From Fimbriimonas ginsengisoli Gsoil 348 (GTDB lineage Bacteria; Armatimonadota; Fimbriimonadia; Fimbriimonadales; Fimbriimonadaceae): a DNA stretch of 64,000 nt. The stretch covers positions 744,001 through 808,000 of the forward strand of contig NZ_CP007139.1 in NCBI RefSeq assembly GCF_000724625.1, read 5' to 3'. Position numbers and translations under genes: made by a program. The notes under the pieces were generated by a model, which was not told the origin of the DNA, did not search any database, and saw only the letters and a list, made by a program, of their open reading frames with translations. Of this stretch, positions 1 to 64,000 are shown piece by piece. Within the stretch, counting starts at the first letter, position 1. The number at the start of each line of letters is the position of its first letter.

Positions 1-1318
1 CTCGCACTTTCAACCGCGTCAGATATTGGTCAAGCTTCGGCTGCATCCGCGCTTGAATGTCATCCAGCGCCTGCTTCGGCGTTTTCTGCATGAGCATGAT
101 CGAATCGAACGCGCTGTCGATCTCCGATTGGTACTCCGGCCAGATCCCGAGCTTGGGGGCGACGGCCAGCGTCTTGCTGTAAGGCAAGGTCGCGAACAAT
201 TGGATAAACGGGTTCGGATGCTTCTCGAAGAAGCCAGGGCTCACCGCTCTGAGCGGAGTCGCCTTCTTCTGTCCCAAGCAAAGCTTCTCCATTCCCTTTT
301 GCGACTGCACGTATTTGATGAATTCGAACGCCTCTTTCGGATGCTTAGCTCCCCGCGGAATACAAAGAACGTCGAGATCGACGAGGGTCCCGTTGGCCAG
401 ATCGGGCCGATCGCTCGGATGGGGCATCGGGCTTGCCTTCCATTGCAGGTTGGGCGAAAACTTCTTGATGAAGTTGTACATCCAGACCCCCTGGGGAACC
501 ATTGCCAGGTGCTCGGCCAAGAATCCGTTCTGGGGGGAGGAGAAGTTGCCAAAGCCGCTTCGGAAAGACTGGAGCTGCCCCGGCCCGTATTTCTTGGCGA
601 ACTGCTGAACCCACTCGTAGGCCCGAACGTTTTCCGGACAGTTTGCCGTGATCTTGGTTCCGCCATCCCACCACCGGCCGCCGAAGAACGGACCCCACAT
701 CCAGTTCCACCACCCGGGCTCGGCAGGTAGGAACCCGGCCAGGGTCACCTTTCCACTTGGATCGACCTTGGTGAGCTTTTCGGAAACGGCGAAAAGTTCG
801 TCGAAGGTTTGGGGCGGCTTGTCGGGGTCTAGACCGGCCTCCTTAAACATCTTCGTGTTGTAATGAAGGGCGATCGATCCGGGGGTAGCGGGAAGACCGT
901 AAATGTGCCCTCGGGCAACGCCGATATCCCAAAAAACCGGAATGTATTGCTCAGCCTTGATCCCGGCTTCGCGGCACATGTCGTCCAGAGGAAGCACGGC
1001 GTGGTCGTCCGCGTACTGAGTGACATTGGGACCGTACAGCCCGGCGAGGTCCGGCGGCACGTTGCCCGAAATCGCCATTAGCGTCTTGTCCTGGATGCTG
1101 CTGACGGAGAGGATGTCGACCTGGATCTTGTCTTGCGAACGGTTGAAATCGTCGACGACGTCTTTCATCGCCTGAAACTCGAAGTCGGTCCACTTCTCCC
1201 AATAAGCGACGTGTACCTTGCCGGGAAGATCGGGCTTCTTGGTCAGCGCCTCGCTCACGCCAAAGGCGAGCAAAACGACGCCTGCCAACGCCGGCAAAGT
1301 GAAGGCTCCGCGATCCAC
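1..1318 (-). CDS. ABC transporter extracellular sugar-type solute-binding protein (3' end outside window)
   Basis: Reading the minus strand from a GTG at 1318 gives at least 439 codons with no stop before the window edge, so the C-terminus is missing. The N-terminus is a hydrophobic export segment (LPALAGVVLLAFGV) followed by a mature protein typical of family 1 binding proteins (SBP_bac_1): KVHVAYWEKW near the start, the ligand-loop region around GNVPPDLAGLYGPN, then YGLPATPGSIALHYNTKMFKEAGLD, and later AFEFIKYVQSQKGMEKL. These proteins capture sugars or oligosaccharides outside the membrane for an ABC importer. No ATG lies in frame near the start, so the GTG start is my choice. The permease genes would be expected to the left, outside the window. 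Substrate unknown. Family call is firm. Confidence 0.88.
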   Translation of the reverse strand, partial: MDRGAFTLPALAGVVLLAFGVSEALTKKPDLPGKVHVAYWEKWTDFEFQAMKDVVDDFNRSQDKIQVDILSVSSIQDKTLMAISGNVPPDLAGLYGPNVTQYADDHAVLPLDDMCREAGIKAEQYIPVFWDIGVARGHIYGLPATPGSIALHYNTKMFKEAGLDPDKPPQTFDELFAVSEKLTKVDPSGKVTLAGFLPAEPGWWNWMWGPFFGGRWWDGGTKITANCPENVRAYEWVQQFAKKYGPGQLQSFRSGFGNFSSPQNGFLAEHLAMVPQGVWMYNFIKKFSPNLQWKASPMPHPSDRPDLANGTLVDLDVLCIPRGAKHPKEAFEFIKYVQSQKGMEKLCLGQKKATPLRAVSPGFFEKHPNPFIQLFATLPYSKTLAVAPKLGIWPEYQSEIDSAFDSIMLMQKTPKQALDDIQARMQPKLDQYLTRLKVR

Positions 1319-1382
1319 GACGCACGTTATAGCAGAGTCCATCCCGTTTGGGGTGAGAAACGTTTCGTAGAATCCAGAAGGA

Positions 1383-1480
1383 GCGCCAGCTTTAGCCGGC
1401 TTGCGCCGTCGGGCTTTAGCCCGCGGCTCGGCGTCGACTAAAGTCGAACCCCATATGCGAGCTGAAGCTCGCGCTCCTGG
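1383..1480. repeat. Intergenic palindromic repeat cluster (GCTTTAGC / GCTGAAGC type)
   Basis: The gap between the binding protein and the c-di-GMP gene contains two clear palindromes: CGGGCTTTAGCCCG at 1410-1423 and GCGAGCTGAAGCTCGC at 1457-1472. A related palindrome occurs at 20569-20592. They look like REP-type dispersed elements and could form RNA hairpins at the ends of transcripts. Confidence 0.6.
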
Positions 1481-1490
1481 GCTTGCTGAG

Positions 1491-3602
1491 CTATGTGAGA
1501 ACGTGGCTCGTTCGAGCCCGCATCATCTGAACAAAGGCAAGGGCCAGATCGGGGTCGAACTGGGTTCCCGCACCGCGTTCAATCTCTTCGAGCGCGACCT
1601 CCGGGGGCATACCTCGGCGATACGGTCGGTCGCTGGTCATCGCGTCGTACGTATCCGCAACCGCCAGGAAACGCGCGATACGCGGAATGTCGTAGCCGCC
1701 GATGCCGTCCGGGTAGCCGCCTCCATCGAAACGCTCGTGGTGATGCCGCACCCCGGGCAGCAACTCCGCGAGTTGGGGAATCTTGGCGACGATGAACTCT
1801 CCCAGAACGGCGTGAGCCTGCATCGTGCGCACCTCGTCCGGATCGAGCCGGCCAGGCTTCTGGAGGATGGCATCGGGCACGCCGATCTTTCCGACGTCGT
1901 GCAAGGTTCCGCAACGATGGATCAGGTCCACTTCGGTCGGATCCGCTCCCACATAGGCGGCGAGATCGGAGGCAAACCCCGCCACCCTGTCCGAATGGCC
2001 GTGAGTGTACGGGTCCTTCGCATCGACGGCGGCGGCGAGCGCTTTGACGGTGGCGTACGTACCGTCGTGGAGGTAGCGGTAAAGCTGTTTCGGGTCGTCT
2101 CCGCCCGCTCCTGGCACCTCGCCGAACTCGCAGAGCCGGTGACGGCCTAGCTGTTTTGCCCGCTCCAGGGCGAGTTGCGCCGCCACGATAAGCCCTTCGG
2201 TCTGCCCGCGCGCGGACACCAGCTCGGCGCAACCTCCGCTGAGGGTAACCCCCTTAACCGAACCGGCGATGAGCTTATAGAGCACTCCGGCGTCCTGCAC
2301 GGAATAGCCGGGCAGCAGGATCGCAAACTCTTCCCCGCCGTACCGGGCGACGGATGCAAACTCCGGCCGCGCCTCCCGCAAGACCGCCGCGATCTCTTTG
2401 AGCTTTCGATCCCCCTCGGCATGCCCTTTCTCCCGATTGTATTCGGAGAAGTTGTCGATGTCCAGGAGCAGCAGGGCGAGCGACTCGCCGGCGGCCGCGG
2501 TTCGGGCCGCTTCGGTCGGCAGAGACTCCTTGAAGTGGCGGTGGTTATCCAGCTCGGTCAACGGATCGACGTCCAGCATCGCCAGAAGCCGCTCCTGCGA
2601 TCGCCGCATCGACTCCGTCATGTCATTGAACGTCGCCTGCACCAGCCCGATCTCGTCGGTGCGGCGGACCTGGAACCGGTCGGGCCAGCCACCCGCCTGC
2701 AGCATCCGGGCGGCCCGAACCACGTCGTCCAGCCCCCGCCCGATGCGTTGACTAAAGAGCGTCCCACCCACGAGGGCCAAAAGGCAAACGACGCCGAGGG
2801 CGCTCAGAAACGCGAGGCTGAATTGCTTGGCCGGAGCCATCAGCTCCGCCGTCGACCTCAGTACGACAAACCCCTCATGGGCTCCCGCGTCGGTTCCGGG
2901 CAGCGGCCGGTACTGGGCCACGTATTCGTCCTTTCCAATCGTCAGGGGCCAAGGCTCCGTTAGGCTGCCGACGCGCAGGCCGGTCCCCGGCAGCGAGCCG
3001 CGGGTCATAACGCCATCTTTGGCGAACATCACCTTCAGCTCGGAAAGCTCGGAGATCTCTCGGGCGAGCTGCTCGCCAAATCGGAGGTAGGTCGTTACCG
3101 TCCCTTTAAAAAATCGATCGAAGAAGACCGGATAGGAAGCCTCGATCATCATATCGCCATCGCGAACGACCACTCCGCTCCAGGGGCGCTGGCTTTTGAT
3201 CACGTTCGAGATGCCGGTATCGGCGGAGGCACTGGTAGGTGTGGTGAACCCGTACTCGCCTACCACGCTGCCGTTCAGGTCGGTGATCACAAAGGCGTCC
3301 GTCCCGCCGAACTGACTGACGAGCCCCTTCTCGATCTGATCTTTGATCGTCTGGGCGTCGGTCATCGCAAGGTAGGTCACCTTCGGCGACGAGGCGATCT
3401 GGCTCGCTACGCTGCGGAAAACCCTCGTCCGGTTTTGGAGCGAACCGGACAGCACCGCCGCGCCTCGCGCGGTCTCCCGCCGGGCGGTTTCCGTGGCCTG
3501 GCGCGAGGTCAGGTAATTGAAGATGCCAAGCACCGACAAGCCGAATCCAAGACAAAGGATCGCCACGAATAAACGTATTCGGGTGGCAAGCGGATACTTC
3601 AT
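1491..3602 (-). CDS. Membrane sensor with HAMP, GGDEF and HD-GYP domains (c-di-GMP turnover)
   Basis: 703 aa. Order of domains: TM helix (about 9-31), an extracytoplasmic sensor region of about 225 residues, a second TM helix (about 261-283), HAMP linker (about 285-335), GGDEF (about 345-495, signature GGEEF at 422-426) and HD-GYP (about 510-700, HD at 568-569, HHE at 620-622, GYP at 629-631). The GGDEF signature and the metal-binding HD-GYP residues look intact, so the protein may both make and degrade c-di-GMP, or one half may be regulatory. It is the last gene of a three-gene operon; its ATG overlaps the upstream stop by 4 nt (ATGA), which implies translational coupling to the cupredoxin gene. 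Confidence 0.92.
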   Translation of the reverse strand: MKYPLATRIRLFVAILCLGFGLSVLGIFNYLTSRQATETARRETARGAAVLSGSLQNRTRVFRSVASQIASSPKVTYLAMTDAQTIKDQIEKGLVSQFGGTDAFVITDLNGSVVGEYGFTTPTSASADTGISNVIKSQRPWSGVVVRDGDMMIEASYPVFFDRFFKGTVTTYLRFGEQLAREISELSELKVMFAKDGVMTRGSLPGTGLRVGSLTEPWPLTIGKDEYVAQYRPLPGTDAGAHEGFVVLRSTAELMAPAKQFSLAFLSALGVVCLLALVGGTLFSQRIGRGLDDVVRAARMLQAGGWPDRFQVRRTDEIGLVQATFNDMTESMRRSQERLLAMLDVDPLTELDNHRHFKESLPTEAARTAAAGESLALLLLDIDNFSEYNREKGHAEGDRKLKEIAAVLREARPEFASVARYGGEEFAILLPGYSVQDAGVLYKLIAGSVKGVTLSGGCAELVSARGQTEGLIVAAQLALERAKQLGRHRLCEFGEVPGAGGDDPKQLYRYLHDGTYATVKALAAAVDAKDPYTHGHSDRVAGFASDLAAYVGADPTEVDLIHRCGTLHDVGKIGVPDAILQKPGRLDPDEVRTMQAHAVLGEFIVAKIPQLAELLPGVRHHHERFDGGGYPDGIGGYDIPRIARFLAVADTYDAMTSDRPYRRGMPPEVALEEIERGAGTQFDPDLALAFVQMMRARTSHVLT

Positions 3603-4162
3603 CTCCTCCTGTGAATTTGTAAGCGGATCGGATCGACGCCGTTAACGGCTATCGATTGCGACAGCTCCTCGCCCGATTCGTGCCAGACCTTGACCCGATA
3701 CTCACCGGTGGGCACATTCGCGATGTGGAATCGCCCGCGAGCATCTGCTTTGGCGAAATACGGCGTGTCGACGCAAACCACGTAGGCGCTCATTTGTGGA
3801 TGGATCGTGCATAGCAGCACCGCCACTCCCGCGCGGTCGAATTTTTGCGACTTCGTCTGTCCTTTCGGATACATCCCGAAGTCGAACCGTTGGCTGTGGT
3901 ACTCGCTGAAAACGTTGTGGAAGACGGTGTCGTTGTTGGGAAAATCCACCCAGGTGTCGACGGTCACCGCCAGCACGTGGGGCGAAAACCTCATATCCCG
4001 CTGATCGATCTTCTGCCGCTTCATCGGCGTCGATTTCGCCCCTGGGGCTTCGAACCAAACGATCGCGTCCTTGGCCGGCCGGCCGTTGGCCAGCCTCACA
4101 TCTCCGCTCAATTCGGCGGTGGGTAGTCCGGCAACGATGGCGGCTACAAATATTGAAAGCAT
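3599..4162 (-). CDS. Exported cupredoxin-like (plastocyanin-type) protein
   Basis: 187 aa with an N-terminal hydrophobic signal-like segment. Type-1 copper ligand pattern is visible: the first His in NNDTVFHNVFS, then the C-terminal cluster CTIHPQM (Cys, His, Met) about 45 residues later. After that comes a short carboxypeptidase-regulatory-like beta region (GRFHIANVPTGEYRVKVWHE). Similar proteins are often annotated as 'methylamine utilization protein' or plastocyanin-like, and may carry electrons or sense copper in the periplasm. It is coupled by overlaps to the barrel gene upstream (TGATG) and the GGDEF/HD-GYP gene downstream (ATGA), so the three products probably act in one process. Electron partner unknown. 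Confidence 0.82.
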   Translation of the reverse strand: MLSIFVAAIVAGLPTAELSGDVRLANGRPAKDAIVWFEAPGAKSTPMKRQKIDQRDMRFSPHVLAVTVDTWVDFPNNDTVFHNVFSEYHSQRFDFGMYPKGQTKSQKFDRAGVAVLLCTIHPQMSAYVVCVDTPYFAKADARGRFHIANVPTGEYRVKVWHESGEELSQSIAVNGVDPIRLQIHRRR

Positions 4163-5079
4163 CAGAAGTGAACCTGGAAAAGGGCTCTAAGCGACCAGCC
4201 GAGAGAAGGCGAATTCTCTACGAACGCCGGGGCTTTGCCCGTTCCCCAACCGTAATTGACGTTCACGGTGAGGTTCTGGGTCACGATCTGCTTCGCTCCG
4301 AATGTGTGCAGACGAAACTCGCCACCGTTGCTGCGATCCAGCCACTCCGTGCGACTCACCAGTTGGGTCCGGGGCAATCCGGGCAGGCGGTAAGCCACGT
4401 CTCCGTAATAACCCTGCGCCGTGGGACCGTCTCCCACTCCTTTCATGTACTCCGCTTTCGCCACGATATGGGGTGAGGTCCACCTGAGGTCCAACCCGTA
4501 GATCGATCCGTTACCATCCAAGCTGGGAAGCGCGTCGATGGCGGCGATTACGGGCCCGAAACTACTTTGAACCCGCACGCTTCCATACCGGATACGCTTC
4601 GGCGCCACCTGAAAATCGGAGGGGCGGGAGTCGACGACCGCGGCCTGAATCTGCAAGTTGGGACCGCCGGTGGTGATTTCGATTCCGGCGTCGTCCCGGT
4701 TGAGTCGTGTCTTGTCGACCAAGTTCGCGGACCTAACGATCGGGGTGTGGTTGTAGCCGGTGTAAAAGAGCTCGGACCAGTTGCTGAATCCGAAGGAGAT
4801 CCTCATTCTCCCAGCCCGGATCATATTGCCGCCGGTCTCGTATTGGACGTTGAACTCGTCCAACACGCGCTTAAACCTTAAGTCGGTGATGGAGAACGTC
4901 CCTTTGAGATTCGAGTTCAGGCGCGCATTCAGCTCGACCCACGACAGCACGTTCGAGAACCCGTGCGACAGCCGATCGCTCTGGTAATACGTTTCCACCG
5001 TGCCCGACACCTGGGCCGACGCCGAGGCGCCAAGAACCCACGCTAACCCCGATATGATGGCAGCGTGATATCTTCCCAT
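4162..5079 (-). CDS. Outer-membrane beta-barrel protein, first gene of the cupredoxin/c-di-GMP operon
   Basis: 305 aa with a Sec signal peptide ending near ASAQ. The mature protein is a run of amphipathic strands with alternating polar and aromatic residues (for example the blocks near FSNVLSWVELNARLNS and NLTVNVNYGWG) and ends in a terminal Phe (ALFQVHF), the usual outer-membrane barrel signal. No catalytic motif is visible. I do not recognise a specific family; a porin-like role is inferred from fold and context. It is translated first in the operon, with its stop overlapping the cupredoxin start by one base. Confidence 0.75.
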   Translation of the reverse strand: MGRYHAAIISGLAWVLGASASAQVSGTVETYYQSDRLSHGFSNVLSWVELNARLNSNLKGTFSITDLRFKRVLDEFNVQYETGGNMIRAGRMRISFGFSNWSELFYTGYNHTPIVRSANLVDKTRLNRDDAGIEITTGGPNLQIQAAVVDSRPSDFQVAPKRIRYGSVRVQSSFGPVIAAIDALPSLDGNGSIYGLDLRWTSPHIVAKAEYMKGVGDGPTAQGYYGDVAYRLPGLPRTQLVSRTEWLDRSNGGEFRLHTFGAKQIVTQNLTVNVNYGWGTGKAPAFVENSPSLGWSLRALFQVHF

Positions 5080-5209
5080 CGGCTAAGGCTGATTATCGGT
5101 CGGCGCGGGTGAACCGAGAGGCATCACATCCGGATTGCGAAAAATCGTCGCAACTTGGTAGTAGTTACACGCCGACTGGCGAAGCGCCCGAGGCGTAGCA
5201 CTGGTAAAG

Positions 5210-6115
5210 ATGGAACGCAGGCGGATCGGATCGCTCGAAGTATCGCTGGTAGGGCTCGGTTGCAACAACTTTGGCCGCCGCGTTGATGAGGCGGGAACCA
5301 AGCGGGTAGTGGACGCGGCCATCGCAGCCGGAGTCGACTTCTTCGACACCGCCGATATTTATGGCGGCACCAAGAGCGAGGAGTTTCTCGGAAGCGTTCT
5401 CAAGGGGCGTCGGCACCAGGTCGTCCTGGCGACGAAGTTCGGCATGGAGGTCGATCCCGATCGAAAGGGGGCGCATCCCGTCTACATCCGCCAAGCTGCC
5501 GAGGACAGCCTTCGCCGTCTGCAGACTGACCATATCGACCTCTACCAGCTCCACACTCCGGACCCGACCGTACCGATCGCCGACACCCTGGGCGCGCTCG
5601 ACGAACTGGTTCAGGCCGGCAAAGTTCGGGAGATCGGCTGCTCAAATTTCTCGGTCGCCCAGCTCCGAGAGGCGGAGGCCGCCGCCGGTTCCGGCGCTCG
5701 GTTCGTCAGCGTTCAAAACGAATACTCTCTCTTCCGGCGCGATCCGGAAGAAGGGGTGCTCGCCGAGTGCGAGCGTCAGGGATTGGCGTTCTTGCCCTTC
5801 TTCCCCCTCGCTAGCGGTCTGCTCACGGGCAAGTACCGCAAGGGACACGCAATCCCCGAAGGCACCCGCATTCAAGCCGGCTCCGCTTGGCTAACCGAGG
5901 CGAACCTCGATAAGGTGGAGGGATTGATCCGTTTCGCGGAGTCAAAGGGGCACTCCCTCCTCGAACTTGCCTTCTCCTGGCTCGCCTCTAAGCCGGTTAT
6001 CGCCTCCGTCATCGCCGGCGCCACTCGCCCGGAGCAAGTAGACGCCAACTCGACCGCGGCCGACTGGAAGTTAGCCCCGGAAGAGTTGGCCGAGATCGAC
6101 CGGATCATGGCGTAG
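5210..6115 (+). CDS. Aldo/keto reductase
   Basis: 301 aa, a normal length for the family. The NADPH-dependent (alpha/beta)8 fold is recognisable from LEVSLVGLGCNNFG at the start and the catalytic tetrad: Asp and Tyr in FFDTADIYG, Lys in VLATKFG, His in LYQLHTPD. The C-terminal half carries the cofactor region (VIAGATRPEQVDAN). It reduces aldehydes or ketones to alcohols; the substrate cannot be told. It stands alone, divergent from the barrel operon, with a 130-bp shared upstream region. Confidence 0.93.
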   Translation: MERRRIGSLEVSLVGLGCNNFGRRVDEAGTKRVVDAAIAAGVDFFDTADIYGGTKSEEFLGSVLKGRRHQVVLATKFGMEVDPDRKGAHPVYIRQAAEDSLRRLQTDHIDLYQLHTPDPTVPIADTLGALDELVQAGKVREIGCSNFSVAQLREAEAAAGSGARFVSVQNEYSLFRRDPEEGVLAECERQGLAFLPFFPLASGLLTGKYRKGHAIPEGTRIQAGSAWLTEANLDKVEGLIRFAESKGHSLLELAFSWLASKPVIASVIAGATRPEQVDANSTAADWKLAPEELAEIDRIMA

Positions 6116-6187
6116 CGTCGGTCCCCGCCAATGCGGCGAACTTGCGTTCACCGGGGGGCCGCTCTGGAAAGCAGCATCCCCCTCCCC

Positions 6188-6222
6188 TCCCTCTTTGCGC
6201 CTTCGCGCCTTTGCGTGACCTT
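6188..6222. repeat. TTTGCG-C/T-CTTCGCGC-TTTGCGTGA dispersed repeat, copy 1
   Basis: A pyrimidine-rich repeat of about 30 bp at 6191-6220 in the 144-bp gap between two convergent genes. Near-identical copies lie at 45627-45646 and 45673-45703. Composition and placement between genes suggest a dispersed non-coding repeat; function unknown. Confidence 0.6.
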
Positions 6223-6259
6223 CATGCGGCTCCCTCTCTGAAATCTGGAGGAGAGCCCT

Positions 6260-7534
6260 CTACCGATGGCGGCGAGCGGAAGGCGGAGGGGGCGGGGGTG
6301 TACCCGAGGTCAGGGAGACGTCGAGGCGAAGCGTGGTCACCACGTCGCCAGCCTTCAGATTCTCGTAGAGGGCGAAGTACACCCAAAAGTCGATGTCCAG
6401 GAAAACGGAGCTGCCCGGTCCCTCCAAAGGCCCGTTGGTAGGGTCGTCCACATAGTTGAGGACGATTGGTTCACCGCCTTCCACCTGCAACGTCAAGGTG
6501 GCCGTTCCGTAAATCGGCGCATTGGAAAGACCGATCGCGTAATAGAGCGGCACGACCAGACCGTACTCTTCGCTTAGGCGCTCATCGTCGCTTCCGGCAT
6601 CCAGAGTTACCTGGTGGGTTCGATGACTCGCCACCCCGTCGAGGGTGACGTCCGTCTGCGCCGCGACGTATTTGGCGAGATTCCCCGCCGCGCTGATCAC
6701 CGATCCATGAAGCGTGTCGTTTGTCAGAGTCCCAAACGCGGAGCCCGAAGGATGAGCCCAAATAGACCCGTCTTGCAGCCGGCCGTCTGCATAGGCCATC
6801 GAGACGGGGAGAGCGCGAACGCCATTACCTCCGATGCTGTGACCGGTCGCAAGCCACCGGCCATCCGGAAGTTGGAGGGTAAATGTCGCCATCACGTATT
6901 CGGCAATGTCGGGGCCGTCCAAGAATGTGGCAGCGTATTTACGCCCGGCGATCGGTACCGGCGGCGTCGTGGCTCGGACACTCGAGCCAGCCGTGACCGC
7001 ATGCCGCTGAACCAAGTACCGACTCGCCATTTCTGTCGGGAAGTGCTTTAGGATCTTCTGGGCCAGTTCGGGATAAGCGGTGTCGACGACGATCTTGGAA
7101 GCGGCTCCGATGCCGCGGCTCGCTTCCATCTGCTGCTCGATGCTGCGGACGTAGAGATGCTGCGAGTCCATGCCGGCGAAGATCGAGCCTACGATTTTCC
7201 CTTTGTAAAGGACCGGACTTCCGCTATCGCCGGGTCCGTTGATGTCGTTTTTCGCGGGCTCGATCAACGCCATCTTGTCGCCTGCCTCCTCATAGGTCGA
7301 TCGGAGGAGAACCGGTCGCTCGTAAACGTCAAACCCGTGGTCGCAAATCCGCGCCATCATCTGGGTATCCGGGGGCACCGTTTGAAGGGTCGCCCAGTCC
7401 ATCCACCCGGTCGGGTTGTCGGTGACGAGCCGGCCGCTCGGCGAGGTGAAATTCGAAGAGCCGCCTCCACTGGAGCCGCCGCACCCCACGAGAATCATTG
7501 CTAAGCTGGCGAAGGGAATTGTAAATCGTTTCAT
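6260..7534 (-). CDS. Lipoprotein with a serine-protease-like GDSGSP motif (SpoIVB/S55-like)
   Basis: 424 aa from the ATG at 7534, chosen because AGGAGGT lies 6 nt upstream and the protein then begins with a lipoprotein signal (lipobox LVGC). About 130 residues in, NGPGDSGSPVLYKGKIVGSIFAG resembles the active-site serine loop of chymotrypsin-fold peptidases and of SpoIVB-type S55 peptidases. The remaining catalytic residues are not obvious, so activity is uncertain. The C-terminus is a proline run (TPPPPPPS) ending in basic residues. Probably anchored in a membrane facing the periplasm. It could be a degenerate protease or a peptidase of an unusual group. Confidence 0.68.
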   Translation of the reverse strand: MKRFTIPFASLAMILVGCGGSSGGGSSNFTSPSGRLVTDNPTGWMDWATLQTVPPDTQMMARICDHGFDVYERPVLLRSTYEEAGDKMALIEPAKNDINGPGDSGSPVLYKGKIVGSIFAGMDSQHLYVRSIEQQMEASRGIGAASKIVVDTAYPELAQKILKHFPTEMASRYLVQRHAVTAGSSVRATTPPVPIAGRKYAATFLDGPDIAEYVMATFTLQLPDGRWLATGHSIGGNGVRALPVSMAYADGRLQDGSIWAHPSGSAFGTLTNDTLHGSVISAAGNLAKYVAAQTDVTLDGVASHRTHQVTLDAGSDDERLSEEYGLVVPLYYAIGLSNAPIYGTATLTLQVEGGEPIVLNYVDDPTNGPLEGPGSSVFLDIDFWVYFALYENLKAGDVVTTLRLDVSLTSGTPPPPPPSARRHR

Positions 7535-7636
7535 CTCTGACCTCCTGGTCGAGTCACCGCAGTGAGTCCAACTATAGGCCGGAAAGCTCTTAAACCCCCG
7601 TTTCGATACAATAACCTGCAAATGTGCCGGGAATTC

Positions 7637-8539
7637 TTATGCCGACGCGATGACTTCGGCATATAGCGCAGGGTCTACGTTTCCTCCGGAAACGACACAG
7701 CAAACATTCTTCCCCGCGAAGAGGTCGGGGCGCGTTGCCACCGCGCCCACCGCCAGCGCTCCGGTAGGTTCCGACTTAAGGTTCGCCAGCCGAAACAGGT
7801 CGCGCACGCCGTTTCGAATCGCCGCCTCGGGAACTTCGATCACCTCGTGAATCGACCGCGAGAGGATTTCCCAATTAAGAACCCCAACCTGCCGCGTGCG
7901 AGCGCCGTCGGCAAGGGTTTGCGGCTCCTGTTCGTTCGCGAGCCGCCGCCCCTCGCGCATCGAACGGGCAAAGTCGTTTCCCAACGCGGGCTCGGCGCCG
8001 ACGACATCCGCCGCCGAGCCGCCCTCGTATAGCCCTCGCACCAATCCCGCCGCGAGGCCACCCCCTCCGACCGGAGCCACGACGAAATCGAACGCCTGAG
8101 CGTGCGTCGCGATCTCGATACCCAAGGAGGCATTGCCGGCCACGACAAGCTCATCGTCGAATGGGCTGGCGACGTACGCCTCCGGGTTCTCCCGCGCAAG
8201 CTGCGCCACCCGATCTTCTCGGGTGACTTTAGTGGTGTCGATGAGGTCGACGGTTGCCCCGTAACCTCGCACCGATTCGATCTTTACCGCCGAGGAGGTG
8301 GCCGGCATCACCACCGTGCACCCCTTCCCGGTCAGCTTGGCCGCCAAAGCCAACGCCTGACCGAAGTTGCCCGATGAGGCGGTCAGCAGGTGTGGGTTCG
8401 AAACGTTTCTAGCGACGTTGTACGCCGCCCGAAACTTGAAGCTACCGGTCCGTTGGAAGACTTCGACGGCGAGGGTTACGCGGACCCCCAGCCGTTCGAT
8501 GAGTAAGTCCGGAGTGAGAAAAACGGTCGGTCGATGCAC
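7637..8539 (-). CDS. PLP-dependent threonine/serine dehydratase-like enzyme (fold type II)
   Basis: 300 aa. The PLP Schiff-base lysine is in QRTGSFKFRAA, the substrate loop is TASSGNFGQALA, the phosphate-binding glycine loop is APVGGGGLAAG and the pyridine-nitrogen residue region is CVVSGGN. This matches the threonine dehydratase / serine racemase group, which deaminates or racemises hydroxy amino acids. No C-terminal ACT regulatory domain is present, so it would be the catabolic or racemase type. Divergent from the thioredoxin-like gene; the roughly 55-bp gap must hold both promoters. Confidence 0.9.
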   Translation of the reverse strand: MHRPTVFLTPDLLIERLGVRVTLAVEVFQRTGSFKFRAAYNVARNVSNPHLLTASSGNFGQALALAAKLTGKGCTVVMPATSSAVKIESVRGYGATVDLIDTTKVTREDRVAQLARENPEAYVASPFDDELVVAGNASLGIEIATHAQAFDFVVAPVGGGGLAAGLVRGLYEGGSAADVVGAEPALGNDFARSMREGRRLANEQEPQTLADGARTRQVGVLNWEILSRSIHEVIEVPEAAIRNGVRDLFRLANLKSEPTGALAVGAVATRPDLFAGKNVCCVVSGGNVDPALYAEVIASA

Positions 8540-8594
8540 GGGTGAGATTGTAGATTCAACCGATCCAAGAACTTCAATCTACAATGAAGAGATC

Positions 8595-9800
8595 ATGATC
8601 CTCCTATCTTTCATCATCAGCGGACTCGCCCTCGGCGGCCCCGGCGATGTCAACGTTAAGTTCCAGCCGATGGCGGATGGAGCGATGCGCAAGATCGGCT
8701 ACTACATGCCGCAGCGTCTGCAACTCTCCTTCGTGCGACCCGCCGGAATCAAGAAGCTCCCGGCTGGACTGACCAGCCCCAAGTACGGCACATTGGCGAT
8801 CGGCGGCAAGAAGGTTTGCCTCATCCTAGACGAACCGGCCGGAAAGCCTGCCCGGTTGTTCGTGGACACCAACGGAGATGGCGACTTGACGAACGACAAA
8901 GCGCCCGAGTGGAAGCAGCAAGCCAACAAGCTTTACATGGGCAGCATGCAGGTGCCGCTCATGATCGGAGGCAGCGTTCGCCCGGTAACCCTCTCCGCTT
9001 ACCGTTTCGATCCGGCGGATCGACCCCAGTTCAAGAACACGATCCTCTACTATCGCGACTACGCGGTCAAGGGGGAAATGAAGCTCGGAAGTAAGACCTA
9101 CCCGGTCATCCTTTCCGACGAAACCGCTTCCGGAAACTTCGCCTCCACCGCCAAAGGGGCGCGCACTTCCCTGCTGATCGACCGCAACGCGGACGGCCGC
9201 TTTATGCAGGAAGAGATGTTCGACGTATCGAAGCCGTTCAACTTGGACGGAACTACCTACAAGGTCGGCAAGATCGCGACCGACGGCTCCTCGCTTCAGC
9301 TTGTGAAGAGCGACGAGGAGGTAGCGGAGGTGCCATTGCCGCCGGACGTGTCGCTCGGGAAGAACGTTCTGCCGTTCCAAGCCGAAACCACATCCGGACA
9401 GAAGATCGACTTCCCGACCACCTACAAGGGCAAGGTCGTTATGCTCGACTTCTGGGCAACCTGGTGCGGACCGTGCGTCGCGGAGCTCCCGAACGTAAAG
9501 AAAGCGTACGCCCAGCTTCACGACAAGGGATTCGAGATCCTCAGCATCAGCCTCGACCAGAAAGGGGACGGCCCCAAGCTGGCCAAGTTCACCAAGGACA
9601 ACGACATGCCGTGGAACCAGGTCTACGACGGCGGCTTCTGGGACGCGCGCGTGGCCAAGTTGTACGGCGTCCACGCCATCCCGTTCGTGATTCTCGTCGA
9701 CGGCGACACCGGCAAGATCATCGCCAACGAAACCACCCTCCGAGGCCCTCAGATCGTCGATACGATCACGAAGGCCCTGAAGTCGAAAGGCATCAACTGA
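8595..9800 (+). CDS. Exported TlpA/thioredoxin-family protein with an N-terminal beta domain
   Basis: 401 aa from the ATG at 8595, where a signal peptide begins (ILLSFIISGLALGG). Upstream in-frame codons run into the divergent gene and were rejected. The first about 250 residues are an unrecognised domain containing two Asp-rich, calcium-loop-like segments (VDTNGDGDLTNDKAPE and IDRNADGRFMQEE). The C-terminal about 140 residues are a TlpA/ResA-like thioredoxin fold with the redox motif WCGPC in MLDFWATWCGPC and the cis-proline region HAIPFVIL. Likely a periplasmic thiol reductase. The two DxNxDG-type loops are an uncommon pairing and could bind calcium. Confidence 0.88.
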   Translation: MILLSFIISGLALGGPGDVNVKFQPMADGAMRKIGYYMPQRLQLSFVRPAGIKKLPAGLTSPKYGTLAIGGKKVCLILDEPAGKPARLFVDTNGDGDLTNDKAPEWKQQANKLYMGSMQVPLMIGGSVRPVTLSAYRFDPADRPQFKNTILYYRDYAVKGEMKLGSKTYPVILSDETASGNFASTAKGARTSLLIDRNADGRFMQEEMFDVSKPFNLDGTTYKVGKIATDGSSLQLVKSDEEVAEVPLPPDVSLGKNVLPFQAETTSGQKIDFPTTYKGKVVMLDFWATWCGPCVAELPNVKKAYAQLHDKGFEILSISLDQKGDGPKLAKFTKDNDMPWNQVYDGGFWDARVAKLYGVHAIPFVILVDGDTGKIIANETTLRGPQIVDTITKALKSKGIN

Positions 9801-10049
9801 TCCCCGGCACGGACTACCAAGCCGTAGCATCGGCTCCCAGCCGATGAACCTCACCAACATCCTGGTCGCGTAAAAAAGGCCAGGGGCAGCGATGCCCTTG
9901 GCCCCCGTAGCAGGATCAAACACCCCGGTTACGTCCTACCCGCCGACCTTAGAATGTGCCAAGGATACGAACACCGGGTCTTCTCGCGCGTTTGAAAAAG
10001 TAGATCCCACGGAGACGGGGCAACGGCCTTTAGAGCTCCAGGAGACGAA
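9801..10049. repeat. Intergenic region with two palindromes, one terminator-like on the minus strand
   Basis: This 249-bp gap has no convincing ORF. It holds a hairpin CATCGGC-N5-GCCGATG at 9828-9846, also found at 31499-31517, and a second hairpin at 9878-9903. The second hairpin is preceded on the plus strand by A6, so read on the minus strand it is a stem followed by T6, i.e. a possible intrinsic terminator against antisense transcription. Confidence 0.55.
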
Positions 10050-10553
10050 ATGAAAAACACGCTTCTCAAATTCGCCACTCTCGGTCTCCTCGCCGCCACC
10101 GCCGCGATGCCGATAATGGCATCGGCACAAAGCTATCGGCAACACCGAGATTCCCAGAAGAACCAGTGGAAGAACATCGGTATCGGCGCGGCCGCAGTGG
10201 GTCTCTACGGTCTTATCAAGGGTGACACTAACCTCGCGCTCTTGGGAGGAGCCGGCGCGGCGTACTCCGCTTACCGTTACGATCAAGACGGAAAGCAAAG
10301 CCGCTATGGTCGATACGATCGGTACGGTTACGACAACGGCGGTTACGACCGCTACGGTTACAACCGCGATGGATATAACCGGGACGGCTACGACCGAAAC
10401 GGACGCGATCGCAACCGATACGGCAACGACTACGGGCATGGCCGGGATCACAACGGTTGGTCCGATCGAAACAACGACCGGGATTCCCGCTCGAATCGCG
10501 GGCCGGGTAACAGCGATTGGGGCCACTCTCGCGGCCATCGCAACCACGACTAA
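10050..10553 (+). CDS. Secreted low-complexity protein rich in Tyr, Asp, Arg, Asn, Gly
   Basis: 167 aa with an AGGAG ribosome site just upstream and a clear Sec signal peptide ending near ASAQS. A short glycine/alanine hydrophobic stretch (IGIGAAAVGLYGLI, then LALLGGAGAAY) follows. The last 90 residues are an irregular repeat of YGYDR / YNRDG / DRNGRDRN units, then a His/Arg/Asp-rich tail. It is hydrophilic and probably disordered. No known domain. Such proteins may sit in the cell envelope; function unknown. Confidence 0.72.
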   Translation: MKNTLLKFATLGLLAATAAMPIMASAQSYRQHRDSQKNQWKNIGIGAAAVGLYGLIKGDTNLALLGGAGAAYSAYRYDQDGKQSRYGRYDRYGYDNGGYDRYGYNRDGYNRDGYDRNGRDRNRYGNDYGHGRDHNGWSDRNNDRDSRSNRGPGNSDWGHSRGHRNHD

Positions 10554-10619
10554 CCGATTGTGGAGCGCGACCCCGCGCTCCCATCAGGCGCCCCCTCCTT
10601 CCCCTGGGGGCCGTCCCTT

Positions 10620-11066
10620 CTAGGGATACACGTAGTAGATATCCCACTCGTCTTGGCTCACCTCCCGGAAACCGTGTTTTCGGTAGAAACGATTGGAGTC
10701 GCTTCCTTTCAGCGCTCCGAGTCGGATTGAGCCGCTCCTCTGTTTCGCCAAGTCGAAGAGGTGAGCCATCACCGCGGATCCGACGCCGCTCCCCTGGAAT
10801 GCTGGAAGGATGTACAGGTGGTCCAGGTGGAACCCCTCCTCCGTCGGAAGAAGCGCGTAGAAGCCGACCCGCTTTCCATCCAAGTCGATCGATCGGGTGT
10901 GGTCGGGCTGAAAGGTTCGTACGAGTCGTTCTCGGGCACGGACCGGATCGAACCGGCCGACCAGTTCGAGGCTTTCTCGCATCGCGGCCGTTCGAATCGC
11001 GATCAGATCGTCGAGATCGCCTCGCGTGACTTCCCCATAGCTTAGCCGGGCCTCGAGGTCGTCCAT
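10620..11066 (-). CDS. GNAT-family N-acetyltransferase
   Basis: 148 aa from the ATG at 11066; an alternative in-frame ATG at 11123 would add 19 residues that do not look like part of the domain. Neither has a good Shine-Dalgarno sequence. The acetyl-CoA site is seen in LDHLYILPAFQGSGVGSAVM (motif A, Q-x-x-G-x-G), followed by ALKGSDSNRFYRKHGF, the usual motif B (N-x-x-x-Y-x-x-x-G-F). Acceptor unknown. Divergent from the phosphoribosyltransferase gene, sharing a short upstream region. Confidence 0.88.
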   Translation of the reverse strand: MDDLEARLSYGEVTRGDLDDLIAIRTAAMRESLELVGRFDPVRARERLVRTFQPDHTRSIDLDGKRVGFYALLPTEEGFHLDHLYILPAFQGSGVGSAVMAHLFDLAKQRSGSIRLGALKGSDSNRFYRKHGFREVSQDEWDIYYVYP

Positions 11067-11137
11067 TGACGGGGATATTGTTGCATTCCCGGCCGGCCGC
11101 GTGGGAATAAAAGAGGACCGCATTTCGTAGAAAAGCC

Positions 11138-11788
11138 ATGCTTTTCCGAGATCGAACGGACGCCGGACGGCGACTCGCGGAGCGCCTACTCTCCTACCGA
11201 GAGCTCCACCCGATCGCCCTCGGCCTCGCCCGTGGCGGCGTTGTGGTGGCAGCGGCGGTTGCCAAAGAGCTTGGCGGCGACTTCGACGTGCTGGTCGCCC
11301 GGAAAGTCGGCGCGCCGAACTTTCCCGAAGTCGGAATCGGCGCTGTGGGTCCGGAGGGCGGACGGTTCTTCGACATCCGCTCCGTTCGGGCGCTGGGGTT
11401 GCTCGACCGGGATCTCGACCGTCTTGCGGAATCGGAGGAAGCGGAGGTGCGGCGCAGGTTAGCCGCCTACCGGCTTGGCCGCCCCGCACCAATCCTAACC
11501 GATCGGTACGTCATCGTCGTCGACGACGGCTTGGCAACCGGGGTAACCGCCGTCGCCGCATGCGAATACGTCCGGCGTCAATCTCCGAAAAAGCTCATCC
11601 TAGCGGCGCCCGTATGCTCCCAGCAAGCCGCCGAGCTGCTGGCCTCCCACGTCGACGAAGTCGTTTGCCTCCACTCCCCGGAAGATTTCCGATCCGTGGG
11701 CGAATGGTACGAAAACTTCACCCAAACCACCGACCAAGAAGTAATGCTCCTCCTCTCCGAAGCCGAACGCGCCGGCTACCTAGCCTAA
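11138..11788 (+). CDS. Type I phosphoribosyltransferase-domain protein
   Basis: 216 aa. The PRPP-binding signature is VIVVDDGLATGVTAVAA (two acidic residues followed by D/G-x-x-T-G) and an upstream ALGLARGGVVVAAAVA loop matches the pyrophosphate loop. Long helical insert (LDRDLDRLAESEEAEVRRRLAAY) precedes the PRPP loop, as in the stand-alone 'phosphoribosyltransferase domain' family often seen in stress islands. The nucleobase, if any, cannot be predicted. Confidence 0.88.
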   Translation: MLFRDRTDAGRRLAERLLSYRELHPIALGLARGGVVVAAAVAKELGGDFDVLVARKVGAPNFPEVGIGAVGPEGGRFFDIRSVRALGLLDRDLDRLAESEEAEVRRRLAAYRLGRPAPILTDRYVIVVDDGLATGVTAVAACEYVRRQSPKKLILAAPVCSQQAAELLASHVDEVVCLHSPEDFRSVGEWYENFTQTTDQEVMLLLSEAERAGYLA

Positions 11789-11813
11789 CCAACCGCCACT
11801 GCCACCTTCCCTT

Positions 11814-11848
11814 CCCTCCGCCCTCCGCCCTCCGCCCTCCGCCCTCCG
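11814..11848. repeat. Tandem 7-bp repeat (CCCTCCG)5
   Basis: Five perfect head-to-tail copies of CCCTCCG lie immediately upstream of the next gene's start. A similar CCTTCCG run occurs near 29193-29212. Likely a simple-sequence repeat; copy number could vary by slippage. Confidence 0.85.
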
Positions 11849-11872
11849 CCCTTGTAAGGGTAATTTGTCCCC

Positions 11873-13264
11873 ATGGCCCCCGCCTCCCCCGAGTCGCTAG
11901 GAATTCCCTCTGCCGCGATCAGCGCGCTTCTCGACTCGGCCGCCGACTCGAACATCGAATTGCACAGCTTGATGGTCCTTCGTCACGGCAAAGTGGCCGC
12001 CGCGGGATGGTGGGATCCGTACCGGCGAAACGACGTTCACCTTCTCTATTCGCTCAGCAAGAGCTTCACGTCCACCGCGATCGGCTTGGCTGCTTCGGAA
12101 GGGCGGCTGACGCTCGACGATAAGGTCGTCACTTTCTTCCCCGAGGCTTTGCCCGATATCCCGAGCGAGAATCTGATGGCGATGCGGGTTCGGGATCTGC
12201 TCACTATGGCTTCCGGCCACGCCGCCGACACCTTCGGGCCTCTCATGTGGGATAGCGACGACTGGGCTCGAGGATTTCTCGCGATTCCGGTCGAACACGA
12301 GCCAGGGACCCACTTCGTTTACAACACCGGCGCCACCTACATGCTCTCGCGCATCCTGCGGAGCGTCTCCGGCGAGAATCTCACCGACTACCTTCGGCCG
12401 CGGCTGTTCGATCCGCTCGGAATCGATGAGGCGACCTCACTGAAAGACCCCGCCGGCACCGACCTCGGCGGAACTGGACTCAGCATAACAACCGAGTCGA
12501 TCGCGAAATTCGGGCAGCTCCTTCTTCAGGACGGGGTTTGGGAAGGCAAGCGGTTGCTCCCAGAGGGATGGGTTGACGAGGCATCTTGGCCGCACGTATC
12601 GAACGGCGACGATCCGAATTCCGACTGGGCGCAGGGGTATGGATACCAGTTTTGGCGCTGCCGCCACGGCGCCTATCGCGGCGACGGGGCGTTCGGCCAG
12701 AACTGCATCGTCGTCCCGGAAAAGGACGCGGTCTTCGTCACCACTGCGAGGGCCGACGACCTCCAGGCGCTGCTGAACCTGTTCTGGACTCACCTTCTGC
12801 CCGCCTTGGGAGAAGCTCTGCCAGAAGACCCCATCGCCCACGCAACTCTCCAGAATCACCTCGACAACCTGTACATGCACCCACCGATGGGAGGCGGATT
12901 CTCCCCGATATCGGAAACGATCTCAGGACGTACCTACGAAGACACCGATGGCGGAACCTATCGGTTCCAGTTCATCGGAGACCGTTGCCGGGTCCACGCT
13001 CTGGGACACGTTATCGAGGCCGGATTGGGCGACTACGTCCGCGGGGAGACCTCCTTCGATTCCAAAGAACCGAGGCCGGTTGCCACGTGGGCTCGTTGGA
13101 CGGAGGACGACGTGCTCACAATCCGAATCCAAGACACCAAGACCCCTCTCAACACGGTACTGACATGTCGCTTCGGCGACGGAGTCCGAGTGGAACTGCG
13201 CCGATCCGGCACCTTCATGCCAGCCGAGGGACCGGTCTTTGAAGGACGATCCGAACCCAGTTAG
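11873..13264 (+). CDS. Serine hydrolase of the beta-lactamase class C / penicillin-binding fold
   Basis: 463 aa, no signal peptide visible, so probably cytoplasmic. The nucleophile motif SxxK is seen in LYSLSKSFTSTAIG, the YxN motif in FVYNTGATYMLSR, and a HxG-like third element may lie in the RGDGAFGQNCIVVPE region. These proteins act as esterases, peptidases or amidases. The C-terminal about 130 residues form an additional beta-rich domain (GGTYRFQFIGDRCRVHALG). Start chosen at the ATG right after the CCCTCCG repeats; no strong ribosome site is visible. Confidence 0.87.
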   Translation: MAPASPESLGIPSAAISALLDSAADSNIELHSLMVLRHGKVAAAGWWDPYRRNDVHLLYSLSKSFTSTAIGLAASEGRLTLDDKVVTFFPEALPDIPSENLMAMRVRDLLTMASGHAADTFGPLMWDSDDWARGFLAIPVEHEPGTHFVYNTGATYMLSRILRSVSGENLTDYLRPRLFDPLGIDEATSLKDPAGTDLGGTGLSITTESIAKFGQLLLQDGVWEGKRLLPEGWVDEASWPHVSNGDDPNSDWAQGYGYQFWRCRHGAYRGDGAFGQNCIVVPEKDAVFVTTARADDLQALLNLFWTHLLPALGEALPEDPIAHATLQNHLDNLYMHPPMGGGFSPISETISGRTYEDTDGGTYRFQFIGDRCRVHALGHVIEAGLGDYVRGETSFDSKEPRPVATWARWTEDDVLTIRIQDTKTPLNTVLTCRFGDGVRVELRRSGTFMPAEGPVFEGRSEPS

Positions 13265-13297
13265 CTGCTTAAGGGCTCGTTGTATCATTCCCACGGA

Positions 13298-13687
13298 ATG
13301 AAGAGAGCCCTTGTATTGGCTACGGTTCTCGCGGCTACCTCTGCCGAGGCATGCTCCGGACCCGACGTCATGGGAACGATCGAGGCGCATCAGCGTTTCG
13401 CGACGGTTTGCGCGTGTGCTATCGGACTTCTATTCTTGGTCGCCCTTCGGCTTACGATTTCCCGTCGGCTCGATACGGGGACCTTTTGGAACTTGGCGGG
13501 GATGTTCGCCCTTCATCCCGCTTGGACGATCAGCGGCTTCGACGGTGATTGCGGCTTCATGCAGGTCAACGCATCTATTCTCTTTCTTGGGATTGCCGCC
13601 CTATTGACCTGGTTCCTCTTCCTCGCCTGGTTCCGCGCGGGGACCACGACGGCTCGCCGTGCGACCTCGCCTAGCGAACAGAACTGA
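13298..13687 (+). CDS. Small membrane protein of unknown function
   Basis: 129 aa from the ATG at 13298, where a signal-like segment begins (MKRALVLATVLAATSAEA). Two strongly hydrophobic helices follow (VCACAIGLLFLVALRLTI and ILFLGIAALLTWFLFLAWF) separated by an external Cys-containing loop. A basic, Ser/Thr-rich tail ends the protein. No family recognised. Confidence 0.65.
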   Translation: MKRALVLATVLAATSAEACSGPDVMGTIEAHQRFATVCACAIGLLFLVALRLTISRRLDTGTFWNLAGMFALHPAWTISGFDGDCGFMQVNASILFLGIAALLTWFLFLAWFRAGTTTARRATSPSEQN

Positions 13688-13787
13688 CGTCGGAACCTAC
13701 CAAGGAAAAACCTCATGTTGGTCAGTCCCCCTTCACATTTGAAGGCATACAGTAACGTAACTGGCAGTTTTATCGTTATTCTTTCTC

Positions 13788-14963
13788 GTGCCACACCTCG
13801 CACTCGCCCTTCTCCTCGGCCTGGCGCCGATCCAGACTCCGATCGCCGAGCTTCCGTTCGAGCTGGTCGGCAACCACATCTATTTGAAAGGCGAGGCGGA
13901 GAACCGGCCGATCTCGATCCTGCTCGACTCCGGAGCCGGCATGTCGGTTCTCGACTCGGGAATTGCCGAGCGGTGGAACATTCCTCGGAATAAGAGCGGT
14001 TTGCCGGTAACCGGCGCGGGGGCCAAACCGATCCAGGCGCAGATGCTTCAAGGATTCAAGGTCCGATTTGCGGGAACGAAGATCGACCAACCGATCATCA
14101 TCGGTATCCCGCTGGAACAGCTCGCCTATCTGGAAGGGAGGCCCCTCGAGGCGGTAGTCGGGAATGAGTTCTTTCAAAAGTACGTCGTCAATATCGACTA
14201 TGCCAATCGCAAGGTGAGGCTGTTCAACCCCGAGGGATACACCTACACCGGCAAGGGGAAGGAACTGTCGATCCGCCTGGTAGGCAACCATCCGCACATC
14301 GACGCGGAAATCGAGGTACCAGAGATCGGCAAGCTTCCGGTGGAAGCGGTGATCGACACAGGCGCGGGCTCGAGCGTGAATCTGACCGGCCGTCTAATGG
14401 AGGCGCAGAAGCTGGACGGCCATTTCCCCAAGAGTCCGATCGCACCCTCCGGGGCCGGCGTCGGCGGCGCGACGACCGGCCGTCCGGGACGGCTTGGCTC
14501 CCTCAGCTTCGGTGGATTCAAGCTCGATCGGCCGGTCGCCTCGATGGAGCTGAGCAACGGCGGAGCCCTCGGCACCGGAGCGGCGTACGACATCCTCATA
14601 GGCGGCGACGTGATGCGCCGCTTCGACGTCACTTTCGACTACTCCCGGAAGAAGCTGTATCTTCAGGCGAACGAGGAGTTCATCAAGCCGTTTCCGGGCG
14701 ACCAGACCGGCTTCCTCATGACGGCCGAGGGGAAGAACCTCCGAACCTACCGGGTCATGTGGGTCTCCGACGGAACTCCGGCCAAGGAGGCGGGCATCCA
14801 GGTGGGCGACGTTCTCGTCCAGGTGGACGGCAAACCGGCGGAAACCTATGAGCTGTATCAGCTTAAGAAGCTTTTCCGGGAGCCGGACAAGCAATGGAAA
14901 CTGGAGCTGGATCGCAACGGCGAACGCAAGAAGATCAACCTGAAAGGCCGTTCGATCGTATGA
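13788..14963 (+). CDS. Exported protein with two retropepsin-like aspartyl domains and a PDZ domain
   Basis: 391 aa from a GTG. Signal-like N-terminus (LALALLLGLAPIQ). Two aspartyl-protease half-sites are visible: ILLDSGAGMSVLDSG about residue 45 and AVIDTGAGSSVNLTG about residue 190. A C-terminal PDZ domain (EAGIQVGDVLVQVDGKPAETYELYQLKKLF) completes it. Each retropepsin unit usually dimerises; two in one chain could form the active site intramolecularly. This is the gag-asp_proteas/PDZ architecture seen in several environmental bacteria. A small lipoprotein gene starts 7 nt after its stop, so it may head the operon 13788-16445. Confidence 0.86.
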   Translation: MPHLALALLLGLAPIQTPIAELPFELVGNHIYLKGEAENRPISILLDSGAGMSVLDSGIAERWNIPRNKSGLPVTGAGAKPIQAQMLQGFKVRFAGTKIDQPIIIGIPLEQLAYLEGRPLEAVVGNEFFQKYVVNIDYANRKVRLFNPEGYTYTGKGKELSIRLVGNHPHIDAEIEVPEIGKLPVEAVIDTGAGSSVNLTGRLMEAQKLDGHFPKSPIAPSGAGVGGATTGRPGRLGSLSFGGFKLDRPVASMELSNGGALGTGAAYDILIGGDVMRRFDVTFDYSRKKLYLQANEEFIKPFPGDQTGFLMTAEGKNLRTYRVMWVSDGTPAKEAGIQVGDVLVQVDGKPAETYELYQLKKLFREPDKQWKLELDRNGERKKINLKGRSIV

Positions 14964-14970
14964 TGGGGGC

Positions 14971-15309
14971 GTGAAGCGTTCACAATCCGTGCCCGCGGTC
15001 TTCGTCGCCGCGGTTGCCGCCTCGTTGGTGGCCGGGTGCTCGTCGGCCGGGCCGACGGAGATCCGGAGATGCGTCGATGCCTCCGGCAACGTCCTTCCCG
15101 ACCAATATTGCGACCAGCCCGGAATGTACCGCTCCTCCGGAATCCACTATTACGGCACCCCGCACTGGGGATATGGCGGGTCGATGCAAGGAAATGTGCT
15201 CCGTGGCTTCGCGGCCTCTCCCTCTTCGGACGCGGAGGTCGTGACCCCAAGTGGCCGCACCATTTCGCGTGGCGGCTTCGGCGGCAGCGGTTCCGGCGGG
15301 TTCGGCTAG
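14971..15309 (+). CDS. Small glycine-rich lipoprotein, YgiB-like by context
   Basis: 112 aa from a GTG. Lipobox VAGCSS near residue 20; then a Cys-containing segment (RCVDASGNVLPDQYC) and a Gly/Ser/Phe-rich end (RGGFGGSGSGGFG). The next gene is a glutathionylspermidine-synthase-like protein starting 2 nt later. In E. coli a small Cys- and Gly-rich lipoprotein (YgiB, DUF1190) precedes the related enzyme YgiC, and YjfM precedes YjfC. The match here is in size, lipobox, composition and gene order; I cannot confirm the sequence family by eye. Confidence 0.72.
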   Translation: MKRSQSVPAVFVAAVAASLVAGCSSAGPTEIRRCVDASGNVLPDQYCDQPGMYRSSGIHYYGTPHWGYGGSMQGNVLRGFAASPSSDAEVVTPSGRTISRGGFGGSGSGGFG

Positions 15310-15311
15310 CC

Positions 15312-16445
15312 GTGGAGCGCATTGGGATCGATCCCCGCTCGTTTTGGCGCGCAAAGGTCGAGCAGGCTGGGCTGCTCTTCCACACCGAAGGGGACCTTCC
15401 CTACTGGAACGAGTCGGCTTACTACCGACTATCGGCAGGCGAGGTCGATGTATTGGAGACCGCAACGAACGAATTGCACGAGATGTGCCTCGCCGCCGTC
15501 CAGCACGTTATCGACCACAAGAGATATGCCGAATTTGCGATCCCGCTAAATGCGATTCCTTCTATCGAGTGGGCCTGGGAAGCCGAGCCGCCGTCGCTTT
15601 ACGGAAGGTTCGACCTCGCCTTTAATGGCGTCGACCCGCCCAAGATGCTGGAGTACAACGCCGACACCCCTACCGCGTTGTTGGAGGCGGCGGTTATCCA
15701 ATGGAAGTGGCTGGAGGAGCGCTTTCCCGAAGGGGACCAGTTCAATTCCATTTGGGAGGGGCTCGTCGAGCTATGGGGCGAGCTCCGACGGGACCGGCAC
15801 CTCAAGGGTCCCATTGTCCACTTCGCGTGTTCCGACTCGCTCGAGGACGTCATGACCATCTCCCTCCTCCGCGACACCGCCCACGAAGCAGGAATTCAAA
15901 CCGAGGGGCTGCTCATGGAGCAGATCGGATGGGACGAGCGGAACCGGTTCTTCGTCGACATGCATGATCGCCGTATCTGGACTATCTTCAAGCTCTACCC
16001 ATGGGAGTGGCTAATGGCCGACAACTTCGCCACTCAAGCGTTGCAAACCATGTCCGACACCCAATGGATCGAGCCGATCTGGAAGATGATCCTCTCCAAC
16101 AAAGCGATTTTGTCGGTGTTATGGGAGCTGTATCCCAACCACCCCTACCTACTGCCGGCGTACCTGGATGGTCCGCGGGAGATGACAAGCCACGTGCGAA
16201 AGCCAATCCTGGGCCGAGAGGGAGCCAACGTCACCCTATCAGATGGAGAATCCGGCGAGGACCAAGGGTACGGCGAGGAGGGTTTCGTCTACCAGCAACG
16301 GTTCGACCTACCTTCATTCGAAGGGAACCACCCGGTCATTGGAAGCTGGGTGATCGACGGAATCGCGCGAGGAATCGGCATCCGCGAGTCGGATGGTCTA
16401 ATCACAGACAATCTGTCGCGGTTCGTGCCGCACCTCTTTGTCTAA
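15312..16445 (+). CDS. Glutathionylspermidine synthase-family ATP-grasp ligase (YgiC/YjfC-like)
   Basis: 377 aa from the GTG at 15312, which lies two bases after the upstream stop. Recognisable family blocks: WNESAYYRLSAGEVDVLE near the start, MLEYNADTPTALLEAAVIQWKW, then IWTIFKLYPWEWLMAD and ILSNKAILSVLWELYPNHPYLLPAY. The C-terminal region KPILGREGANVTL is typical of the ATP-grasp loop. The trypanosomal and E. coli Gss enzymes join glutathione to spermidine; YgiC-like relatives have no amidase half and their real substrate is not established. Probably translated together with the lipoprotein upstream. Confidence 0.9.
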   Translation: MERIGIDPRSFWRAKVEQAGLLFHTEGDLPYWNESAYYRLSAGEVDVLETATNELHEMCLAAVQHVIDHKRYAEFAIPLNAIPSIEWAWEAEPPSLYGRFDLAFNGVDPPKMLEYNADTPTALLEAAVIQWKWLEERFPEGDQFNSIWEGLVELWGELRRDRHLKGPIVHFACSDSLEDVMTISLLRDTAHEAGIQTEGLLMEQIGWDERNRFFVDMHDRRIWTIFKLYPWEWLMADNFATQALQTMSDTQWIEPIWKMILSNKAILSVLWELYPNHPYLLPAYLDGPREMTSHVRKPILGREGANVTLSDGESGEDQGYGEEGFVYQQRFDLPSFEGNHPVIGSWVIDGIARGIGIRESDGLITDNLSRFVPHLFV

Positions 16446-16506
16446 ACCGGAAACGGTGCCGTTGCATTCCTCCGTGACCCTGGTGCTGGCGACTCGTTAG
16501 ACAATC

Positions 16507-17634
16507 GTGCTTGCCTTGATCGCCTTTGCCGTAGTCAGAGCCTCGATCGTTGGTCCGCGAAACGCGAGGATCGACATCAGCCCCATCCAAGCTTCGAAAC
16601 CTTGGACCTGGACGGCCAAGAAGGAGAATGAAGCGATTAGGTGCTTCGATTTCCGCGACGGGATCGTGGCATACACCGACACCTCGATCACCTGGCTCGA
16701 CCCGATAACCGGCCGCGAGAAATGGCATGTCGACCTCCCGAATATTGAGACCAAGACATACATCCGCCTCACCGGGGTTTTCGCCGACCGCCGCCACGTG
16801 GTCGTCACCCGACTCACCAAGGACTCGAGCTACTACGAGACCGTCTCAACGTTCGACGCGGGCAACGGAGCGTTACTAGCCAATCGCCGCATCGAGGACG
16901 ATTACGGGGTGGCGACGATCGACGGCGAGTCGATTCGCCTCTTCGACAAGGGCAAGGCCAAACTCTTCGACCACTTCGGTATGCCGAAAGGGGAGGAGAA
17001 CAACTTCCCGTGGCCCGGTGGCAAAGACTTCCCATGGAAGGGAAACGTGGTCGTTTACACCGAGAACGAAGATTTCCCCCTCGATTTCGGCGACGCATCG
17101 GGGCTTCGTGGGCTAAGGCTGCGAGCCTTGGACGGGCACGATGTCTGGTCTGATCATCTCATGCGAAGGCAGCATGGCGGCGAGATCACGACACTCGACG
17201 GTAAACCCGCATCCGATTTTTTCGGCCCGCCCCTCTGCGCCGACGATATCGGCATCTGGACCCGGCATTGGCAAGGAGGGGCAAGCCAACTCGTCCGTCT
17301 CCTGCCGTCGGGAGTGATCGACCGGTCGACCAAGCAGCCGTATGTCGAATACCTGGTTCAATGGACGGACCGGGGAATTTACTTCCGCCGCAACGACCAA
17401 ATCTGGAGATTTGACGGCTCGAATCTAGCCCTCGTCGCGGATATTCCGGTTCCCCGAGAGGGCGAGCCGGGCGAGATTAGCCGGCATGGATTCATTCGTA
17501 CTCTCCTCATCGAGAAGGGCGGTAAACGCTATTGCCAGCTAAGGCTCGATCCCCTCACCCGAGGCTACTCGGGCAATCTTTTTGGGAAGCGTAAGGAACA
17601 AAAACGGCCCACTGAGAAACTCAGTGGGCCGTAG
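16507..17634 (+). CDS. Unknown protein with predicted beta-propeller (PQQ-like) repeats
   Basis: 375 aa from a GTG, hydrophobic N-terminus (VLALIAFAVVRAS) that may be a short membrane anchor. The body shows repeating strands of the type 'GIVAYTDTSITWLDPITGREKWHVDLP', similar to PQQ/pyrrolo-quinoline propeller blades, without clear tryptophan-docking motifs over all blades. Its 3' end overlaps the hairpin that ends the convergent pnp transcript. Function unknown. Confidence 0.65.
   Translation: MLALIAFAVVRASIVGPRNARIDISPIQASKPWTWTAKKENEAIRCFDFRDGIVAYTDTSITWLDPITGREKWHVDLPNIETKTYIRLTGVFADRRHVVVTRLTKDSSYYETVSTFDAGNGALLANRRIEDDYGVATIDGESIRLFDKGKAKLFDHFGMPKGEENNFPWPGGKDFPWKGNVVVYTENEDFPLDFGDASGLRGLRLRALDGHDVWSDHLMRRQHGGEITTLDGKPASDFFGPPLCADDIGIWTRHWQGGASQLVRLLPSGVIDRSTKQPYVEYLVQWTDRGIYFRRNDQIWRFDGSNLALVADIPVPREGEPGEISRHGFIRTLLIEKGGKRYCQLRLDPLTRGYSGNLFGKRKEQKRPTEKLSGP
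17605..17631 (-). terminator. Intrinsic terminator of pnp (may work in both directions)
   Basis: A perfect 12-bp stem (CGGCCCACTGAG / CTCAGTGGGCCG) with an AAA loop on the plus strand. Read on the minus strand it is followed by TTTTTG and lies 26 nt after the pnp stop. The hairpin lies inside the last codons of the convergent propeller-like gene. Confidence 0.88.
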
Positions 17635-17656
17635 GAGCATGGGCGGGGCTCCGACG

Positions 17657-20107
17657 CTACCGCCGGGGGCGGAAGCGGGCGTTCATGCTGTCGTCATCCT
17701 CGCCGCCGCGATCGCGCTTCGGGAAGCTGCTGGGAACTTCCGGGGCGCTGACCGACTCGGCTACCGGCTCGCTCCGCTGAGGAGCTTCCTCGCGGGGAGG
17801 ACGATCGCCGCGATCCGGTCGGGGACCACGATCGCCTCGGTCGCCGCCGCGATCTCGATCGCGATAGCCGCCTCGGTCTCCACCGCCGCCACGACCACCA
17901 CGGTCGCCGCCGCGATCTCGATCTCGGCCGCCGTCGCGACCACCGCGTCCACCGCGATCGCCGCCACCCTGCCCGGGAGGCGGGGGAGTCGCCGTCTCGT
18001 TATCCTCGAGACCAGCCAGCGTCTGCTTCACGCCGAGGGCGGTGAGGTTGATTCGGCCCATGCCGTCGACCTCGTGCACCTTGACGTTGAGCTCGTCGCC
18101 GATGTTGACGACTTCCTCGATCCGGCCGAACTGCTTGGTGGTGAGGTGCTCTTTCGGCACCATTCCTTCGCGTCCGGGGATGTACTCCACCATCGCGCCA
18201 CGACCCATGATCCGCGTGACCGGGCCTCGGAACTCGGTTCCGACCGCAACTTCGTCGGTCAGTGCGCGGATGCGAGCGATCGCGTCCTGCACCGCCGCGG
18301 CGTTGCTGCCGCCGACGAGCACCCGGCCATCCTGCTGGATGTCGATCGAAGCGCCGGTCTCGGCGGTCATCTTCTTAATAACCGCTCCGCCCGGGCCGAT
18401 GACGGCGCCGATCTTTTCAGGGTTGATATTGATCGTGGTAACCGTCGGGGCGCTATCGCCGACCGTTTCTCGCGGCGCGGAGATCTCGGCCTCGATGACG
18501 TCCAGAATCTTGAACCGGGCGTCCTTTGCCTGAGCGAGGGCTCGGGCGAGAACCTCATCCGGAATTCCGTCCAGCTTCGTGTCGAGCTGGAGCGCGGTGA
18601 TTCCGTCTCGGGTTCCGGCGACCTTGAAGTCCATATCGCCGCAGAAGTCTTCCATGCCGATGATGTCGGTGAGGACCTTGAAGACCTTACCGTCGGACAT
18701 GAGACCCATCGCGATACCGGCGACCGGCGCCTTGATCTGGATACCCGCATCCATCAGCGCGAGGGTGGAGCCGCAGACCGACGCCATCGACGTCGAACCG
18801 TTGGACTCCAGAACCTCGGAGATGAGGAGCAGCGTGTAGGGGAAATTCGGGTCGTCCAGCGGAATCATCGGACGAAGCGCGCGCTCGGCGAGCGCGCCGT
18901 GACCCACTTCGCGTCGGCCGGGGCCGCGCATCGGTCGTACTTCACCGACCGAGTAAGCCGGGAAGTTGTAGAAGTGCATGTAGCGCTTCGGCTCTTCTTC
19001 CTCGATGCCGTCCATCGTCTGCGCATCGTTCGGCAGACCGAGCGTCGCAACCGTCATGACCTGCGTCTGGCCGCGGGTGAAGAGGCCGGAGCCGTGCACC
19101 TTGGGCAGAATGCCGGCGATCGCCTCGAGTTGGCGAAGTTCTTCGAGACCTCGGCCGTCCGGGCGCTTGTTCTTCTCGAGGATAAGCTCGCGAACCGTCC
19201 CTTTGACCACGGTATCGACCGCTTCGGGAAGCTGCTTGAGAAGCTCCGGCTTGTCCTCGAACTTCGGCGTCAACTGCTTGACGACGTCCTTCTTGAGGTC
19301 GTCAAGGGCGGACTCGCGAACCGCCTTGTCGCCGTTAAGGAGCGCCTTGGCGATATCCTTGCCTGCATCCTTCTTGATGGTCTTCTTGAGACCCTCGTCG
19401 ATGGTGTGGAGCGCGACTTCTCGTCGCGGCTTGCCCGCCACCTTCGCGAACTTCTCGAACTCGCCGCAGATGACCTTGATGGCATCGTGCGCGAACTTGA
19501 GCGCGACGATCATGTCTTCTTCGGTAACTTCGCTCGCGCCGGCTTCCACCATCGAGATCGCGCCCTTGTGGCCCGCGACGACGAGGTCGAGATCGCTCTC
19601 TTTAATCTGCTGGATGCTCGGGAAGAGGATCAGCTCACCGTCGATCCGGCCGACGCGAACGCCGGCGATCGGGCCGTTGAACGGGAGATCGCTTACCGCA
19701 AGCGCGGCGCCCGCCGCGTTGATGGCGAGGACGTCGGGAGGACACTCCTGATCGACCGCGAAGGTCATCGCGATGATCTGGAGATCGTGTCGAAGTCCCT
19801 TGGGGAACAGCGGCCGGATCGGCCGGTCCATAAGGCGGCTGGTAAGGATCGACTTTTCGCTCGGTCGGCCTCCCCGCTTGATAAATCCGCCCGGGATCTT
19901 GCCCACGGCGTACTTGCGCTCTTCGTAATCGCAGACGAGCGGAAGAAAATCTAGCCCTTCTCGGGGCTTCTCGGACATCGTTGCGACGCCGAGGACGACA
20001 GTTTCGCCCATTCCAAGCAAAACAGCGCCGCCGGCTTGCCTGGCGACGCGACCGCTTTCGAGAGAGAGGGTCTTCCCTCCCACCTCGAATTCGTGACTAT
20101 GAATCAT
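17657..20107 (-). CDS. pnp: Polyribonucleotide nucleotidyltransferase (PNPase) with an extended RGG/RGD tail
   Basis: 816 aa; typical PNPases are about 700. Two RNase PH-like domains (start LESGRVARQAGGAVLLGMG; second block RPDGRGLEELRQLEAI and GSGLFTRGQTQVM), an alpha-helical linker, a KH domain with IGAVIGPGGAVIKKMTAETG and an S1 domain (GPVTRIMGRGAMVEYIPGREGMV). It degrades RNA 3'-5' with phosphate. The last about 110 residues are an unusual, disordered Gly/Arg/Asp-rich tail made of RGG, RGD and DRDR repeats, ending in FRPRR. rpsO precedes it with a 13-nt gap, the classic rpsO-pnp operon. Confidence 0.97.
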   Translation of the reverse strand: MIHSHEFEVGGKTLSLESGRVARQAGGAVLLGMGETVVLGVATMSEKPREGLDFLPLVCDYEERKYAVGKIPGGFIKRGGRPSEKSILTSRLMDRPIRPLFPKGLRHDLQIIAMTFAVDQECPPDVLAINAAGAALAVSDLPFNGPIAGVRVGRIDGELILFPSIQQIKESDLDLVVAGHKGAISMVEAGASEVTEEDMIVALKFAHDAIKVICGEFEKFAKVAGKPRREVALHTIDEGLKKTIKKDAGKDIAKALLNGDKAVRESALDDLKKDVVKQLTPKFEDKPELLKQLPEAVDTVVKGTVRELILEKNKRPDGRGLEELRQLEAIAGILPKVHGSGLFTRGQTQVMTVATLGLPNDAQTMDGIEEEEPKRYMHFYNFPAYSVGEVRPMRGPGRREVGHGALAERALRPMIPLDDPNFPYTLLLISEVLESNGSTSMASVCGSTLALMDAGIQIKAPVAGIAMGLMSDGKVFKVLTDIIGMEDFCGDMDFKVAGTRDGITALQLDTKLDGIPDEVLARALAQAKDARFKILDVIEAEISAPRETVGDSAPTVTTININPEKIGAVIGPGGAVIKKMTAETGASIDIQQDGRVLVGGSNAAAVQDAIARIRALTDEVAVGTEFRGPVTRIMGRGAMVEYIPGREGMVPKEHLTTKQFGRIEEVVNIGDELNVKVHEVDGMGRINLTALGVKQTLAGLEDNETATPPPPGQGGGDRGGRGGRDGGRDRDRGGDRGGRGGGGDRGGYRDRDRGGDRGDRGPRPDRGDRPPREEAPQRSEPVAESVSAPEVPSSFPKRDRGGEDDDSMNARFRPRR

Positions 20108-20120
20108 TCAGTTGCCTCCG

Positions 20121-20402
20121 TTACCGGGGCTTGACTTCGCGGATGCCGAGCTTCTTGATCAGCTCTCGGTACTTGACGACGTCCTTGTTCCGGAGATAAG
20201 CCTCCAAACGGCGTCGTTTGCCCACCAGGAGAAGGAGCCCTCGTCGAGAGTGGAAATCCTTCTTGTGGGTCTTCAGGTGACCCGTGATCTGCAGAATCCG
20301 CGCCTGCAGGATCGCAATCTGTACTTCAGTCGAACCGGTATCACCCGGTTGATGGGCGTACTCGGCGATCGTGCTCGTTTTCAATTCAGGATTCAGCGGC
20401 AT
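20121..20402 (-). CDS. rpsO: 30S ribosomal protein S15
   Basis: 93 aa. Matches bacterial S15 across the length: [52 protein letters not shown]15 is a primary 16S rRNA-binding protein and often regulates its own mRNA. First gene of the rpsO-pnp operon. The 254 bp upstream probably hold its promoter and leader, but I see no specific pseudoknot I can vouch for. Confidence 0.97.
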
Positions 20403-20656
20403 GCGTAAAGTGTCTAAGCCTCGATAGTCTTGAGGTCGAGGCAGGTCGGCCGCTCAATGCAGCGCCCCTTAAGACGCTCCAGTCAACGGCAAACAGGCCT
20501 GGTGACCTCAGCGGATAGTTATACCCGCATTCGAAGTTCCGAATCTACGTCGCGTCCTCCACGGAGCGCGAGCTAAAGCTCGCGCTCGTTTCGCTAGTAA
20601 CATCCAAGGCTTTCGCCAGCTAACTTCCCCATTTTGACGGCCAAGCGAAACTTAAC
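20403..20656. repeat. Divergent intergenic region with GCGAGCTAAAGCTCGC palindrome
   Basis: No gene seen. Contains the palindrome GAGCGCGAGCTAAAGCTCGCGCTC at 20569-20592, related to the one at 1457-1472. The region must contain the rpsO promoter and that of the gene to the right; no clear -35/-10 pair was identified. Confidence 0.5.
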
Positions 20657-20701
20657 GTGAATGTCGTACGTTTACGGCACCAGAACGCAGGTGACAAAAC
20701 A

Positions 20702-21367
20702 ATGATCGCGACCCTTCTTGTAACCGGACTTCTCGTCGCTCCTCGTCAAGACGCTTGGGAGATCAAGCCAACTTTCGCCAAGGATAAGACGATCACTTGG
20801 AAGCTCGACATCGACGCCGATCTGGGCGGCAATCAGCATAAGGCGAAGATGGACATGCTCTTCACACCCGGTGAGGCGGCGGAGAACGGCGACCGGAAGA
20901 CCAAAATCGAGTGGCAGCATGTCGAAATGGACGGCAACGAGCAGGAGCTGCCCGCGAATTGGCAGGCGACCGTCGCCAAAGATGGATCGATTCGAGAGGC
21001 GCTCGACCCCGCGGACGACGATTACCGCCGCTTCCTCTCCATCTTCAGCTTCAGCTACCCGGACAAGGCGGTCAAGGTGGGTGATAAATGGACTCTAGAC
21101 CTAACCCCCAAAGCGAAGGACGCGAAGAAGATGAGCTACACCTTCGAAGCCAAAGAAGTCGAGAAGGTGGGTGGGAAAGAAGCGCTTAAGGTCATAAGCA
21201 CCCAGAAAGAAGACAAAGGGGACCTCACCTCCGACGGTACTTGGTGGATCGGCCGTGACGGCGCAGTGCTCAAGATGAAACTGGTCGTCAAAAAGTGGAT
21301 CGTCCCATTCGCCGGCGCCGACGCGTTCGACGCGACGATTATCGGAGAAACGAAAGAAGTCAAGTAG
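20702..21367 (+). CDS. Exported protein of unknown function
   Basis: 221 aa from the ATG at 20702, where a signal peptide begins (IATLLVTGLLVAPRQDA). The mature part is beta-rich and polar (ITWKLDIDADLGGNQHKAKMDMLF, KVGDKWTLDLTPKAKDAKKMSYTF) with a late GTWWIGRDGAVLKMKL segment. It resembles in style small periplasmic or lipoprotein-carrier-like folds, but I recognise no family. Confidence 0.65.
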   Translation: MIATLLVTGLLVAPRQDAWEIKPTFAKDKTITWKLDIDADLGGNQHKAKMDMLFTPGEAAENGDRKTKIEWQHVEMDGNEQELPANWQATVAKDGSIREALDPADDDYRRFLSIFSFSYPDKAVKVGDKWTLDLTPKAKDAKKMSYTFEAKEVEKVGGKEALKVISTQKEDKGDLTSDGTWWIGRDGAVLKMKLVVKKWIVPFAGADAFDATIIGETKEVK

Positions 21368-21391
21368 CGAGCGTCGACCTAGGGACTCTAA

Positions 21392-21507
21392 CGCGAAGCG
21401 TTGTAGCCGCAGGTTGGCTCGTACCTGCGGGCAGACCCCAAACGATCCTCGTGGTTGGTCATTGTCGAAACATCCTCGCGCAGGTACGAGCCAACCTGCG
21501 GCTGTAA
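21392..21507. repeat. Inverted pair of the 'AGCCGCAGGTTGGCTCGTACCTGCG' dispersed repeat
   Basis: A direct copy of the dispersed repeat at about 21392-21440 faces an inverted copy at 21478-21507, so arms of about 26 bp can form a long hairpin; each arm also contains its own CGCAGGT-N8-ACCTGCG stem. Direct copies recur at 50551-50600 and 57262-57305. The pair lies between convergent genes and could act as a bidirectional transcript end. Confidence 0.75.
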
Positions 21508-21525
21508 GTACTTCGGAAGTTGGGG

Positions 21526-22206
21526 CTACGCCACATAACCCCGTGGACGCCGATCGACGTTGGCGGCCAACAAACGCAAATCTTCGACAAGCGATTCGCG
21601 AGAAGCCTCCCGTAACTCTTGATCGGGCATTCGCAGGATCGCCGAAGGGTGCAAGGTAGCGAGGACATAGGGGGCGAGATCGCTCTCCACGAAGCGGCCG
21701 CGGTTTTTGGTCAGCTTGAAGTCCGAGCCCAAGATCGACTGGGCCGCCGTCGCTCCAAGCAGGACCGCTTTCGGCTTGATGCGAGCGAGCTCCGCCTCCA
21801 GCCAGGGAAGACAGGCACGGATCTCGCGGGCGTTCGGCTTCTGATGGAGTCGGCGCCCGGCTTGGGGAATCCATTTGAAGTGCTTCACCGCATTAGTGAT
21901 ATAAACGTCGTCACGGGCGATCCCCGCCTCCTCCATTGCAGCCGCCAGCAACTCGCCGGAAGGACCCACGAACGGCCGCCCGGCGAGGTCTTCCTTATCC
22001 CCCGGCTGTTCGCCTACGAACATGATCCGGGCGTTAGGACTTCCCTCTCCGAACACCGTCTGCGTCCCCAGCCGCCAAAGATGGCAAGCCCGACAACCCA
22101 TCGCCGCTTGGCGAACGACTTCCAAATCGGGCGATGGAGGCACGAGGGGAGCAGCCGATCCGTAATACGTCGCGTCGTCCAAAGCGATGTCTTCATCCGG
22201 TCGCAT
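21526..22206 (-). CDS. udgX: UdgX-type uracil-DNA glycosylase
   Basis: 226 aa. Family 4-like uracil-DNA glycosylase: Cys pair CRAC at 38-41, motif A GEQPGD at 65-70, further Cys at 132, and the end motif HPSAILR at 186-192. The UdgX-specific signature follows motif A: KHF at 108-110 and the extra R-loop with RRLH at 118-121. In Mycobacterium smegmatis UdgX the His of this KRRIH-type loop forms a covalent bond to the uracil-derived abasic site. His121 should be the equivalent. It removes or traps uracil in DNA. It is followed by endonuclease III on the same strand upstream, so the two repair genes may be co-regulated. Confidence 0.87.
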   Translation of the reverse strand: MRPDEDIALDDATYYGSAAPLVPPSPDLEVVRQAAMGCRACHLWRLGTQTVFGEGSPNARIMFVGEQPGDKEDLAGRPFVGPSGELLAAAMEEAGIARDDVYITNAVKHFKWIPQAGRRLHQKPNAREIRACLPWLEAELARIKPKAVLLGATAAQSILGSDFKLTKNRGRFVESDLAPYVLATLHPSAILRMPDQELREASRESLVEDLRLLAANVDRRPRGYVA

Positions 22207-22281
22207 AGTTGTTTCGACCGCACGCGATCCTAGATTGTTGTTCGATCGCCAAAACTGGCAAGCTCAGGAAGGTGCTACACG

Positions 22282-22947
22282 TCACCGATGGGAGGTGACG
22301 CCGACCTGGCGGCACATGTCGAGCACCGGGCAGGTGGAACACTTAGGGGCGCGGCCGGTGCATATGTGTTTGCCGAACGGCACGAGCAGGGCGTTGATCT
22401 CGATCCAATACTTCTTCGGCAAGATCGCCTCGAGCTGCGTCATCGTTAGCTCCGGTGTCGGCGCCCCCACGTAGCCCCACCGATTGGTGACGCGGTGAAC
22501 ATGGACGTCTACCGCGATCCCTGCTTGGTCGCAGGCGACGCCGAGAGCGAGATTCGCGCACTTAGGGCCGACGCCTCGAAAGGAGGTTAGAACGGCAAAG
22601 TCGCAAGGCAATTCTCCGCCAAAGCGTTCTTCCGCAATCTGGGCGATCTCCAGGATTTGCGCGGCCTTCCCCTCGTGAAACGAGCAAGTTCGGATGAGTT
22701 CGTCGATCTGGGCGACGGACATCTTCGCGACATCGGCCGCGGTGGGAGCTTGTTCGAAAAGACGGATCGCGGCGGGCAGCGAGACCTCGTCGAGAGTGCG
22801 GATGGAAAGTATGCACCCAATGAGCTGGTGGAACGGCGAGCCGAAGCCACGGTCCCTCAACTCGAACATCGCCGCCTTTGGATACGGGCGCACCGCCTCC
22901 CGAATGCGGTCCATTGCCACATGTATATCAAATGGGGCTTTTTGCAC
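22282..22947 (-). CDS. nth: Endonuclease III (DNA glycosylase / AP lyase)
   Basis: 221 aa. Helix-hairpin-helix region FRGVGPKCANLAL includes the catalytic Lys, with the partner Asp in VDVHVHRVTNR. The C-terminal 4Fe-4S cluster motif is C-x6-C-x2-C-x5-C (CTGRAPKCSTCPVLDMC). It excises oxidised pyrimidines and nicks the abasic site. An internal ATG (MDRIREAV, 22914) is an alternative start that would drop 11 residues. It lies upstream of udgX on the same strand. Confidence 0.93.
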   Translation of the reverse strand: MQKAPFDIHVAMDRIREAVRPYPKAAMFELRDRGFGSPFHQLIGCILSIRTLDEVSLPAAIRLFEQAPTAADVAKMSVAQIDELIRTCSFHEGKAAQILEIAQIAEERFGGELPCDFAVLTSFRGVGPKCANLALGVACDQAGIAVDVHVHRVTNRWGYVGAPTPELTMTQLEAILPKKYWIEINALLVPFGKHICTGRAPKCSTCPVLDMCRQVGVTSHR

Positions 22948-22975
22948 AGCGATATTGTGGGGCGGGGCCGGTCGT

Positions 22976-23048
22976 CCGGAGCCCCCTCTCCCTCCTTCGG
23001 ATGTACGTGCCGAACGAGGGAGAGGGGGTTGGGGGTGAGGGAGTCCGG
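22976..23048. repeat. 73-bp palindromic repeat, copy 1 (inverted relative to copy 2)
   Basis: Seventy-three bases that read, in reverse complement, as the same sequence as 27592-27664 with a single mismatch. Inside it a 13-bp stem CCCCCTCTCCCTC / GAGGGAGAGGGGG surrounds a TTCGG...CCGAA core. It lies between the nth start and the end of the next gene. Confidence 0.93.
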
Positions 23049-23076
23049 AAGAGCCGGTCTGGAGACCAGCGGTCCT

Positions 23077-23946
23077 CTAGTCGATCCGTTTGCCCGTCTT
23101 GTCGTCGTACTTGTCACCGGTAAGGGCATCTGCGATCTTCTCGGTAACGCCTCGGGTGTCCGGCGTTCCATCTAAGTCATGGCCTCCCGTCTGAATTCCC
23201 GGTTGGTTATTAGGAACTCCCGTTGGAGTGTGGTCCATGTAGTCCACGTCCCGAGGAGGATTGTCCGCGTAGGCGCCTGAGCCAGTGCCGGGGCTTCCTT
23301 GAGTGTAACGCCGGACCCTCGCCGCCGTTGCTTCGTCGATCGCTCCCGTCGTCAAGGCGTTTCGCTCCCGCTCGCGGGCGATCTCCTCGTCGGTTAGGAC
23401 CGGCGCCTCGCTGTCATAGCTGGAGAATCCCTCCTGCCGGTACGACTCCGCCCGGTCTTCGACATTCACCGCCCCGTCCCGGTCGAGAATCCGGTGCGCC
23501 TCGTCGGCTCGAGATTCGTCCGCTTCGATCGTCACGATGGTGCCCCCGCGGCGCACGCTCTCGGCATATACGTCCGCCTCGCTCTCCGGAATGCCGAGTC
23601 CGATCAGGCCACCCAGGATGCCGCCGGTGGCCGCGCCCGCCGCGCCGCCGGCAATCAGACCGGCGATCGGTCCCGCCGCGATCACGCCCGCTGGAACGAA
23701 GATCAGACCCGCGCCGATCAACAACCCCAGCAAACCGCCGACGACCGCCCCCGAAGTGAGTCCGGTAGCGGCCCCTTCACCCGACAAGTTTCCGTCCTCG
23801 CGGATATGCGACCGGTAAAGCTCGCCGCGCGGATCGGCGGCGAGCACGCTGACGCGGCGGCGATCGAAGCCGGCGGCGATTAAATCCATGACCGCGGTTT
23901 CCGCGGTATCCCGGTCGTCGAACAATCCTACAATTGTGGTTGCCAC
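23077..23946 (-). CDS. General-stress-type protein with glycine-zipper domain (GSP17M-like), paralogue A
   Basis: 289 aa from the GTG at 23946, chosen for the GAGGAG ribosome site about 8 nt upstream and match to the paralogue's N-terminus. N-terminal ACT-like half (TTIVGLFDDRDTAETAVMDLIAAGFDRRRVSVLAADP) is the 'general stress protein 17M-like' domain, then a Gly/Ala zipper of about 60 residues (TGLTSGAVVGGLLGLLIGAG...GAAGAATGGILGGLIGLG) likely to insert in membrane, then the second half IPESEADVYAESVRRGGTIVTIEA. A polar tail (TDEEIARERERNAL, GYAD repeats) ends it. Closely similar to the gene at 24601-25599. Such proteins are typical of desiccation/stress clusters. Confidence 0.87.
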   Translation of the reverse strand: MATTIVGLFDDRDTAETAVMDLIAAGFDRRRVSVLAADPRGELYRSHIREDGNLSGEGAATGLTSGAVVGGLLGLLIGAGLIFVPAGVIAAGPIAGLIAGGAAGAATGGILGGLIGLGIPESEADVYAESVRRGGTIVTIEADESRADEAHRILDRDGAVNVEDRAESYRQEGFSSYDSEAPVLTDEEIARERERNALTTGAIDEATAARVRRYTQGSPGTGSGAYADNPPRDVDYMDHTPTGVPNNQPGIQTGGHDLDGTPDTRGVTEKIADALTGDKYDDKTGKRID

Positions 23947-24033
23947 AGTTTGTTTCTCCTCTTGGTTTTGAAGCGGTCCCGGCAACGCGTGGCCGCAGAT
24001 GTTGGACCCGGCCCTATTGCCTAGTGTTCGCAA

Positions 24034-24582
24034 CTACGCCAAATGGGCACGATTGGCCGGCTCTTCCACGAAGGCCGAGCTTCGCCCCGGGACGCTCCGG
24101 CGGGTTTTGGTAACCCGGATCTCCTCTTTGAGGCGAAGTTTTCGTTGCACGACGAGAAACTCCTCCACCACCGGGATGATCGTGACGTCCCCTTCCTGCC
24201 TTACCTCGGGCGCCGTGTCGAGTATTTCGTCCATCGGGACTCGCTCGATCTCGACATCCTCGACCTCCACCATCCGATCGAGATCGGTAAAAGGCGGCGA
24301 GGCCAAATCTGGCTGTACTGGTGGTAAATCCATATTCATATCACCTGGTATCGCATGCATGTTCAAGAGATGCGCCGGATGGATCGGCACCGTCGGCAAC
24401 CCTTCGAACGAGAACCCGACGCGGTAGCCGGTTTCGCCATCGGCGGTTAACGCTTTTCGAGGGACGAGATAAGTCGTTCCCTCGGCATCGACGGCCACGT
24501 TGTTCGGCTCCACGACGCGCGTCGTCAGCGTCCCGGTCACCCCCCGCTTGTCGGTTACGAACTTTCGGTCGGAATGTGGCAT
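24034..24582 (-). CDS. DUF2382 (YsnF/AvaK)-domain stress protein
   Basis: 182 aa. The C-terminal half carries the DUF2382 signature (VVEEFLVVQRKLRLKEEIRVTKTR), preceded by VEIERVPMDEILDTAPEVRQEGDVTIIPV. The N-terminus is a small PRC-like/beta region (TYLVPRKALTADGETGYRVGF). Known members (YsnF of Bacillus, AvaK of Anabaena akinetes) are stress-linked, role unknown. It lies between two GSP17M-like paralogues on the same strand, which strengthens a shared stress function. The PRC-barrel link is inference. Confidence 0.87.
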   Translation of the reverse strand: MPHSDRKFVTDKRGVTGTLTTRVVEPNNVAVDAEGTTYLVPRKALTADGETGYRVGFSFEGLPTVPIHPAHLLNMHAIPGDMNMDLPPVQPDLASPPFTDLDRMVEVEDVEIERVPMDEILDTAPEVRQEGDVTIIPVVEEFLVVQRKLRLKEEIRVTKTRRSVPGRSSAFVEEPANRAHLA

Positions 24583-24600
24583 CTTGAACCCCCTTCTCCC

Positions 24601-25599
24601 CTAGATGAGCGAAGCTCCGGTGTTGCTCACCCGGGTCCCACCCAGCGACCAGCCGGTTTGGATTGCGTCCCGGTACCGATCCCAGGTTCCCGGATTGCTG
24701 CGCTCCCAGAGAGCGCGGGCCTGCGGCTCCGCGGTTTCCCAGGTCAGGCCTCGGAACTCGGCGCGGTGCGCCATTTCATTTCCGAACCGGTACGCCGGCC
24801 GGAAGGCGTCGTAAGACGAACCCGACGCCGCGTAGGTGCGGTCGAAGTGAGCTCGGAATTCCGGTTCTATCGAGTCGGGAACGACATAAGTCTCTTCGAC
24901 TACCGTGGCCCCGCCGGCCGGTGGGACCGTGCTAGTGCTGACGACCGCCGAACCGGGTACGCCCGGATCGGTAACCACCGTCGTCGGAACCGCCGCCGGG
25001 ACGATTCCTAGGCGGGCGCGCTCCGCAGCCACTTCCTCCGGCGTGTACACCGGCAGGTTCGGATCGTAGGCGGTGAACCCGTTCTGGCGGTAAAGGGCCG
25101 CCCGCTCTTGCACGTTCACCGCTCCGGCCATCGCCAGGATCTGCTCCACTCGAAGGCGGTCCGCCTCCTGTACTTCAACGGTGACCATCGTGCCGCCGCG
25201 CCGCACGCTCTCGGCGTAAATGTGTGCCTCTTCTTCGGGCAGACCAAGGCCGATCAACGCGCCGAGTAGCCCGCCCGACACCATGCCGACGCCTGCACCC
25301 GTGATCAGGCCAGCAAGCGGCCCGGCCACGAGGAAGCCGACCGGCGGCGCCGCCAACGTGGTCGCGCCAACGAGCAGACCGATAAGGCCGCCGACCAAAA
25401 GGCCCGAAGTAGCACCGGAAACTGCGCCCGCGCTGGCCAAGTTGCCGGATTGGTCGATCGTCTCCTTGCGGACGACCCCACCCGGGTCGGCCGCGACGAC
25501 ACTGATGTATTGCGTGTCGACGCCCGAAGCGATAAGTTGGCGAACCGCATAGTCCGCATGTGCGTGTGTGTCGAAGAGCCCAACAACGTTAGTAGCCAT
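24601..25599 (-). CDS. General-stress-type protein with glycine-zipper domain (GSP17M-like), paralogue B
   Basis: 332 aa. Same plan as the product at 23077-23946: TNVVGLFDTHAHADYAVRQLIASGVDTQYISVVAADPG, a Gly/Ala zipper of about 60 residues (GGLIGLLVGATTLAAPPVGFLVAGPLAGLITGAGVGM), then LPEEEAHIYAESVRRGGTMVTVEV. The C-terminus is longer, with a Pro/Val/Thr-rich linker and a region with repeated Phe/Tyr/Arg (EFRAHFDRTYAASGSSYDAFRPAYRFG) seen in other stress-cluster proteins. A gene duplication with divergence in the tails is the simplest reading. Confidence 0.87.
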   Translation of the reverse strand: MATNVVGLFDTHAHADYAVRQLIASGVDTQYISVVAADPGGVVRKETIDQSGNLASAGAVSGATSGLLVGGLIGLLVGATTLAAPPVGFLVAGPLAGLITGAGVGMVSGGLLGALIGLGLPEEEAHIYAESVRRGGTMVTVEVQEADRLRVEQILAMAGAVNVQERAALYRQNGFTAYDPNLPVYTPEEVAAERARLGIVPAAVPTTVVTDPGVPGSAVVSTSTVPPAGGATVVEETYVVPDSIEPEFRAHFDRTYAASGSSYDAFRPAYRFGNEMAHRAEFRGLTWETAEPQARALWERSNPGTWDRYRDAIQTGWSLGGTRVSNTGASLI

Positions 25600-25757
25600 G
25601 TCCTTTCTCCTTTGGAAATCCTGAATCTAAGACCTCGTAACCGATCACGACTTGGACAAGGAGAGGCACGGAACGGGTTCCGACCTTTTGGTGGTGCGCG
25701 AAGCGCCTTGGGACTGCGCGACCTCGGTCGCGCTTTGACGCCCCCTATGCGGAGACG
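25600..25757. other. Intergenic region without a gene
   Basis: 158 bp between the stress cluster and the lysozyme-like gene. I see no ORF, palindrome or terminator I would defend; it should hold the promoter of the stress genes. Confidence 0.4.
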
Positions 25758-27164
25758 TCAACGCCGATGCTTTCCGCCGCGCCGGCGGCCGCCACCACGG
25801 CTTGCTCCGTTGGAGACCCGAGAGGCGGTGGGTTGGGAAAGGGAGGAATCGGCGAGGTAATTGGTGCGATAGCGCATCCGGTCGATGATCTCGTACTCGT
25901 ACTTCGCGAGCTCAGCCAGCGACTTCGGCCGGACGGTGGCGACTACCTCGTTCAGGACGGAGCCTAACGAGGCGATACTGCCGGTATTAACCTTCCGGTC
26001 CATCAGGGTGGCCATTCCGGCTTCGGAGCGAATCACGTCGCTCACCTTGCCAGTGACGGTCTGACCTTCCAGGGTGACGGAGATAGGGTCGTCGCCGGGG
26101 TAGTACATCGTCTTCGCCGCCTTGATCTGAGCGGCAACGAACGGGTCGCTCCGTTGACCCGCGCGTTGGAAGACTGCGATGTAACGCTTGTCGTCGATGA
26201 TCTTCTTCGCCGCGTCCGGCCCGTGCAGCTCGGCTCCGGTGGCGAGGTCCAAGACCGCCAGAGAGCCGGTAGGCGTGACGTCGAGGCCGAAATCGCGAAA
26301 ATCTTTTTGATATTGGGTCGGATTGGCGGCGCGGTAGCTGAGCAGCATTCCTCCCAACGACCCCGCACCTTCTTTCAAGCAAGCAAACTGGATGAACCCG
26401 ATCGAGACGAAGCCGGTGTCGTACGTGTTAATCGAATCGAAACCACCTTCCAGCATCGAGACCGAGCGCATCACCTTCGCCTCGGCGTCGGAAATCCCCG
26501 CGAGGCGGAAAAGGTGATCGAGGCGATCCGAAGGGATGGACTTTACGGCCGTCCCCCCGGATGCGACCCCTTGGCCATACCGGTAGTACGGATAGCGCTG
26601 ATTCCAGATCCGGAAGTTGTCCTGGTAGGTCAGGCTTGCATCGTCGAATCGGATGTCGTGCTGCATCGGAACGACCGCCGCCGCAAACGCGGGAGGATTT
26701 CCGGCAAGAGCAGCGAGGGTCGGGGGGATTGGCCCCGGATCGGCGGGTTCCGTGGCTGGAGTGTCTTTATCCACCACCGGTAACGGTTTGCCAAGCACCT
26801 TCTGGTTACTGCGGATTGCCTGTTGCCAGGCCAGCCATCGGTCTCGGGCGATGCGGGCGGAGACCCAAGCCTCCCATCCTTTCTGCTCGTCGTTGGCGGG
26901 CTGCGCGTCGGCCGTCGGCGGCGCGCTTACCTTGCGCGCCTTGTTGTAATTCCACAGCCAAGTCGACCCTTCCGGAGTGAGCCGCACCTGCCACAGCCCC
27001 CTTTCCAAGGCACTGTCGGGGATCGATACGGTGTACCGATTCGGGTCGCTCCAGTACCGGAGAACGGCGTCCCTCTCATCCGGCGTAAAAACCGACTCAA
27101 CCTGGGTCTGCGCGGCCCCAATGGCGCTTAGCGAAGCGATTAGTACAACAGCTCGAAGTCGCAT
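25758..27164 (-). CDS. Secreted lysozyme/muramidase-like protein (tentative)
   Basis: 468 aa from the ATG at 27164, where a signal peptide begins (LRAVVLIASLSAIGAAQT); the earlier in-frame codons do not look like protein. Around residue 265, SMLEGGFDSINTYDTGFVSIGFIQFAC looks like the Glu...Ser-x-Gly-x-x-Gln core of lysozyme-like or chitosanase-like folds; the Glu of LEGG would be the acid. The N-terminal about 200 residues have proline-rich linkers. The C-terminus is a very basic Gly/Arg tail (RGGGRRRGGKHRR). The role in cell-wall cleavage is inference from this local resemblance only. Confidence 0.6.
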   Translation of the reverse strand: MRLRAVVLIASLSAIGAAQTQVESVFTPDERDAVLRYWSDPNRYTVSIPDSALERGLWQVRLTPEGSTWLWNYNKARKVSAPPTADAQPANDEQKGWEAWVSARIARDRWLAWQQAIRSNQKVLGKPLPVVDKDTPATEPADPGPIPPTLAALAGNPPAFAAAVVPMQHDIRFDDASLTYQDNFRIWNQRYPYYRYGQGVASGGTAVKSIPSDRLDHLFRLAGISDAEAKVMRSVSMLEGGFDSINTYDTGFVSIGFIQFACLKEGAGSLGGMLLSYRAANPTQYQKDFRDFGLDVTPTGSLAVLDLATGAELHGPDAAKKIIDDKRYIAVFQRAGQRSDPFVAAQIKAAKTMYYPGDDPISVTLEGQTVTGKVSDVIRSEAGMATLMDRKVNTGSIASLGSVLNEVVATVRPKSLAELAKYEYEIIDRMRYRTNYLADSSLSQPTASRVSNGASRGGGRRRGGKHRR

Positions 27165-27224
27165 CCTTGCTTTCCTCTTGGCTGGTTGTACCAGTTCCGC
27201 AGAGGAAAGGGGCAATTTTCGCAA

Positions 27225-27591
27225 TTCCAGCGTGGCGCTGTCTTTGTGTCCATTTGCAGATTAGCTTGACCTTTCCCTTCTCTGGGTTGACCATAGCCTG
27301 TGGCTTTACAGCCAATCTCTAAACTCTGGAACCCAATGTAGTTGCCAAACCCCGCATCAGCGCTGAAAGCGCGAACTCCTACAGCGAAGGGCCTAGCGGA
27401 GCGGAGCCCCTGGGTAGAGGCGCCGACAAACCTCCGAGCCCTGAAAGTGGCGACCTCATTCGTCGCCGTCCCTTCCGCTAAAGGCCGCAGGCACCCGGTA
27501 CGCATACCCGGCCTCGGGCAAACAAATGTTCTTAATGACCATCGGACCGGAGGTCCTCAGACATCACCGGTCAAACATCAAACATCACTTT
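27225..27591. other. Long intergenic region, no convincing gene
   Basis: 367 bp left of the second 73-bp repeat. Short open frames here show no coding character. I see no RNA gene. Confidence 0.4.
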
Positions 27592-27664
27592 CCGGACTCC
27601 CTCACCCCCAACCCCCTCTCCCTCGTTCGGCACATACATCCGAAGGAGGGAGAGGGGGCTCCGG
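27592..27664. repeat. 73-bp palindromic repeat, copy 2 (inverted relative to copy 1)
   Basis: Reverse complement of 22976-23048 with one difference (CACA instead of CACG in the centre). It ends 7 nt from the stop of the minus-strand hslU, so as RNA its GC-rich stem may serve as that gene's transcript end. Confidence 0.93.
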
Positions 27665-27670
27665 ATGGGG

Positions 27671-29062
27671 TTACAAAATCGAACGGTTGGTGACCGCTTC
27701 GCGGACAAATGGGGCTAAGCGGCGCTCGACGAGAGCGGCGTCGAAGCGGACGTTGACCGCGGTCTCAGGGGCGTCGAATAGCTCTGGTTCGAGGAGGCGC
27801 TCCATCATGGTGTGAAGTCGGCGGGCGCCGATATTCTCCGTCTTCTCGTTCACCTCGGCGGCCATCTTGGCGATCTGGTCCATGGCATCGGCAGAGAACG
27901 AGATGTCCACCCCTTCCACCGCCAACAGCTTCACGTACTGCTTCGTCAACGCATTCTTCGGCTCGAGAAGGATGCGGCGGAAGTCGTCTTGGCTCAGGCT
28001 TTCTAGCTCCACTCGGATCGGGAGGCGTCCCTGAAGCTCCGGAATCAAGTCGCTCGGCTTGGACATATGGAACGCGCCGGCGGCGATAAAGAGAATGTGG
28101 TCGGTGCGGATCGAACCGAACTTAGAGGCGACGGTTGACCCTTCGATGATCGGCAGCAGGTCGCGCTGAACCCCTTCCCGAGAGACGTCGGGACCGCTTC
28201 CGCCCGACTTTCCCGCCACCTTGTCGATCTCGTCCAAAAAGATGATTCCCGACTGCTCGGCCCGGTTGATCGCCTCGCGCTGGATGCTGCTCCGGTCGAC
28301 CATCTTCTTCGACTCTTCCTCGATCAACACCTCGCGGGCTTCGCGAACGTAGCTCTTGCGAGTCGAGTGCTTGGTTCCGCCGAACGCCCCCCCGAGCTGG
28401 TTCGTGTCGATCCCCATCTCCTCCATGCCGCCCGGCGTGAAGACTTGGAGGAACGGGTTGTTCGACTCCTCGACGTCGATCTCGACCATCCGGTCGTCGA
28501 ATTCACCCGATCGGAGCTTCGCCCGGATCTCCTCCCGGCGCTGCTCTCGCTCCCTCTCCTCAGCTTCCCAATCGACCTCTTCGGGCTCTTCCTGGCCGGT
28601 GAAGACGCTGGTCTGATATCGGTTCCACACGGCGGGCGTGTCGTCGAGCATCTCCACGAGGCGGTTCTCCGCCTCCCGCTCGGCATCCTCGCGCACCGCT
28701 TCGTACCGTTCCTTCTCGACAAGCCGCACGGCGACCGAAACAAGGTCGCGAACCATCGATTCCACGTCGCGGCCGACGTAACCGACCTCGGTGAATTTGG
28801 TCGCCTCAACCTTGACGAATGGGGCGCGGGCGAGCTGGGCAAGACGCCGCGCGATCTCGGTTTTGCCGACGCCGGTCGGGCCCATCATGAGGATGTTCTT
28901 CGGCAGTACGTCCTCGCGTTCCGCTTCCGGTAGCTGCTGTCGGCGGTACCGATTTCGGAGAGCGACGGCGACCGCGCGCTTAGCGGCGTTCTGGCCGACA
29001 ATGTACTTATCCAACTCCGCCACGATTTGGCGCGGAGTCAGGTCCTCAATGGGCAGGGGCAT
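27671..29062 (-). CDS. hslU: ATP-dependent protease ATPase subunit HslU (ClpY)
   Basis: 463 aa from the ATG at 29062; longer frames add a Pro/Ser-rich piece not seen in the family. N-terminal LTPRQIVAELDKYIVGQNAAKRAVAVALRNRYRR, Walker A GPTGVGKT, GYVGRDVESMVRDL pore segment, I-domain, Walker B IIFLDEIDK, and C-terminal sensor region GARRLHTMMERLLE. HslU unfolds substrates for the HslV peptidase. The usual partner hslV is not on either side here, which is atypical because hslV and hslU are generally adjacent. The protein ends VTNRSIL. Confidence 0.96.
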   Translation of the reverse strand: MPLPIEDLTPRQIVAELDKYIVGQNAAKRAVAVALRNRYRRQQLPEAEREDVLPKNILMMGPTGVGKTEIARRLAQLARAPFVKVEATKFTEVGYVGRDVESMVRDLVSVAVRLVEKERYEAVREDAEREAENRLVEMLDDTPAVWNRYQTSVFTGQEEPEEVDWEAEEREREQRREEIRAKLRSGEFDDRMVEIDVEESNNPFLQVFTPGGMEEMGIDTNQLGGAFGGTKHSTRKSYVREAREVLIEEESKKMVDRSSIQREAINRAEQSGIIFLDEIDKVAGKSGGSGPDVSREGVQRDLLPIIEGSTVASKFGSIRTDHILFIAAGAFHMSKPSDLIPELQGRLPIRVELESLSQDDFRRILLEPKNALTKQYVKLLAVEGVDISFSADAMDQIAKMAAEVNEKTENIGARRLHTMMERLLEPELFDAPETAVNVRFDAALVERRLAPFVREAVTNRSIL

Positions 29063-29089
29063 GGGTGAAAGGTACCTGAGGGGGCTCGG

Positions 29090-29191
29090 CGTTGAGGCGT
29101 TGGGCGTTAGGCGTTGGGACACAGCCTCGTTAGCAGAATGGAACTAAATGGGGTTAACGCCCAACGCCTCAGCGCCTAACGCCCCAACGCC
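29090..29191. repeat. Inverted repeat of GGCGTTGGG-type units
   Basis: Runs of GGCGTTG/AGGCGTTGGGCGTT at 29091-29120 are mirrored as AACGCCCAACGCC...AACGCC at 29155-29191, giving an imperfect hairpin of about 30 bp per arm. It lies between the divergent hslU and amino-acid-binding-protein genes, near a (CCTTCCG) run at about 29193-29212. Confidence 0.6.
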
Positions 29192-29229
29192 TTCCGCCTT
29201 CCGCCTTCCGAAAGCCTTACAATCTCCTC

Positions 29230-30264
29230 ATGCTCGCGCTTCTTGCAGTTGCCGTTCCTATCCGCATCGCCGCGGCGTTCAACCTTAGTGGATCGATGGC
29301 GTCGGTGGATGCGCCGGGGTGGCGGGGGATGCGGCTGGCGGCGGAAGAGATCAATCGCGGAGGCGGAGTTCATGGAAGGCGCATCGAGCTGGTCCTAGTG
29401 GACGGCAAGAGCAATCCGCAAGGGCTCGGGCGGCAAGTGGACCGGTTGCTCGCCAAGGGCGGCATCGACGCCGTGGCCGGACTTTACGATTCGGATTTCG
29501 CGCTTCCGGTCGGACGGGCAGCCCAACGCCATCGGGTTCCATTCGTGACCTCCGGTGCGACGCTGCCCGGTCTGACGAAGAAGATCGGCGACTATGCGTT
29601 TATGGCTTGTTACCAAGACGACCAGCAAGCCGCCGCCATGGCGGACTTCGCTCGCAAGGTGCTTGGAGCTCGGGATGTCGGTGTATCGACCGACAACAGG
29701 TACGACTACCCGCGGGCGATTTCCTCCGGTTTTCAACGCGAGTTCCGAGCGATGGGAGGGACGACTTCTAGGTGGGGCGGATATGCTCCCGAGGCGGCGT
29801 ACTTCGCCCAAATGCCGGCAATGGCCGGCCCGCTCGTGAAGCAGGCGCGCAAGGGCGGCTTTGCCGGTCCAATTCTTTCCGGGGACGGATTCGACACCCC
29901 GGACCTCGCCCGAATCGCCGGAGCTGACGCCAGAGGCGTCTACTTCACCACCCACGTCGCCTACGACCACCCCGAGCCACGCATCCGATCCTTTGTAAAC
30001 GACTACGAAAAGCGGTGGGGCCACCGGCCGCTCTCCGCGTCGGCCGCCTTGGCCTACGATTCGTTGCGGCTCGTCGCCGATGCCGAAGCTCGCCGGGGCC
30101 GAGGCTCCTTACACGCCGCCCTCGCCGCCACCCGCGGATTTGTCGGCGTCACCGGCACGATCTCTTACTCCCAGGGCTCCCGCGAGCCGCACAAGCCGAT
30201 CACCATAGTCCAGCTCGTAGACGGCCGCCCCGTTTACGAGTCAGAAATCATGCCCGGCAAGTAA
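29230..30264 (+). CDS. ABC-type branched-chain amino-acid (Peripla_BP_6) binding protein
   Basis: 344 aa. Type I periplasmic binding fold: ALLAVAVPIRIAAAFNLSGSMASVDAPGWRGMRLAAEEINRGGG at the start, VFGVYDSDF-like AVAGLYDSDFALPVGRAAQRHRVPFVTSGATLPGLT, then the hinge AYDSLRLVADAEARRG near the end. It resembles leucine/isoleucine/valine binding proteins; a signal peptide is short (LALLAVAVPIRIAAA). No transporter genes adjoin it, so it may feed a distant ABC system or act as a receptor. Confidence 0.87.
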   Translation: MLALLAVAVPIRIAAAFNLSGSMASVDAPGWRGMRLAAEEINRGGGVHGRRIELVLVDGKSNPQGLGRQVDRLLAKGGIDAVAGLYDSDFALPVGRAAQRHRVPFVTSGATLPGLTKKIGDYAFMACYQDDQQAAAMADFARKVLGARDVGVSTDNRYDYPRAISSGFQREFRAMGGTTSRWGGYAPEAAYFAQMPAMAGPLVKQARKGGFAGPILSGDGFDTPDLARIAGADARGVYFTTHVAYDHPEPRIRSFVNDYEKRWGHRPLSASAALAYDSLRLVADAEARRGRGSLHAALAATRGFVGVTGTISYSQGSREPHKPITIVQLVDGRPVYESEIMPGK

Positions 30265-30349
30265 GTGGCACTGGCATCTTGCCAGTGGGTCCCAAGGGCT
30301 TCCAGCCCTTGGCCCCTTAACACGACCAGGACGGTCGTGACACACGGGC
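30265..30349. repeat. Three consecutive stem-N5-stem hairpins between convergent genes
   Basis: CACTGGC-N5-GCCAGTG (30269-30287), CCAAGGGC-N5-GCCCTTGG (30292-30312) and CACGACC-N5-GGTCGTG (30321-30339). All have a five-base loop. The same design appears at 9828, 31499 and four times at 42104-42198. Likely transcript-end structures. Confidence 0.75.
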
Positions 30350-31501
30350 TTAGCCTCTAAAGCGACGCAAGACCCCGTCGATCCTTTCAGCGGCCTCGTC
30401 GAGCTGACACAGCTCGGTGCCGGCCCCCATGGTGAGCCGGATCCCCTCCCGGGCCTCGCCATGCGAGTACCCGCAGGCCAGTAAAACGTGGCTCGGTTCT
30501 ATCGAGCCGCTGCTGCAAGCCGCTCCGCTACTCGCGCTGATTCCGACTCTGTCCAGCGCGATCAAGAGCGTCGACGCGTCGATGCCCGGGAACCGAACGT
30601 GGACATGGCTACTTAGGAAGGGGCCATGGACAACCGTGCGAACCGCGCCTAAGCCCTCCAGCCGGGTCAGGAGCCGTTCGCACCACTCTGGGTCGATCGA
30701 CGCGGGTTGCTGACGCACCGCCGCACCGAATCCGGCGATGGCGGCCACATTCTCCGTCCCGCCCCGAACCTCGCGCTCTTGACCACCGCCCCCCACAAGG
30801 GCCTTGATCTTCGTCCCCGCGCGAACGTACAACGCGCCCGTCCCTTTCGGCCCGTTCACCTTGTGGGCGGACACTGAGACCAGATCCGCCCGGAGGTCGT
30901 CCACCGACCACTTGAGCGGAATCGCGTCCGGCCGCCGAAACGTCTGCACCGCGTCCACGTACAGCCGGGCGCCACAACCATGGACCAGGTCGGCAATTTC
31001 AGCGATCGGGTTGATCGATCCCAACTCGTTGTTGGCATGCATCACGCTGGCGAGCAAGACGTCCGGACCGAGTTTTCGCCCCAGATCGGCCATGTCCAGC
31101 CGCGCCTCACGGTCGACGCCCACCAGCTCGACCGAATATCCGAGTCGCCGAAGTACATCGGCGGTATGCAGCACGCAATGGTGCTCGGCCGCGCCGAGCA
31201 GCACCCGATTCCGTGCCGGATCTTCGTTCCCCAGCGCGAGCCCGATGATCGCCAGGTTTGCCGCCTCGGTGCCGCCGGAAGTGAAGATCACTTCGGCGAA
31301 GAGGCAGCCCAGCGCCTCGCTCACCGCCTCGCGAGCGGAGTCGATCGCCTCCTTCGCCTGCCGCCCCTCTTGATAAAGCGAGCTCGCGTTCCCTGCGTTC
31401 AGCCAAGGCGTCATCGCCTGCCGCGCCGCTTCCGAGAGCGGCGTGGTCGCGGCGTGATCCAAATAAATGCGTTGATGCAAGGCGTTCGGTGTTCGTAGCA
31501 T
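30350..31501 (-). CDS. Cysteine desulfurase (NifS/IscS-like)
   Basis: 383 aa from an ATG at 31501 that lies inside a CATCGGC-N5-GCCGATG hairpin; an alternative TTG at 31477 (then HQRIYLDHAATTP) is also possible. PLP enzyme fold type I: IYLDHAATTPLSE, FTSGGTEAANLAI, the PLP Lys in VSAHKVNGPKGTG, and the nucleophilic Cys in ISASSGAACSSGS. It removes sulfur from cysteine for Fe-S clusters or thio-cofactors. No iscU or sufE adjoins, so its partner is unknown. The gene follows a glycosyltransferase gene on the same strand. Confidence 0.92.
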   Translation of the reverse strand: MLRTPNALHQRIYLDHAATTPLSEAARQAMTPWLNAGNASSLYQEGRQAKEAIDSAREAVSEALGCLFAEVIFTSGGTEAANLAIIGLALGNEDPARNRVLLGAAEHHCVLHTADVLRRLGYSVELVGVDREARLDMADLGRKLGPDVLLASVMHANNELGSINPIAEIADLVHGCGARLYVDAVQTFRRPDAIPLKWSVDDLRADLVSVSAHKVNGPKGTGALYVRAGTKIKALVGGGGQEREVRGGTENVAAIAGFGAAVRQQPASIDPEWCERLLTRLEGLGAVRTVVHGPFLSSHVHVRFPGIDASTLLIALDRVGISASSGAACSSGSIEPSHVLLACGYSHGEAREGIRLTMGAGTELCQLDEAAERIDGVLRRFRG

Positions 31502-31539
31502 CGGCACCCTGCCGATGAACCCTGGGCGTATGGGCGAGG

Positions 31540-32454
31540 TTACAGCATCTTTCGGAATGTCTTGGGGCCGAGGAACGTGGCGATCCAGCGGGCGTAGGAC
31601 TTCCATCGGAGAGGGTCGAGCCGAATCGAGCGAAGGTACGCGGCCCGACCGGCGGCGGGCTCCCCGTTCAAGGTCAAAATTGTTCCCAGAGCGGCCTGAT
31701 TGAACGCCTTCGCGCGCCGAAGGTCGTCGGCCGGAAATCGGTCCCCAACCTCCTCTAGCCGCTCGGCGATCCATTCGCGCAGCTTCTGGTCGTCGCGCCA
31801 TATCCGTTCGAGTTTATGGGAGGCGTTGGCGCCGTGGACCCGGTACATCGTCAACGGTTCGTCCACGAACCCGACGAGCCATCGCTCGGCGATCCGAAAC
31901 CACATCTCCCAGTCGCCGGAGCCGAAGTAATCGCGATTGAATCCGCCCAATTGGTCGAAGCATGCTCGCCTTGCCAGCGCCGCGCTCGCGATGATTTTAT
32001 TCTCGTAGACCAGGCCGAGCAGGATGTCGCCGGTATCGAATCGTGGAAAAGCGAAGCCGAGCGGATTCCCGGCGGTACGATTTCCGGAGCCGTCGATGAA
32101 GTAGCCGCCGGTGTGCACCAGCCCCACCTCCGGGTGAGCGTCCAAGAGCTCCACCTGACGACGCAGCTTCTCCGGCTCCCAAAGGTCGTCGTCGTTCAAG
32201 ACGGCAATAAGCTCGCCGCGCGCCAGCCGCAGGCCGACGTTCAGCGTCTCGTACGTTCCCAGGTTCGTCTCATTGAAGACGCACCGGATATCCGGCTGAT
32301 CCCGGAGCCACTCCCGCGTACCATCGGTCGATCCATCGTCGATCGCGAGGATCTCGAAGTCTCGAAACGTCTGCGCCCGCACCCCCTCGAGAGCCGCCGG
32401 AAGGTAGCTCAGATGGTTGTAGCAGGTCAGCAGGATCGTGACGCGGGGAGCCAT
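31540..32454 (-). CDS. Family 2 glycosyltransferase
   Basis: 304 aa from the ATG at 32454. GT-A fold: VTILLTCYNHLSYLPAALEGVRAQTF, FEILAIDDGSTDGTREWL, the nucleotide-Mn motif DDDLWEPEKL (VLNDDD), and DWEMWFRIAERW as the acceptor-site block. It transfers a sugar from a nucleotide sugar to an envelope or secreted acceptor. It starts two nucleotides after the stop of the upstream lipoprotein gene, so the two are likely one transcript. Confidence 0.92.
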   Translation of the reverse strand: MAPRVTILLTCYNHLSYLPAALEGVRAQTFRDFEILAIDDGSTDGTREWLRDQPDIRCVFNETNLGTYETLNVGLRLARGELIAVLNDDDLWEPEKLRRQVELLDAHPEVGLVHTGGYFIDGSGNRTAGNPLGFAFPRFDTGDILLGLVYENKIIASAALARRACFDQLGGFNRDYFGSGDWEMWFRIAERWLVGFVDEPLTMYRVHGANASHKLERIWRDDQKLREWIAERLEEVGDRFPADDLRRAKAFNQAALGTILTLNGEPAAGRAAYLRSIRLDPLRWKSYARWIATFLGPKTFRKML

Positions 32455-32455
32455 G

Positions 32456-33262
32456 TTACGGGCGCTGCACCTCGACCGTCCACCCGACGATGTCGAGATC
32501 CGGATCCGCGCAGTCTCCCGTCGGCTCAAGGTCCGACCCGGGCAGGCCACCCGCGTTTCCGTACGTCAGATTTGACCGCAGGTCGATCTTGATGAACTGG
32601 TTCGGTCCGCCGGGGCTCCGGTTGTCGCCCAGCGAGTCGATCACCCGATTTCCCGCCCCCTGGTTCGAGAGGCGGTTCATGGTGAGGAAGTTCAGTTGGA
32701 GAGCTTGGGGATTCGCGTTGCTGTTCAGCGTATCCGGGATCTGGTTGATGTAGAGCGTGAACGCGAGCGTATTGCTCGAACCGGGGGTGACCGGCTCGAA
32801 GGTCACGATTCGCTGATCGGTCACCTGCGTCCAGTGCGCGAGGTTGATTAAGTTCGACGGGTCGGTTGGATTGGGAATCTCCGCCGCGGTGGCGAAGCGG
32901 TAAAGCGAGAACGGCTCGATCTGCGAAGTCAGCGCGTTGAACTCGACGAAATGGGTCGGCGATCCCGCCATACGCCCGTTCGGGCTGCTCGAGTCCAGGG
33001 TTGGCGACGGCACCTTCGCTTGGTCGGTCGTCGGGTTCGGGTCCGCACTCGACCGGATCGCCACATCGTAAACGTAATTTGGATTGATCGTCCCCGCGAC
33101 CTGGACGCGGATGATCACCTTGGTCACATTGGAGTTCGCCGCCGGATTGCTCGGAAACTTGGCGCAACCGGCAAGCAGGGATACCGCCGCGATCGCCAGT
33201 ATCGAGCGACGCTTCAGATCGCCCCTGTTGTGAAATACAGAATTCGGTGGCAAGCTTCGCAT
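32456..33262 (-). CDS. Lipoprotein of unknown function
   Basis: 268 aa from the ATG at 33262, or 253 aa from a CTG at 33217. The lipobox (LLAGC) follows KRRSILAIAAVS, and a normal-length signal would begin exactly at the CTG, which overlaps the stop of the upstream gene as CTGA and has AGGGG just before it. The ATG adds 15 unneeded residues and overlaps that gene by 49 nt. The mature protein is polar and beta-rich with paired Asn/Pro/Gly turns (PSPTLDSSSPNGRMAG, DSLGDNRSPGGPNQF). No family recognised. Confidence 0.72.
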   Translation of the reverse strand: MRSLPPNSVFHNRGDLKRRSILAIAAVSLLAGCAKFPSNPAANSNVTKVIIRVQVAGTINPNYVYDVAIRSSADPNPTTDQAKVPSPTLDSSSPNGRMAGSPTHFVEFNALTSQIEPFSLYRFATAAEIPNPTDPSNLINLAHWTQVTDQRIVTFEPVTPGSSNTLAFTLYINQIPDTLNSNANPQALQLNFLTMNRLSNQGAGNRVIDSLGDNRSPGGPNQFIKIDLRSNLTYGNAGGLPGSDLEPTGDCADPDLDIVGWTVEVQRP

Positions 33263-33930
33263 GTCGCTAATTTGTCCTCTCTCAGGGCCTGCAACGTTCG
33301 CTCCGCGATGTTTGTTCCGCATCCTCCGCAAGAAGATCCGTTCACTTCCACCATCGCAATACCGCCCGATTTCTGACGAAGCCCCTCGTATTTGGCCAAC
33401 AAGATCGGTGAGATCCCCTTCACCGCTTCCGGCCGGGCGGCGGTTAACCGCGCGAATTCTTGTTCGAGCGCGGTCTTGTCCAACACAGCCTGTTTCTTTC
33501 GGGCGGCAAGTCGGGTCTTTGCATCCGCGATGCGATCCTCGATCTTCTTCGCCTTGGCTTGGGCGGGGGGGACCAGCTCGAATAGCTCCAGCAGCCGCTC
33601 GTCTTCCCGGTCACGCTGTCGCTTGAGCGACTCGATCTCCCGCTCCATGTTCTCGATCTCGCGCGAGCTTGCCAGCTTGCCGCCGTACATCTCCTTAGAG
33701 AACTTCTGGAGCTTGTCTTCGATGGTCTTCTGCCGCAGCTCTAGATCGCGCTGTTCGGCGTGGAGAGCGTGGGCTTCCCCGCCGACTTCGGCAAGCAAAG
33801 TCTCCAACTGCTGAATCTCGGCCTGGATTTTCTGTCCGACATCCAGCACTCCCGCCCGCTTTCGGATCTCCACCAAACCGGTATCGATGCGGGCCAACTT
33901 CCAAAGACGCTGTAGCTCGGCCGAGGCCAT
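33214..33930 (-). CDS. Coiled-coil protein with C4-type zinc ribbon
   Basis: 238 aa. Long coiled coil over residues about 30-165 (IQQLETLLAEVGGEAHALHAEQRDLELRQKTIEDKLQKF and a second helix), then a C-terminal zinc ribbon with CGGC (NGSSCGGCGTNI) and CEAC (LATCEACHRIL). This is the zf-RING_7 / 'C4-type zinc ribbon' family found near nucleotide and RNA metabolism genes in many bacteria, with no settled role. It leads the lipoprotein and glycosyltransferase genes in a tight minus-strand run. Confidence 0.87.
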   Translation of the reverse strand: MASAELQRLWKLARIDTGLVEIRKRAGVLDVGQKIQAEIQQLETLLAEVGGEAHALHAEQRDLELRQKTIEDKLQKFSKEMYGGKLASSREIENMEREIESLKRQRDREDERLLELFELVPPAQAKAKKIEDRIADAKTRLAARKKQAVLDKTALEQEFARLTAARPEAVKGISPILLAKYEGLRQKSGGIAMVEVNGSSCGGCGTNIAERTLQALREDKLATCEACHRILYFTTGAI

Positions 33931-33946
33931 ATCCTGAGCGTACCCC

Positions 33947-34141
33947 TCAGAGGTTGCCTGAGTCGTTCTGTGCCTTCTTCAGCCGCTCGCGGGTTTCCTT
34001 GTCCTTTTCTTGAGCGGCCTTGAAGAACGCGGCGCCCATGATAGTGATCCCGATGAGGAAGAGAAACGCGATCACGATCAGCACCAATCCACCCGGGTTG
34101 TGCAAGTCGACAAATCCGGCATTCGACTCTTTCGGTCCCAT
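33947..34141 (-). CDS. Small single-span membrane protein
   Basis: 64 aa with one strongly hydrophobic helix (LVLIVIAFLFLIGITIMGAAFF) followed by a charged, helical tail (KAAQEKDKETRERLKKAQND). It lies 16 nt upstream of the zinc-ribbon gene on the same strand. Function unknown. Confidence 0.65.
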   Translation of the reverse strand: MGPKESNAGFVDLHNPGGLVLIVIAFLFLIGITIMGAAFFKAAQEKDKETRERLKKAQNDSGNL

Positions 34142-34256
34142 GTCCGTAGTGTAGCTCTCGGGGCAATTGCCGGAACGGTAAAGGTTGCACGCCTGACCTC
34201 GAGTTCTTAGCCGGTCCGGTCCGCTTTGCTTCCTCCTAAGAAACTCAGGAAAAGAT

Positions 34257-34322
34257 TGGTTGGCGACGGGCGGGACGCCCGGGGTCCGGGTGGCGGACGG
34301 GACGTCCGCGCTCCATCCGCCT
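34257..34322. repeat. Two short hairpins downstream of the KimA-like gene
   Basis: CGGGCG-N3-CGCCCG at 34267-34281 and GCGGAC-N5-GTCCGC at 34293-34309 lie just after the stop of the minus-strand permease gene. Probably a transcript-end structure. Confidence 0.6.
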
Positions 34323-34324
34323 CC

Positions 34325-36208
34325 CTATGAAAGAAAATACCGGGGGTTGGCGACGATGACTCCGGGGCGGCGGGCCATGGCTACTTTGAGCTGCTGGGCG
34401 ACGTTCTCGGCGAGGAGGCGCTGGTACCACTTGGTGCTTACCGCTTCCGCCACGATCACGGTGATGAGCATGTTCGGATTCTTGGCGCGCAGGTCGTCGA
34501 CGAAGTCGGTGAGCGGCTGGATCAAGGATCGGTACGGGGCGGGCAGTACCTCCAGCGCAACATCCGGAGCGTAGATCGCCCACTGTCGCTGCACTTCGAA
34601 GATTCCTTTTTCGTTGATCGGCACGTGCACCGCGCGGATCTCCCCTTTCATTTGCCGCGCGTACTGCAGCGCCGACAAGACTCCCCGGTGGACTCTCGGC
34701 ACTAACAACAGCGCGATATGCCCCGTCACATCCGGCGGCGGCTCCGAGACGGCGAGCTGGCGGGTGATCGAGGCGTAGCGGCGGTTGATGGCGATAAAGG
34801 TGACGTAGATCATCGGAATCAGCACCACCACGATCCAAGCCCCCTCGAGGAACTTGGTGAAACCGATGATGACGGTCACCACGAAGCAGAGCGTCGCACC
34901 GATTCCGTTGATCACTGCACTCCGGAGCCAGCCCGGCCGCCTCTCCTTATGCCAGTGCACCACCATGCCCACCTGAGACAAGGTGAACGCCGTAAAGACC
35001 CCGACCGCGTAAAGCGGCAGCAAGCTGTCGAGCTGACCGTTGAACACCACCACCAGGGCCGCCGCCGCGATAGCCAGGACGACGATGCCGTTGTGGAAGA
35101 CGAGCTTGTCCCCCAGTCTTGCGAGGTACCGCGGAAGGTAACCGTCACGGGCAATGAGGCTCGCCAGCCGCGGAAAGTCCGCAAAGGCGGTATTCGCGGC
35201 GAGAATCAGGATGAGCGCCACGAAGATCAGGAGCGTGTAGAACCCGACGCTGTTTTGGCCGAAGGCAAAGGCCGCCACCTGGGCCGTCAGGGTGAGGTAC
35301 TTGGGGCTGTTGCTCTCGTGGATCGAGAAGTGAGCGTAATGTTCCGGGAGGTGGAGGGCGACGTAACCGAGCCCGAGGAACAGGAACGCGAGGAGGCACG
35401 ACATGATCGTGAGAGTCTTCGCGGCATTCTTGCTCTCCGGCGCCTTGAACGCCTGGACGCCATTGCTCACCGCCTCGATACCGGTAAGGGCGGCGCATCC
35501 AGCCGAGAAGGCACGGAGGACGATGAACCACCGCATCGCATTCGCTTCTTTACCGATGAGGTCGCTCTCGACATGAAACGGGATCACGGGTGTGTGACCG
35601 AGTGCCCACGCGCCGGCCACGATCACAGCCGCCATCGCGAGCACGAACCCGTAGGTGGGGATCGCAAACAGCGTTCCCGACTCCTTCAACCCGCGCAGGT
35701 TGGCGAAGGCGACGATCGCGATGCACAGGATCGATAGCGTTACCGTGGCGTCCGGTACGTGCTGCCGGATGGTCGGGAACGCCGACAAAATCGCCGCCAC
35801 CCCGGCGGCGACCGAGACGGCAACCGTCAGGATGTAGTCGATCAGCAACGCCGCCGCCGCGACGAGGCCCGGGCCGGCGCCAAGGTTTTCGGAAGCGACG
35901 ATGTACGAACCGCCCCCGCTAGGATAGGCGTGGATCGTCTGCCGGTACGACATGCTGACGAACGCGATCAGCGCCACGATCGCCAACGAGATCCAGATCT
36001 GCAGATGCAGCGCGGACGTCGATAGGTAGATCAGGATCAGCATGATCGCCTCGGTGGCGTACGCCACTGAGCTGAGCGCATCGGAGCTGAAGACCGGCAG
36101 GCCCAGGAACGGCGATAGCCGCTCGTGATGGGCTCGAGAATTTGGAATCGGCGCCCCGAGGAGGGCGCGGCGCAAGCGCTGTCGAACTGACGGGCGAGGT
36201 TCGCTCAT
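34325..36208 (-). CDS. kimA: KimA-like potassium/amino-acid-polyamine-family permease
   Basis: 627 aa with about 12 TM helices and a C-terminal cytosolic universal-stress-like domain (about 500-620). Signature GLPVFSSDALSSVAYATEAIMLILI matches the KimA (formerly YdaO) group of APC transporters, as does the length (Bacillus KimA is 607 aa). KimA is a high-affinity, proton-coupled K+ importer. Next to kdpFABC and with a shared operator upstream, a K+ role here is likely. The gene lies downstream of kdpC on the same strand, but its own motif at 36299-36316 suggests a separate promoter. Other APC substrates cannot be fully excluded. Confidence 0.82.
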   Translation of the reverse strand: MSEPRPSVRQRLRRALLGAPIPNSRAHHERLSPFLGLPVFSSDALSSVAYATEAIMLILIYLSTSALHLQIWISLAIVALIAFVSMSYRQTIHAYPSGGGSYIVASENLGAGPGLVAAAALLIDYILTVAVSVAAGVAAILSAFPTIRQHVPDATVTLSILCIAIVAFANLRGLKESGTLFAIPTYGFVLAMAAVIVAGAWALGHTPVIPFHVESDLIGKEANAMRWFIVLRAFSAGCAALTGIEAVSNGVQAFKAPESKNAAKTLTIMSCLLAFLFLGLGYVALHLPEHYAHFSIHESNSPKYLTLTAQVAAFAFGQNSVGFYTLLIFVALILILAANTAFADFPRLASLIARDGYLPRYLARLGDKLVFHNGIVVLAIAAAALVVVFNGQLDSLLPLYAVGVFTAFTLSQVGMVVHWHKERRPGWLRSAVINGIGATLCFVVTVIIGFTKFLEGAWIVVVLIPMIYVTFIAINRRYASITRQLAVSEPPPDVTGHIALLLVPRVHRGVLSALQYARQMKGEIRAVHVPINEKGIFEVQRQWAIYAPDVALEVLPAPYRSLIQPLTDFVDDLRAKNPNMLITVIVAEAVSTKWYQRLLAENVAQQLKVAMARRPGVIVANPRYFLS

Positions 36209-36298
36209 AACATGCGCGGCATCGACACTTACGGAACGTCGTCGGTCCGCCGTTCGAGCGCGCTATAGAAAGGATGAATGCTCCCGATTGGCGTTAGC

Positions 36299-36316
36299 GT
36301 AAGGATTTCATAAGGA
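36299..36316 (-). promoter_or_regulatory. Proposed KdpE operator, copy A (kimA)
   Basis: Plus-strand GTAAGGA-N4-ATAAGGA, a direct repeat with 11-bp period (one DNA turn). It overlaps the kdpC stop and lies about 90 nt before the kimA start. Identical half-sites and spacing occur at 42078-42095. Direct repeats one turn apart are how OmpR/PhoB-type regulators such as KdpE usually bind. Confidence 0.65.
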
Positions 36317-36937
36317 TTGCTTCCCATCCAGCGCCAGGTTTAGCTTGAGCACGTTCACCGCCGGTTCGCCAAAAAAGCCGAGGAAGCGCGAATCCGTGTT
36401 CTCGTCGACCAGGCGGCGGACCTCTTCCACTTGCATCTTTCTCGATTTCGCCACTCGGGCCGCCTGGAGGTAGGCGTTCGCGGGGCTGATGTGGGGGTCG
36501 AGGCCGCTGGCGCTCCGGGTTGCCGCGTCGGCCGGGATCTCGGCATCTACCGGAAGTCCGTTCTCTTCCCGATACGCCTTCGCCAGATCCTTGATCCCGT
36601 CGAAATTTCCGGGGTCGTCCTTACCGTCCGCCGTCTTTTTGTGGATGCCGTTCACGAGCTTGTCGCTCGTCGGTCCCAGGTTGGTTCCGGACGAGTTGTT
36701 GGCATCGTAGCCGCTACCGGCCGCCGAGGGGCGGGGGTGGAAATATTCCGGCTTCGTGAAGTTCTGGCCGATTAACGTTGAGCCGACGACTTGGCCGTTC
36801 CGGACGATCAGGCTGCCGTCCGCCTTGTCCCTGAGCCCCGGAACTTGGCCGATCCCGTACATCAAGAGCGGGAACCCAAGGCCCGTGAAAACCACGAACA
36901 AGAAGGTCAATACGATTACGGGTCGAAGATGATTCAT
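36308..36937 (-). CDS. kdpC: Potassium-transporting ATPase subunit C
   Basis: 209 aa from the ATG at 36937. One N-terminal TM helix (VIVLTFLFVVFTGLGFPLLMYGIGQ), then the KdpC ectodomain: GSLIVRNGQVVGSTLIGQNFTKPEYFHPRPSAAG, PADAATRSASGLDPHISPANAYLQAARVA and the terminal block LGFFGEPAVNVLKLNLAL. KdpC stabilises the KdpFABC complex and raises K+ affinity. It starts 13 nt after the kdpB stop, so both are on one transcript. Confidence 0.95.
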   Translation of the reverse strand: MNHLRPVIVLTFLFVVFTGLGFPLLMYGIGQVPGLRDKADGSLIVRNGQVVGSTLIGQNFTKPEYFHPRPSAAGSGYDANNSSGTNLGPTSDKLVNGIHKKTADGKDDPGNFDGIKDLAKAYREENGLPVDAEIPADAATRSASGLDPHISPANAYLQAARVAKSRKMQVEEVRRLVDENTDSRFLGFFGEPAVNVLKLNLALDGKQSL

Positions 36938-36950
36938 CTGAGTTGGTGCC

Positions 36951-39059
36951 TTAGGCAAGGTGGAGGGCCACAAGGATCCGGTCGATGATCCAGATTCCAG
37001 GGAACGGGACGACGATTCCGCCCAAGCCGTAAATCAGTAGGTTGCGGCGAAGAATTTGCGCGGCATTCGCGGGGGTGTACTTCACGCCTCGCAGAGCGAG
37101 CGGGATCAGCGCGACGATGATCAGGGCATTGAAAATCACCGCCGCCAGGATCGCGCTCTGTGGGTTCGAGAGGCCGATGATGTTGAGCGCCTTCAACTGA
37201 GGGTAAGTCACGATGAACATCGCGGGAATGATCGCGAAGTACTTCGCCACATCGTTCGCGATCGAGAACGTGGTGAGCGATCCTCGAGTCATCAGGAGCT
37301 GCTTGCCGATCTCCACGACCTCGATCAGCTTTGTCGGGTTGGAGTCGAGATCGACCATGTTTCCCGCCTCTTTGGCCGCCTGCGTGCCGGTGTTCATCGC
37401 CACTCCGACGTCGGCCTGGGCGAGCGCGGGAGCATCGTTGGTCCCGTCCCCGGTCATCGCTACGAGGCGCCCGCCCGCTTGTTCCTGCCGGATGTACGCG
37501 AGCTTCTGCTCGGGGGTCGCTTCGGCGAGGAAATCGTCAACCCCGGCTTCCGCAGCGATGGAGGCGGCCGTGAGAGGGTTGTCCCCCGTGATCATCACCG
37601 TCTTGATCCCCATCGATCGAAGCTGATCGAACCGCTGCTTCATCCCACCCTTAACGATGTCCTTGAGCTGAACCACACCGAGAATGCGAGCGCCGTCGGC
37701 CACCACGAGCGGGGTTCCGCCTCCCTTGGCAACCTCGTCCACTTTCGCCTGCACCGCATCCGGCATCGAACCGCCCGTCTCGATGGCGAACCTCTTCACG
37801 GATTCGGCTGCCCCTTTTCGTACCTCGCGCCCGCCCACGTTCACGCCCGACATTCGGGTCTGGGCGGTGAACGGAACGAACTCCATCCCTTCGGCGTGCC
37901 GCTCGCGGATGTTGTGCCGCTCCTTGGCCAGAACGACGATGGAGCGCCCCTCCGGAGTTTCGTCGGCCAGCGACGAGAGTTGGGCCGCATCCGCAAGCTC
38001 GGCGTCCGTCACTCCTGGCGCGGGGAAGAAGGCGGTCGCCTGCCGGTTGCCGATGGTGATGGTGCCAGTCTTATCGAGCAAGAGCGTGTTGACGTCTCCC
38101 GCCGCCTCGACCGCCTTGCCGCTCATCGCAAGCACGTTGTGTTGCATCACCCGGTCCATGCCGGCGATGCCGATCGCGCTCAACAATCCGCCGATCGTGG
38201 TCGGGATTAGGCACACGAGGAGGGCGACCATGACGGTAATCGTGGGTACCGATCCTTGGCCCGCCTGGTCAACCGAGAAGTGCGCGAAAGGTAGAAGAGT
38301 GACGGTGGCGAAGAGGAAGACGATGGTCAGGCCCGCCAAGAGGATCGACAGGGCGATCTCGTTCGGCGTCTTCTGGCGCTGGGCCCCTTCCACGAGAGCG
38401 ATCATCCGGTCGAGGAACGACTCGCCAGGGTTGGCGGTGACCCGGACGACGATTCGATCGGAAAGTACGCGCGTGCCGCCAGTTACGGCGCTTCGATCTC
38501 CGCCCGATTCCCGAATGACCGGCGCCGACTCTCCAGTAATTGCAGATTCGTCGACCGAAGCGATCCCCTCCACGATCTCGCCGTCGGCCGGAATTTGGTC
38601 GTTCGTTTCGCAGACAAACAGGTCGCCGCGCCTCAGATTGGGCGCCGGGACCAGCTCTTCGCGACTTCCACTCAGCTTGCGCGCCATCGTGTTGGTACGG
38701 GCTTTTCGGAGCGAGTCGGCCTGCGCCTTCCCCCGCCCTTCCGCCATTGCCTCGGCAAAGTTGGCGAACAGCACCGTGAACCAGAGCCAAACCGAGATCT
38801 GCCCCGAAAACCCCGCGTTCCCGGTGTGGGTGACGAGGTCCCGGATAAAGAAGTAAGTCGTAACGACGCTGCCGACCTCGACGACAAACATCACCGGGTT
38901 CTTCGCAACCAGCCGCGGATCGAGCTTGAAGAACGATTCTTTCACCGCTCGGCGCAGGATGGTTGGGTCAAAGAGGCTGCGCGGCCCGTTCTTAGGCCGA
39001 TTAGTTTCCGGACTTGGAGCCGGCGAGGAGCCGGCTTGGGGGGTTAGAAGAGTAGCCAT
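36951..39059 (-). CDS. kdpB: Potassium-transporting P-type ATPase subunit B
   Basis: 702 aa. P-type ATPase: actuator motif TGES at 175-178 (the serine that is phosphorylated in E. coli KdpB to switch the pump off is the Ser here), phosphorylation motif DKTGT at 329-333 with catalytic Asp329, and hinge [13 protein letters not shown]-terminus is long and Pro/Ser-rich (about 30 residues before DPTILRRAV). It hydrolyses ATP to drive K+ uptake. Unusually, its start is separated from kdpA by about 695 bp. Confidence 0.97.
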
Positions 39060-39754
39060 TTATTAGCTCCAATCGGGCGGAAGGGATTCACCTGCCCCAG
39101 ACGTGAAATCGCCGTGTGGGCTCGCAAGGCCCTTCGATCGGTTAAGCCGCCTCCTTCCGACCTCGGAGAGGTCGCAGAAATTTGACCCGCGTCAGCAGAC
39201 CCGGGGTAAGGAGCCGCCACCTTAACCCGACCTCCGAGGCGCTTGCCCTTACCCACGTCTTGGATCAAGGCACGAACCTCCATCCTGCGCCTGGTACCTG
39301 TCACGTCATGACGAACTTTGCCGCTCCAGACACCTGGGTCCAAAGTGCTTGGCCCTAGTGGCCACCTGCCGGATTCGGGAACAGAGGTTTCGCTCAGTGG
39401 AACCCTCTCCCTCGCACCTGAGGGGGAGGGCAGGGTGGGGGAGCGCTCAACACGTCCCAGTCCTTTGAATAAACACCTTGTATTCAACGGACTTGTGGCA
39501 GGAATCGTCCACCCCCTCCCCTGCCCTCCCCCGCCTTGGCGGGGGAGGGTTCTCGCTGGCCAAACCCTTATCCCATCTTGCGGAAGGTTGCCGATCTAGA
39601 TCCTGCCGAACCGGACACGAGGACCGAAGATGTGGATAAGGACAAGCTCGAAGGTGGTCGCAAAATGCTGGCGAAAAGTCTCCCGTGTATCCGGTCGACG
39701 AAAAGTCACCAATGTTGAACGTCCGAGATCCATAATGGACGCTTAAGTAATATT
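39060..39754 (-). other. 695-bp spacer between kdpA and kdpB with palindromic elements
   Basis: No gene with coding character. It holds a composite inverted repeat at about 39400-39555: GC-rich arms (CCCTCTCCCTCGCACCTGAGGGGGAGGG and the mirror GGGGGAGGGCAGGG/CCCTGCCCTCCCCC) around a TTGAATA-N10-TATTCAA core at 39463-39486. Close to kdpB, on the coding strand, GGTGAATC, CTTCCGCCCGA and AGCTAA occur in order (39063-39092); these resemble blocks of the c-di-AMP (ydaO) riboswitch but lack the rest of its structure. A single ATAAGGA half-site is at 39636-39642. Confidence 0.7.
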
Positions 39755-41650
39755 TCACTGAGTCTTCATCTCCTTCATCTGGAAGTGCTCAACGATCGGC
39801 CCCAGGGAGAGCGCCGGGAAGTAGCTGAGAACGTTGACGATCACGACCACACCCACGAGCAGGGCTACAAAGGTTCCTCCATCGGTGGGGAAGGTTCCGG
39901 CCGACATCGGCACCGTCTTCTTCCGCGCCATGCTTCCCGCAATAGCCAACAGCGGAACGATCATCAAGAATCGGCCGACGAGCAAGGCGATGCCGATCGT
40001 CGTGTTGTAGTGCGGCGTGTTCGCCGTGATTCCCGCGAACGCCGAGCCGTTGTTGCCGGTCGCGGAAGCGTAGGTGTAGAGAATCTCGCTGAAGCCGTGT
40101 GAACCGGAGTTGTTCAAGTTGTTCCGGGTCGATCCATAGTAGGTGTCGGTTGCGTTGCCGTAGGCCGTTGCCGGCCAAGCGTTCCAGTTAGCGACGGCCG
40201 GCAGCTTCGCTAGATCCGCCGGCTTCTTGGGGTCGACGGACACGGAGACGTACCGGTCTTTGGCCGCAGGATCGGTGGTCGTCGCATAGTTCGAGTTGGC
40301 GCTGATCGCCGTCCAAAGAAGGAGGTTTCCGGCGAGGACGAGGGTGGCGAGCATGGCCATTTGCACTTCGAACTTGCCGATCTTCTTTCCGAGATACTCG
40401 GGGGTTCTTCCCACCATGAGACCGGCGATGAACACCGCGATGACAGCGAACATCAACATTCCGTAGAGCCCCGCGCCGACGCCGCCGAAAATGACCTCGC
40501 CGGACATCATGTTGAAGATCGGCACCATCCCACCCAACGGGGTGTAGGAGTCGTGCATCGAATTCACGGCGCCGCAGCTCGCGTCGGTGGTGACGGTAGC
40601 GAAGAGCGCGGAAGCGCTGATGCCATAGCGGACCTCCTTTCCTTCCATGTTCCCACCCGGCTGAGTGGCAGTGGCACCGGTCTGGATATGAGCGGCTCGC
40701 AGGTGGTCGGTCCCCCCTTGCTCGGCCGAAATGCAGGCGAACGCGCCCGCCAGGAACAGCACGGACATTGCGCCGAACACCGCCCACCCCTGCTTGACAT
40801 TCCCTACCATGCGGCCGAAGGTGTACGTCAGAGCGGCCGGGATGCAAAAGATCAGTAGGATTTGAAGCAGGTTTGACGCGTTACTCGGATTCTCGAAAGG
40901 ATGGGCGGAGTTAGCGTTGAAGAAGCCTCCTCCGTTCGTACCCAGCATCTTGATGACCTCTTGCGAGGCGACGGGGCCCATCGCGATCGTCTGCGCCGTC
41001 CCTTCTACGGTCTTAATGGCCATCGGCGCTGCAAAGTTTTGCGGCGTGCCGAGTCCGATCATCACCACCCCGGCGACTACGCAGATCGGCAAGAGCACGT
41101 ACAAGGTCGCTCGGACCGTGTCAGCCCAGAAATTGCCAATTCCGTTGGCGCTTTTCCGAGCAAAGCCGCGAACGAGCGCAATCGCGATCGCCATTCCCAC
41201 CGCCGCCGAGGCCCAGTTATGGATGGCGAGCGCCACCATGTTCGACCAATAGTTGACGGTGACTTCCGGGCTGTAAGATTGCCAGTTGGTGTTCGTACCG
41301 AAACTGTTCGCCGTATTGAATGCCAGGTGCGGCGGCATCTGAGCGCCATCGAATTTCTGCGGATTGAGGATCGCCGGGGCGAACCCCTGCAAGCGAAGCG
41401 CCGCATAGGTGAAGAGGATAGAGACCGCGCTGAACAGCAGCATGGCGACTGCGTAGGTCGTCCACTTCATGTCGTCTTCCGGACGGACGCCGAGCAGGCG
41501 ATACCAATGCCTTTCGAGTGGCCCGAAGATGGACGACAAGAATGTCCGCTCGCCATCGAAAACCTTCTGCATGTAAATGCCGAGCGGCTTCGTGACGAGG
41601 ACGATCATCGCAAAGAAAACAAGAACCTGCAGCGTGCCCAAAATGGTCAT
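39755..41650 (-). CDS. kdpA: Potassium-transporting ATPase subunit A
   Basis: 631 aa; E. coli KdpA is 557. The K+-channel-like subunit with selectivity loops HLAFNTANSFGTNTNWQSY and LGTNGGGFFNANSAHPFENP (238-255), plus the late GFSEILYTYASATGNNGSAFAGI loop. The extra length is explained mainly by an insert of about 60 residues at 452-512, rich in Ala/Asn/Tyr, in an external loop just before that last filter loop. Position and sequence are intact otherwise, so function is likely retained. The start follows the kdpF stop by 1 nt, so kdpF-kdpA are coupled. Confidence 0.96.
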   Translation of the reverse strand: MTILGTLQVLVFFAMIVLVTKPLGIYMQKVFDGERTFLSSIFGPLERHWYRLLGVRPEDDMKWTTYAVAMLLFSAVSILFTYAALRLQGFAPAILNPQKFDGAQMPPHLAFNTANSFGTNTNWQSYSPEVTVNYWSNMVALAIHNWASAAVGMAIAIALVRGFARKSANGIGNFWADTVRATLYVLLPICVVAGVVMIGLGTPQNFAAPMAIKTVEGTAQTIAMGPVASQEVIKMLGTNGGGFFNANSAHPFENPSNASNLLQILLIFCIPAALTYTFGRMVGNVKQGWAVFGAMSVLFLAGAFACISAEQGGTDHLRAAHIQTGATATQPGGNMEGKEVRYGISASALFATVTTDASCGAVNSMHDSYTPLGGMVPIFNMMSGEVIFGGVGAGLYGMLMFAVIAVFIAGLMVGRTPEYLGKKIGKFEVQMAMLATLVLAGNLLLWTAISANSNYATTTDPAAKDRYVSVSVDPKKPADLAKLPAVANWNAWPATAYGNATDTYYGSTRNNLNNSGSHGFSEILYTYASATGNNGSAFAGITANTPHYNTTIGIALLVGRFLMIVPLLAIAGSMARKKTVPMSAGTFPTDGGTFVALLVGVVVIVNVLSYFPALSLGPIVEHFQMKEMKTQ

Positions 41651-41651
41651 T

Positions 41652-41738
41652 TCAGAACTTCTCCGGCTTCAATAGGGCGTAGAGCAGGTAGATGAGGAGC
41701 AGCAGAGATACCGCCCCCGTCCAGACGTAGTCACTCAT
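41652..41738 (-). CDS. kdpF: Potassium-transporting ATPase subunit F
   Basis: 28 aa: one TM helix and a short positively charged end (YVWTGAVSLLLLIYLLYALLKPEKF). Size, position directly before kdpA and the LLKPE(K/R)F end identify KdpF, the small lipid-like subunit that stabilises the Kdp complex. It lies below usual gene-length cut-offs. Its start overlaps the end of the tiny ORF upstream. Confidence 0.93.
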   Translation of the reverse strand: MSDYVWTGAVSLLLLIYLLYALLKPEKF

Positions 41739-41835
41739 CTTTGTTGGCCCCTAATAGGCGGTCGCATCCGCGTACGTACGCGACGGAGATGGCGAAAAAG
41801 GCGATCGTAATTCCGAGGTAAAGAAGGTCGAGCAT
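41731..41835 (-). CDS. Tiny membrane protein upstream of kdpF (34 aa)
   Basis: 34 aa from the ATG at 41835: MLDLLYLGITIAFF then AISVAYVRGCDRLLG and a charged end (ANKDE). One TM helix followed by the GCDRL motif. Its stop overlaps the kdpF start by 8 nt (ATGAGTGA), so it is translated in series with kdpF. From memory, short frames of the style '...FFA-x-(A/S)-x-AYVRGCDRL' sit before kdpF in various bacteria; I am not aware of an assigned function. It may be an assembly or regulatory peptide. Confidence 0.82.
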   Translation of the reverse strand: MLDLLYLGITIAFFAISVAYVRGCDRLLGANKDE

Positions 41836-41839
41836 GGAT

Positions 41840-42016
41840 TTATTCCCTCGCTAATGGCTCAACTCGGCGGTCATGCCGCCAAGTGGGATCGTCGCAGCTA
41901 AATATCCAACCGCGAAAGCTTCTCCGGCTCGTGCCCGGTAGCCGGCATCCGATTAGCCAAAGAACGAAGTAGCCAACCCCCGCCGCCGCGAACGCCAAGA
42001 AAGTGGTGTCCAACAT
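41840..42016 (-). CDS. Second small membrane ORF, first of the kdp structural operon (58 aa)
   Basis: 58 aa from the ATG at 42016, which has GAGGT six bases upstream. One TM helix (MLDTTFLAFAAAGVGYFVL, then WLIGCRL), followed by a polar, Arg-rich tail. It starts with MLD and has a GC(D)RL-like element after its TM helix as does the 34-aa peptide downstream, hinting at a diverged duplicate. The next start is 4 nt after its stop. It has not been checked against any database. Confidence 0.62.
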   Translation of the reverse strand: MLDTTFLAFAAAGVGYFVLWLIGCRLPGTSRRSFRGWIFSCDDPTWRHDRRVEPLARE

Positions 42017-42077
42017 CACTAACCTCGATGGTGCGATTTGGAGGAATCAAGGAGGCGTTAGGGGAATGGGGATGGGC

Positions 42078-42095
42078 GTAAGGATTAAATAAGGA
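42078..42095 (-). promoter_or_regulatory. Proposed KdpE operator, copy B (kdpFABC operon)
   Basis: Plus-strand GTAAGGA-N4-ATAAGGA, identical in both half-sites and spacing to copy A. It lies 62 nt before the first small ORF of the operon, next to the hairpin cluster. Read on the coding strand it is TCCTTAT-N4-TCCTTACGC. Confidence 0.72.
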
Positions 42096-42098
42096 AGC

Positions 42099-42203
42099 CG
42101 TGGCACGGGCTTCCAGCCCGTGTGTATCACGAGCATCCTGCTCGTGTAATTCCGCCAAGGGCAGGATGCCCTTGGGACCCACGGGCTGGAAGCCCGTGCC
42201 ACG
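42099..42203. repeat. Cluster of four stem-N5-stem hairpins between kdpE and the kdp structural genes
   Basis: CACGGGC-N5-GCCCGTG (42104-42122), CACGAGC-N5-GCTCGTG (42128-42146), CCAAGGGC-N5-GCCCTTGG (42155-42175) and CACGGGC-N5-GCCCGTG (42180-42198). The first and last are also reverse complements of each other. As the end of the kdpDE transcript it should form a strong structure and may separate it from the structural operon. Confidence 0.83.
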
Positions 42204-42206
42204 TTT

Positions 42207-42899
42207 CTACTCGTCGATCCTTAATCGGTAGCCGACGCCGGGTTCGTTGGTGATCAGTTTGGGGCGGGCGGGGGACGCTTCGAGTTTATGGCGGAGCTGG
42301 CCGGTGTAGACGCGGAGGTATTGCGATTCTTCGGCGTAGGCCGGACCCCAGACTTCGGTGAGGAGCTGGCGGTGGGTCACCACTCGGCCGGGATTCCGAG
42401 CGAGAGTAGCGAGAAGCTTGAACTCGATCGGAGTGAGATGGATCTCCTCGCTCCCTCGGAAAACCTGCCGGGCGGCGAGGTCGATGCGGACACCGTGGGC
42501 TTCGATCACCGGCTCCGGAGCGGCGCTCTTCCCCGTGTGGCGCAACGCCACGCGGATTCGGGCGAGGAGCTCGGGGACCCCGAAAGGCTTGGTAAGGTAG
42601 TCGTCCGCGCCCGCGTCGAGGGCGGCCACTTTATCCCGCTCCTGGCCACGGGCGGAGAGGACGATGATGGGAAGCTCGCTCCACTGGCGCACCTCGCGGG
42701 TGACGTCGAGGCCATCCATATCCGGCAACCCGAGGTCCAGAAGGACGACCTCCGGGTTTTCCGTGGCGATGGCGCGAATGCCGTTTCGCCCGTCGGCAGC
42801 CTCGGTAAGCGTGTATTCGCCGGGATCGAGGCTCGCCCGCAAAAATCGCCGAATCGCGGCTTCGTCGTCGATTACCAAGACACGGCGTGGCTCAGCCAA
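42207..42899 (-). CDS. kdpE: KdpE response regulator (OmpR family)
   Basis: 230 aa. Receiver domain with acidic pocket (LVIDDEAAIRRFL), phosphoacceptor Asp55 in VVLLDLGLPDMDG and Lys in YLTKPFGVPELLARIR, then a winged-helix DNA-binding domain (IHLTPIEFKLLATLARNPGRVVTHRQLLTEVWG, YIRVYTGQLRHKLE-type recognition helix). It activates kdp transcription when K+ is low. Its first codons overlap the kdpD end by 8 nt, so translation is coupled. Three candidate binding sites are described at 36299, 42078 and 45599. Confidence 0.96.
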   Translation of the reverse strand: MAEPRRVLVIDDEAAIRRFLRASLDPGEYTLTEAADGRNGIRAIATENPEVVLLDLGLPDMDGLDVTREVRQWSELPIIVLSARGQERDKVAALDAGADDYLTKPFGVPELLARIRVALRHTGKSAAPEPVIEAHGVRIDLAARQVFRGSEEIHLTPIEFKLLATLARNPGRVVTHRQLLTEVWGPAYAEESQYLRVYTGQLRHKLEASPARPKLITNEPGVGYRLRIDE

Positions 42900-45561
42900 C
42901 CGGAACCTCCGGCGCCCGGTCCGGCTTGGGAAGCTCGATCACGAACGTGGACCCTCCCCCCGTGCGATTCTTGGCCCAGATGCGGCCCCCGTGCAACCGG
43001 ACGATGGCGCGGCAAATCGCCAGGCCAAGTCCGAAACGCCCCCCGTCGCCGTCCCGTTTGGGGCGCTGGAACCGCTCAAAGATCGTTGCCTCGGATCCGA
43101 CGGGTATCCCCGGTCCTCGATCGGATACTTCGACATACACCGTCTCATCACCCGCCCATGCCGAGACTTCGATCGGCGAGTTGCCCTGGGCGTGGACGGC
43201 GGCGTTTTCGAAGAGGTTGGCGAAGACTTTCTCCATCAGAGCGCCGTCCAGCTCTAGTAGCGGGAGGTCGCTCGGAATGTGGATTTCCACTGGACGGTCG
43301 CTGAGAACGACGCGGGTCCGGTCCAAGGCCGCGGCAATAAGCTCCTCCAGGGACTGCCATTCAACGTTGGGACGGATCTCCCCCGAGTTGAGACGCGTCA
43401 TGTCGAGCAGATTCTGAACCTGCAAGTTCAGCCGCATCGACTCCTCATAGATGGTTTCCGCCAACTCCTGCTCGGCCCCTCCCCGCTCCCGCATGGCGCT
43501 GGCCGCCCCCGCAATCGCGGTCAGCGGCGTCCGTAGATCGTGCGAGATCGAGCTCAGCAAGGCGTTCCGCATCTTTTCCGACTCGGCTTGCAGCCGCGCC
43601 TCGTGCGACTCTTTGGCGAGCAGAGTCCTCTCCAGGGCTACCGCCAAGCCGGTCGCGAACGTCTCGAGCAGGGTTCGCTGGGCCAGTGTCAGAGCCTCCG
43701 ATTTAGATCTCGGAGAGAGTGCCAGCGCCCCCACCGAGCCCCGGGAGGCGCGAAGCGGTAGGTACATCGCCGCCGACCCCGGCAGGGTGTCGGTCCCGGC
43801 GCCCGCCGGTTTTCCGTGTTCGAACGCCCACTGGGCGACCGCCATTTCCGAGTCGTCCGCTTCAAAGCTGGTCACGGACGGAACCACCACCGTCAGCATC
43901 GAACGGGCATCCGGTAGCAGCACGGCAACATCCGTATCGAACTCGTCGCCGATTCGGCGCGCCGCCGCTTCCGCGATCTCCTGCTTGGTCCGACTCGCGG
44001 CCATGTCGCGGCTCACTTCGTAAAGGGCGGAAGTACGCCTTTCCCTCGACGCCGCGTCGGCCGCTTGGCGGCGAAACCGGCTGTTGAGGCCGCTCAGGAT
44101 TACCGACACCGCGAACATGACCACGAACGTGGGAAGAAACTCTACGTCGCTTACCGCGAACGTGTAGCGCGGGCTCACAAAGAAGAAGTCGAACGCGGCG
44201 ACGCTCAAAATAGCGGACAGCAGCGAAGGACCCCGGCCGACCCGGGTCGAAACCAGCCCCACCGCGAGCAGATACAGCATGATCAGGTTCGACAGGTGCA
44301 CCCAGGGGCTCAAAAGGAAGCAGAGTGCGGTGGTCGCCGCCACCGCCAGCACGCTGGCGGCATACTCCTCCGGCCTGGCGTCCGCCACCTGAATCGGCGT
44401 CGGCCTTTCGCTCGGTGTCTCCGATTCTCCCGTGATCACATGGACGTCGATGTCCCCGCTCCGGCGCACCAGGTCGTCGACCACCGAACCGCGAACAAGC
44501 TCATGCCACCGAGAACGGATCGGCTTGCCAACGATGATCAAGCCGGCTCCGCGTTGACGCGCGACCGTTAGGATCTCGGCGACGATGTCGTGGCCGCTGC
44601 GACTCAGCGTTTCCATCCCCAAGGCCTCGGCGAGGCGCATCGCTCGCTCTGCCCGATCCCGATCTTCGTCGGAGCGATTGGTCTGACGATCGCTGATCAC
44701 CGAGATAGCTAGGACTTGAGCGTGCATCGCCGTGCCATACCTCGCGGCGGCCCGGATCACCCGCTCACCCAGCCGGTTCGGGGCGACGCAGACGAGGATA
44801 CGCTGGCGGGATCCCATCGACCCGGGGGAAGCATCCGCCCGGCGGAAGGATTGAATTTCGGCGTCCACCCGGTCCGCCGCCCTTCGTAGCGCAAGCTCCC
44901 GGAGCGCCAGCAAGTTTCCCCGGCAGAAGAACCCCTCCAGGGCCCGCTCGGTTTGGGCGGGCACGTACACCTTCCCTTCTTGCACCCGCTGTCTTAGCTC
45001 GTCCGGGGGAATATCGACCAGCTCGATTTCGTCCGCGGCATCGATAAACGTGTCGGGAACGGTTTCCTGGACGAACACTCCGGTCATGCTCGCCACGACG
45101 TCGCGAAGGCTCTCCACGTGCTGAATGTTGATCGCAGTGTGCACGTCGATCCCAGCCGCTAACAACTCCTCCACGTCTTGATAACGCTTAAGGTGGCGCG
45201 ATCCCGGAGCATTGGTATGGGGCAGCTCGTCCACGACCAGCAAGCGCGGTCGCCGCCGAAGCGCCTCGTCGATATCGAATTCCTTGAGAAGAATGCCGCG
45301 GTGCTCGACTTCCCGAAGTGGCAACGATGGAAGCCCCACGAGGAGCGCCTCGGTCTCTTTCCGACCGTGCGTTTCCGCATAGCCGACGACGAGATCGATC
45401 CCTCGCGCGATCTGCTCGTGCGCCTCGCTGAGCATCGCGTACGTCTTGCCGACACCGGCGGACATGCCCAAAAAGATCTTGAGCCGCCCCCTCGTGCGCT
45501 CGGTCATTTCTCGCTGAGCGATGCGCAACAAAACATCGGGATCCGGTCGCTCACGGCGCAT
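42892..45561 (-). CDS. kdpD: KdpD sensor histidine kinase
   Basis: 889 aa. N-terminal KdpD domain with Walker A GMSAGVGKT at 32-40 and VVDELPHTNAPGSRH; Usp domain about 250-380; four TM helices in DUF4118 about 400-495; GAF-like region about 510-650; HisKA with H674 in SISHDLRTPLTAIAG; HATPase_c with N-box and G-boxes (LSDRGPGIPVGSE, FGLGLAICRAIV). The full standard architecture. It senses K+ and turgor and phosphorylates KdpE. It is the first gene of the regulator pair, with a copy of the proposed operator 38-55 nt upstream, i.e. possible autoregulation. Confidence 0.96.
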   Translation of the reverse strand: MRRERPDPDVLLRIAQREMTERTRGRLKIFLGMSAGVGKTYAMLSEAHEQIARGIDLVVGYAETHGRKETEALLVGLPSLPLREVEHRGILLKEFDIDEALRRRPRLLVVDELPHTNAPGSRHLKRYQDVEELLAAGIDVHTAINIQHVESLRDVVASMTGVFVQETVPDTFIDAADEIELVDIPPDELRQRVQEGKVYVPAQTERALEGFFCRGNLLALRELALRRAADRVDAEIQSFRRADASPGSMGSRQRILVCVAPNRLGERVIRAAARYGTAMHAQVLAISVISDRQTNRSDEDRDRAERAMRLAEALGMETLSRSGHDIVAEILTVARQRGAGLIIVGKPIRSRWHELVRGSVVDDLVRRSGDIDVHVITGESETPSERPTPIQVADARPEEYAASVLAVAATTALCFLLSPWVHLSNLIMLYLLAVGLVSTRVGRGPSLLSAILSVAAFDFFFVSPRYTFAVSDVEFLPTFVVMFAVSVILSGLNSRFRRQAADAASRERRTSALYEVSRDMAASRTKQEIAEAAARRIGDEFDTDVAVLLPDARSMLTVVVPSVTSFEADDSEMAVAQWAFEHGKPAGAGTDTLPGSAAMYLPLRASRGSVGALALSPRSKSEALTLAQRTLLETFATGLAVALERTLLAKESHEARLQAESEKMRNALLSSISHDLRTPLTAIAGAASAMRERGGAEQELAETIYEESMRLNLQVQNLLDMTRLNSGEIRPNVEWQSLEELIAAALDRTRVVLSDRPVEIHIPSDLPLLELDGALMEKVFANLFENAAVHAQGNSPIEVSAWAGDETVYVEVSDRGPGIPVGSEATIFERFQRPKRDGDGGRFGLGLAICRAIVRLHGGRIWAKNRTGGGSTFVIELPKPDRAPEVPVG

Positions 45562-45598
45562 CCGCAGTCAGAGTGGCACATTCGTGGCTGAGAAGCGC

Positions 45599-45616
45599 AT
45601 AAGGAAAATATAAAGG
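45599..45616 (-). promoter_or_regulatory. Proposed KdpE operator, copy C (kdpDE)
   Basis: Plus-strand ATAAGGA-N4-ATAAAGG, 11-bp period, i.e. one base pattern short of copies A and B. It lies 38-55 nt before the kdpD start. Confidence 0.55.
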
Positions 45617-45619
45617 TCC

Positions 45620-45705
45620 GCTCCCTCTTCGCGCCTTTGCGTGATCAGGCCCGTCTCCCCTTCTCTCCCCTTCCTCTTTGCGTCTTCGCGCTTTTGCGTG
45701 ACCCA
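45620..45705. repeat. TTTGCG-type dispersed repeat, copies 2 and 3
   Basis: Two related blocks, 45627-45646 and 45673-45703, with the wording CTTCGCGCCTTTGCGTGA. They match the repeat at 6191-6220. They are between kdpD and a glycoside hydrolase gene. Confidence 0.65.
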
Positions 45706-45736
45706 CGCATCTCCCCCCTCCCTCCATGCGCCGCCA

Positions 45737-47020
45737 CTAAGGCTGGATCCACAGGTACACGGGCGACTCGCCGATGCTCACGGTTACCGATCCGTCCTTG
45801 GCAACCGTGAACGGGACTGACTCCGCCGGCGACTGAGAGAGCGGCATCCTTTCGGCACGGACCACCTTTCCCAGTTTGGGAAGAGTCACCGTCGCTTGTC
45901 TCTCCGCACCGGTCGGGGACCAGACGGCGACGATACGGTCGTTCGCATTCTTATCTGACCGGAATTCGTAGGCATACGCCTGCCCCTCCCGCTGAAATAG
46001 GGGTCGCGAGAACCGGTAGTCGCCCAGCGCCTTTTGAAGGTGGGCAATCGCGTAGAACGACGGTTTCGGCTTAAAGCCGCGAGTGAGGCCGGACGAGCCG
46101 TGGAGTTGGGGCACGTCGTCGTCGTTGAACCAGAAGATGTACGCCCGATCGACGTCCATCGCCGCGAACACGAGGAAGGAGCGGACGAGGTACTGGGCCT
46201 GCTGCGTGTCGGTCGAGCCGACCCATTTGCTGAAGTCGCCAGTCGAGGGCGCCGGCTTGGTCGAGGCGTCCCAACCGAACTCGGTGACCCAAACTTTCTT
46301 CCCCGGGGCATTCGCATTGCGCCAGTCGATCACTTCCTGCACCTGCTTCAGGTACCGGATGGAAGGATCTTCCGGGTAGCTGCGCCGCCATGTCGGCCAC
46401 TGCTCTTTGAACGCGTAGGAGTGGACGTTCAGCACGTCGCATAGGTCGTTCAGGCCCCTTAGGTTCTCGTAATCCTTGGAGTACCGGTCCTCCTTACCTT
46501 TCGCGACCGCGCACGAGGCGATCAGCATCTTGGGATCACCAGCCCGCAAGCCGCGAGCCATGCTCTCGAACATCGTGCGGTATTGAGCGTCGGTGTACTT
46601 CTCCGGCTCGTTTCCGATCTCCGCGCTGCTGACTAAGGGATGAGAGCTCGACGGTCCGAAGGCGCGGGCGAATGCCCGCCCGTACTCGAACGCATCCCGC
46701 TTCACGTCCTTCCACTTCTCCGGTGCGATCGACTCGAACTGCAAAGACGCATCGATCCCATATCCAGCCGCGATCCACTTGCCGTACAACTCATTCCAGT
46801 TCACACCGTTTCTAGTCGACGGAAAGGTTGTCCCCTGCGAAGTGTCCGGCCCGAGATCCCATTCCACCGGATGGTAGTCCCTAAGCCGCTTCGTCACCGG
46901 CGCATAAAGCTCCGGCCGCATTTGGACGGTATGCGTATTCAGCCCGATGAAGTCGCTAATCAGCGGCTTCAATTTCGGCCCGCGGCAGGCAGCAAGCCAC
47001 AAGGAGAGCAAGAGCACCAT
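45737..47020 (-). CDS. Lipoprotein glycoside hydrolase (clan GH-A type)
   Basis: 427 aa. Lipobox LAAC at the end of a short signal. (beta/alpha)8 hydrolase features: acid/base Glu in SAEIGNEPEKY and the second Glu (nucleophile) in KKVWVTEFGWDAS, about 120 residues apart, with LNVHSYAFKEQ between. The C-terminal about 80 residues are a beta domain (AVWSPTGAERQATVTLPKLG). Clan GH-A retaining enzymes cleave beta-linked sugars; the exact family (for example GH39-like) and substrate cannot be told by eye. It stands alone. Confidence 0.82.
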   Translation of the reverse strand: MVLLLSLWLAACRGPKLKPLISDFIGLNTHTVQMRPELYAPVTKRLRDYHPVEWDLGPDTSQGTTFPSTRNGVNWNELYGKWIAAGYGIDASLQFESIAPEKWKDVKRDAFEYGRAFARAFGPSSSHPLVSSAEIGNEPEKYTDAQYRTMFESMARGLRAGDPKMLIASCAVAKGKEDRYSKDYENLRGLNDLCDVLNVHSYAFKEQWPTWRRSYPEDPSIRYLKQVQEVIDWRNANAPGKKVWVTEFGWDASTKPAPSTGDFSKWVGSTDTQQAQYLVRSFLVFAAMDVDRAYIFWFNDDDVPQLHGSSGLTRGFKPKPSFYAIAHLQKALGDYRFSRPLFQREGQAYAYEFRSDKNANDRIVAVWSPTGAERQATVTLPKLGKVVRAERMPLSQSPAESVPFTVAKDGSVTVSIGESPVYLWIQP

Positions 47021-47131
47021 GCCCTATTCTGAGTTCTCTCGCGCGGCATTTCTCGTAGAGGAGATATCGTCGGCTCGGAATTATTAAAATTTTTTACAGT
47101 AAGCCAAATGTCGTGATATCGTGTACGCATC

Positions 47132-48628
47132 GTGAATCGTGCTATTGCATTAGCGTTTACAGGGCTACTGCTGTTTGCTCCTTCTAAGCTCCTGGCTGGG
47201 TACTACGTTGCCGGCATGACGTCCGGACTCACCATGTCCGTTAGCGGCGGAGGCGGTTATTCGGTTACGCCTGGACACGGCGCCATCAGTGGAGGAGCGG
47301 GAGGCGGTGGAGGCTCAGCCAGTGCGTCTGGCCTCATCTCGACGACGTTCACCTGGCAGCGTGGCACGATCTACGGCGGCGAGCTTGACCCGGACGACAA
47401 CCCTCCCGACACCGTTGTCGTCATCGAAACCTGCAATGCTTCGGCGGGAGCCTCGGCATATGGCGGCGCTTCTGGGTCCAGTGCAGCCAACAACGGCCTC
47501 GGAACCACCACAGTCAACCTGACCACACCGATTTACCAGCCGGTGCCGTTTCCGCCCTTTCAGATTCAGATCGGAACGAACTACAGCTCCGTCTGCAATG
47601 GCTCTAAAGCCACCATCAAACCCGGCGGAGATACCGTTACCGTTAATCAGTGCTCAGTGTCCGGCTCGGCTTCCAGCGGGAGCGGTCCCTTCAACGTCGG
47701 CGTTACCTACGGTGTCTCATGCGATGCCGTTAATCTGTTTGTCAACGGCACGGTTAAGGACCATGGGACCCAGTACGGTGAGGTCGGCCGACTCGATTCC
47801 GGCACACTTTCCGCGCCCGGCGTCATTCTTAGCCAATGGCAGTGGAATGTAGGCGGATCGGACGCGTTTAAAACCTACAGGCACGACACCATCGGCTTGG
47901 TTACCTACCTGACCTCCGCAGATCTCGCCGTGGAGTCACCGTCCTGGCACTGGAAAAAGGGCAAGGCTGAGACCGTATCGGTCACTGCTAACGCCTCTTA
48001 TAACGGTGTTTCGATCGGCTCCATTTATCAATCCAAAACCGTCAATGTCGAGGCGCCAACCCCCGTTTGGTCGGGAATAACCCCGTCCGGCCTGTCGAAC
48101 GAGGTGCACTACGGGCTCGTCTCTAACGGCAATCCGACCTGCCTTTCTCCCATTACCGGCAGTCCGGTTGGAATGTACTATTCGTTCGGCGGCACCAAAT
48201 GCCCTCACTTTCCGGACGGCACGCTTTTTTGCGCTCAATTGGTAAACGCCTACTGGTACTTCGACGGAATCCTCATCGACCAGTGGAGCACGACATCGGG
48301 GCGCTACGACCTCGACAGTTCGTACCCTTACAATAACAGCGGCCCTACTTACGATCCAGCGGTCTACCGGTACCCAATCAGAGAAGACGACCAGGACACT
48401 CCCGGATATTGGAAGATTCAGGTTGGAGCCGTGCAGGTTCTCACCAATTTTCAAACGAACTTGATGTACAGGTCCAGTGACACTTCAGAACAGGACATAG
48501 CCCTATATAGTCAGTCTTGGGATTGGAATGGTTCGAGCACTTCCTCTCCCCCGCCCGCCAGTCCTACCGCCGGAGGCGGGGGGGCGCTATCCAGTCATCC
48601 GACCTGGACCAACATATTCGTTCCATGA
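47132..48628 (+). CDS. Secreted Gly/Ser-rich protein of unknown function
   Basis: 498 aa from a GTG; signal peptide to about residue 22. The first 110 residues are rich in Gly, Ser and Ala; the rest is beta-rich with many Asn, Tyr and Thr residues and a few paired Cys (CNASAGAS, CSVSG, VSCDAV, CPHFPDGTLFCAQL). It ends with a Ser/Pro-rich segment and HPTWTNIFVP. The upstream 111 bp are AT-rich (TTAAAATTTTTTACAG). Its stop overlaps the next start as ATGA. Possibly an exported coat or surface protein; no family recognised. Confidence 0.68.
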   Translation: MNRAIALAFTGLLLFAPSKLLAGYYVAGMTSGLTMSVSGGGGYSVTPGHGAISGGAGGGGGSASASGLISTTFTWQRGTIYGGELDPDDNPPDTVVVIETCNASAGASAYGGASGSSAANNGLGTTTVNLTTPIYQPVPFPPFQIQIGTNYSSVCNGSKATIKPGGDTVTVNQCSVSGSASSGSGPFNVGVTYGVSCDAVNLFVNGTVKDHGTQYGEVGRLDSGTLSAPGVILSQWQWNVGGSDAFKTYRHDTIGLVTYLTSADLAVESPSWHWKKGKAETVSVTANASYNGVSIGSIYQSKTVNVEAPTPVWSGITPSGLSNEVHYGLVSNGNPTCLSPITGSPVGMYYSFGGTKCPHFPDGTLFCAQLVNAYWYFDGILIDQWSTTSGRYDLDSSYPYNNSGPTYDPAVYRYPIREDDQDTPGYWKIQVGAVQVLTNFQTNLMYRSSDTSEQDIALYSQSWDWNGSSTSSPPPASPTAGGGGALSSHPTWTNIFVP

Positions 48629-49524
48629 ACCGGATGTCGAAAAAGGAAACCATCGTGAAAAAAAAGAACGTAGGAGTTTGGGTTTTGGCTGGTTCCGTGG
48701 CCGTGGTGGCGGCCGTCGCGACCGTGCCGACGTTTGGTGGGTCGAAGCAAGTTGCGCCTCGCGGGCCGTTGAACGCATCTGGTCTCAAGCTGAAGGCTCA
48801 ACGGGCGGTTTATGAAAAGTCGGTGGGGAATGCGAATGCCGATTTCTTCGCCAAACAGTACGATAAGGCTCTTGATGGGTATCGAGCCGCAAAGGCTCTA
48901 CCAACGCTCAGCCCCGATCCGACGATCGACTGCAAGATGGGGACGTGCTTCGCGGCGCTCGGCCGGTATCGTGACGCGCTGGCGGCTTTCCGAGCCGCTC
49001 AGACGACGGATCAAGTTGGCTCGTCGACCGGCTTAATCGATGCCGAGATCGCCTTACTTGCCTTTCGGCACGGTGATGCGGCCACGCTCCACGACGTCGT
49101 CAGTAAGTCCCACGGCCGTTATTTGGAGGGGGGAAAAATTAGAGATGACGTAACCTTAACCTCTGGTCCGGGCGAGTCGAGTGTTTCGGACGCGCAGGTC
49201 TTTCTCGTTTTCGCCAGAGCGTTTGCCGCGGCTTATCAGCGTGAGGGGGTTGATTTCGCCTACGGCAAGGCCATGGCGATGAGCCATAGCGATCCGAGGG
49301 TCGCTATGGAGTATGCCTTCTCTCTCCGAGCGAACTTTTACGATGTCCAAGGCGAGGCGGATGTCCTCAGTCAAGCCGGCGCAACTAAGGACCCTCACTT
49401 AACTCTGGACATCAAGCGAGAATTGCAGAGCGCCCGACAGACCCTGTCCATTTCCGTAGACAAAGCGCCGTCGAAGGTCGAAGCGCTTAAACGGGGTGCT
49501 TTCCAAGCACAGGGTGTTTACTGA
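48625..49524 (+). CDS. Membrane-anchored protein with TPR-like helices
   Basis: 299 aa from the ATG at 48625, overlapping the previous stop. A GTG at 48655 (VKKKNVGVWVL) is an alternative start. One N-terminal TM helix (VGVWVLAGSVAVVAAVATVPTFGG), then helix pairs of TPR type (ADFFAKQYDKALDGYRAAKALPT, MGTCFAALGRYRDALAAFRAAQTT). Coupled translation with the secreted protein upstream suggests joint function, perhaps assembly or display of that protein. Inference only. Confidence 0.68.
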   Translation: MNRMSKKETIVKKKNVGVWVLAGSVAVVAAVATVPTFGGSKQVAPRGPLNASGLKLKAQRAVYEKSVGNANADFFAKQYDKALDGYRAAKALPTLSPDPTIDCKMGTCFAALGRYRDALAAFRAAQTTDQVGSSTGLIDAEIALLAFRHGDAATLHDVVSKSHGRYLEGGKIRDDVTLTSGPGESSVSDAQVFLVFARAFAAAYQREGVDFAYGKAMAMSHSDPRVAMEYAFSLRANFYDVQGEADVLSQAGATKDPHLTLDIKRELQSARQTLSISVDKAPSKVEALKRGAFQAQGVY

Positions 49525-49716
49525 GCGAGTCGTCTTGGCCAATAATCCCAAGTCGAACAAGCAGCCCCAGCGCTAGCGGATGTCCGCCGTCGGGCTCATT
49601 CCGACGACACAATACAACTTCTCCTCCGGACGGCATACTGACGTGGGGCTGCGGATTGCAAAGCAATCTTTGGCGGTGCAAAAATGCCTTTCCGCACCAC
49701 GGCGTAAGTCTCTTCC
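49525..49716. other. Leader region of the MOSC gene with a 9-bp long-range stem
   Basis: GCAGCCCCA at 49560-49568 and TGGGGCTGC at about 49645-49653 can pair around a loop of about 75 nt that has smaller palindromes (CGTCGGGCTCATTCCGACG). No ORF. A structured leader is possible; it does not match a Moco-type riboswitch that I know. Confidence 0.4.
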
Positions 49717-50187
49717 ATGTCGCAAGCCGCCCTCCTCGAATATCCGATCCAGATTGCCCTCGGCTCGGTCGTGGCTCTCTATCGAAAGCCCGCGCGCGGA
49801 GTGATGGAAGTCGCCGACTCGCTAGAAGCGGTCGGCGGTAAAGGATTTGTCGGCGACTACTCGTTCGGCAAACGGCGACGACAAGCCTTGTTATTGTCGA
49901 CCGTCGAACTGAATGCCTTCGGCTACCGGTCCGGAGAGCTAAGGGAAAACATCACCCTCGACATTCCCGGACTTCAAAGCCTTCCGATCGGGACGGTGAT
50001 TACCGTCGGCGAAGTGGAGTTCGAGATCGAGCAAGACTGCGCCCCGTGCGGAGGCATGGCCCGACGTTTGGGCGAGGATCGACAAGAATTCGTGGCAAAG
50101 ATGGCGGGAAATCGAGGGATGCTGTGCAAGGTGCGCTCTTCCGGCACGATTCGTGTGGGAGACGTGGTAAAAGTGCGTGGTGGCTAG
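49717..50187 (+). CDS. MOSC-domain protein
   Basis: 156 aa. MOSC fold: GFVGDYSFGKRRRQALLLSTVELNAFGY and the conserved Cys region DCAPCGGMARRLGEDRQEF. MOSC domains use a Cys in molybdenum cofactor sulfuration or related thiol chemistry; in short stand-alone proteins the substrate is unknown. The next gene starts 11 nt before its stop in another frame, suggesting coupling. Confidence 0.86.
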   Translation: MSQAALLEYPIQIALGSVVALYRKPARGVMEVADSLEAVGGKGFVGDYSFGKRRRQALLLSTVELNAFGYRSGELRENITLDIPGLQSLPIGTVITVGEVEFEIEQDCAPCGGMARRLGEDRQEFVAKMAGNRGMLCKVRSSGTIRVGDVVKVRGG

Positions 50188-50506
50188 CGGAACACATGGA
50201 CGTCGTGACGCGGTTGGCTCGGGCCTAGGGATCGTGGTGTTCCTGGGAGGGGTCGGCCTCTTATTATTGGTCTTCCGCCTTGCCTACGAAATGTTCTCGG
50301 TTTCGCCCAGCGACGTGCTTCACATCAAAGGGGCTAAAGCGATCGATTTCGGAACCGTGGGCAATTCGGTCACGGAAATCATCGTAAAAATTTTGCTCCT
50401 CCTGGTGATGGGAGTTTGTGGCTCGCTTATTGCGAACCGGGGGATTCTCCTTTACACCCATTCGCGAGGCCTGGATCACAAGCCCGCGCCGAAAGAGACC
50501 CCATAG
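50177..50506 (+). CDS. Two-TM membrane protein of unknown function
   Basis: 109 aa from a GTG (50177 or the next GTG at 50180), overlapping the MOSC gene end. Two TM helices (LGIVVFLGGVGLLLLVFRLAYEMF and IIVKILLLLVMGVCGSLIANRGI) separated by a short polar loop. No family recognised. Confidence 0.62.
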   Translation: MVASGTHGRRDAVGSGLGIVVFLGGVGLLLLVFRLAYEMFSVSPSDVLHIKGAKAIDFGTVGNSVTEIIVKILLLLVMGVCGSLIANRGILLYTHSRGLDHKPAPKETP

Positions 50507-50550
50507 CTGGGCCAGTGGACCGTCAAAACTCATTTTTGGACGCTGCATCT

Positions 50551-50600
50551 TACGGCGAAGCCGTGTAGCCGCAGGTTGTTCGTACCTGCGGACAGCCCCG
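50551..50600. repeat. Dispersed 'AGCCGCAGGTT...ACCTGCG' repeat, copy 2
   Basis: GCGAAGCCGTGTAGCCGCAGG then TTGTTCGTACCTGCGGACAG, the same unit as 21392-21440 with small changes. Between convergent genes. Confidence 0.75.
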
Positions 50601-50727
50601 AAAGGCCGACCAAGTTCCTCAAGAATAGCCAAAGAATGAGGCTTGACGAGCTAGTAGTACTGTTTAGATTGGGATGAACAACAAGCTTCTTACTCGGGCG
50701 GGCCGCCCGTGCCACCTTGACAAGAGG

Positions 50728-52668
50728 CTAGACTCGGAACGGAACCACGACCTTCAAGATCACACTGGTCCTGAAACGAAGCGCGCTCGGGTCTCCGAAG
50801 ATTAGGTAGTACTCGGCGCCCCGATTTCCGGATCGACGGAACGCCAAATACCAGTTAGTGTCTGAGCCAGTTCGGACGAGCCTGCCACTGACGGAGCGGT
50901 CATGTCCCAAGTCGTAGAAGCTGCTGAAGATTGTCTGGTCCGTGTCGACCGCCCCGAGGTGGAACTTCTGATAAGTGCCCGTGAGCTGAAGCTTGCCGAA
51001 GAGCCGGTAGGAGCTGCCCACCGTCAAGAGCCGGTACTTATCCCCGCCGATCTCCCCCGACGCATAGCTCGTCTGCACGTTCCGGTACGGGTCGCTGACC
51101 GGGAACGAGACGGTTGCCGTATCGATTCGATCGTGACTCCCTTCGAAGGTCGCCCGGTCGACGTTATAGTCGAGGGCGAGCCCGGACCGAGTGGTGACGG
51201 CGAAGTCTCCGTTCGCGTCGTCTCGATATCGCTTTCCAGAAATGTGATCGTAATTAAGATACGTGAGGTTCACCGCGTAGCTCTGCAGCGGTCCCTTATC
51301 CAGTGGGTGCTGGTAGCCGAGGAAGTAATTCATCCCCTTGTAGTCGGTCTCCGGAACGAACCCGACCCCCGGGAAGAAGTTCTCCGTAGCGCGGGTATAT
51401 CCGGCGTTGCTGAAGAATCCTCCCTTGAAGTAACCCAGCGCCAAGTCGGTCTGCTCCCCCGAGTGTAGAGTCGTATCCCGGCTCCCCATGTCGCGCACAA
51501 AGATATTCCAAGGGCCGATCGTCTTGGAGTACCGCGCCAGATAGGCCGAATTCTCATATCCGGGTCGGGTCCGGCTCGTCGCCGTGACCCGATAATTATC
51601 GTTGGCGGTGGGGGCGTAGGTGAGGTTTCCGACTGAAACGTTCTCCTTGCCGAAGTCGATCGTATCAAGAAATCCGAACTGCGTCTTATCGTTCAGCTTC
51701 CCGTAGGCATTAACTCCGACGTCGAACTGCCGGATCGTTTGCGGGAAGAAGAGCTGCGAATTGTAGTAGCTCGACCCTTCCTGAAAGAACGGCCGGTTCT
51801 CGTTCGCGATCCGGGCGAAGCGGCTGAAATCGAGCGACAGCACGCTTCGCTCGATATTGCGGAAGTCCGGGTTGATCGTTCCGACGAGGTTGACGTTCTC
51901 GTTCAGGCTCGTCTTCAGGTCCATGCCGCCGTTGAGGATCGTTCCACGATCCCCGTCGAGGCCGGCATAGGCGTAAGGAAGAAGCTTGATGCTCCGGTCG
52001 ACGTACGGCTTGGGCAAGATCACGTCGCGCCAGATCGGCGTGTTGGCCGACTTGCCGTCGTTGATGAAGACGTTACTGAAGGTGCGGTTCAGACGAGGGA
52101 TAAACCGCTCGACGTTGATTCGCACGTCCCGCTTCCCCGCTTTCGGGATCGGAAGCGCGCTCCACGGGATACGCATCTCGGTTTCCCATCCGCCAGGGGT
52201 GCGGCGAGACTGGGCTACCATTTCTCCATTCCATTCCCGTTTGGCCGCGCGGCCGCCGGAAAGCCGGACGTTCGTCGCCCCTCGTGGGTTGGTCTGGAAC
52301 GTGTTGAAATCGCTGAGGGAGCCGGAGAGGTCGATGTCCAGCACGACGTTGTCGTCGCCGTTCATCCCCACATTGGTCCGATACTCGGTCGCTTGAATGC
52401 TCCCCGGCTGGGAGTCCATCAGCCGCGCTGCGAAGTAGATGTACTTTTCATCGTAGGCGATCCAAAACTTACCGGCTTCCGGCGAGGTCTGGCCGGTGGT
52501 CTCGTCGACAAGCCCTTCGAACATCGCGGCATCGTGCCACTCGGTGTCGTCTACCGTCCCATCGATCTTTGGGGGAACCGTGATCTTGGCCGCCACGATG
52601 ACCGGCGCTTGCGCGGAGGCAAGGGTCACGAAGGCAAAAAGCATCGAGGCAAGAGCAAAGCGAAGCAC
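50728..52668 (-). CDS. CBM9-like exported protein with a C-terminal barrel (DUF5916 style)
   Basis: 646 aa with a signal peptide ending near ASAQ. N-terminal about 200 residues are a CBM9-like beta sandwich (KIDGTVDDTEWHDAAMFEGLVDETTGQ, WIAYDEKYIYFAARLMDSQPG). The rest is a long series of antiparallel strands typical of an outer-membrane barrel (LDGDRGTILNGGMDLKTSLNENVNLVGTINPDF..., ends VPFRV). This matches the 'carbohydrate-binding family 9-like / DUF5916' group. A role in polysaccharide binding or transport at the outer membrane is inferred. Confidence 0.8.
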   Translation of the reverse strand: MLRFALASMLFAFVTLASAQAPVIVAAKITVPPKIDGTVDDTEWHDAAMFEGLVDETTGQTSPEAGKFWIAYDEKYIYFAARLMDSQPGSIQATEYRTNVGMNGDDNVVLDIDLSGSLSDFNTFQTNPRGATNVRLSGGRAAKREWNGEMVAQSRRTPGGWETEMRIPWSALPIPKAGKRDVRINVERFIPRLNRTFSNVFINDGKSANTPIWRDVILPKPYVDRSIKLLPYAYAGLDGDRGTILNGGMDLKTSLNENVNLVGTINPDFRNIERSVLSLDFSRFARIANENRPFFQEGSSYYNSQLFFPQTIRQFDVGVNAYGKLNDKTQFGFLDTIDFGKENVSVGNLTYAPTANDNYRVTATSRTRPGYENSAYLARYSKTIGPWNIFVRDMGSRDTTLHSGEQTDLALGYFKGGFFSNAGYTRATENFFPGVGFVPETDYKGMNYFLGYQHPLDKGPLQSYAVNLTYLNYDHISGKRYRDDANGDFAVTTRSGLALDYNVDRATFEGSHDRIDTATVSFPVSDPYRNVQTSYASGEIGGDKYRLLTVGSSYRLFGKLQLTGTYQKFHLGAVDTDQTIFSSFYDLGHDRSVSGRLVRTGSDTNWYLAFRRSGNRGAEYYLIFGDPSALRFRTSVILKVVVPFRV

Positions 52669-52771
52669 TGGGTAACGACTACCGGATCAGAGGCCCCTCA
52701 ACGTTCCAACCGTTCAATTCTCCGCAACAACCCGGCGATTTTGCGGGCAGCCGCCGCTGGATAATTGACAT

Positions 52772-53377
52772 GTGTCACCGCCACTGCCTATATCGCCAGA
52801 GCAATACCTTTCCGCCGAGCGGGCGACCCCAACCAAACACGAACTCGTAAACGGGGTGATGTACGCGATGGCTGGCGCGAGCCTCGCCCACGTCGAAATA
52901 GTATCAAGCTTGATTTTTCTTCTTGGACTGGCCCTAACGGGCTCCGCATGCCGTCCCCTTGGAAGCGACGTGCGCGTAAAGGTGCCGGACACGGAGATGT
53001 ACGCCTACCCGGATATCTCCGTCGTTTGTGGAAAGGCGATTCTGAAAGACGACCACATGGACACGCTGTTAAATCCGGTCGTGATCTTTGAGGTCCTCTC
53101 TCCTTCGACGGAGAGCTACGACCGCGTCGCCAAGTTTGCCCACTACCGGCGACTCGCCACTCTAAAGAGCTACGTGCTCGTTTCTCAAGAGGCGCCGATG
53201 ATCGACCGGTACGACCGGGGAGACGATGGCCAATGGGTTCTTTCCGATTGCTGGGGAGTCGACTCCAGTCTCCAAATCCCCAGCCTCGGCATCTCGATCC
53301 CGCTTGCCAAGGTGTACGAGAACGTCGATCTACCTCCGGACCATCTCTCTCGCCAGCCCTGGGCGAAGAGCGACTGA
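52772..53377 (+). CDS. Uma2-family (DUF820) putative restriction-type nuclease
   Basis: 201 aa from a GTG. Family markers: LSAERATPTKHELVNGVMYAMAGASLAHVEIVSSL, the PD-(D/E)xK-like core PDISVVCGK ... VVIFEVLSPSTESYDRVAKFAHYRRL, with Asp, Glu and Lys in order. Uma2 proteins are abundant, fast-changing nuclease-like proteins in several phyla; activity is mostly untested. No mobile element seen next to it. Confidence 0.88.
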   Translation: MSPPLPISPEQYLSAERATPTKHELVNGVMYAMAGASLAHVEIVSSLIFLLGLALTGSACRPLGSDVRVKVPDTEMYAYPDISVVCGKAILKDDHMDTLLNPVVIFEVLSPSTESYDRVAKFAHYRRLATLKSYVLVSQEAPMIDRYDRGDDGQWVLSDCWGVDSSLQIPSLGISIPLAKVYENVDLPPDHLSRQPWAKSD

Positions 53378-53452
53378 TGCCGCAACGTTGTCCCAGGTGG
53401 CGATAGGGCATCGCCCGCAAACGTCTATAATTTAGGACTAGCGCGTTTTGCG

Positions 53453-53806
53453 ATGTTTCCACTACTCCCCGTCCTAATTCTGCTCCTGCTCCACGGGCCC
53501 TCGAATATCGAGCGGCTCGCGCACGAGGGGCGGTTGCCTTCGGGCTTGGAAGTATTTCACCGAGAGGTGGAACCGGCGATTGCTCAGCGCGATCGGGCGA
53601 TCCTCGCCCTGCTCGCCTCCCGCGATCCGCAATTCTCGAGCGCGCTCTTCGCCATCCTCCGAACCGAGGACCAGCCGGCCCGGCCCAAGCCCAAAAAGCA
53701 ACAGTCCGAAGCGCGGCCGGTTATCTCCGTGGGCGATTCGCCCACCCCGCCGGATGGATTCGAAGATTGCCGGCGCTCCCGCGACGGACCGTTGTCGATT
53801 GCTTGA
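53453..53806 (+). CDS. Short exported ORF directly upstream of secA (SecM-like position)
   Basis: 117 aa with a hydrophobic N-terminus (MFPLLPVLILLLLHG) suited for Sec export, then an amphipathic, Pro/Lys-rich body and the end DGFEDCRRSRDGPLSIA. In E. coli a secreted short protein, SecM, lies in the same place and controls secA by ribosome stalling. No FxxxxWIxxxxGIRAGP motif is present, so this is position-based only. Two hairpins separate its stop from secA. Function unproven. Confidence 0.55.
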   Translation: MFPLLPVLILLLLHGPSNIERLAHEGRLPSGLEVFHREVEPAIAQRDRAILALLASRDPQFSSALFAILRTEDQPARPKPKKQQSEARPVISVGDSPTPPDGFEDCRRSRDGPLSIA

Positions 53807-53882
53807 TTTTCGATTGCCGATTGCTCGATTGAAGCAATCGGCTCGTCCGGTTGCCGGGGTCATCGAAATGATCCCGGCAACC
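53796..53882 (+). promoter_or_regulatory. Two consecutive RNA hairpins in the secA leader
   Basis: Hairpin 1: CCGATTGCT (53817-53825) pairs with AGCAATCGG (53833-53841). The same 3' arm can pair with CGATTGCT at 53796-53803, inside the last codons of the upstream ORF, so two exclusive structures exist. Hairpin 2: 15-bp stem 53849-53863 / 53868-53882 with loop CGAA and a single G-U. No U-run follows, so it is not a standard terminator. The secA start is 19 nt further on and has no good Shine-Dalgarno site. Confidence 0.7.
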
Positions 53883-53901
53883 AAGCAACTAGCAATCCGA
53901 C

Positions 53902-56900
53902 ATGAATTTTTTACGCAAGTTATTTGACACCAGCAAGAAGGACGTCGATCTGCTTCAGCCGATCCTGAAGAAAATCAACGACCTCGAAACCGAGATTCAA
54001 GCGCTCAACGACGATCAGCTCAAGGCTAAGGGAGTCGAGTTCCGTCGCCGAGCCCAGTCGGGCGAGGCGACGGAAAAGATGCTCCCCGAGGTCTTCGCGG
54101 TCGTCCGCGAGGTCTCGAAGCGGCTGCTCGGGATGCGCCACTTCGACGTCCAGATGTTAGGCGGCATGGTCCTCGACCAGGGTCGCATCGCGGAGATGAA
54201 GACCGGTGAAGGTAAGACCCTCGTCGCCGTCGCCCCGCTCATCTTGAACGCTTACTCCGGTCGCGGCGCCCACCTGGTCACCGTAAACGACTACCTCGCC
54301 CGACGCGACGCCGTCTGGATGGGACCGGTCTACCACTTCCTCGGCCTAAGCGTCGGAATTATCCAAGGACAAAGCCAAGATAGCGACGAGCTCGGCGGCT
54401 CGTACGTTTACACCCCCGGCGCCTTCCACGCCGATCCCCGCTATCTGAACCTCACCGAGTGTTCGCGACGGGACGCCTACGGCTGCGACATCACTTACGG
54501 AACGAACCATGAGTTCGGCTTCGACTACCTCCGCGACAACATGGCGTTCGCGGAAGAAGATCTGGTGATGCGGGAGCTCCATTTCGCCATCGTCGACGAA
54601 GTCGACTCGATTCTCATCGACGAGGCCCGAACCCCGCACATCATCTCGGGCGCGTCCAGCGAGGACGTGTCGGTTTACGCCGAGATCGACAAGGTGGTCA
54701 AGAACCTCCAGAAGGAGATCCACTATACGGCGGATAAGAAGAACCACTCCGCCTCCATGACCGAAGAGGGCATGGACTATGTCGAAGAGCTCCTCGGGAT
54801 CGACAACATCGCCGCCGACCCGCGACTCTTCCACCACGTGAACGCCTCCGTTAAAGCGTACGCCTTGTTCGATCGCGATATCGACTACATGGTGCAGAAG
54901 GGCGAGGTCGTCATCATCGACGAGAACACCGGCCGGCCAATGTACGGTCGACGGTACGGCGACGGCCTCCACCAGGCGCTGGAAGCGAAGGAAGGGGTCG
55001 AGGTTCAGCGCGAAAGCCAGACGATCGCAACGATCACCTTCCAGAACCTCTTCCGCCTCTATCTGAAGCTGGCCGGTATGACCGGTACCGCCAAGACCGA
55101 AGAGGACGAGTTCCGGAAGATCTACGGCCTGGACGTCGTGACGGTGCCTACCCACCGACCGACCCAGCGAACCGACCAACCCGACGTCATCTACAAAACG
55201 ATCGAGGCCAAGTTCCGGGGAATCGGTTGGGAGATTCTCCGACTCAATACCAAGCAGCAGCCGGTGCTCGTCGGCACCCGATCCGTCGAAATGTCGGAGC
55301 GGGTTTCCGCCCGTCTCACCGCCGATATGCTCCAGCGCCTCGTGATCAGCCAACGGCTGAAAGAGAAACTGGAGGTCAAGAAGGATGTCAAAGGCGAGGT
55401 CGCCCAAGACGCGAAGCGACTCTATGAGACCGACCTGCAGGATCTGAATCGGCAGCAAGTTAGCGCGTTCCTAAGCAAGGTCGATCTGAGCGCGGACATA
55501 TTCAAGGGCGACTGGCTCGATTGGTGTCTCGATCAATGGGATCTCAAGGGAGACGAAAATCGCCAGCACCTGGAAGACGCCCTCAAGCACGGCATCCCGC
55601 ACAACGTCCTCAATGCCAAATACCACGAGCGAGAGGCGCTCATCGTCGCCGAAGCCGGCCGCCTCGGTCAGGTGACGATCGCCACCAATATGGCGGGACG
55701 CGGCGTCGACATCCTGCTCGGCGGACGCGTGGAAGACGAGCTTGTGAAGCAGGCTCGGGGTCAGGCCGACGGTCCGCAAGAGGAAGGCGGCGAATACGCC
55801 AACACCTTCACCAGCTATCGTCGAGGCGGTAAGGAGCGAGCGGCCCCCCCGCTGCCGATCAGCGATCAGGAGAGGCGCGAGAAGGCCGAGGTCGTCCGAG
55901 CGCTCGGAGGTCTCTACATCCTGGGAACGGAACGCCATGAGAGCCGGCGAATCGACAACCAGCTTCGGGGCCGCGCCGGACGACAGGGCGACCCCGGCGA
56001 GTCGAAGTTCTTCGTCGCGCTGGAAGACCAGCTCTGGAAGATCTTCAACGCGAACATGCTGGAGAACCCGGCCCTCAAGATGTGGCCGCCGATGGAGGAA
56101 GTCACCGCCGGCTTCCTTTCGCGGATGATTCAGAAGACGCAGGAGCGGATCGAGAATCACTTCTTCGAAGCCCGAAAGCACGTTCTCGAGTACGACGACG
56201 TTCTGAACGCCCAACGCGAGCACATTTACGGCTTGCGACGCGAAATCCTACTCGGCAAGGACGTCAACGTCGAGCTTCGCGAATACATCAAGGAAACCGT
56301 CGCCGAAATGGTGGCGAACGCCTGGATGGAGGAGGAAGACGGCGAGCGGGTCTACGACCACTCGGTCCTCTACTCCGACCTCAACGAAGTCTTCCCGCTG
56401 CTTGACTACGCGTCGCTCGCCGACCTAGAGAAGTTCCCGCCAAGCCAAGAGCTGGTGGACTTCGTCCAAAGCAAGGCGATGGAGGCGTATGACGCCAAGG
56501 CGAGAGAAGCCGGCGAAACGATGGCCGACATCGAGAAGTGGGTAATGCTGAAGGCGGTCAACGACCACTGGATGGAGCACCTGCAGACCGTCGACTACAT
56601 CCGCGAAGGCATCGGCCTCCGAGGATACGGCCAGGTCGACCCTCTCGTGGCGTACAAGAAGGAAACGTACGACACCTTCCAACGCACACTCCAGGCGATT
56701 CGGGACCAGGCGGCGAGGACGCTGTACCTCGTACGCGTACAGCGACGACAGGATTTCGAGGCGATGGTCGATGCCGAGTCGGAGATGCCGCTACTGGCCA
56801 ATCTCGACGAATACGACTCGAACAACCTCCCCTCCGAAGAGCTGGAATCGCGAGGCTCACCCCTTCAGAGCACCGTCTACACGTCGATCCAAGGAAGCGC

Positions 56901-57024
56901 CCAGCGCAACACCGGCGAGATCGACTGGACCCGAGTCGGCCGCAACGAGCCCTGCCCCTGCGGAAGCGGCAAGAAGTTCAAGGAGTGCCACTACAAGTCC
57001 CTCCGAGAGCAAGGCGTAATCTAA
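53902..57024 (+). CDS. secA: Protein translocase ATPase SecA
   Basis: 1040 aa; E. coli SecA is 901. Standard domains: Walker A GEGKT in MKTGEGKTLVA, DVQMLGGMVLDQGRIAE, Walker B VDEVDSILIDEARTPHIISG, helicase motif HLVTVNDYLARRD, HRIGRAGRQGDPGE-like RGRAGRQGDPGESKFF, and C-terminal SEC-C zinc motif CPCGSGKKFKECH. An insert in the NBD2 region (about 490-570, KEKLEVKKDVKGEVAQDAKRLYETDLQ...) accounts for part of the extra size. It drives Sec-dependent export. Confidence 0.97.
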   Translation: MNFLRKLFDTSKKDVDLLQPILKKINDLETEIQALNDDQLKAKGVEFRRRAQSGEATEKMLPEVFAVVREVSKRLLGMRHFDVQMLGGMVLDQGRIAEMKTGEGKTLVAVAPLILNAYSGRGAHLVTVNDYLARRDAVWMGPVYHFLGLSVGIIQGQSQDSDELGGSYVYTPGAFHADPRYLNLTECSRRDAYGCDITYGTNHEFGFDYLRDNMAFAEEDLVMRELHFAIVDEVDSILIDEARTPHIISGASSEDVSVYAEIDKVVKNLQKEIHYTADKKNHSASMTEEGMDYVEELLGIDNIAADPRLFHHVNASVKAYALFDRDIDYMVQKGEVVIIDENTGRPMYGRRYGDGLHQALEAKEGVEVQRESQTIATITFQNLFRLYLKLAGMTGTAKTEEDEFRKIYGLDVVTVPTHRPTQRTDQPDVIYKTIEAKFRGIGWEILRLNTKQQPVLVGTRSVEMSERVSARLTADMLQRLVISQRLKEKLEVKKDVKGEVAQDAKRLYETDLQDLNRQQVSAFLSKVDLSADIFKGDWLDWCLDQWDLKGDENRQHLEDALKHGIPHNVLNAKYHEREALIVAEAGRLGQVTIATNMAGRGVDILLGGRVEDELVKQARGQADGPQEEGGEYANTFTSYRRGGKERAAPPLPISDQERREKAEVVRALGGLYILGTERHESRRIDNQLRGRAGRQGDPGESKFFVALEDQLWKIFNANMLENPALKMWPPMEEVTAGFLSRMIQKTQERIENHFFEARKHVLEYDDVLNAQREHIYGLRREILLGKDVNVELREYIKETVAEMVANAWMEEEDGERVYDHSVLYSDLNEVFPLLDYASLADLEKFPPSQELVDFVQSKAMEAYDAKAREAGETMADIEKWVMLKAVNDHWMEHLQTVDYIREGIGLRGYGQVDPLVAYKKETYDTFQRTLQAIRDQAARTLYLVRVQRRQDFEAMVDAESEMPLLANLDEYDSNNLPSEELESRGSPLQSTVYTSIQGSAQRNTGEIDWTRVGRNEPCPCGSGKKFKECHYKSLREQGVI

Positions 57025-57062
57025 CCCTCGAACCGAACGGGCCCGCCGCCGACGCATACAAC

Positions 57063-57266
57063 ATGCCTCGGCGGCGGGCCCCGTTGTTTTTGCTCGGCTC
57101 CCTTTCGTGCTTATTGGCCATCTGGCTATCGGTCACCGTGACGGACAGCTCTGTGACCGCAGAAGATCGAAGCTCCGACCAAGTAAACCAGCCGCAACGG
57201 CCCCATCCCTCCCCCTATGGCAAAGCCCCGGATCGCTGCTCTCCAGAGCGGCCTCCCCTACGGTGA
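57063..57266 (+). pseudogene. Truncated 5' copy of the gene at 60168-61439
   Basis: 67 codons from an ATG. The first about 25 residues (PRRRAPLFLLGSLSCLLAIW) match the start of the product at 60168 (RRRARFVLLGSLSCVLVVW), and the 50 bp upstream match as well, including the last codons of secA. After that the frame runs into unrelated sequence and a dispersed repeat at 57262-57305. It looks like the remains of a duplicated gene cut by later change. Confidence 0.8.
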
Positions 57267-57305
57267 AGCCGTGTAGCCGCAGGTTGGCTCGTACCTGCGT
57301 CCCGT
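57262..57305. repeat. Dispersed 'AGCCGCAGGTTGGCTCGTACCTGCG' repeat, copy 3
   Basis: GTGAAGCCGTGTAGCCGCAGG followed by TTGGCTCGTACCTGCGTC; same unit as at 21392-21440. It lies at the broken end of the truncated gene. Confidence 0.75.
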
Positions 57306-57422
57306 CCGCCTACGCCGAACGCGTGTAGCCGGTGCCTGCTACCATACACTAGGACGTTTCATTCGTTGACAGCATTAACGTGGGGCACTTGACGAAAACC
57401 AAAACGCCCCCAGATAAGTGCA

Positions 57423-58238
57423 ATGGACGCTGAGAGCTGGGCGTTTAAATTGGCTTATGGATTGGCTACTTCGGGGAATAGAGATGACTTTCACCCCGCT
57501 CCTCAGCTAAAACTGGACCTAGGAATCACCATGTACTCTCTGGTATGCCTTGCTTATTGCCTATTGAACGTTCCTAGGCAAACGATACCGACCAACCACG
57601 AATTATCGTACGGGTTCGGTACGGTCGATTTCTCACTGAAACTGGCAGATATTTTGTGGTGCGACAGGCTTGTATACCCGATCACGTTCGGGTACCCCCG
57701 CCGAGCGCAAGAGTTAGCGACAGATCTACTTAGAAGACTTGACCGCCCAGTCGTAAGAGTTGCACTTCGAGGCGAGGAGCCGAAATACAGAACGACTCCC
57801 GAGGAAGATCTCACCCTAGGAATTTCCTACTGGACGCTTCAGTGGAAAGCCAGTTCAGAAGGTGTTGGCGACGAGTCTAAGTTCCATTCGCTGGCGCAGC
57901 GTTACTTATTCAAGGCCTCTCATGAAGGAGACGCGGTACAAAGAAGCTTCGCCGCACTTGCTTATGCTTATTGCGCTACTCGCACGATAGGCGACTTTGA
58001 GGATCGAAATCTGCCTGCAGGGTTTCCTAATCACAATTACCGGACCAAGCAGTTCAGGCAACGACTGACCCATGTTTACGAGACTTTCAAACAATCGGTC
58101 CCCGAAAGGTCACTCCGAGCCGCTTACGAGATCGCACAATTGGACTTGGCGCTGGGCGATAAGGAGGCATTCTACGAACAGCGAAAACTCATTCATCGCG
58201 AATTTGCGACTTATAAGAACTTGATCGCTAACTGGTAG
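57423..58238 (+). CDS. Orphan protein in the lower-GC island
   Basis: 271 aa, helical and charged, with segments such as SLVCLAYCLLNVPRQTIPTNHELSYG and a TPR-like end (SLRAAYEIAQLDLALGDKEAFYEQRKLIHREF). No signal peptide or motif recognised. Codon use and about 50% G+C differ from the window. First of three genes in the island between the duplicated secA tails. Confidence 0.62.
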   Translation: MDAESWAFKLAYGLATSGNRDDFHPAPQLKLDLGITMYSLVCLAYCLLNVPRQTIPTNHELSYGFGTVDFSLKLADILWCDRLVYPITFGYPRRAQELATDLLRRLDRPVVRVALRGEEPKYRTTPEEDLTLGISYWTLQWKASSEGVGDESKFHSLAQRYLFKASHEGDAVQRSFAALAYAYCATRTIGDFEDRNLPAGFPNHNYRTKQFRQRLTHVYETFKQSVPERSLRAAYEIAQLDLALGDKEAFYEQRKLIHREFATYKNLIANW

Positions 58239-58577
58239 CCCACTAATGTAAGCCCACGTAAGTCTCTCGACTTCTTCTGATCTCTTCGATATGGGCCTCT
58301 GTGGAAGCGATTCACCTGAACGGCTTGGACTCTTGTGAAACTTGGACTAGGTGCAGCTTCAGCGCGGGAATCCAATTCGTCGGCGATCACTCCGAAATTA
58401 CATTTTTTGTCATGACGAGTCAAGAATTCAAGGCTACTGTCTTCGCAATTAGTCTCTTGTCAATTACACAGGATCCGCACCGAATGTCGGGTACCAGCGA
58501 CTATACGCCTTAAAGGAACTTTGCGCTACAACCTGATGTATGCTCCCGATAAGTAATCCACTTCCCAGGTAAAGATT
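58239..58577. other. Intergenic region, possible 70-codon frame
   Basis: 339 bp of lower G+C. A 70-codon frame from a GTG at 58301 to 58513 is open but shows no known feature (VEAIHLNGLDSCETWTRCSF...). I do not count it as a gene. Confidence 0.35.
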
Positions 58578-59141
58578 ATGGTGCTTCTCTCCACATTAGG
58601 AATCTTGTGTTTCCAAGGCTGGGTGTCTGCCCTCCCGGACTATAGAGAATCAGACGCAGACGAGCTTATGCAACTGTGTAGATTTGCCGATCAAAGAGGT
58701 GTCTTTGCTGGCATCATTACGCTACATATGTTGACACTCAACATAAACGTCTCCAAGAAAGCTCAGTTGGATTTGGCTCGCGAATATCATATGCAATATG
58801 GTGTTGACGTTTCGAAGCTGGACAAAAATCATCGGATCATTATTCCATTTCCAACTCTGAGCATCTCGGCGCCAAGGACACCAGAAGCCAATTTGACCTG
58901 GTCACAAGGCGAAGCCAATTGGTCCATTAAGAAAGCATTCGAAATGGTGCAACGTCATCGTGTGTTCCTGCCCAACGACAAGATTTACAAAGTATCTTAC
59001 AAGCTACGGCCGTGGATCACGACTGAAGGCCGTAGATCTGATACGGTCATCGGACGATTCTATTTTTTGAGAGGCTCTTCAAAACACCAGGCATTCTTTA
59101 ACCTGACGGAGAAAGAGGCCTATGAGATTACCGATCCATAG
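58578..59141 (+). CDS. Exported protein of unknown function (low-GC island)
   Basis: 187 aa with a signal-like hydrophobic start (VLLSTLGILCFQGWVSALP). Later segments AREYHMQYGVDVSKLDKNHRIIIPFP and RPWITTEGRRSDTVIGRFYF are polar. No family recognised. The next gene follows 27 nt later. Confidence 0.62.
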   Translation: MVLLSTLGILCFQGWVSALPDYRESDADELMQLCRFADQRGVFAGIITLHMLTLNINVSKKAQLDLAREYHMQYGVDVSKLDKNHRIIIPFPTLSISAPRTPEANLTWSQGEANWSIKKAFEMVQRHRVFLPNDKIYKVSYKLRPWITTEGRRSDTVIGRFYFLRGSSKHQAFFNLTEKEAYEITDP

Positions 59142-59168
59142 TCTACTGATGGCTCAGGGACACCATCC

Positions 59169-59975
59169 ATGATCATTGTGCATTTGTTTTTCATCGCCAG
59201 CCTGCAAGCTAACGGCGTACGCCAAGACCAGAGGAGACGGACTGTTCCCACCAGCGCTTCGGCGATCGGTTGGTGGCTCCCAAGCTCCAAAAGGAGAAAA
59301 GCTGCATTTTTCCTCTACGAGACAATCACAGAGGGGAGGAAAACTGCACGCACACCGATGGCAAAGGGCGAAATCTCCCTGCAAGGTAACTCCTTCGTGA
59401 TGCGATTTTCCGCTCGCCAATATCGTGGAGTCGTAACTTTCCGGAATGGAATCCTAAGTGAGAGACTTTTGGGTAAGGCAAAGCTCTCATTTTCGAGGCG
59501 TCTAAACTATTTATCTGCGCTCTCCGAGACGTTGAATGATTGGACCGTCCCATCGGCTTCTGCCATGATAGGCGTTAAGGAGCTGAAGGCATCCGCTGGT
59601 CTTCGACCAGCGCCTTCGTCGGCGGATTCATACGAATATGACTCTCATACGGGTGAACCGTGGAGGCTAACTTCTAAGCTTGGAGACAACGTTCCCAATG
59701 TAGGAACCCATACATTGGAGTGCGAATTCTTCCCGCTTTCTAGCAAGGGGTACTCCGAGTCGATGATCGCCATATGCGCAAGTGTGAGGGACGAGACGCT
59801 GATACGGAAATTCCAAAAACACTTGAAATCGCTTGGAATTCCCTCCGCAATTGGGGATGATCGAGGCTCGGTCTTGGTTGTTCCTCTGTGGGCACGTGCG
59901 CAAGCACTGATGGTTGTAAAGCGGGAAGTGGCCCGATCGCCTGTGGCTCAATTTGTAATCAGAATGATTGATTGA
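59169..59975 (+). CDS. Protein of unknown function with hydrophobic N-terminus (low-GC island)
   Basis: 268 aa. N-terminal hydrophobic stretch (IIVHLFFIASLQANG). Beta/alpha pattern in the C-terminal third with a FQKHLKSLGIPSAIGDDRGSVLVVPLWARAQALMVVKREV block that looks like a small alpha/beta domain. No family recognised. Confidence 0.6.
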   Translation: MIIVHLFFIASLQANGVRQDQRRRTVPTSASAIGWWLPSSKRRKAAFFLYETITEGRKTARTPMAKGEISLQGNSFVMRFSARQYRGVVTFRNGILSERLLGKAKLSFSRRLNYLSALSETLNDWTVPSASAMIGVKELKASAGLRPAPSSADSYEYDSHTGEPWRLTSKLGDNVPNVGTHTLECEFFPLSSKGYSESMIAICASVRDETLIRKFQKHLKSLGIPSAIGDDRGSVLVVPLWARAQALMVVKREVARSPVAQFVIRMID

Positions 59976-60167
59976 TGGATCTTCGAATGGATCTCCTCGA
60001 AGACCGGTTATTACATCCGCTGCTGGAAGATCGGCCTTGTGGGGCCTGCGTTCGTCTCCCGTGTCTAGCGTCTCGACTGCTGCGCACTTTAGGCAACATC
60101 ACTCGCTCCACGAGCAAGGCGTAATCTAGCCTCGAACCGAACGGGCCTGTCGCAACGACCATACAAT
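59976..60167. other. Duplicated secA 3' end and spacer (remnant)
   Basis: At 60112-60166 the sequence GAGCAAGGCGTAATCTAGCC, then TCGAACCGAACGGGCC and CATACAAT, matches the last codons and downstream spacer of secA (57010-57062) closely. No gene is encoded here. Confidence 0.8.
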
Positions 60168-61439
60168 ATGCGTCGGCGGGCCCGCTTTGTTTTGCTTGGC
60201 TCATTGTCGTGCGTATTGGTCGTCTGGCTATGGGTAACCAGTCGGCACGTCCTGCTTTCCGACGCGGAGATCGATAGGGCGATCCCTCCCGAACTCCGAT
60301 GGTCTCCTCCCTCCCAGAGCGAATCCGATGCCGTTTCCGCCCTGACCGAGCTCAACCGCGAGATCGGCGGTCGTCCGATCTTTGAACCCAAGAAATTCTT
60401 TTTGTCTGCATTCTTTAACGAGCCGATACCGTACGCCTATGCCTCGATCGCCGCTTCAGACGACCTGCCGGAAAAGGTCGAGCGGCTTTGCGACCTCGGA
60501 CCGCCTGGAGAGGGCGAAGTCTTTAAGGGAGACGTCTCCACTCGATTCAGCGCACTTTTCCACGCCTTCTGGAGGCGGGTTGAATTACTGCCCAAACGCG
60601 AACCTCGATCGGTATGGTCCTCGGTCCGAGCGCTTGCCCGCCTCACGCGAAACTCGGTCCTCTACCGCGGAAGCGCCAACCAGTACCTCACCGATTTTGC
60701 CTCGAATGCTCAACAGTCGCTGGGGGTGATCCTTCGCGCCGTCGATGCGCAAATGCTTTCACCTCGCCAACTCGCCGAGCTTGACCGGATTCTTCCGACC
60801 GACGAACAAATTATCGCAGCGGGGCGCGCCCGTGCCGCCTTCGATTACCAACTTACGACGGTAAACCTGCTCCGTCCCCCTGCGGTGGAGGCTTTGTTGC
60901 GTGCTCCCGAACCCCAGGCATCGGGAGACCCGCGCTACATGACGGGCCGCTTGAACGTTCCAGCGACTCTCCGACGCGAGGCCACTCTCATCGAACGATA
61001 CATGGAAAGCCTAGGCCGTCCGGAAAGCGCCCGAAGTCAAAAACGCTCTTCGATTGAAGCGGAGCGGTTCCGCTTTCTCGGCTCCCGTCCCTTTCCGGAC
61101 GATGACGAGGCGACCGCGGTGGTCCTCGCCCGCGACCTATTCTTTCGAATCCGAGCTCGGGCCGAGCCGAACGCCCGTGGGTGGTACGTTGGCATCCCTT
61201 CGTTTGAGCGATGGCTTGACGCAGCCTTCCTTGAGAGGGAGATCTTCGCCGTCGCCCACGCCAAGCTACGCGTTAAAGCGGGCCTAGGCGCTCCGCTTCC
61301 ACTGGACCCGGCCGACGGGAAGCCCCTTCGGACAGATCCGCAGCGGAGATGGGTCTTGTCCGCGGGGCGTTCCGGTCCGCGGTTATCGACGGAGCCGCCC
61401 CTTGTTCACGCCCCCGGCCTCGTGGAGTCTTATCGGTGA
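60168..61439 (+). CDS. Membrane-anchored protein of unknown family, paralogue 1
   Basis: 423 aa. N-terminal TM helix (FVLLGSLSCVLVVWLWV), then a hydrophilic exterior domain with conserved blocks shared with the next gene: LLSDAEIDRAIPPELRWSPPS, LPEKVERLCDLGPPGE, AVDAQMLSPRQLAELDRILPTDE and RYMTGRLNVPATLRREATL. No known domain. Its stop overlaps the next start (GTGA). A truncated copy is at 57063. Confidence 0.72.
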   Translation: MRRRARFVLLGSLSCVLVVWLWVTSRHVLLSDAEIDRAIPPELRWSPPSQSESDAVSALTELNREIGGRPIFEPKKFFLSAFFNEPIPYAYASIAASDDLPEKVERLCDLGPPGEGEVFKGDVSTRFSALFHAFWRRVELLPKREPRSVWSSVRALARLTRNSVLYRGSANQYLTDFASNAQQSLGVILRAVDAQMLSPRQLAELDRILPTDEQIIAAGRARAAFDYQLTTVNLLRPPAVEALLRAPEPQASGDPRYMTGRLNVPATLRREATLIERYMESLGRPESARSQKRSSIEAERFRFLGSRPFPDDDEATAVVLARDLFFRIRARAEPNARGWYVGIPSFERWLDAAFLEREIFAVAHAKLRVKAGLGAPLPLDPADGKPLRTDPQRRWVLSAGRSGPRLSTEPPLVHAPGLVESYR

Positions 61440-62713
61440 GGGTTGTGCAGCGGCCATTTCTCCTGGGGAGCGTCTGCGCCCTCGCCATTGGCGTTGGGAT
61501 TTGGTTCTGGAAGTCAGGGCAGGGCGTTTTGCTGACGAATAGGGAGATCGCCGACGCCATACCAACCGACCTTCGCCTTGTTCCTCCGACAGCGCAAGAG
61601 TTAGAGGCGATGTCGGCTTGGGAAGTGCTAGGCGCCGGGATTAGAGGCGAGCCTCAACTTCGCTCTTATTGGTTCGTCGGCGATTTCCAACGTAATTCAG
61701 CCAATCTTCTCGGGTTTGTACCGGCTTCCGATTGGCTGCCTGATAAGGTCGAGGCCCTTTGCGCTCTCGGTCCGCCGGGGGAAACCGCGAGCGACGGACC
61801 GAGGCCGGACGGACCGGTTTTCGACATTTTCCGGGTCTTAAGCATGCGGTCCGATTTCCTCATCGCCGCTGGTAACGGCTCCAGGGTATGGCCCACGGCA
61901 CGCGCCCTCGCTCGAATGGCGGCGACGATCGGTCGATATCGAGGGGAACTGGGTCAGTATCTTGCCGGGCTTAGCACACCCGTTCAACTCGCACTCAGTT
62001 CCCTGATCCGGGCCGTCGACGCGGGAGCATTCACGCGTAAGCAGCTTCGAGAATTAGATCGCCTACTACCGTTAGACGACGCGCTGGTTCGAGCCATGCA
62101 AGCGCGCGTGCCATTTACGTTCGATCGGGCGGTCGTCCGCGCATTGGAGGTTCCGAACCGCGAGAGCCTACTCAAACCCGCTGATCCCAAGGCGGAGAAT
62201 AGCGACCGGTACCTGGCAGGAAGACTGAACGTACCGATGACACTCGCGAGGGAAATCGAGCTCTATCACCGGTTCTCGAAAAACATCGGCCAGTCGGCCG
62301 CGAAACGAAGTTGGGGGACAACGAGTGAGGATCGAGAGAGGATGGAATATATGCGGAGCTACCCTTGGCCCCGAAAAGGGGATCCCGAGTGGCTGGTCTA
62401 CGCGCGGGACGAATGGTTCCGGTTCAAGGCGCGGGCATGGCCAAACGCCCGCGGATTTGCCGTCGGAGGGACCCCGACATGGGCACTCAGCAACATCATG
62501 CAAGAGCGAATACGCTTTGCTTTGGCAAAGGCCCGAATTCGCTTAGCGATCGATCCTCGCCTCGAGATGCCGATCGATCCGGGAGACGGTCTCCGGATTA
62601 GAGTCGACCCGAAGCGAAGAGTCATTTGGAGCGTGGGGAATGACGGAGTGGACAATGGGGGAGCGTCCAATCCTCACGATTCAACTGCATTAGACACCGT
62701 CATATCATTCTAA
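61436..62713 (+). CDS. Membrane-anchored protein of unknown family, paralogue 2
   Basis: 425 aa from the GTG at 61436, which overlaps the upstream stop (GTGA). TM helix near the start (LLGSVCALAIGVGIWFW). Same blocks as paralogue 1: LLTNREIADAIPTDLRLVPPT, LPDKVEALCALGPPGE, AVDAGAFTRKQLRELDRLLPLDD, RYLAGRLNVPMTLAREIEL. Translational coupling suggests a heterodimer or joint function. Unknown role. Confidence 0.72.
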   Translation: MRVVQRPFLLGSVCALAIGVGIWFWKSGQGVLLTNREIADAIPTDLRLVPPTAQELEAMSAWEVLGAGIRGEPQLRSYWFVGDFQRNSANLLGFVPASDWLPDKVEALCALGPPGETASDGPRPDGPVFDIFRVLSMRSDFLIAAGNGSRVWPTARALARMAATIGRYRGELGQYLAGLSTPVQLALSSLIRAVDAGAFTRKQLRELDRLLPLDDALVRAMQARVPFTFDRAVVRALEVPNRESLLKPADPKAENSDRYLAGRLNVPMTLAREIELYHRFSKNIGQSAAKRSWGTTSEDRERMEYMRSYPWPRKGDPEWLVYARDEWFRFKARAWPNARGFAVGGTPTWALSNIMQERIRFALAKARIRLAIDPRLEMPIDPGDGLRIRVDPKRRVIWSVGNDGVDNGGASNPHDSTALDTVISF

Positions 62714-62855
62714 GGACTCCTTATAAATTGCGCCCAGCAGCGCAATAACACCGTGGGCCTAATTTTGATGCCACGCGTCGAACGATATGTAGGCGCCGAA
62801 GGTCGAGCTCTCCCCTCAAGGACCGAAGGAACCACGCCTAAAGGAAACGAATGAC

Positions 62856-62886
62856 GGCCCGGCTCTCCCCCGGGCCTTTTCCTTTT
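62856..62886 (+). terminator. Intrinsic terminator
   Basis: GGCCCGG-N7-CCGGGCC stem at 62856-62876 followed by TTTTCCTTTT on the plus strand. It lies about 143 nt after the stop of the paralogue-2 gene. Confidence 0.78.
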
Positions 62887-62920
62887 GCAGCAAGACCCCG
62901 TAGCGTCGCCTCCCACCCGT

Positions 62921-62950
62921 AGCGTCGGCGCCCCCGCCGATGCCTCGCAC
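62921..62950. repeat. GTAGC(A/G)TCGGC...GCCGATG repeat, copy 3
   Basis: CGTAGCGTCGGC-N5-GCCGATG, the same type as at 9824-9846 and 31495-31517. It lies close to the end of the MOSC gene on the minus strand. Confidence 0.6.
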
Positions 62951-62962
62951 GGAACGAGAGCC

Positions 62963-63751
62963 CTAGGAAAAGACTAGAGCGTCTCCAACGGAAACAACTC
63001 CTTCACCCTCCGGCACGAAATACGCCCCGAAGTACACCGCGTTCCCTTCAAGACGGTAGTTGGCCAGTGTTCGCAGCGGCTCGATCCCGACCTCCGCCGT
63101 CTCCTGGTTCGTGGTCGTCACCTGGCACCGTCCGCACTTCTTCGCCGCGCGGAAGCGAACCCCGGATAGCTCGAACCCCGGCCACGCGTCTTCCTCGTGC
63201 GCCGACACCCCCTCAACCACGATGTTCGGACGGAATCGATTCATCGGCAAAGGCTCCGCCAGGCGGGCGTTCAACGAATCGAGCGACGCCCGCGACGCCA
63301 CCAGCACCGGCATCGCGTCGGCAAAGCCGACCTTGTCGCCGGGGCGCGTGAAATCGGGATGGGTCGGGCGAATCGAATCGTCCGGCATGTAAACCATCCG
63401 CACCGGCATCTCCATTCGTTCACTAAACCACTCGTCGACAAAAGGGGGAACCCGGATCGCGTCGCAGTAACTCGCCCACACTTGGACGGTCAAGCGTTCC
63501 CCTTCCGAGCCCAAGGGAACGTCCACCGTCGAACCATCTGGACCCGCGATCCGCATCGAATCCTCCCGCATCTCCGGACGGAACAGGCACATCGCGGGAA
63601 TGGCACGCTGGCTCAAAAATCGGCCGTTGCCATCGACCAGCATCCACCGCCGGTCGTGCCTGAGACCGCGAGCCTCAACGGGAGAGGCGTCGAGCGAGAT
63701 GCCGCCCATGCCTTTGACGGGGTACAGGTGGAGGCTGGCGACGGTTGGCAC
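62963..63751 (-). CDS. MOSC_N/MOSC-domain protein (YcbX-like)
   Basis: 262 aa. N-terminal MOSC_N barrel (VASLHLYPVKGMGGISLDASPVEARGLRHDRRWMLVD), then a MOSC domain with NRFRPNIVVEG and the conserved Cys region KKCGRCQVTTTNQETAEVG. The YcbX group supplies the Moco-dependent reduction of N-hydroxylated bases in E. coli, with a ferredoxin domain that is missing here. A second MOSC protein is encoded at 49717. Substrate unknown. Confidence 0.9.
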   Translation of the reverse strand: MPTVASLHLYPVKGMGGISLDASPVEARGLRHDRRWMLVDGNGRFLSQRAIPAMCLFRPEMREDSMRIAGPDGSTVDVPLGSEGERLTVQVWASYCDAIRVPPFVDEWFSERMEMPVRMVYMPDDSIRPTHPDFTRPGDKVGFADAMPVLVASRASLDSLNARLAEPLPMNRFRPNIVVEGVSAHEEDAWPGFELSGVRFRAAKKCGRCQVTTTNQETAEVGIEPLRTLANYRLEGNAVYFGAYFVPEGEGVVSVGDALVFS

Positions 63752-64000
63752 GCTAAAAAGCGTACCGCTAGAAACTAGAAAATTGCGGCGAAGGAAGCAA
63801 GGAAATATGGCCCAATGGGGACGGATGCGGAGTCAAACAGATTATTAATCTCGACCGGGCGTATTACTCTCCCCTGTCCCGGGAAAGGTTAATTTGCACT
63901 TAATAGCCCAGTAGCCCCGATGTCGCCATCGGGGCATTTTTATTGCGAGAAGCACACAAACCCGTACAATTGCGGTGACCATAGCAAGATTGCGTCAACG
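63752..64000. other. Intergenic end of window with an orphan plus-strand terminator
   Basis: No gene seen. A stem GCCCCGATG (63914-63922) / CATCGGGGC (63927-63935) followed by ATTTTTA reads as an intrinsic terminator on the plus strand, but no plus-strand gene precedes it. It could end a small RNA or belong to the leader of a gene starting beyond the window. Confidence 0.5.
63914..63941 (+). terminator. Orphan intrinsic terminator
   Basis: 9-bp stem with a 4-nt loop (TCGC) and a T5 run. See the surrounding intergenic entry. Confidence 0.65.

Follow-up and report, generated by a model that had tools for sequence, protein, structure and literature searches.

Bacterial intrastrand triplex repeats were described in the 1990s and in 2000, and the excerpted text of PMC4666352 assigns them no specific function. 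The best described of these, BoxC/PIT/TM_ECO, is an intrastrand triplex motif of E. coli and other Proteobacteria whose oligonucleotides (BoxC/PIT) form triplexes in vitro; purine-motif triplexes are stated in the same excerpts not to form in RNA (PMC4666352). As reported there, E. coli BoxC has neither promoter nor terminator activity, a stable triplex in E. coli is not supported by in vivo footprinting, no trend in distance or strand relative to genes was seen, and the published search for triplex repeats covered loops of 1-6 nt only (PMC4666352). A second class of dispersed palindromes, the REPs, stalls ribosomes at distances of up to 15 nt from a stop codon (excerpts of PMC12306157, citing its ref 17), and an earlier study cited in those excerpts proposed that 260 of 496 members of one E. 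coli REP set act near stops.

The window analyzed here comprises 64,000 nt of the Fimbriimonas ginsengisoli Gsoil 348 chromosome. Judged by its sequence, a repeat present twice in it is a previously undescribed long-loop variant of the BoxC/PIT/TM_ECO intrastrand-triplex repeat. A repeat search aligned 22975-23050 with the reverse complement of 27590-27665 over 76 nt at 99% identity, with 4539 nt separating the arms, and each copy folds into a hairpin of -44.6 to -46.3 kcal/mol, a stability equaled by 0 or 1 of 200 shuffles. The near-identical inverted repeats and strong palindromes recorded in the initial annotation are therefore real. Within the 75-nt element, the sole mismatch between the copies lies in the hairpin loop (TGTACGTG vs TGTATGTG). 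A 25-nt core occurs exactly twice in the window, which 0 of 100 shuffles reached, and Rfam gave no match at gathering score across the whole window. The features of the locus are as follows.

22975..23049, + (G-rich strand): copy 1 of the element, 75 nt; from sequence, model score 105.5 bits
22975..22981, +: copy 1 5' foot, TCCGGAG; mean consensus departure 14% over 77 copies
22982..22994, +: copy 1 C-arm, CCCCCTCTCCCTC, first strand; mean departure 2.2%, 77 copies
22996..23014, +: copy 1 nested hairpin within the loop, TTCGG-ATGTACGTG-CCGAA; from the fold, with compensatory changes counted
23016..23028, +: copy 1 G-arm, GAGGGAGAGGGGG, second, purine strand; mean departure 2.9%, 77 copies
23031..23043, +: copy 1 tail, GGGGGTGAGGGAG, proposed third strand; mean departure 3.1%, 77 copies, and arm-tail covariation
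23044..23049, +: copy 1 terminal TCCGGA; from sequence
23050..23077, no strand given: a palindromic unit of another kind, AGAGCCGGTCTGGAGACCAGCGGTCCTC, attached to copy 1 and extending to the stop codon of the 23077-23985 gene
25758..27164, -: gene adjoining hslU, without a Pfam match; same direction in 13 of 14 relatives
27591..27665, - (G-rich strand): copy 2 of the element, 75 nt; from sequence, model score 106.3 bits
27597..27609, -: copy 2 tail, proposed third strand; from sequence
27612..27624, -: copy 2 G-arm; from sequence
27626..27644, -: copy 2 nested hairpin; from sequence and fold
27646..27658, -: copy 2 C-arm; from sequence
27671..29062, -: hslU-like AAA+ gene, with copy 2 after its stop codon; Pfam, AAA families

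In both window copies the C-arm pairs with the G-arm as a hairpin, and the 21-nt loop between these 13-nt arms carries a second small hairpin. After a 2-nt spacer, TT (in the 13-triplet register), the tail runs antiparallel to the G-arm, and all its triplets are G*G, A*A or T*A, at 13 of 13 positions in copy 1 and likewise in copy 2. As single-stranded DNA, the G-rich strand could by this sequence form a triplex, and its G-runs could alternatively fold into a G-quadruplex. The palindromic unit AGAGCCGGTCTGGAGACCAGCGGTCCTC also follows some other copies of the element.

BoxC/PIT/TM_ECO likewise has a C-arm, a G-arm and a G-tail that follow purine-motif (class II) triplets, and it shares with the element a common core (CCCTCTCCC ... 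GGGAGAGGG ... GGGTGAGGG) and a dispersed, intergenic distribution in numerous near-identical copies. In contrast, the loop is 21 nt long with a nested covarying hairpin rather than 3-6 nt, there are 13 triplets rather than 9, the spacer is 2 nt rather than 3, and the TCCGGA ends and the anchoring at stop codons in one main orientation are further differences. Measured against the strict BoxC/PIT/TM_ECO class, the triplets (at most one mismatch) and the intergenic location agree whereas both loop lengths do not, and the strict E. coli BoxC/PIT pattern had no exact match in the genome. Like REP/BIME sequences, which in the excerpts of PMC12306157 are palindromic, dispersed, often directly past stop codons and found in mosaics with other small repeats, the element is a dispersed palindrome, often by a stop codon and joined to other small repeats; unlike them, it has a third-strand tail obeying a triplet rule and no Y1 gene beside its copies. 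MITEs are likewise short, non-coding, dispersed repeats of inverted structure, but the element is one hairpin plus a tail rather than a pair of transposon terminal inverted repeats; inspection by eye showed no target duplication, and a partner transposase was not found.

The third strand appears to be conserved. Among 85 unique elements with 12 arm types, the arm-tail score was 804 with the elements' own arms against a mean of 711 for arms permuted among elements, and 0 of 2000 permutations reached the former, which suggests conservation of the tail, although these counts overstate certainty because related copies are not independent. The tail base opposite an arm G was G in 634 of 671 cases, and that opposite an arm A was A or T in 170 of 179. 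Once 25 of 212 elements had been dropped (19 unparsed, 6 with non-purine arms), 163 of the 187 parsed elements were perfect over 10 triplet positions when the best spacer of 1-4 nt was chosen; the spacer ranges from 1 to 4 nt in other parsed elements, compared with 2 nt in the window copies. Three rare arm types reached only 9 of 10 with their own tail, and in some copies the tail is gone. Departure from the consensus over 77 copies was 3.1% for the tail, 2.2 and 2.9% for the arms, 16-17% for the inner stem and 10-14% for the GGAG foot positions, while the flanks are not conserved; some relatives keep GGAG and others have lost it. The inner stem showed 25 double-sided compensations in 29 copies (29 of 36 distinct element sequences were used).

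At least 106 copies were found in the 5.23-Mb genome with model R1. This is a lower bound, as 150 of 3876 candidates were scored; 43 of 149 model matches were removed, sorted by hand, as opposite-strand readings of copies already counted. The near-identity of the window pair is real yet common to many copies genome-wide, and the top score is shared by 7 of the at least 106. These ties, together with a site beside hslU that is empty in the 13 readable relatives, uphold the earlier suggestion of recent spread. Most found copies (94 of 106) do not overlap any called gene by more than 30 nt; the 12 that do may reflect gene-caller error. Raw strand counts per chromosome quarter (+/-), considered with regard to a replication-strand bias, were 9/14, 15/11, 18/15 and 9/15. 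Used as a control, the reversed 25-base core hit 59 places when up to 3 mismatches were allowed. Because the core is almost its own mirror image (reversed and shifted by one base, it differs at 2 positions in a hand alignment), its reverse should match the same places. Neighboring pairs as close as that in the window number 14, the window pair included, against 9.26 expected for 106 random places, and 4 of the 14 are inverted. The bracketing of the stress genes by two copies thus looks coincidental.

More than half of the found copies, 58 of 106, have their C-arm-first start at -8 to +15 nt of a same-strand stop codon. Among random intergenic positions, 116 of 2306 do so when scored from 0 to +15, a range that holds 56 of the 58. 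Copy 2, which starts 5 nt past the hslU stop codon, belongs to this class; copy 1 is one of the 48 outside it, because 27 nt separate the end of its tail from the stop codon of the facing gene at 23077-23985. Of the genes upstream of stop-proximal copies, 56 of 58 are at least 300 nt long with a good codon score. Same-strand stops adjoin the C-arm side of 58 copies and facing stops the tail side of 7, with 5 copies having both; any gene end is adjoined by 60 of the 106 distinct found copies. The alternative reading offered in the initial annotation, a widespread REP-type element near gene ends, is the one these counts support. The near-stop share resembles that of the E. coli REP set of 260 in 496, which makes the anchoring less unusual, but RepRanger places only 446 of 4072 members of a broader E. 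coli set within 15 nt of a stop (excerpts of PMC12306157).

Strong anchoring at stop codons is confined to this genome. Among relatives it was seen at 16 of 76 loci, and at 1 of 30 in genome G046, by comparison with the own-genome control; loci of up to 3030 nt and two or three listed loci lacking the element were excluded from the relatives' parsing, stop-position, covariation and TAA/TAG counts. A multi-phylum set of 72 matches (61 loci, with 4 pairs being overlapping readings of both strands; loci shorter than 3000 nt removed, as well as matches less than 400 nt from the end of a locus) had the C-arm side at a same-strand stop in 4 of 72 cases and the tail side at a facing stop in 11 of 72; with a comparison figure of 167 of 2898 for both, the excess is on the tail side. 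A universal gene-end bias was rejected, the C-arm-side bias being unseen in these matches from other phyla and in G046. Neither arm-tail covariation nor stop-codon anchoring is reported for this class in the excerpts of PMC4666352, PMC12306157, PMC2267715 and PMC4072686.

From sequence and position we infer what the element does. Copies would spread by insertion at gene ends. Whenever the G-rich strand became single-stranded, on the lagging strand or as the displaced strand behind RNA polymerase, it would fold into a purine-motif triplex, and the tail would be retained for this folding. In an mRNA, a hairpin directly past the stop codon would act as reported for REPs in that position, stalling terminating ribosomes or blocking 3' exonucleases and so tuning the upstream gene. 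That two copies flank stress genes would be chance. We regard this account as a whole, that of a long-loop BoxC/PIT-class triplex repeat of at least 106 copies with gene-end insertion, a triplex in single-stranded DNA, mRNA hairpin tuning and chance bracketing, as probably correct.

Several other explanations were weighed. The position at gene ends may possibly be functionless, with the element entering beside TA-containing sites of which TAA and TAG stops are the common examples between dense genes. TGA stops are scarce beside copies, with 5 among 58 compared with 126 among 362 other stops, which also fits such a preference, and TAA or TAG lies within 12 nt upstream in 13 of the 48 copies away from stops, against 618 of 3640 random intergenic 12-mers. 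That enrichment is small (27% vs 17%), however, the distance from stop to element varies rather than being fixed, and neither a flanking motif nor a target duplication was seen by eye in flanks that are themselves not conserved; we consider this reading doubtful.

RAYT-associated REPs are defined by a 5' GTAG or GGAG tetranucleotide adjoining a palindrome. A Y1 transposase might accordingly recognize the GGAG foot and hairpin of the element, its tail being merely part of the recognition sequence, which we think unlikely. The GGAG beside an imperfect palindrome presumably resembles RAYT-REP feet, the many dispersed intergenic palindromes agree with that class, the genome holds 13 Y1_Tnp matches, and Y1 and element counts are correlated across 61 genomes (Spearman 0.41, p 0.001, kinship ignored). 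But the element core, with up to 6 mismatches allowed, does not occur in the 1.5 kb around any of the 13 Y1 matches, one genome (G053) combines 34 elements with no Y1 match and another (G044) has 22 Y1 matches without an element. A separate GTAG-headed palindrome with 104 matches fits better, by the GTAG rule, as a RAYT partner. GGAG is lost in some relatives and retained in others, and the triplet-rule covariation of tail and arm is left unexplained. With no Y1 match by the copies, only a moderate correlation of counts and exceptions both ways, a RAYT partner was rejected.

That the very stable hairpin at gene ends terminates transcription is improbable. No T-run follows the hairpin in the window copies, and one copy (G000:C1:26491) directly follows an ordinary hairpin and T-run. 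Terminator-like sites occur within 150 nt past 2 of the 58 stop-proximal copies; of 317 other gene ends in the same loci, 15 have one in the first 80 nt and 11 have one at 75-225 nt, so that such sites are as rare near copies as elsewhere and give no sign either way. PIT elements are inactive as terminators in E. coli (excerpts of PMC4666352).

The genes between the copies encode two YflT-domain proteins, one DUF2382 protein and one 468-aa protein without a Pfam match; the DUF2382 assignment in the initial annotation was correct, the pair of proteins it had called Gly-zipper stress proteins carry the YflT domain in Pfam, and its lysozyme-like protein, the 468-aa product, was not supported. All are transcribed in the direction of the two neighbors, nth and the gene at 27671..29062, which we take to be hslU and which was matched in 19 of 20 genomes of the genus, its own included. 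The order and orientation of hslU and the 25758-27164 gene, which cover the right-hand boundary only, are kept in 13 of 14 relatives; the element is absent from the spacer between these genes in the 13 relatives readable there (31-186 nt between alignment ends, against about 500 nt in the window), so that nothing suggests inversion. The empty spacers fit an insertion specific to this lineage. A tblastn search (E up to 1e-4) of 13-17 kb around hslU in 14 relatives gave no match to the other enclosed genes. RecA-mediated recombination between the inverted 76-nt arms, 99% identical, is physically possible, and equally so for any inverted pair of copies, but on the copy number and this synteny we reject as highly improbable a functional bracket that flips the 4.5-kb stress-gene segment. 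The stress cluster proposed earlier as a bracketed unit was likewise abandoned, the genome holding the dozens of copies at gene ends that the initial annotation itself said would make the bracketing a coincidence.

We tentatively suggest that the three-stranded fold may be the conserved unit and that in Fimbriimonas-type genomes it may have become a directional module directly past TAA and TAG stops, where it would influence either translation termination or the transcription bubble at the ends of genes. Selection, or a copying machinery dependent on folding, would then keep the tail matched to the arm in most of the 12 arm types. The long-loop form lies outside the published search settings, with their loops of 1-6 nt. 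The covariation of arm and tail is evolutionary evidence that the third strand matters, and neither a hairpin-only nor a recognition-site reading predicts it. A genome in which more than half of the found copies adjoin stop codons, with one main orientation, offers a natural test system for the function of these repeats.

The window carries two copies of a 75-nt element in inverted orientation, arranged with two neighboring genes as follows:

22975-23049, forward strand, copy 1 of the element
25758-27164, reverse strand, gene for a protein of 468 aa, no Pfam match
27591-27665, reverse strand, copy 2 of the element
27671-29062, reverse strand, hslU-like gene

A repeat search of the window recovered the pair as 76 nt (22975-23050 and 27590-27665) with 99% complementarity. 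The copies are unlike at a single base, in the loop, and folding predicted a strong hairpin for both, which agrees with the initial annotation of near-identical inverted repeats with one difference, each a strong palindrome. A Pfam search placed two YflT-domain proteins, a DUF2382 protein and one protein without a Pfam match between the copies, and an HhH-GPD (nth-like) gene and an AAA+ (hslU-like) gene on the flanks.

The initial annotation took the pair to bracket these genes and proposed counting copies across the genome, a single contig of 5,231,762 bases in which the window occupies 744001-808000. At least 40 strong copies were found with a 106-base query (40 of 170 candidates scored), and a 25-base core gave 65 matches with at most three mismatches. 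A covariance model built on 29 copies returned 149 matches at E <= 0.01, 43 of which read the other strand of copies that were already in the count; at least 106 places remain, a lower bound as 150 of 3876 candidates were scored. Fourteen neighboring pairs, including the window pair, are no wider apart than the latter and four of them are inverted, compared to 9.3 equally close pairs expected for 106 random places and 5.1 for 77. The bracket needs no separate explanation, and that reading is not supported. The alternative of a REP-type element comes close.

Along its G-rich strand, the element consists of TCCGGAG, the C-arm (13 nt), C, a nested hairpin (5-bp stem, 9-nt loop), C, the G-arm (13 nt), TT, the G-rich tail (13 nt) and TCCGGA. 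In an alignment of 29 copies, 99.2% of the hairpin cells are paired, and 25 double-sided compensations occur in the nested stem. Departure from consensus per position, over the first 77 copies, is 3.1% in the tail, 2.2 and 2.9% in the arms, 16-17% in the inner stem, 14-27% at the ends and 57-60% in the outer flanks. The tail has been lost in at least four of the 106 copies (genome positions 3490726, 4487127, 2394040 and 3807292); such copies are harder to find because the tail contributes to the covariance-model score. One copy (G000:C1:26491-26565) has its nested hairpin inverted relative to the arms and directly follows an ordinary hairpin-and-T-run terminator.

When the tail is aligned antiparallel with the G-arm, all 13 positions of either window copy are G*G, A*A or T*A, the triplets of purine-motif triplexes. 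Two other forms occur in the genome, one of 65 nt (arm GAGGAGGGGG, tail GGGGGTGGAG) and a rarer one (arm GAAGGGAGAGGG, tail GGGTGAGGGATG), and relatives have more arm types with matching tails. Parsing succeeded for 187 of 212 elements, and the 85 unique ones represent 12 arm types compared over 10 positions. Their own arms and tails summed to a score of 804 versus a mean of 711 with permuted arms, and 0 of 2000 permutations reached 804, a count that is not a probability because the elements are related to one another. The commonest tail scores 10/10 with its own arm for 8 of the 12 arms, and no rival arm equals that for 7 of the 8. For a ninth arm, AGGGAGAGGG, three of the four copies score 10, the tail taken for the test being that of the fourth. 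Against the match, the remaining three arms, of a single copy each, score 9, and their tails are better fitted by some other arm. The search model did not select for this match, since arm-tail pairing is not encoded in it.

Using a simple codon-usage gene caller, we found that the C-arm end of the element lies -8 to +15 nt from a stop codon on its own strand in 58 of the 106 copies, 39 of these at 0-5 nt. The other three side-and-strand classes hold 5, 0 and 7 copies, and the control of random intergenic positions from these loci gives 116/2306. The seven have a facing stop on the tail side, and five of them are also among the 58. Nearly all genes of stop-proximal copies (56/58) are at least 300 nt long with a good score. 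Copy 2 begins 5 nt past the hslU stop, and copy 1 falls outside the stop-proximal class. TGA is rare among the stop-proximal genes (5/58 versus 126/362 other genes), so an insertion target may account for part of the pattern. The bias is weaker in relatives, at 6/30 in genome G031, 7/25 in mixed genomes, 3/21 in a further set and 1/30 in genome G046. The G046 copies (L194-L222), without stop-codon anchoring, also belong to this element class; they have a short loop and lie within larger palindromic units, some of them tandem.

Of 61 genomes sampled from the class, 37 contain the element at E <= 0.001, in widely varying numbers. No match to the exact form with 13-nt arms was found in genome_contigs, which may leave out records of the window's own genome. 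A looser long-loop form gave at least 118 stretches there; record titles among the 80 listed include Chloroflexi, Planctomycetes, Acidobacteria, Bacteroidetes, Armatimonadota, Gammaproteobacteria and others. In this multi-phylum set (L286-L365) the C-arm-side stop bias is absent (4/72 matches versus 167/2898 random positions), and there is an excess of facing stops no more than 20 nt from the tail side, 11/72 versus 167/2898 at random, a gene-end link that is weaker and opposite in orientation to that of Gsoil 348. The 468-aa protein gene is a conserved neighbor of hslU, which it follows directly and in the same direction in 13 of 14 relatives. Since the element is absent from all 13 of these spacers while the gene pair is kept, the best reading of copy 2 is an insertion specific to its lineage.

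As for candidate movers, the genome has 13 matches to the Y1 transposase domain Y1_Tnp, and none has an element core within 1.5 kb. Y1 and element counts correlate at 0.41 over the 61 genomes, with clear exceptions both ways. A second, GTAG-headed palindrome family (CGTAGCGTCGGCGCCCTCGCCGATGA; 104 genome matches with at most three mismatches, seen in loci L427-L456) resembles REPs of the RAYT type, and some of the 13 Y1 matches may have it as their partner. It lies next to a gene end, on one side or the other, in 7/30 loci, versus 60/106 copies of the element. The perfect 25-nt inverted repeat AGCCGCAGGTTGGCTCGTACCTGCG at 21405-21503 is another dispersed palindrome family, with a further copy 36 kb off at 57275-57299. 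An 81-nt inverted pair at 80% (30265-30345 and 42122-42202) has its right-hand copy inside a GTGGCACGGGCTTCCAGCCCGTG-like palindrome, and a C- and G-rich inverted repeat at 39407-39547 might be a degenerate form related to the triplex element.

BoxC, reported from E. coli in the 1990s, was rediscovered in 2000 as PIT elements, and Holder and colleagues (PMC4666352) counted 23 BoxC/PIT copies in MG1655. They report that the triplex forms in vitro, that in vivo footprinting did not support a stable triplex, that the element shows no trend in strand or distance relative to genes, and that its surroundings are more variable between strains. The published pattern requires a 3-6 nt loop and has no matches in the Gsoil 348 genome. 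Stop-codon anchoring is already known for REPs: RepRanger (PMC12306157) has 446 of 4072 E. coli REP candidates no more than 15 nt from a stop codon, and an earlier study cited there proposed that 260 of 496 REPs stall ribosomes near stop codons. For the triplex-repeat class, we found no printed account of such anchoring. The element is a variant of this known class, its action being one we infer from sequence, and it offers specialists two features, arm-tail covariation and stop-codon anchoring.

Follow-up and report, generated by a model that had tools for sequence, protein, structure and literature searches.

Does the operon for the Kdp potassium pump begin with kdpF, or is it headed by further genes for very small membrane proteins? 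The locus considered here raises this question because two short open reading frames lie directly upstream of kdpF in the 64,000-nucleotide stretch of the Fimbriimonas ginsengisoli Gsoil 348 genome that was analysed (the window).

Layout of the kdp locus

The genes of the locus all lie on the minus strand, in the order kdpD, kdpE, an intergenic region with a REP-like repeat pair, a 58-codon frame, a 34-codon frame, kdpF, kdpA, kdpB and kdpC. The four pump genes were assigned by profile matches: kdpF (41652-41738; 28 aa) matches PF09604 at E=6.4e-10 and TIGR02115 with 39.4 bits, above the cut-off, and kdpA (39755-41650; 631 aa), kdpB (36951-39059) and kdpC (36308-36973) match TIGR00680, TIGR01497 and TIGR00681 with 674.9, 1052 and 202.5 bits, respectively. 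The response regulator (42207-42899) is of the KdpE type, with PF00072 and PF00486 domains, and the 889-aa sensor kinase (42892-45561) is recognized as KdpD-type by its own sequence and its place before kdpE. The Pfam model matches the window KdpA as two pieces (2-431 and 425-548), leaving a stretch of about 45 residues unmatched by the model, and the gap between kdpA and kdpB (39060-39754, about 695 nt) contains repeat-like short frames and no convincing gene.

The 34-codon frame (41731-41835, minus strand), which we provisionally call kdpZ-like, overlaps kdpF by 8 nt and has a putative ribosome binding site, GAGGG (41845-41849, minus strand), 9 nt 5' of its ATG. It does not lie immediately before kdpA; kdpF holds that place and the 34-codon frame is one gene further upstream. 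The 58-codon frame (41840-42016, minus strand) stops 4 nt 5' of the 34-codon start. Its own ATG is preceded by GAGGT (42026-42022), and an in-frame GTG at 42019 would give a 59-aa product. The initial annotation had described the positions, spacings and sequence features of both frames correctly, including that both peptides start with MLD and have one hydrophobic stretch followed by GCRL or GCDRL.

A conserved gene next to kdpF and kdpA

The 34-codon frame is a real gene, as judged by its codon use, by purifying selection and by membership of a protein family. Its codon use is coding-like, with a score of +13.6 compared to +17.9 for kdpF. Across 41 disjoint pairs of homologues, pN/pS (an uncorrected proportion, as are all of the selection and divergence figures given here) was 0.26 in frame, whereas the two shifted frames gave 1.32 and 1.54. 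In a second set of 23 pairs, pN/pS was 0.30 for the small gene, compared to 0.16 (kdpF) and 0.18 (kdpA). The small gene and kdpF diverge equally at synonymous sites (0.24 and 0.22, respectively), and nothing therefore points to additional constraint on the small gene at the RNA level.

Within the phylum, 57 of 251 genomes gave a tblastn match to the 34-aa peptide at E<=1, the best match in another genome being at 5.9e-10. At E<=0.05 there were 42 such genomes and kdpA was present in 41 of them (Fisher p=3.5e-26); the one genome without kdpA (G025) contained no such peptide by profile. When 64 kdpF-kdpA loci were read individually, the small gene was found directly before kdpF in 61, the three loci without it being in G232, G195 and G029, while four second copies of kdpA (in G052, G093, G159 and G027) had neither kdpF nor the small gene. 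Members from the genus Fimbriimonas are 31-34 aa long and overlap kdpF by 4-8 nt; outside the genus the form is mostly 26-27 aa, ending at C[DE][RK]L, and most other bacteria have a short gap to kdpF in place of the overlap.

The family can be described as single-helix peptides of 26-34 aa with the pattern M-x-D...FFA...Y.RxC[DE][RK]L. The window peptide, MLDLLYLGITIAFFAISVAYVRGCDRLLGANKDE, falls in this size range, has one predicted helix, an M-x-D start and the C-[DE]-[RK]-L motif, and is encoded next to kdpF-kdpA. To look beyond the phylum, GTDB genomes were scanned with a degenerate DNA pattern joining the C-terminus of the peptide to that of KdpF, which matched at least 118 stretches. Among the matches listed, KdpA followed just downstream in 112 of the 117 stretches with a readable peptide; of the remaining five, four run into a fragment edge and the fifth matched by chance. 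The sources among these listed matches include Bradyrhizobium, Rhizobium, Methylobacterium, Azospirillum, Nevskia, Myxococcus, Acidobacteriota and others, as well as metagenome-assembled genomes labelled Limisphaerales and Melainabacteria.

Named plasmid records were surveyed with the family profile, for which null scores had a 99th percentile of 8.2 and a maximum of 17.7. Scores were 34.1 for Sinorhizobium meliloti 1021, 30.3 for Sphingomonas, 39.4 for Komagataeibacter, 46.7 for Methylocystis, 20.6 for Paracoccus, 43.3 for Mycetohabitans, 36.3 for Burkholderia stagnalis, 38.0 for Deinococcus radiodurans, 21.2 for Streptomyces, 30.3 for Nonomuraea, 31.2 for Arthrobacter, 25.2 for Subdoligranulum and 29.7 for Bacillus badius; Listeria innocua (14.3) and Rhodococcus (11.6) are weaker candidates. 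The small gene lies next to kdpF in Alpha-, Beta- and Gammaproteobacteria, Myxococcota, Acidobacteriota, Deinococcus, Actinomycetota and Bacillota. It was missing from the Enterobacterales examined (E. coli K-12, Klebsiella and Providencia) and, in the records surveyed, from Tsukamurella, Lactiplantibacillus, Enterococcus and Halobacterium, and in Niallia a small frame at the same place scored 2.5 and was not recognized by the profile.

Gene order varies in a few of these records. In B. stagnalis (L230) the small gene follows kdpF and precedes kdpA, so that the usual order of kdpF and small gene is inverted, and in D. radiodurans MP1 (L214) the order is kdpB - small gene - kdpF - kdpA - kdpC, with both the small gene and kdpF missing from the gene table. 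A plasmid of Caballeronia sp. SBC2 (L204) carries two copies of the small gene, at 3001-3105 and at about 5328: one precedes kdpF, and an extra one, some 2.3 kb upstream of kdpF, neighbors a gene for a KUP/HAK potassium transporter.

The family has largely escaped annotation. The 34-aa peptide matched no Pfam or NCBIfam model, and we found no description of the family in a literature search that mainly covered papers outside subscription. The peptide occurs in 179 plasmid records; among the 40 listed, 39 have no annotated feature at its position and one has a hypothetical protein, although the PLSDB gene tables are incomplete and the gap is therefore somewhat over-stated by these counts. In Caballeronia one copy is annotated and the copy before kdpF is not. 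A 34-aa Caballeronia protein, WP_206366234.1, is named 'potassium ABC transporter ATPase' in RefSeq and belongs to the family with a profile score of 48.4; the name is misleading, as this is a single-helix peptide and no ABC ATPase. This easily fixed gap consists in the lack of a family model and in at least one wrongly named copy.

Proposed role of the 34-residue protein

A single-sequence structure model of the window peptide predicts one helix spanning residues 2-31 with a mean pLDDT of 89.8. In 170 aligned family sequences, conservation is strongest at D3 (166 sequences), F14 (142), F13 (136) and Y20 (131). C24, D/E25, R/K26 and L27 are also among the most conserved, but their conservation is over-stated in the pattern-found sequences because the search pattern prescribes the Cys codon and what comes after it; these positions are strong as well in the phylum set, which was found without the pattern. 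The motif Cys is not universal in the family, and the tail beyond C[DE][RK]L varies from 0 to 8 aa. Lysine and arginine are more numerous after the helix in 161 of the 170 peptides and before it in one, which by the positive-inside rule suggests that the N-terminus is outside and the C-terminus cytoplasmic; this is probably also the topology of the window peptide.

The closest functional comparison is with KdpF (PF09604/TIGR02115), the stabilizing peptide of the Kdp ATPase, which likewise is a single helix of about 30 aa encoded in the same operon. This is a comparison of how the two might work: there is no profile similarity in either direction, the two co-occur as separate genes, and the C-terminal motif of the small family is C[DE][RK]L compared to KPEKF in KdpF. 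Searches with PF09604 and TIGR02115 gave no match to the 34-aa peptide at E<=1. CydX and AcrZ, one-helix partners of large membrane complexes, resemble it by analogy only.

We favor the possibility, with fair confidence, that the product of the 34-codon frame is a true membrane protein of the Kdp system, with one helix, that serves as an extra subunit or as an assembly or stability factor, the 58-codon frame being a separate matter. According to this model the small gene would be translated together with kdpF, the helix would pack against the membrane-embedded part of the pump, and the peptide would then act much as KdpF does. Our reasoning is that a gene that is conserved beside the pump in many phyla, usually unannotated and absent from E. 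coli probably encodes a small pump partner that has been overlooked; furthermore, the lack of the small gene next to kdpA copies without kdpF points to the pump's membrane part. The initial annotation had suggested that both small frames are translated with KdpF and may help to assemble or regulate the pump. For the 34-codon gene, conservation 5' of kdpF across phyla together with selection on the protein makes co-expression with kdpF and a role at the pump a natural expectation; for the 58-codon frame the suggestion finds no support, as its codons are non-coding-like and it is not significantly similar to the frame at the same place in the nearest relative. The two likewise part ways in protein-level conservation among relatives with kdp, which the first has and the second lacks. 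Counted against a pump partner are that: (i) the E. coli Kdp system works without the small gene; (ii) the Kdp systems of Klebsiella, Providencia, several Bacillota and archaea also do without it; (iii) it is less constrained than kdpF (pN/pS 0.30 versus 0.16) and (iv) a profile search of PDB chains with the family found no match to the peptide.

Most work on KdpFABC, a textbook ion pump, has been done in E. coli, which has no such small gene. If the favored model is correct, the reference Kdp complex is incomplete for many bacteria, and the small gene is a concrete target for structural and genetic work. A bolder form of the idea is that in most bacteria the Kdp ATPase contains a fifth subunit of 26-34 aa that is missing from the E. 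coli system behind the known structures and biochemistry, and that some '5' UTRs' of kdpF may in fact be its gene; we hold this tentatively, as falling somewhat short of even odds. A structured 5' UTR of about 100 nt has been reported before kdpF in Caulobacter (PMC8552747), and one of 120 bp in M. smegmatis (PMC5401905); both are long enough that they could hold the small gene, which is offered as a suggestion only.

There is probably a precedent for the small gene in Clostridium acetobutylicum. Two small hydrophobic open reading frames, orfZ and orfY, reportedly lie before kdpA in this organism, and orfZ is said to encode a small hydrophobic peptide without known relatives; we take orfZ to be the likely first sighting of the family. 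The likeness consists in an extra small gene heading a kdp operon, and homology is a lead only; family members do occur at an orfZ-like position in Clostridia (Subdoligranulum) and in B. badius. A 2017 paper gives the transcript as kdpZYABCXDE (PMC5401905, citing Treuner-Lange et al. 1997).

Alternative readings and the 58-codon frame

The 34-aa peptide might instead regulate the KdpD sensor kinase, as a feedback or sensing partner, and be no subunit of the pump. Single-helix peptides commonly regulate kinases, and KdpF of Mycobacterium bovis BCG interacts with KdpD in a two-hybrid assay (PMC3618439), indicating that small kdp peptides can touch the kinase. The small gene, however, keeps its position with kdpF-kdpA even where kdpDE is not directly upstream, and it is missing where kdpA occurs without kdpF. 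We consider regulation of KdpD unlikely.

It is quite unlikely, in our estimation, that both small frames are functional, with the 58-codon frame encoding a fast-evolving, lineage-specific membrane peptide. Such a peptide would fit with the frame's good ribosome site and with its placement: a frame of this length ended within 12 nt of the 34-codon start in 4.7% of Markov resamples (p=0.047), which makes the position only mildly unusual, and one occurred anywhere in the 371-nt region in 46%. It would fit also with the presence of a hydrophobic frame at the same place in five of six close congeneric loci, the first 24 residues being common to L011, L012, L018 and, weakly, L006. On the other hand, the codon score of -6.9 is low for same-length coding stretches of the window (mean 17.9, sd 10.3; P=0.016) but in line with that of open non-coding frames (P=0.38). 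The window frame has no significant similarity to the frame of any congener; compared to the frame at the same place in the nearest relative, which has a hydrophobic start, p was not below 0.05. In two relatives there is no stop before the 34-codon gene and in a third there is no such frame. The 58-codon frame was rejected as a gene on its codon use and lack of conservation, and is probably not one. The position 5' of the 34-codon gene may hold a fast-changing peptide in the genus, with the window frame itself unsupported.

The shared 24 residues of the four congeneric frames resemble the first helix of KdpA (LQ...KP..F), with p<=0.001 against helix-preserving shuffles for three of the four, and these frames are possibly truncated copies of the start of kdpA. 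The window 58-aa sequence has no resemblance to this helix (p=0.76), nor did it match a KdpF model at E<=1.

The initial annotation had also raised the possibility that the 58-codon frame is a diverged duplicate of the 34-codon one. We rejected this, as it comes down to a single weak pairwise match (BLASTP E = 0.001; p = 0.015 against helix-preserving shuffles) that was not confirmed by the family profile (p = 0.31) and has no counterpart in five congeneric loci, where the upstream frame compared to the 34-aa homologue gave p = 0.53-0.84. In two other families of the phylum (L188 and L179), an extra small hydrophobic frame before the 34-aa homologue does resemble that homologue (Smith-Waterman p=0.0006 and 0.015, respectively), and the small gene may have been duplicated in those lineages.

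The 34-codon frame could also be a translated leader that controls kdpF-kdpA through coupling or nascent-chain arrest, its peptide having no later role. In favor of a leader, it precedes kdpF with an overlap or short gap, and its most conserved residues include C-terminal ones. Yet D3, the FF pair and Y20 are conserved away from the C-terminus, and synonymous sites are under no constraint beyond that of kdpF. In addition, the variable tail after the motif, the kdpF-first order in B. stagnalis and the detached second copy in Caballeronia speak against a leader-only role, which we judge decidedly unlikely. That the frame arose by chance or is a diverged kdpF copy is scarcely credible, since conservation is far beyond chance and, despite a similar size and the same predicted orientation as KdpF, it matches no KdpF model and a KdpF duplicate is ruled out by the family profile, which scores a mean of 5.9 on KdpF versus 48.9 on members.

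A promoter scan of 41600-42300 found none, and a search of 36000-46000 against Rfam gave no match. An RNA element was considered and rejected, there being no Rfam match and the strong predicted fold (z -6.5) being due largely to a REP-like inverted pair (GGCACGGGCTTCCAGCCCGTG) between kdpE and the small frames (42102-42200; arms at 42102-42122 and 42180-42200). The pair was recognized by its repeat count: the 21-mer has 101 copies in the genome with up to 2 mismatches, compared to 0 for a reversed control, and two copies often face each other at a distance of about 80 or 130 nt.
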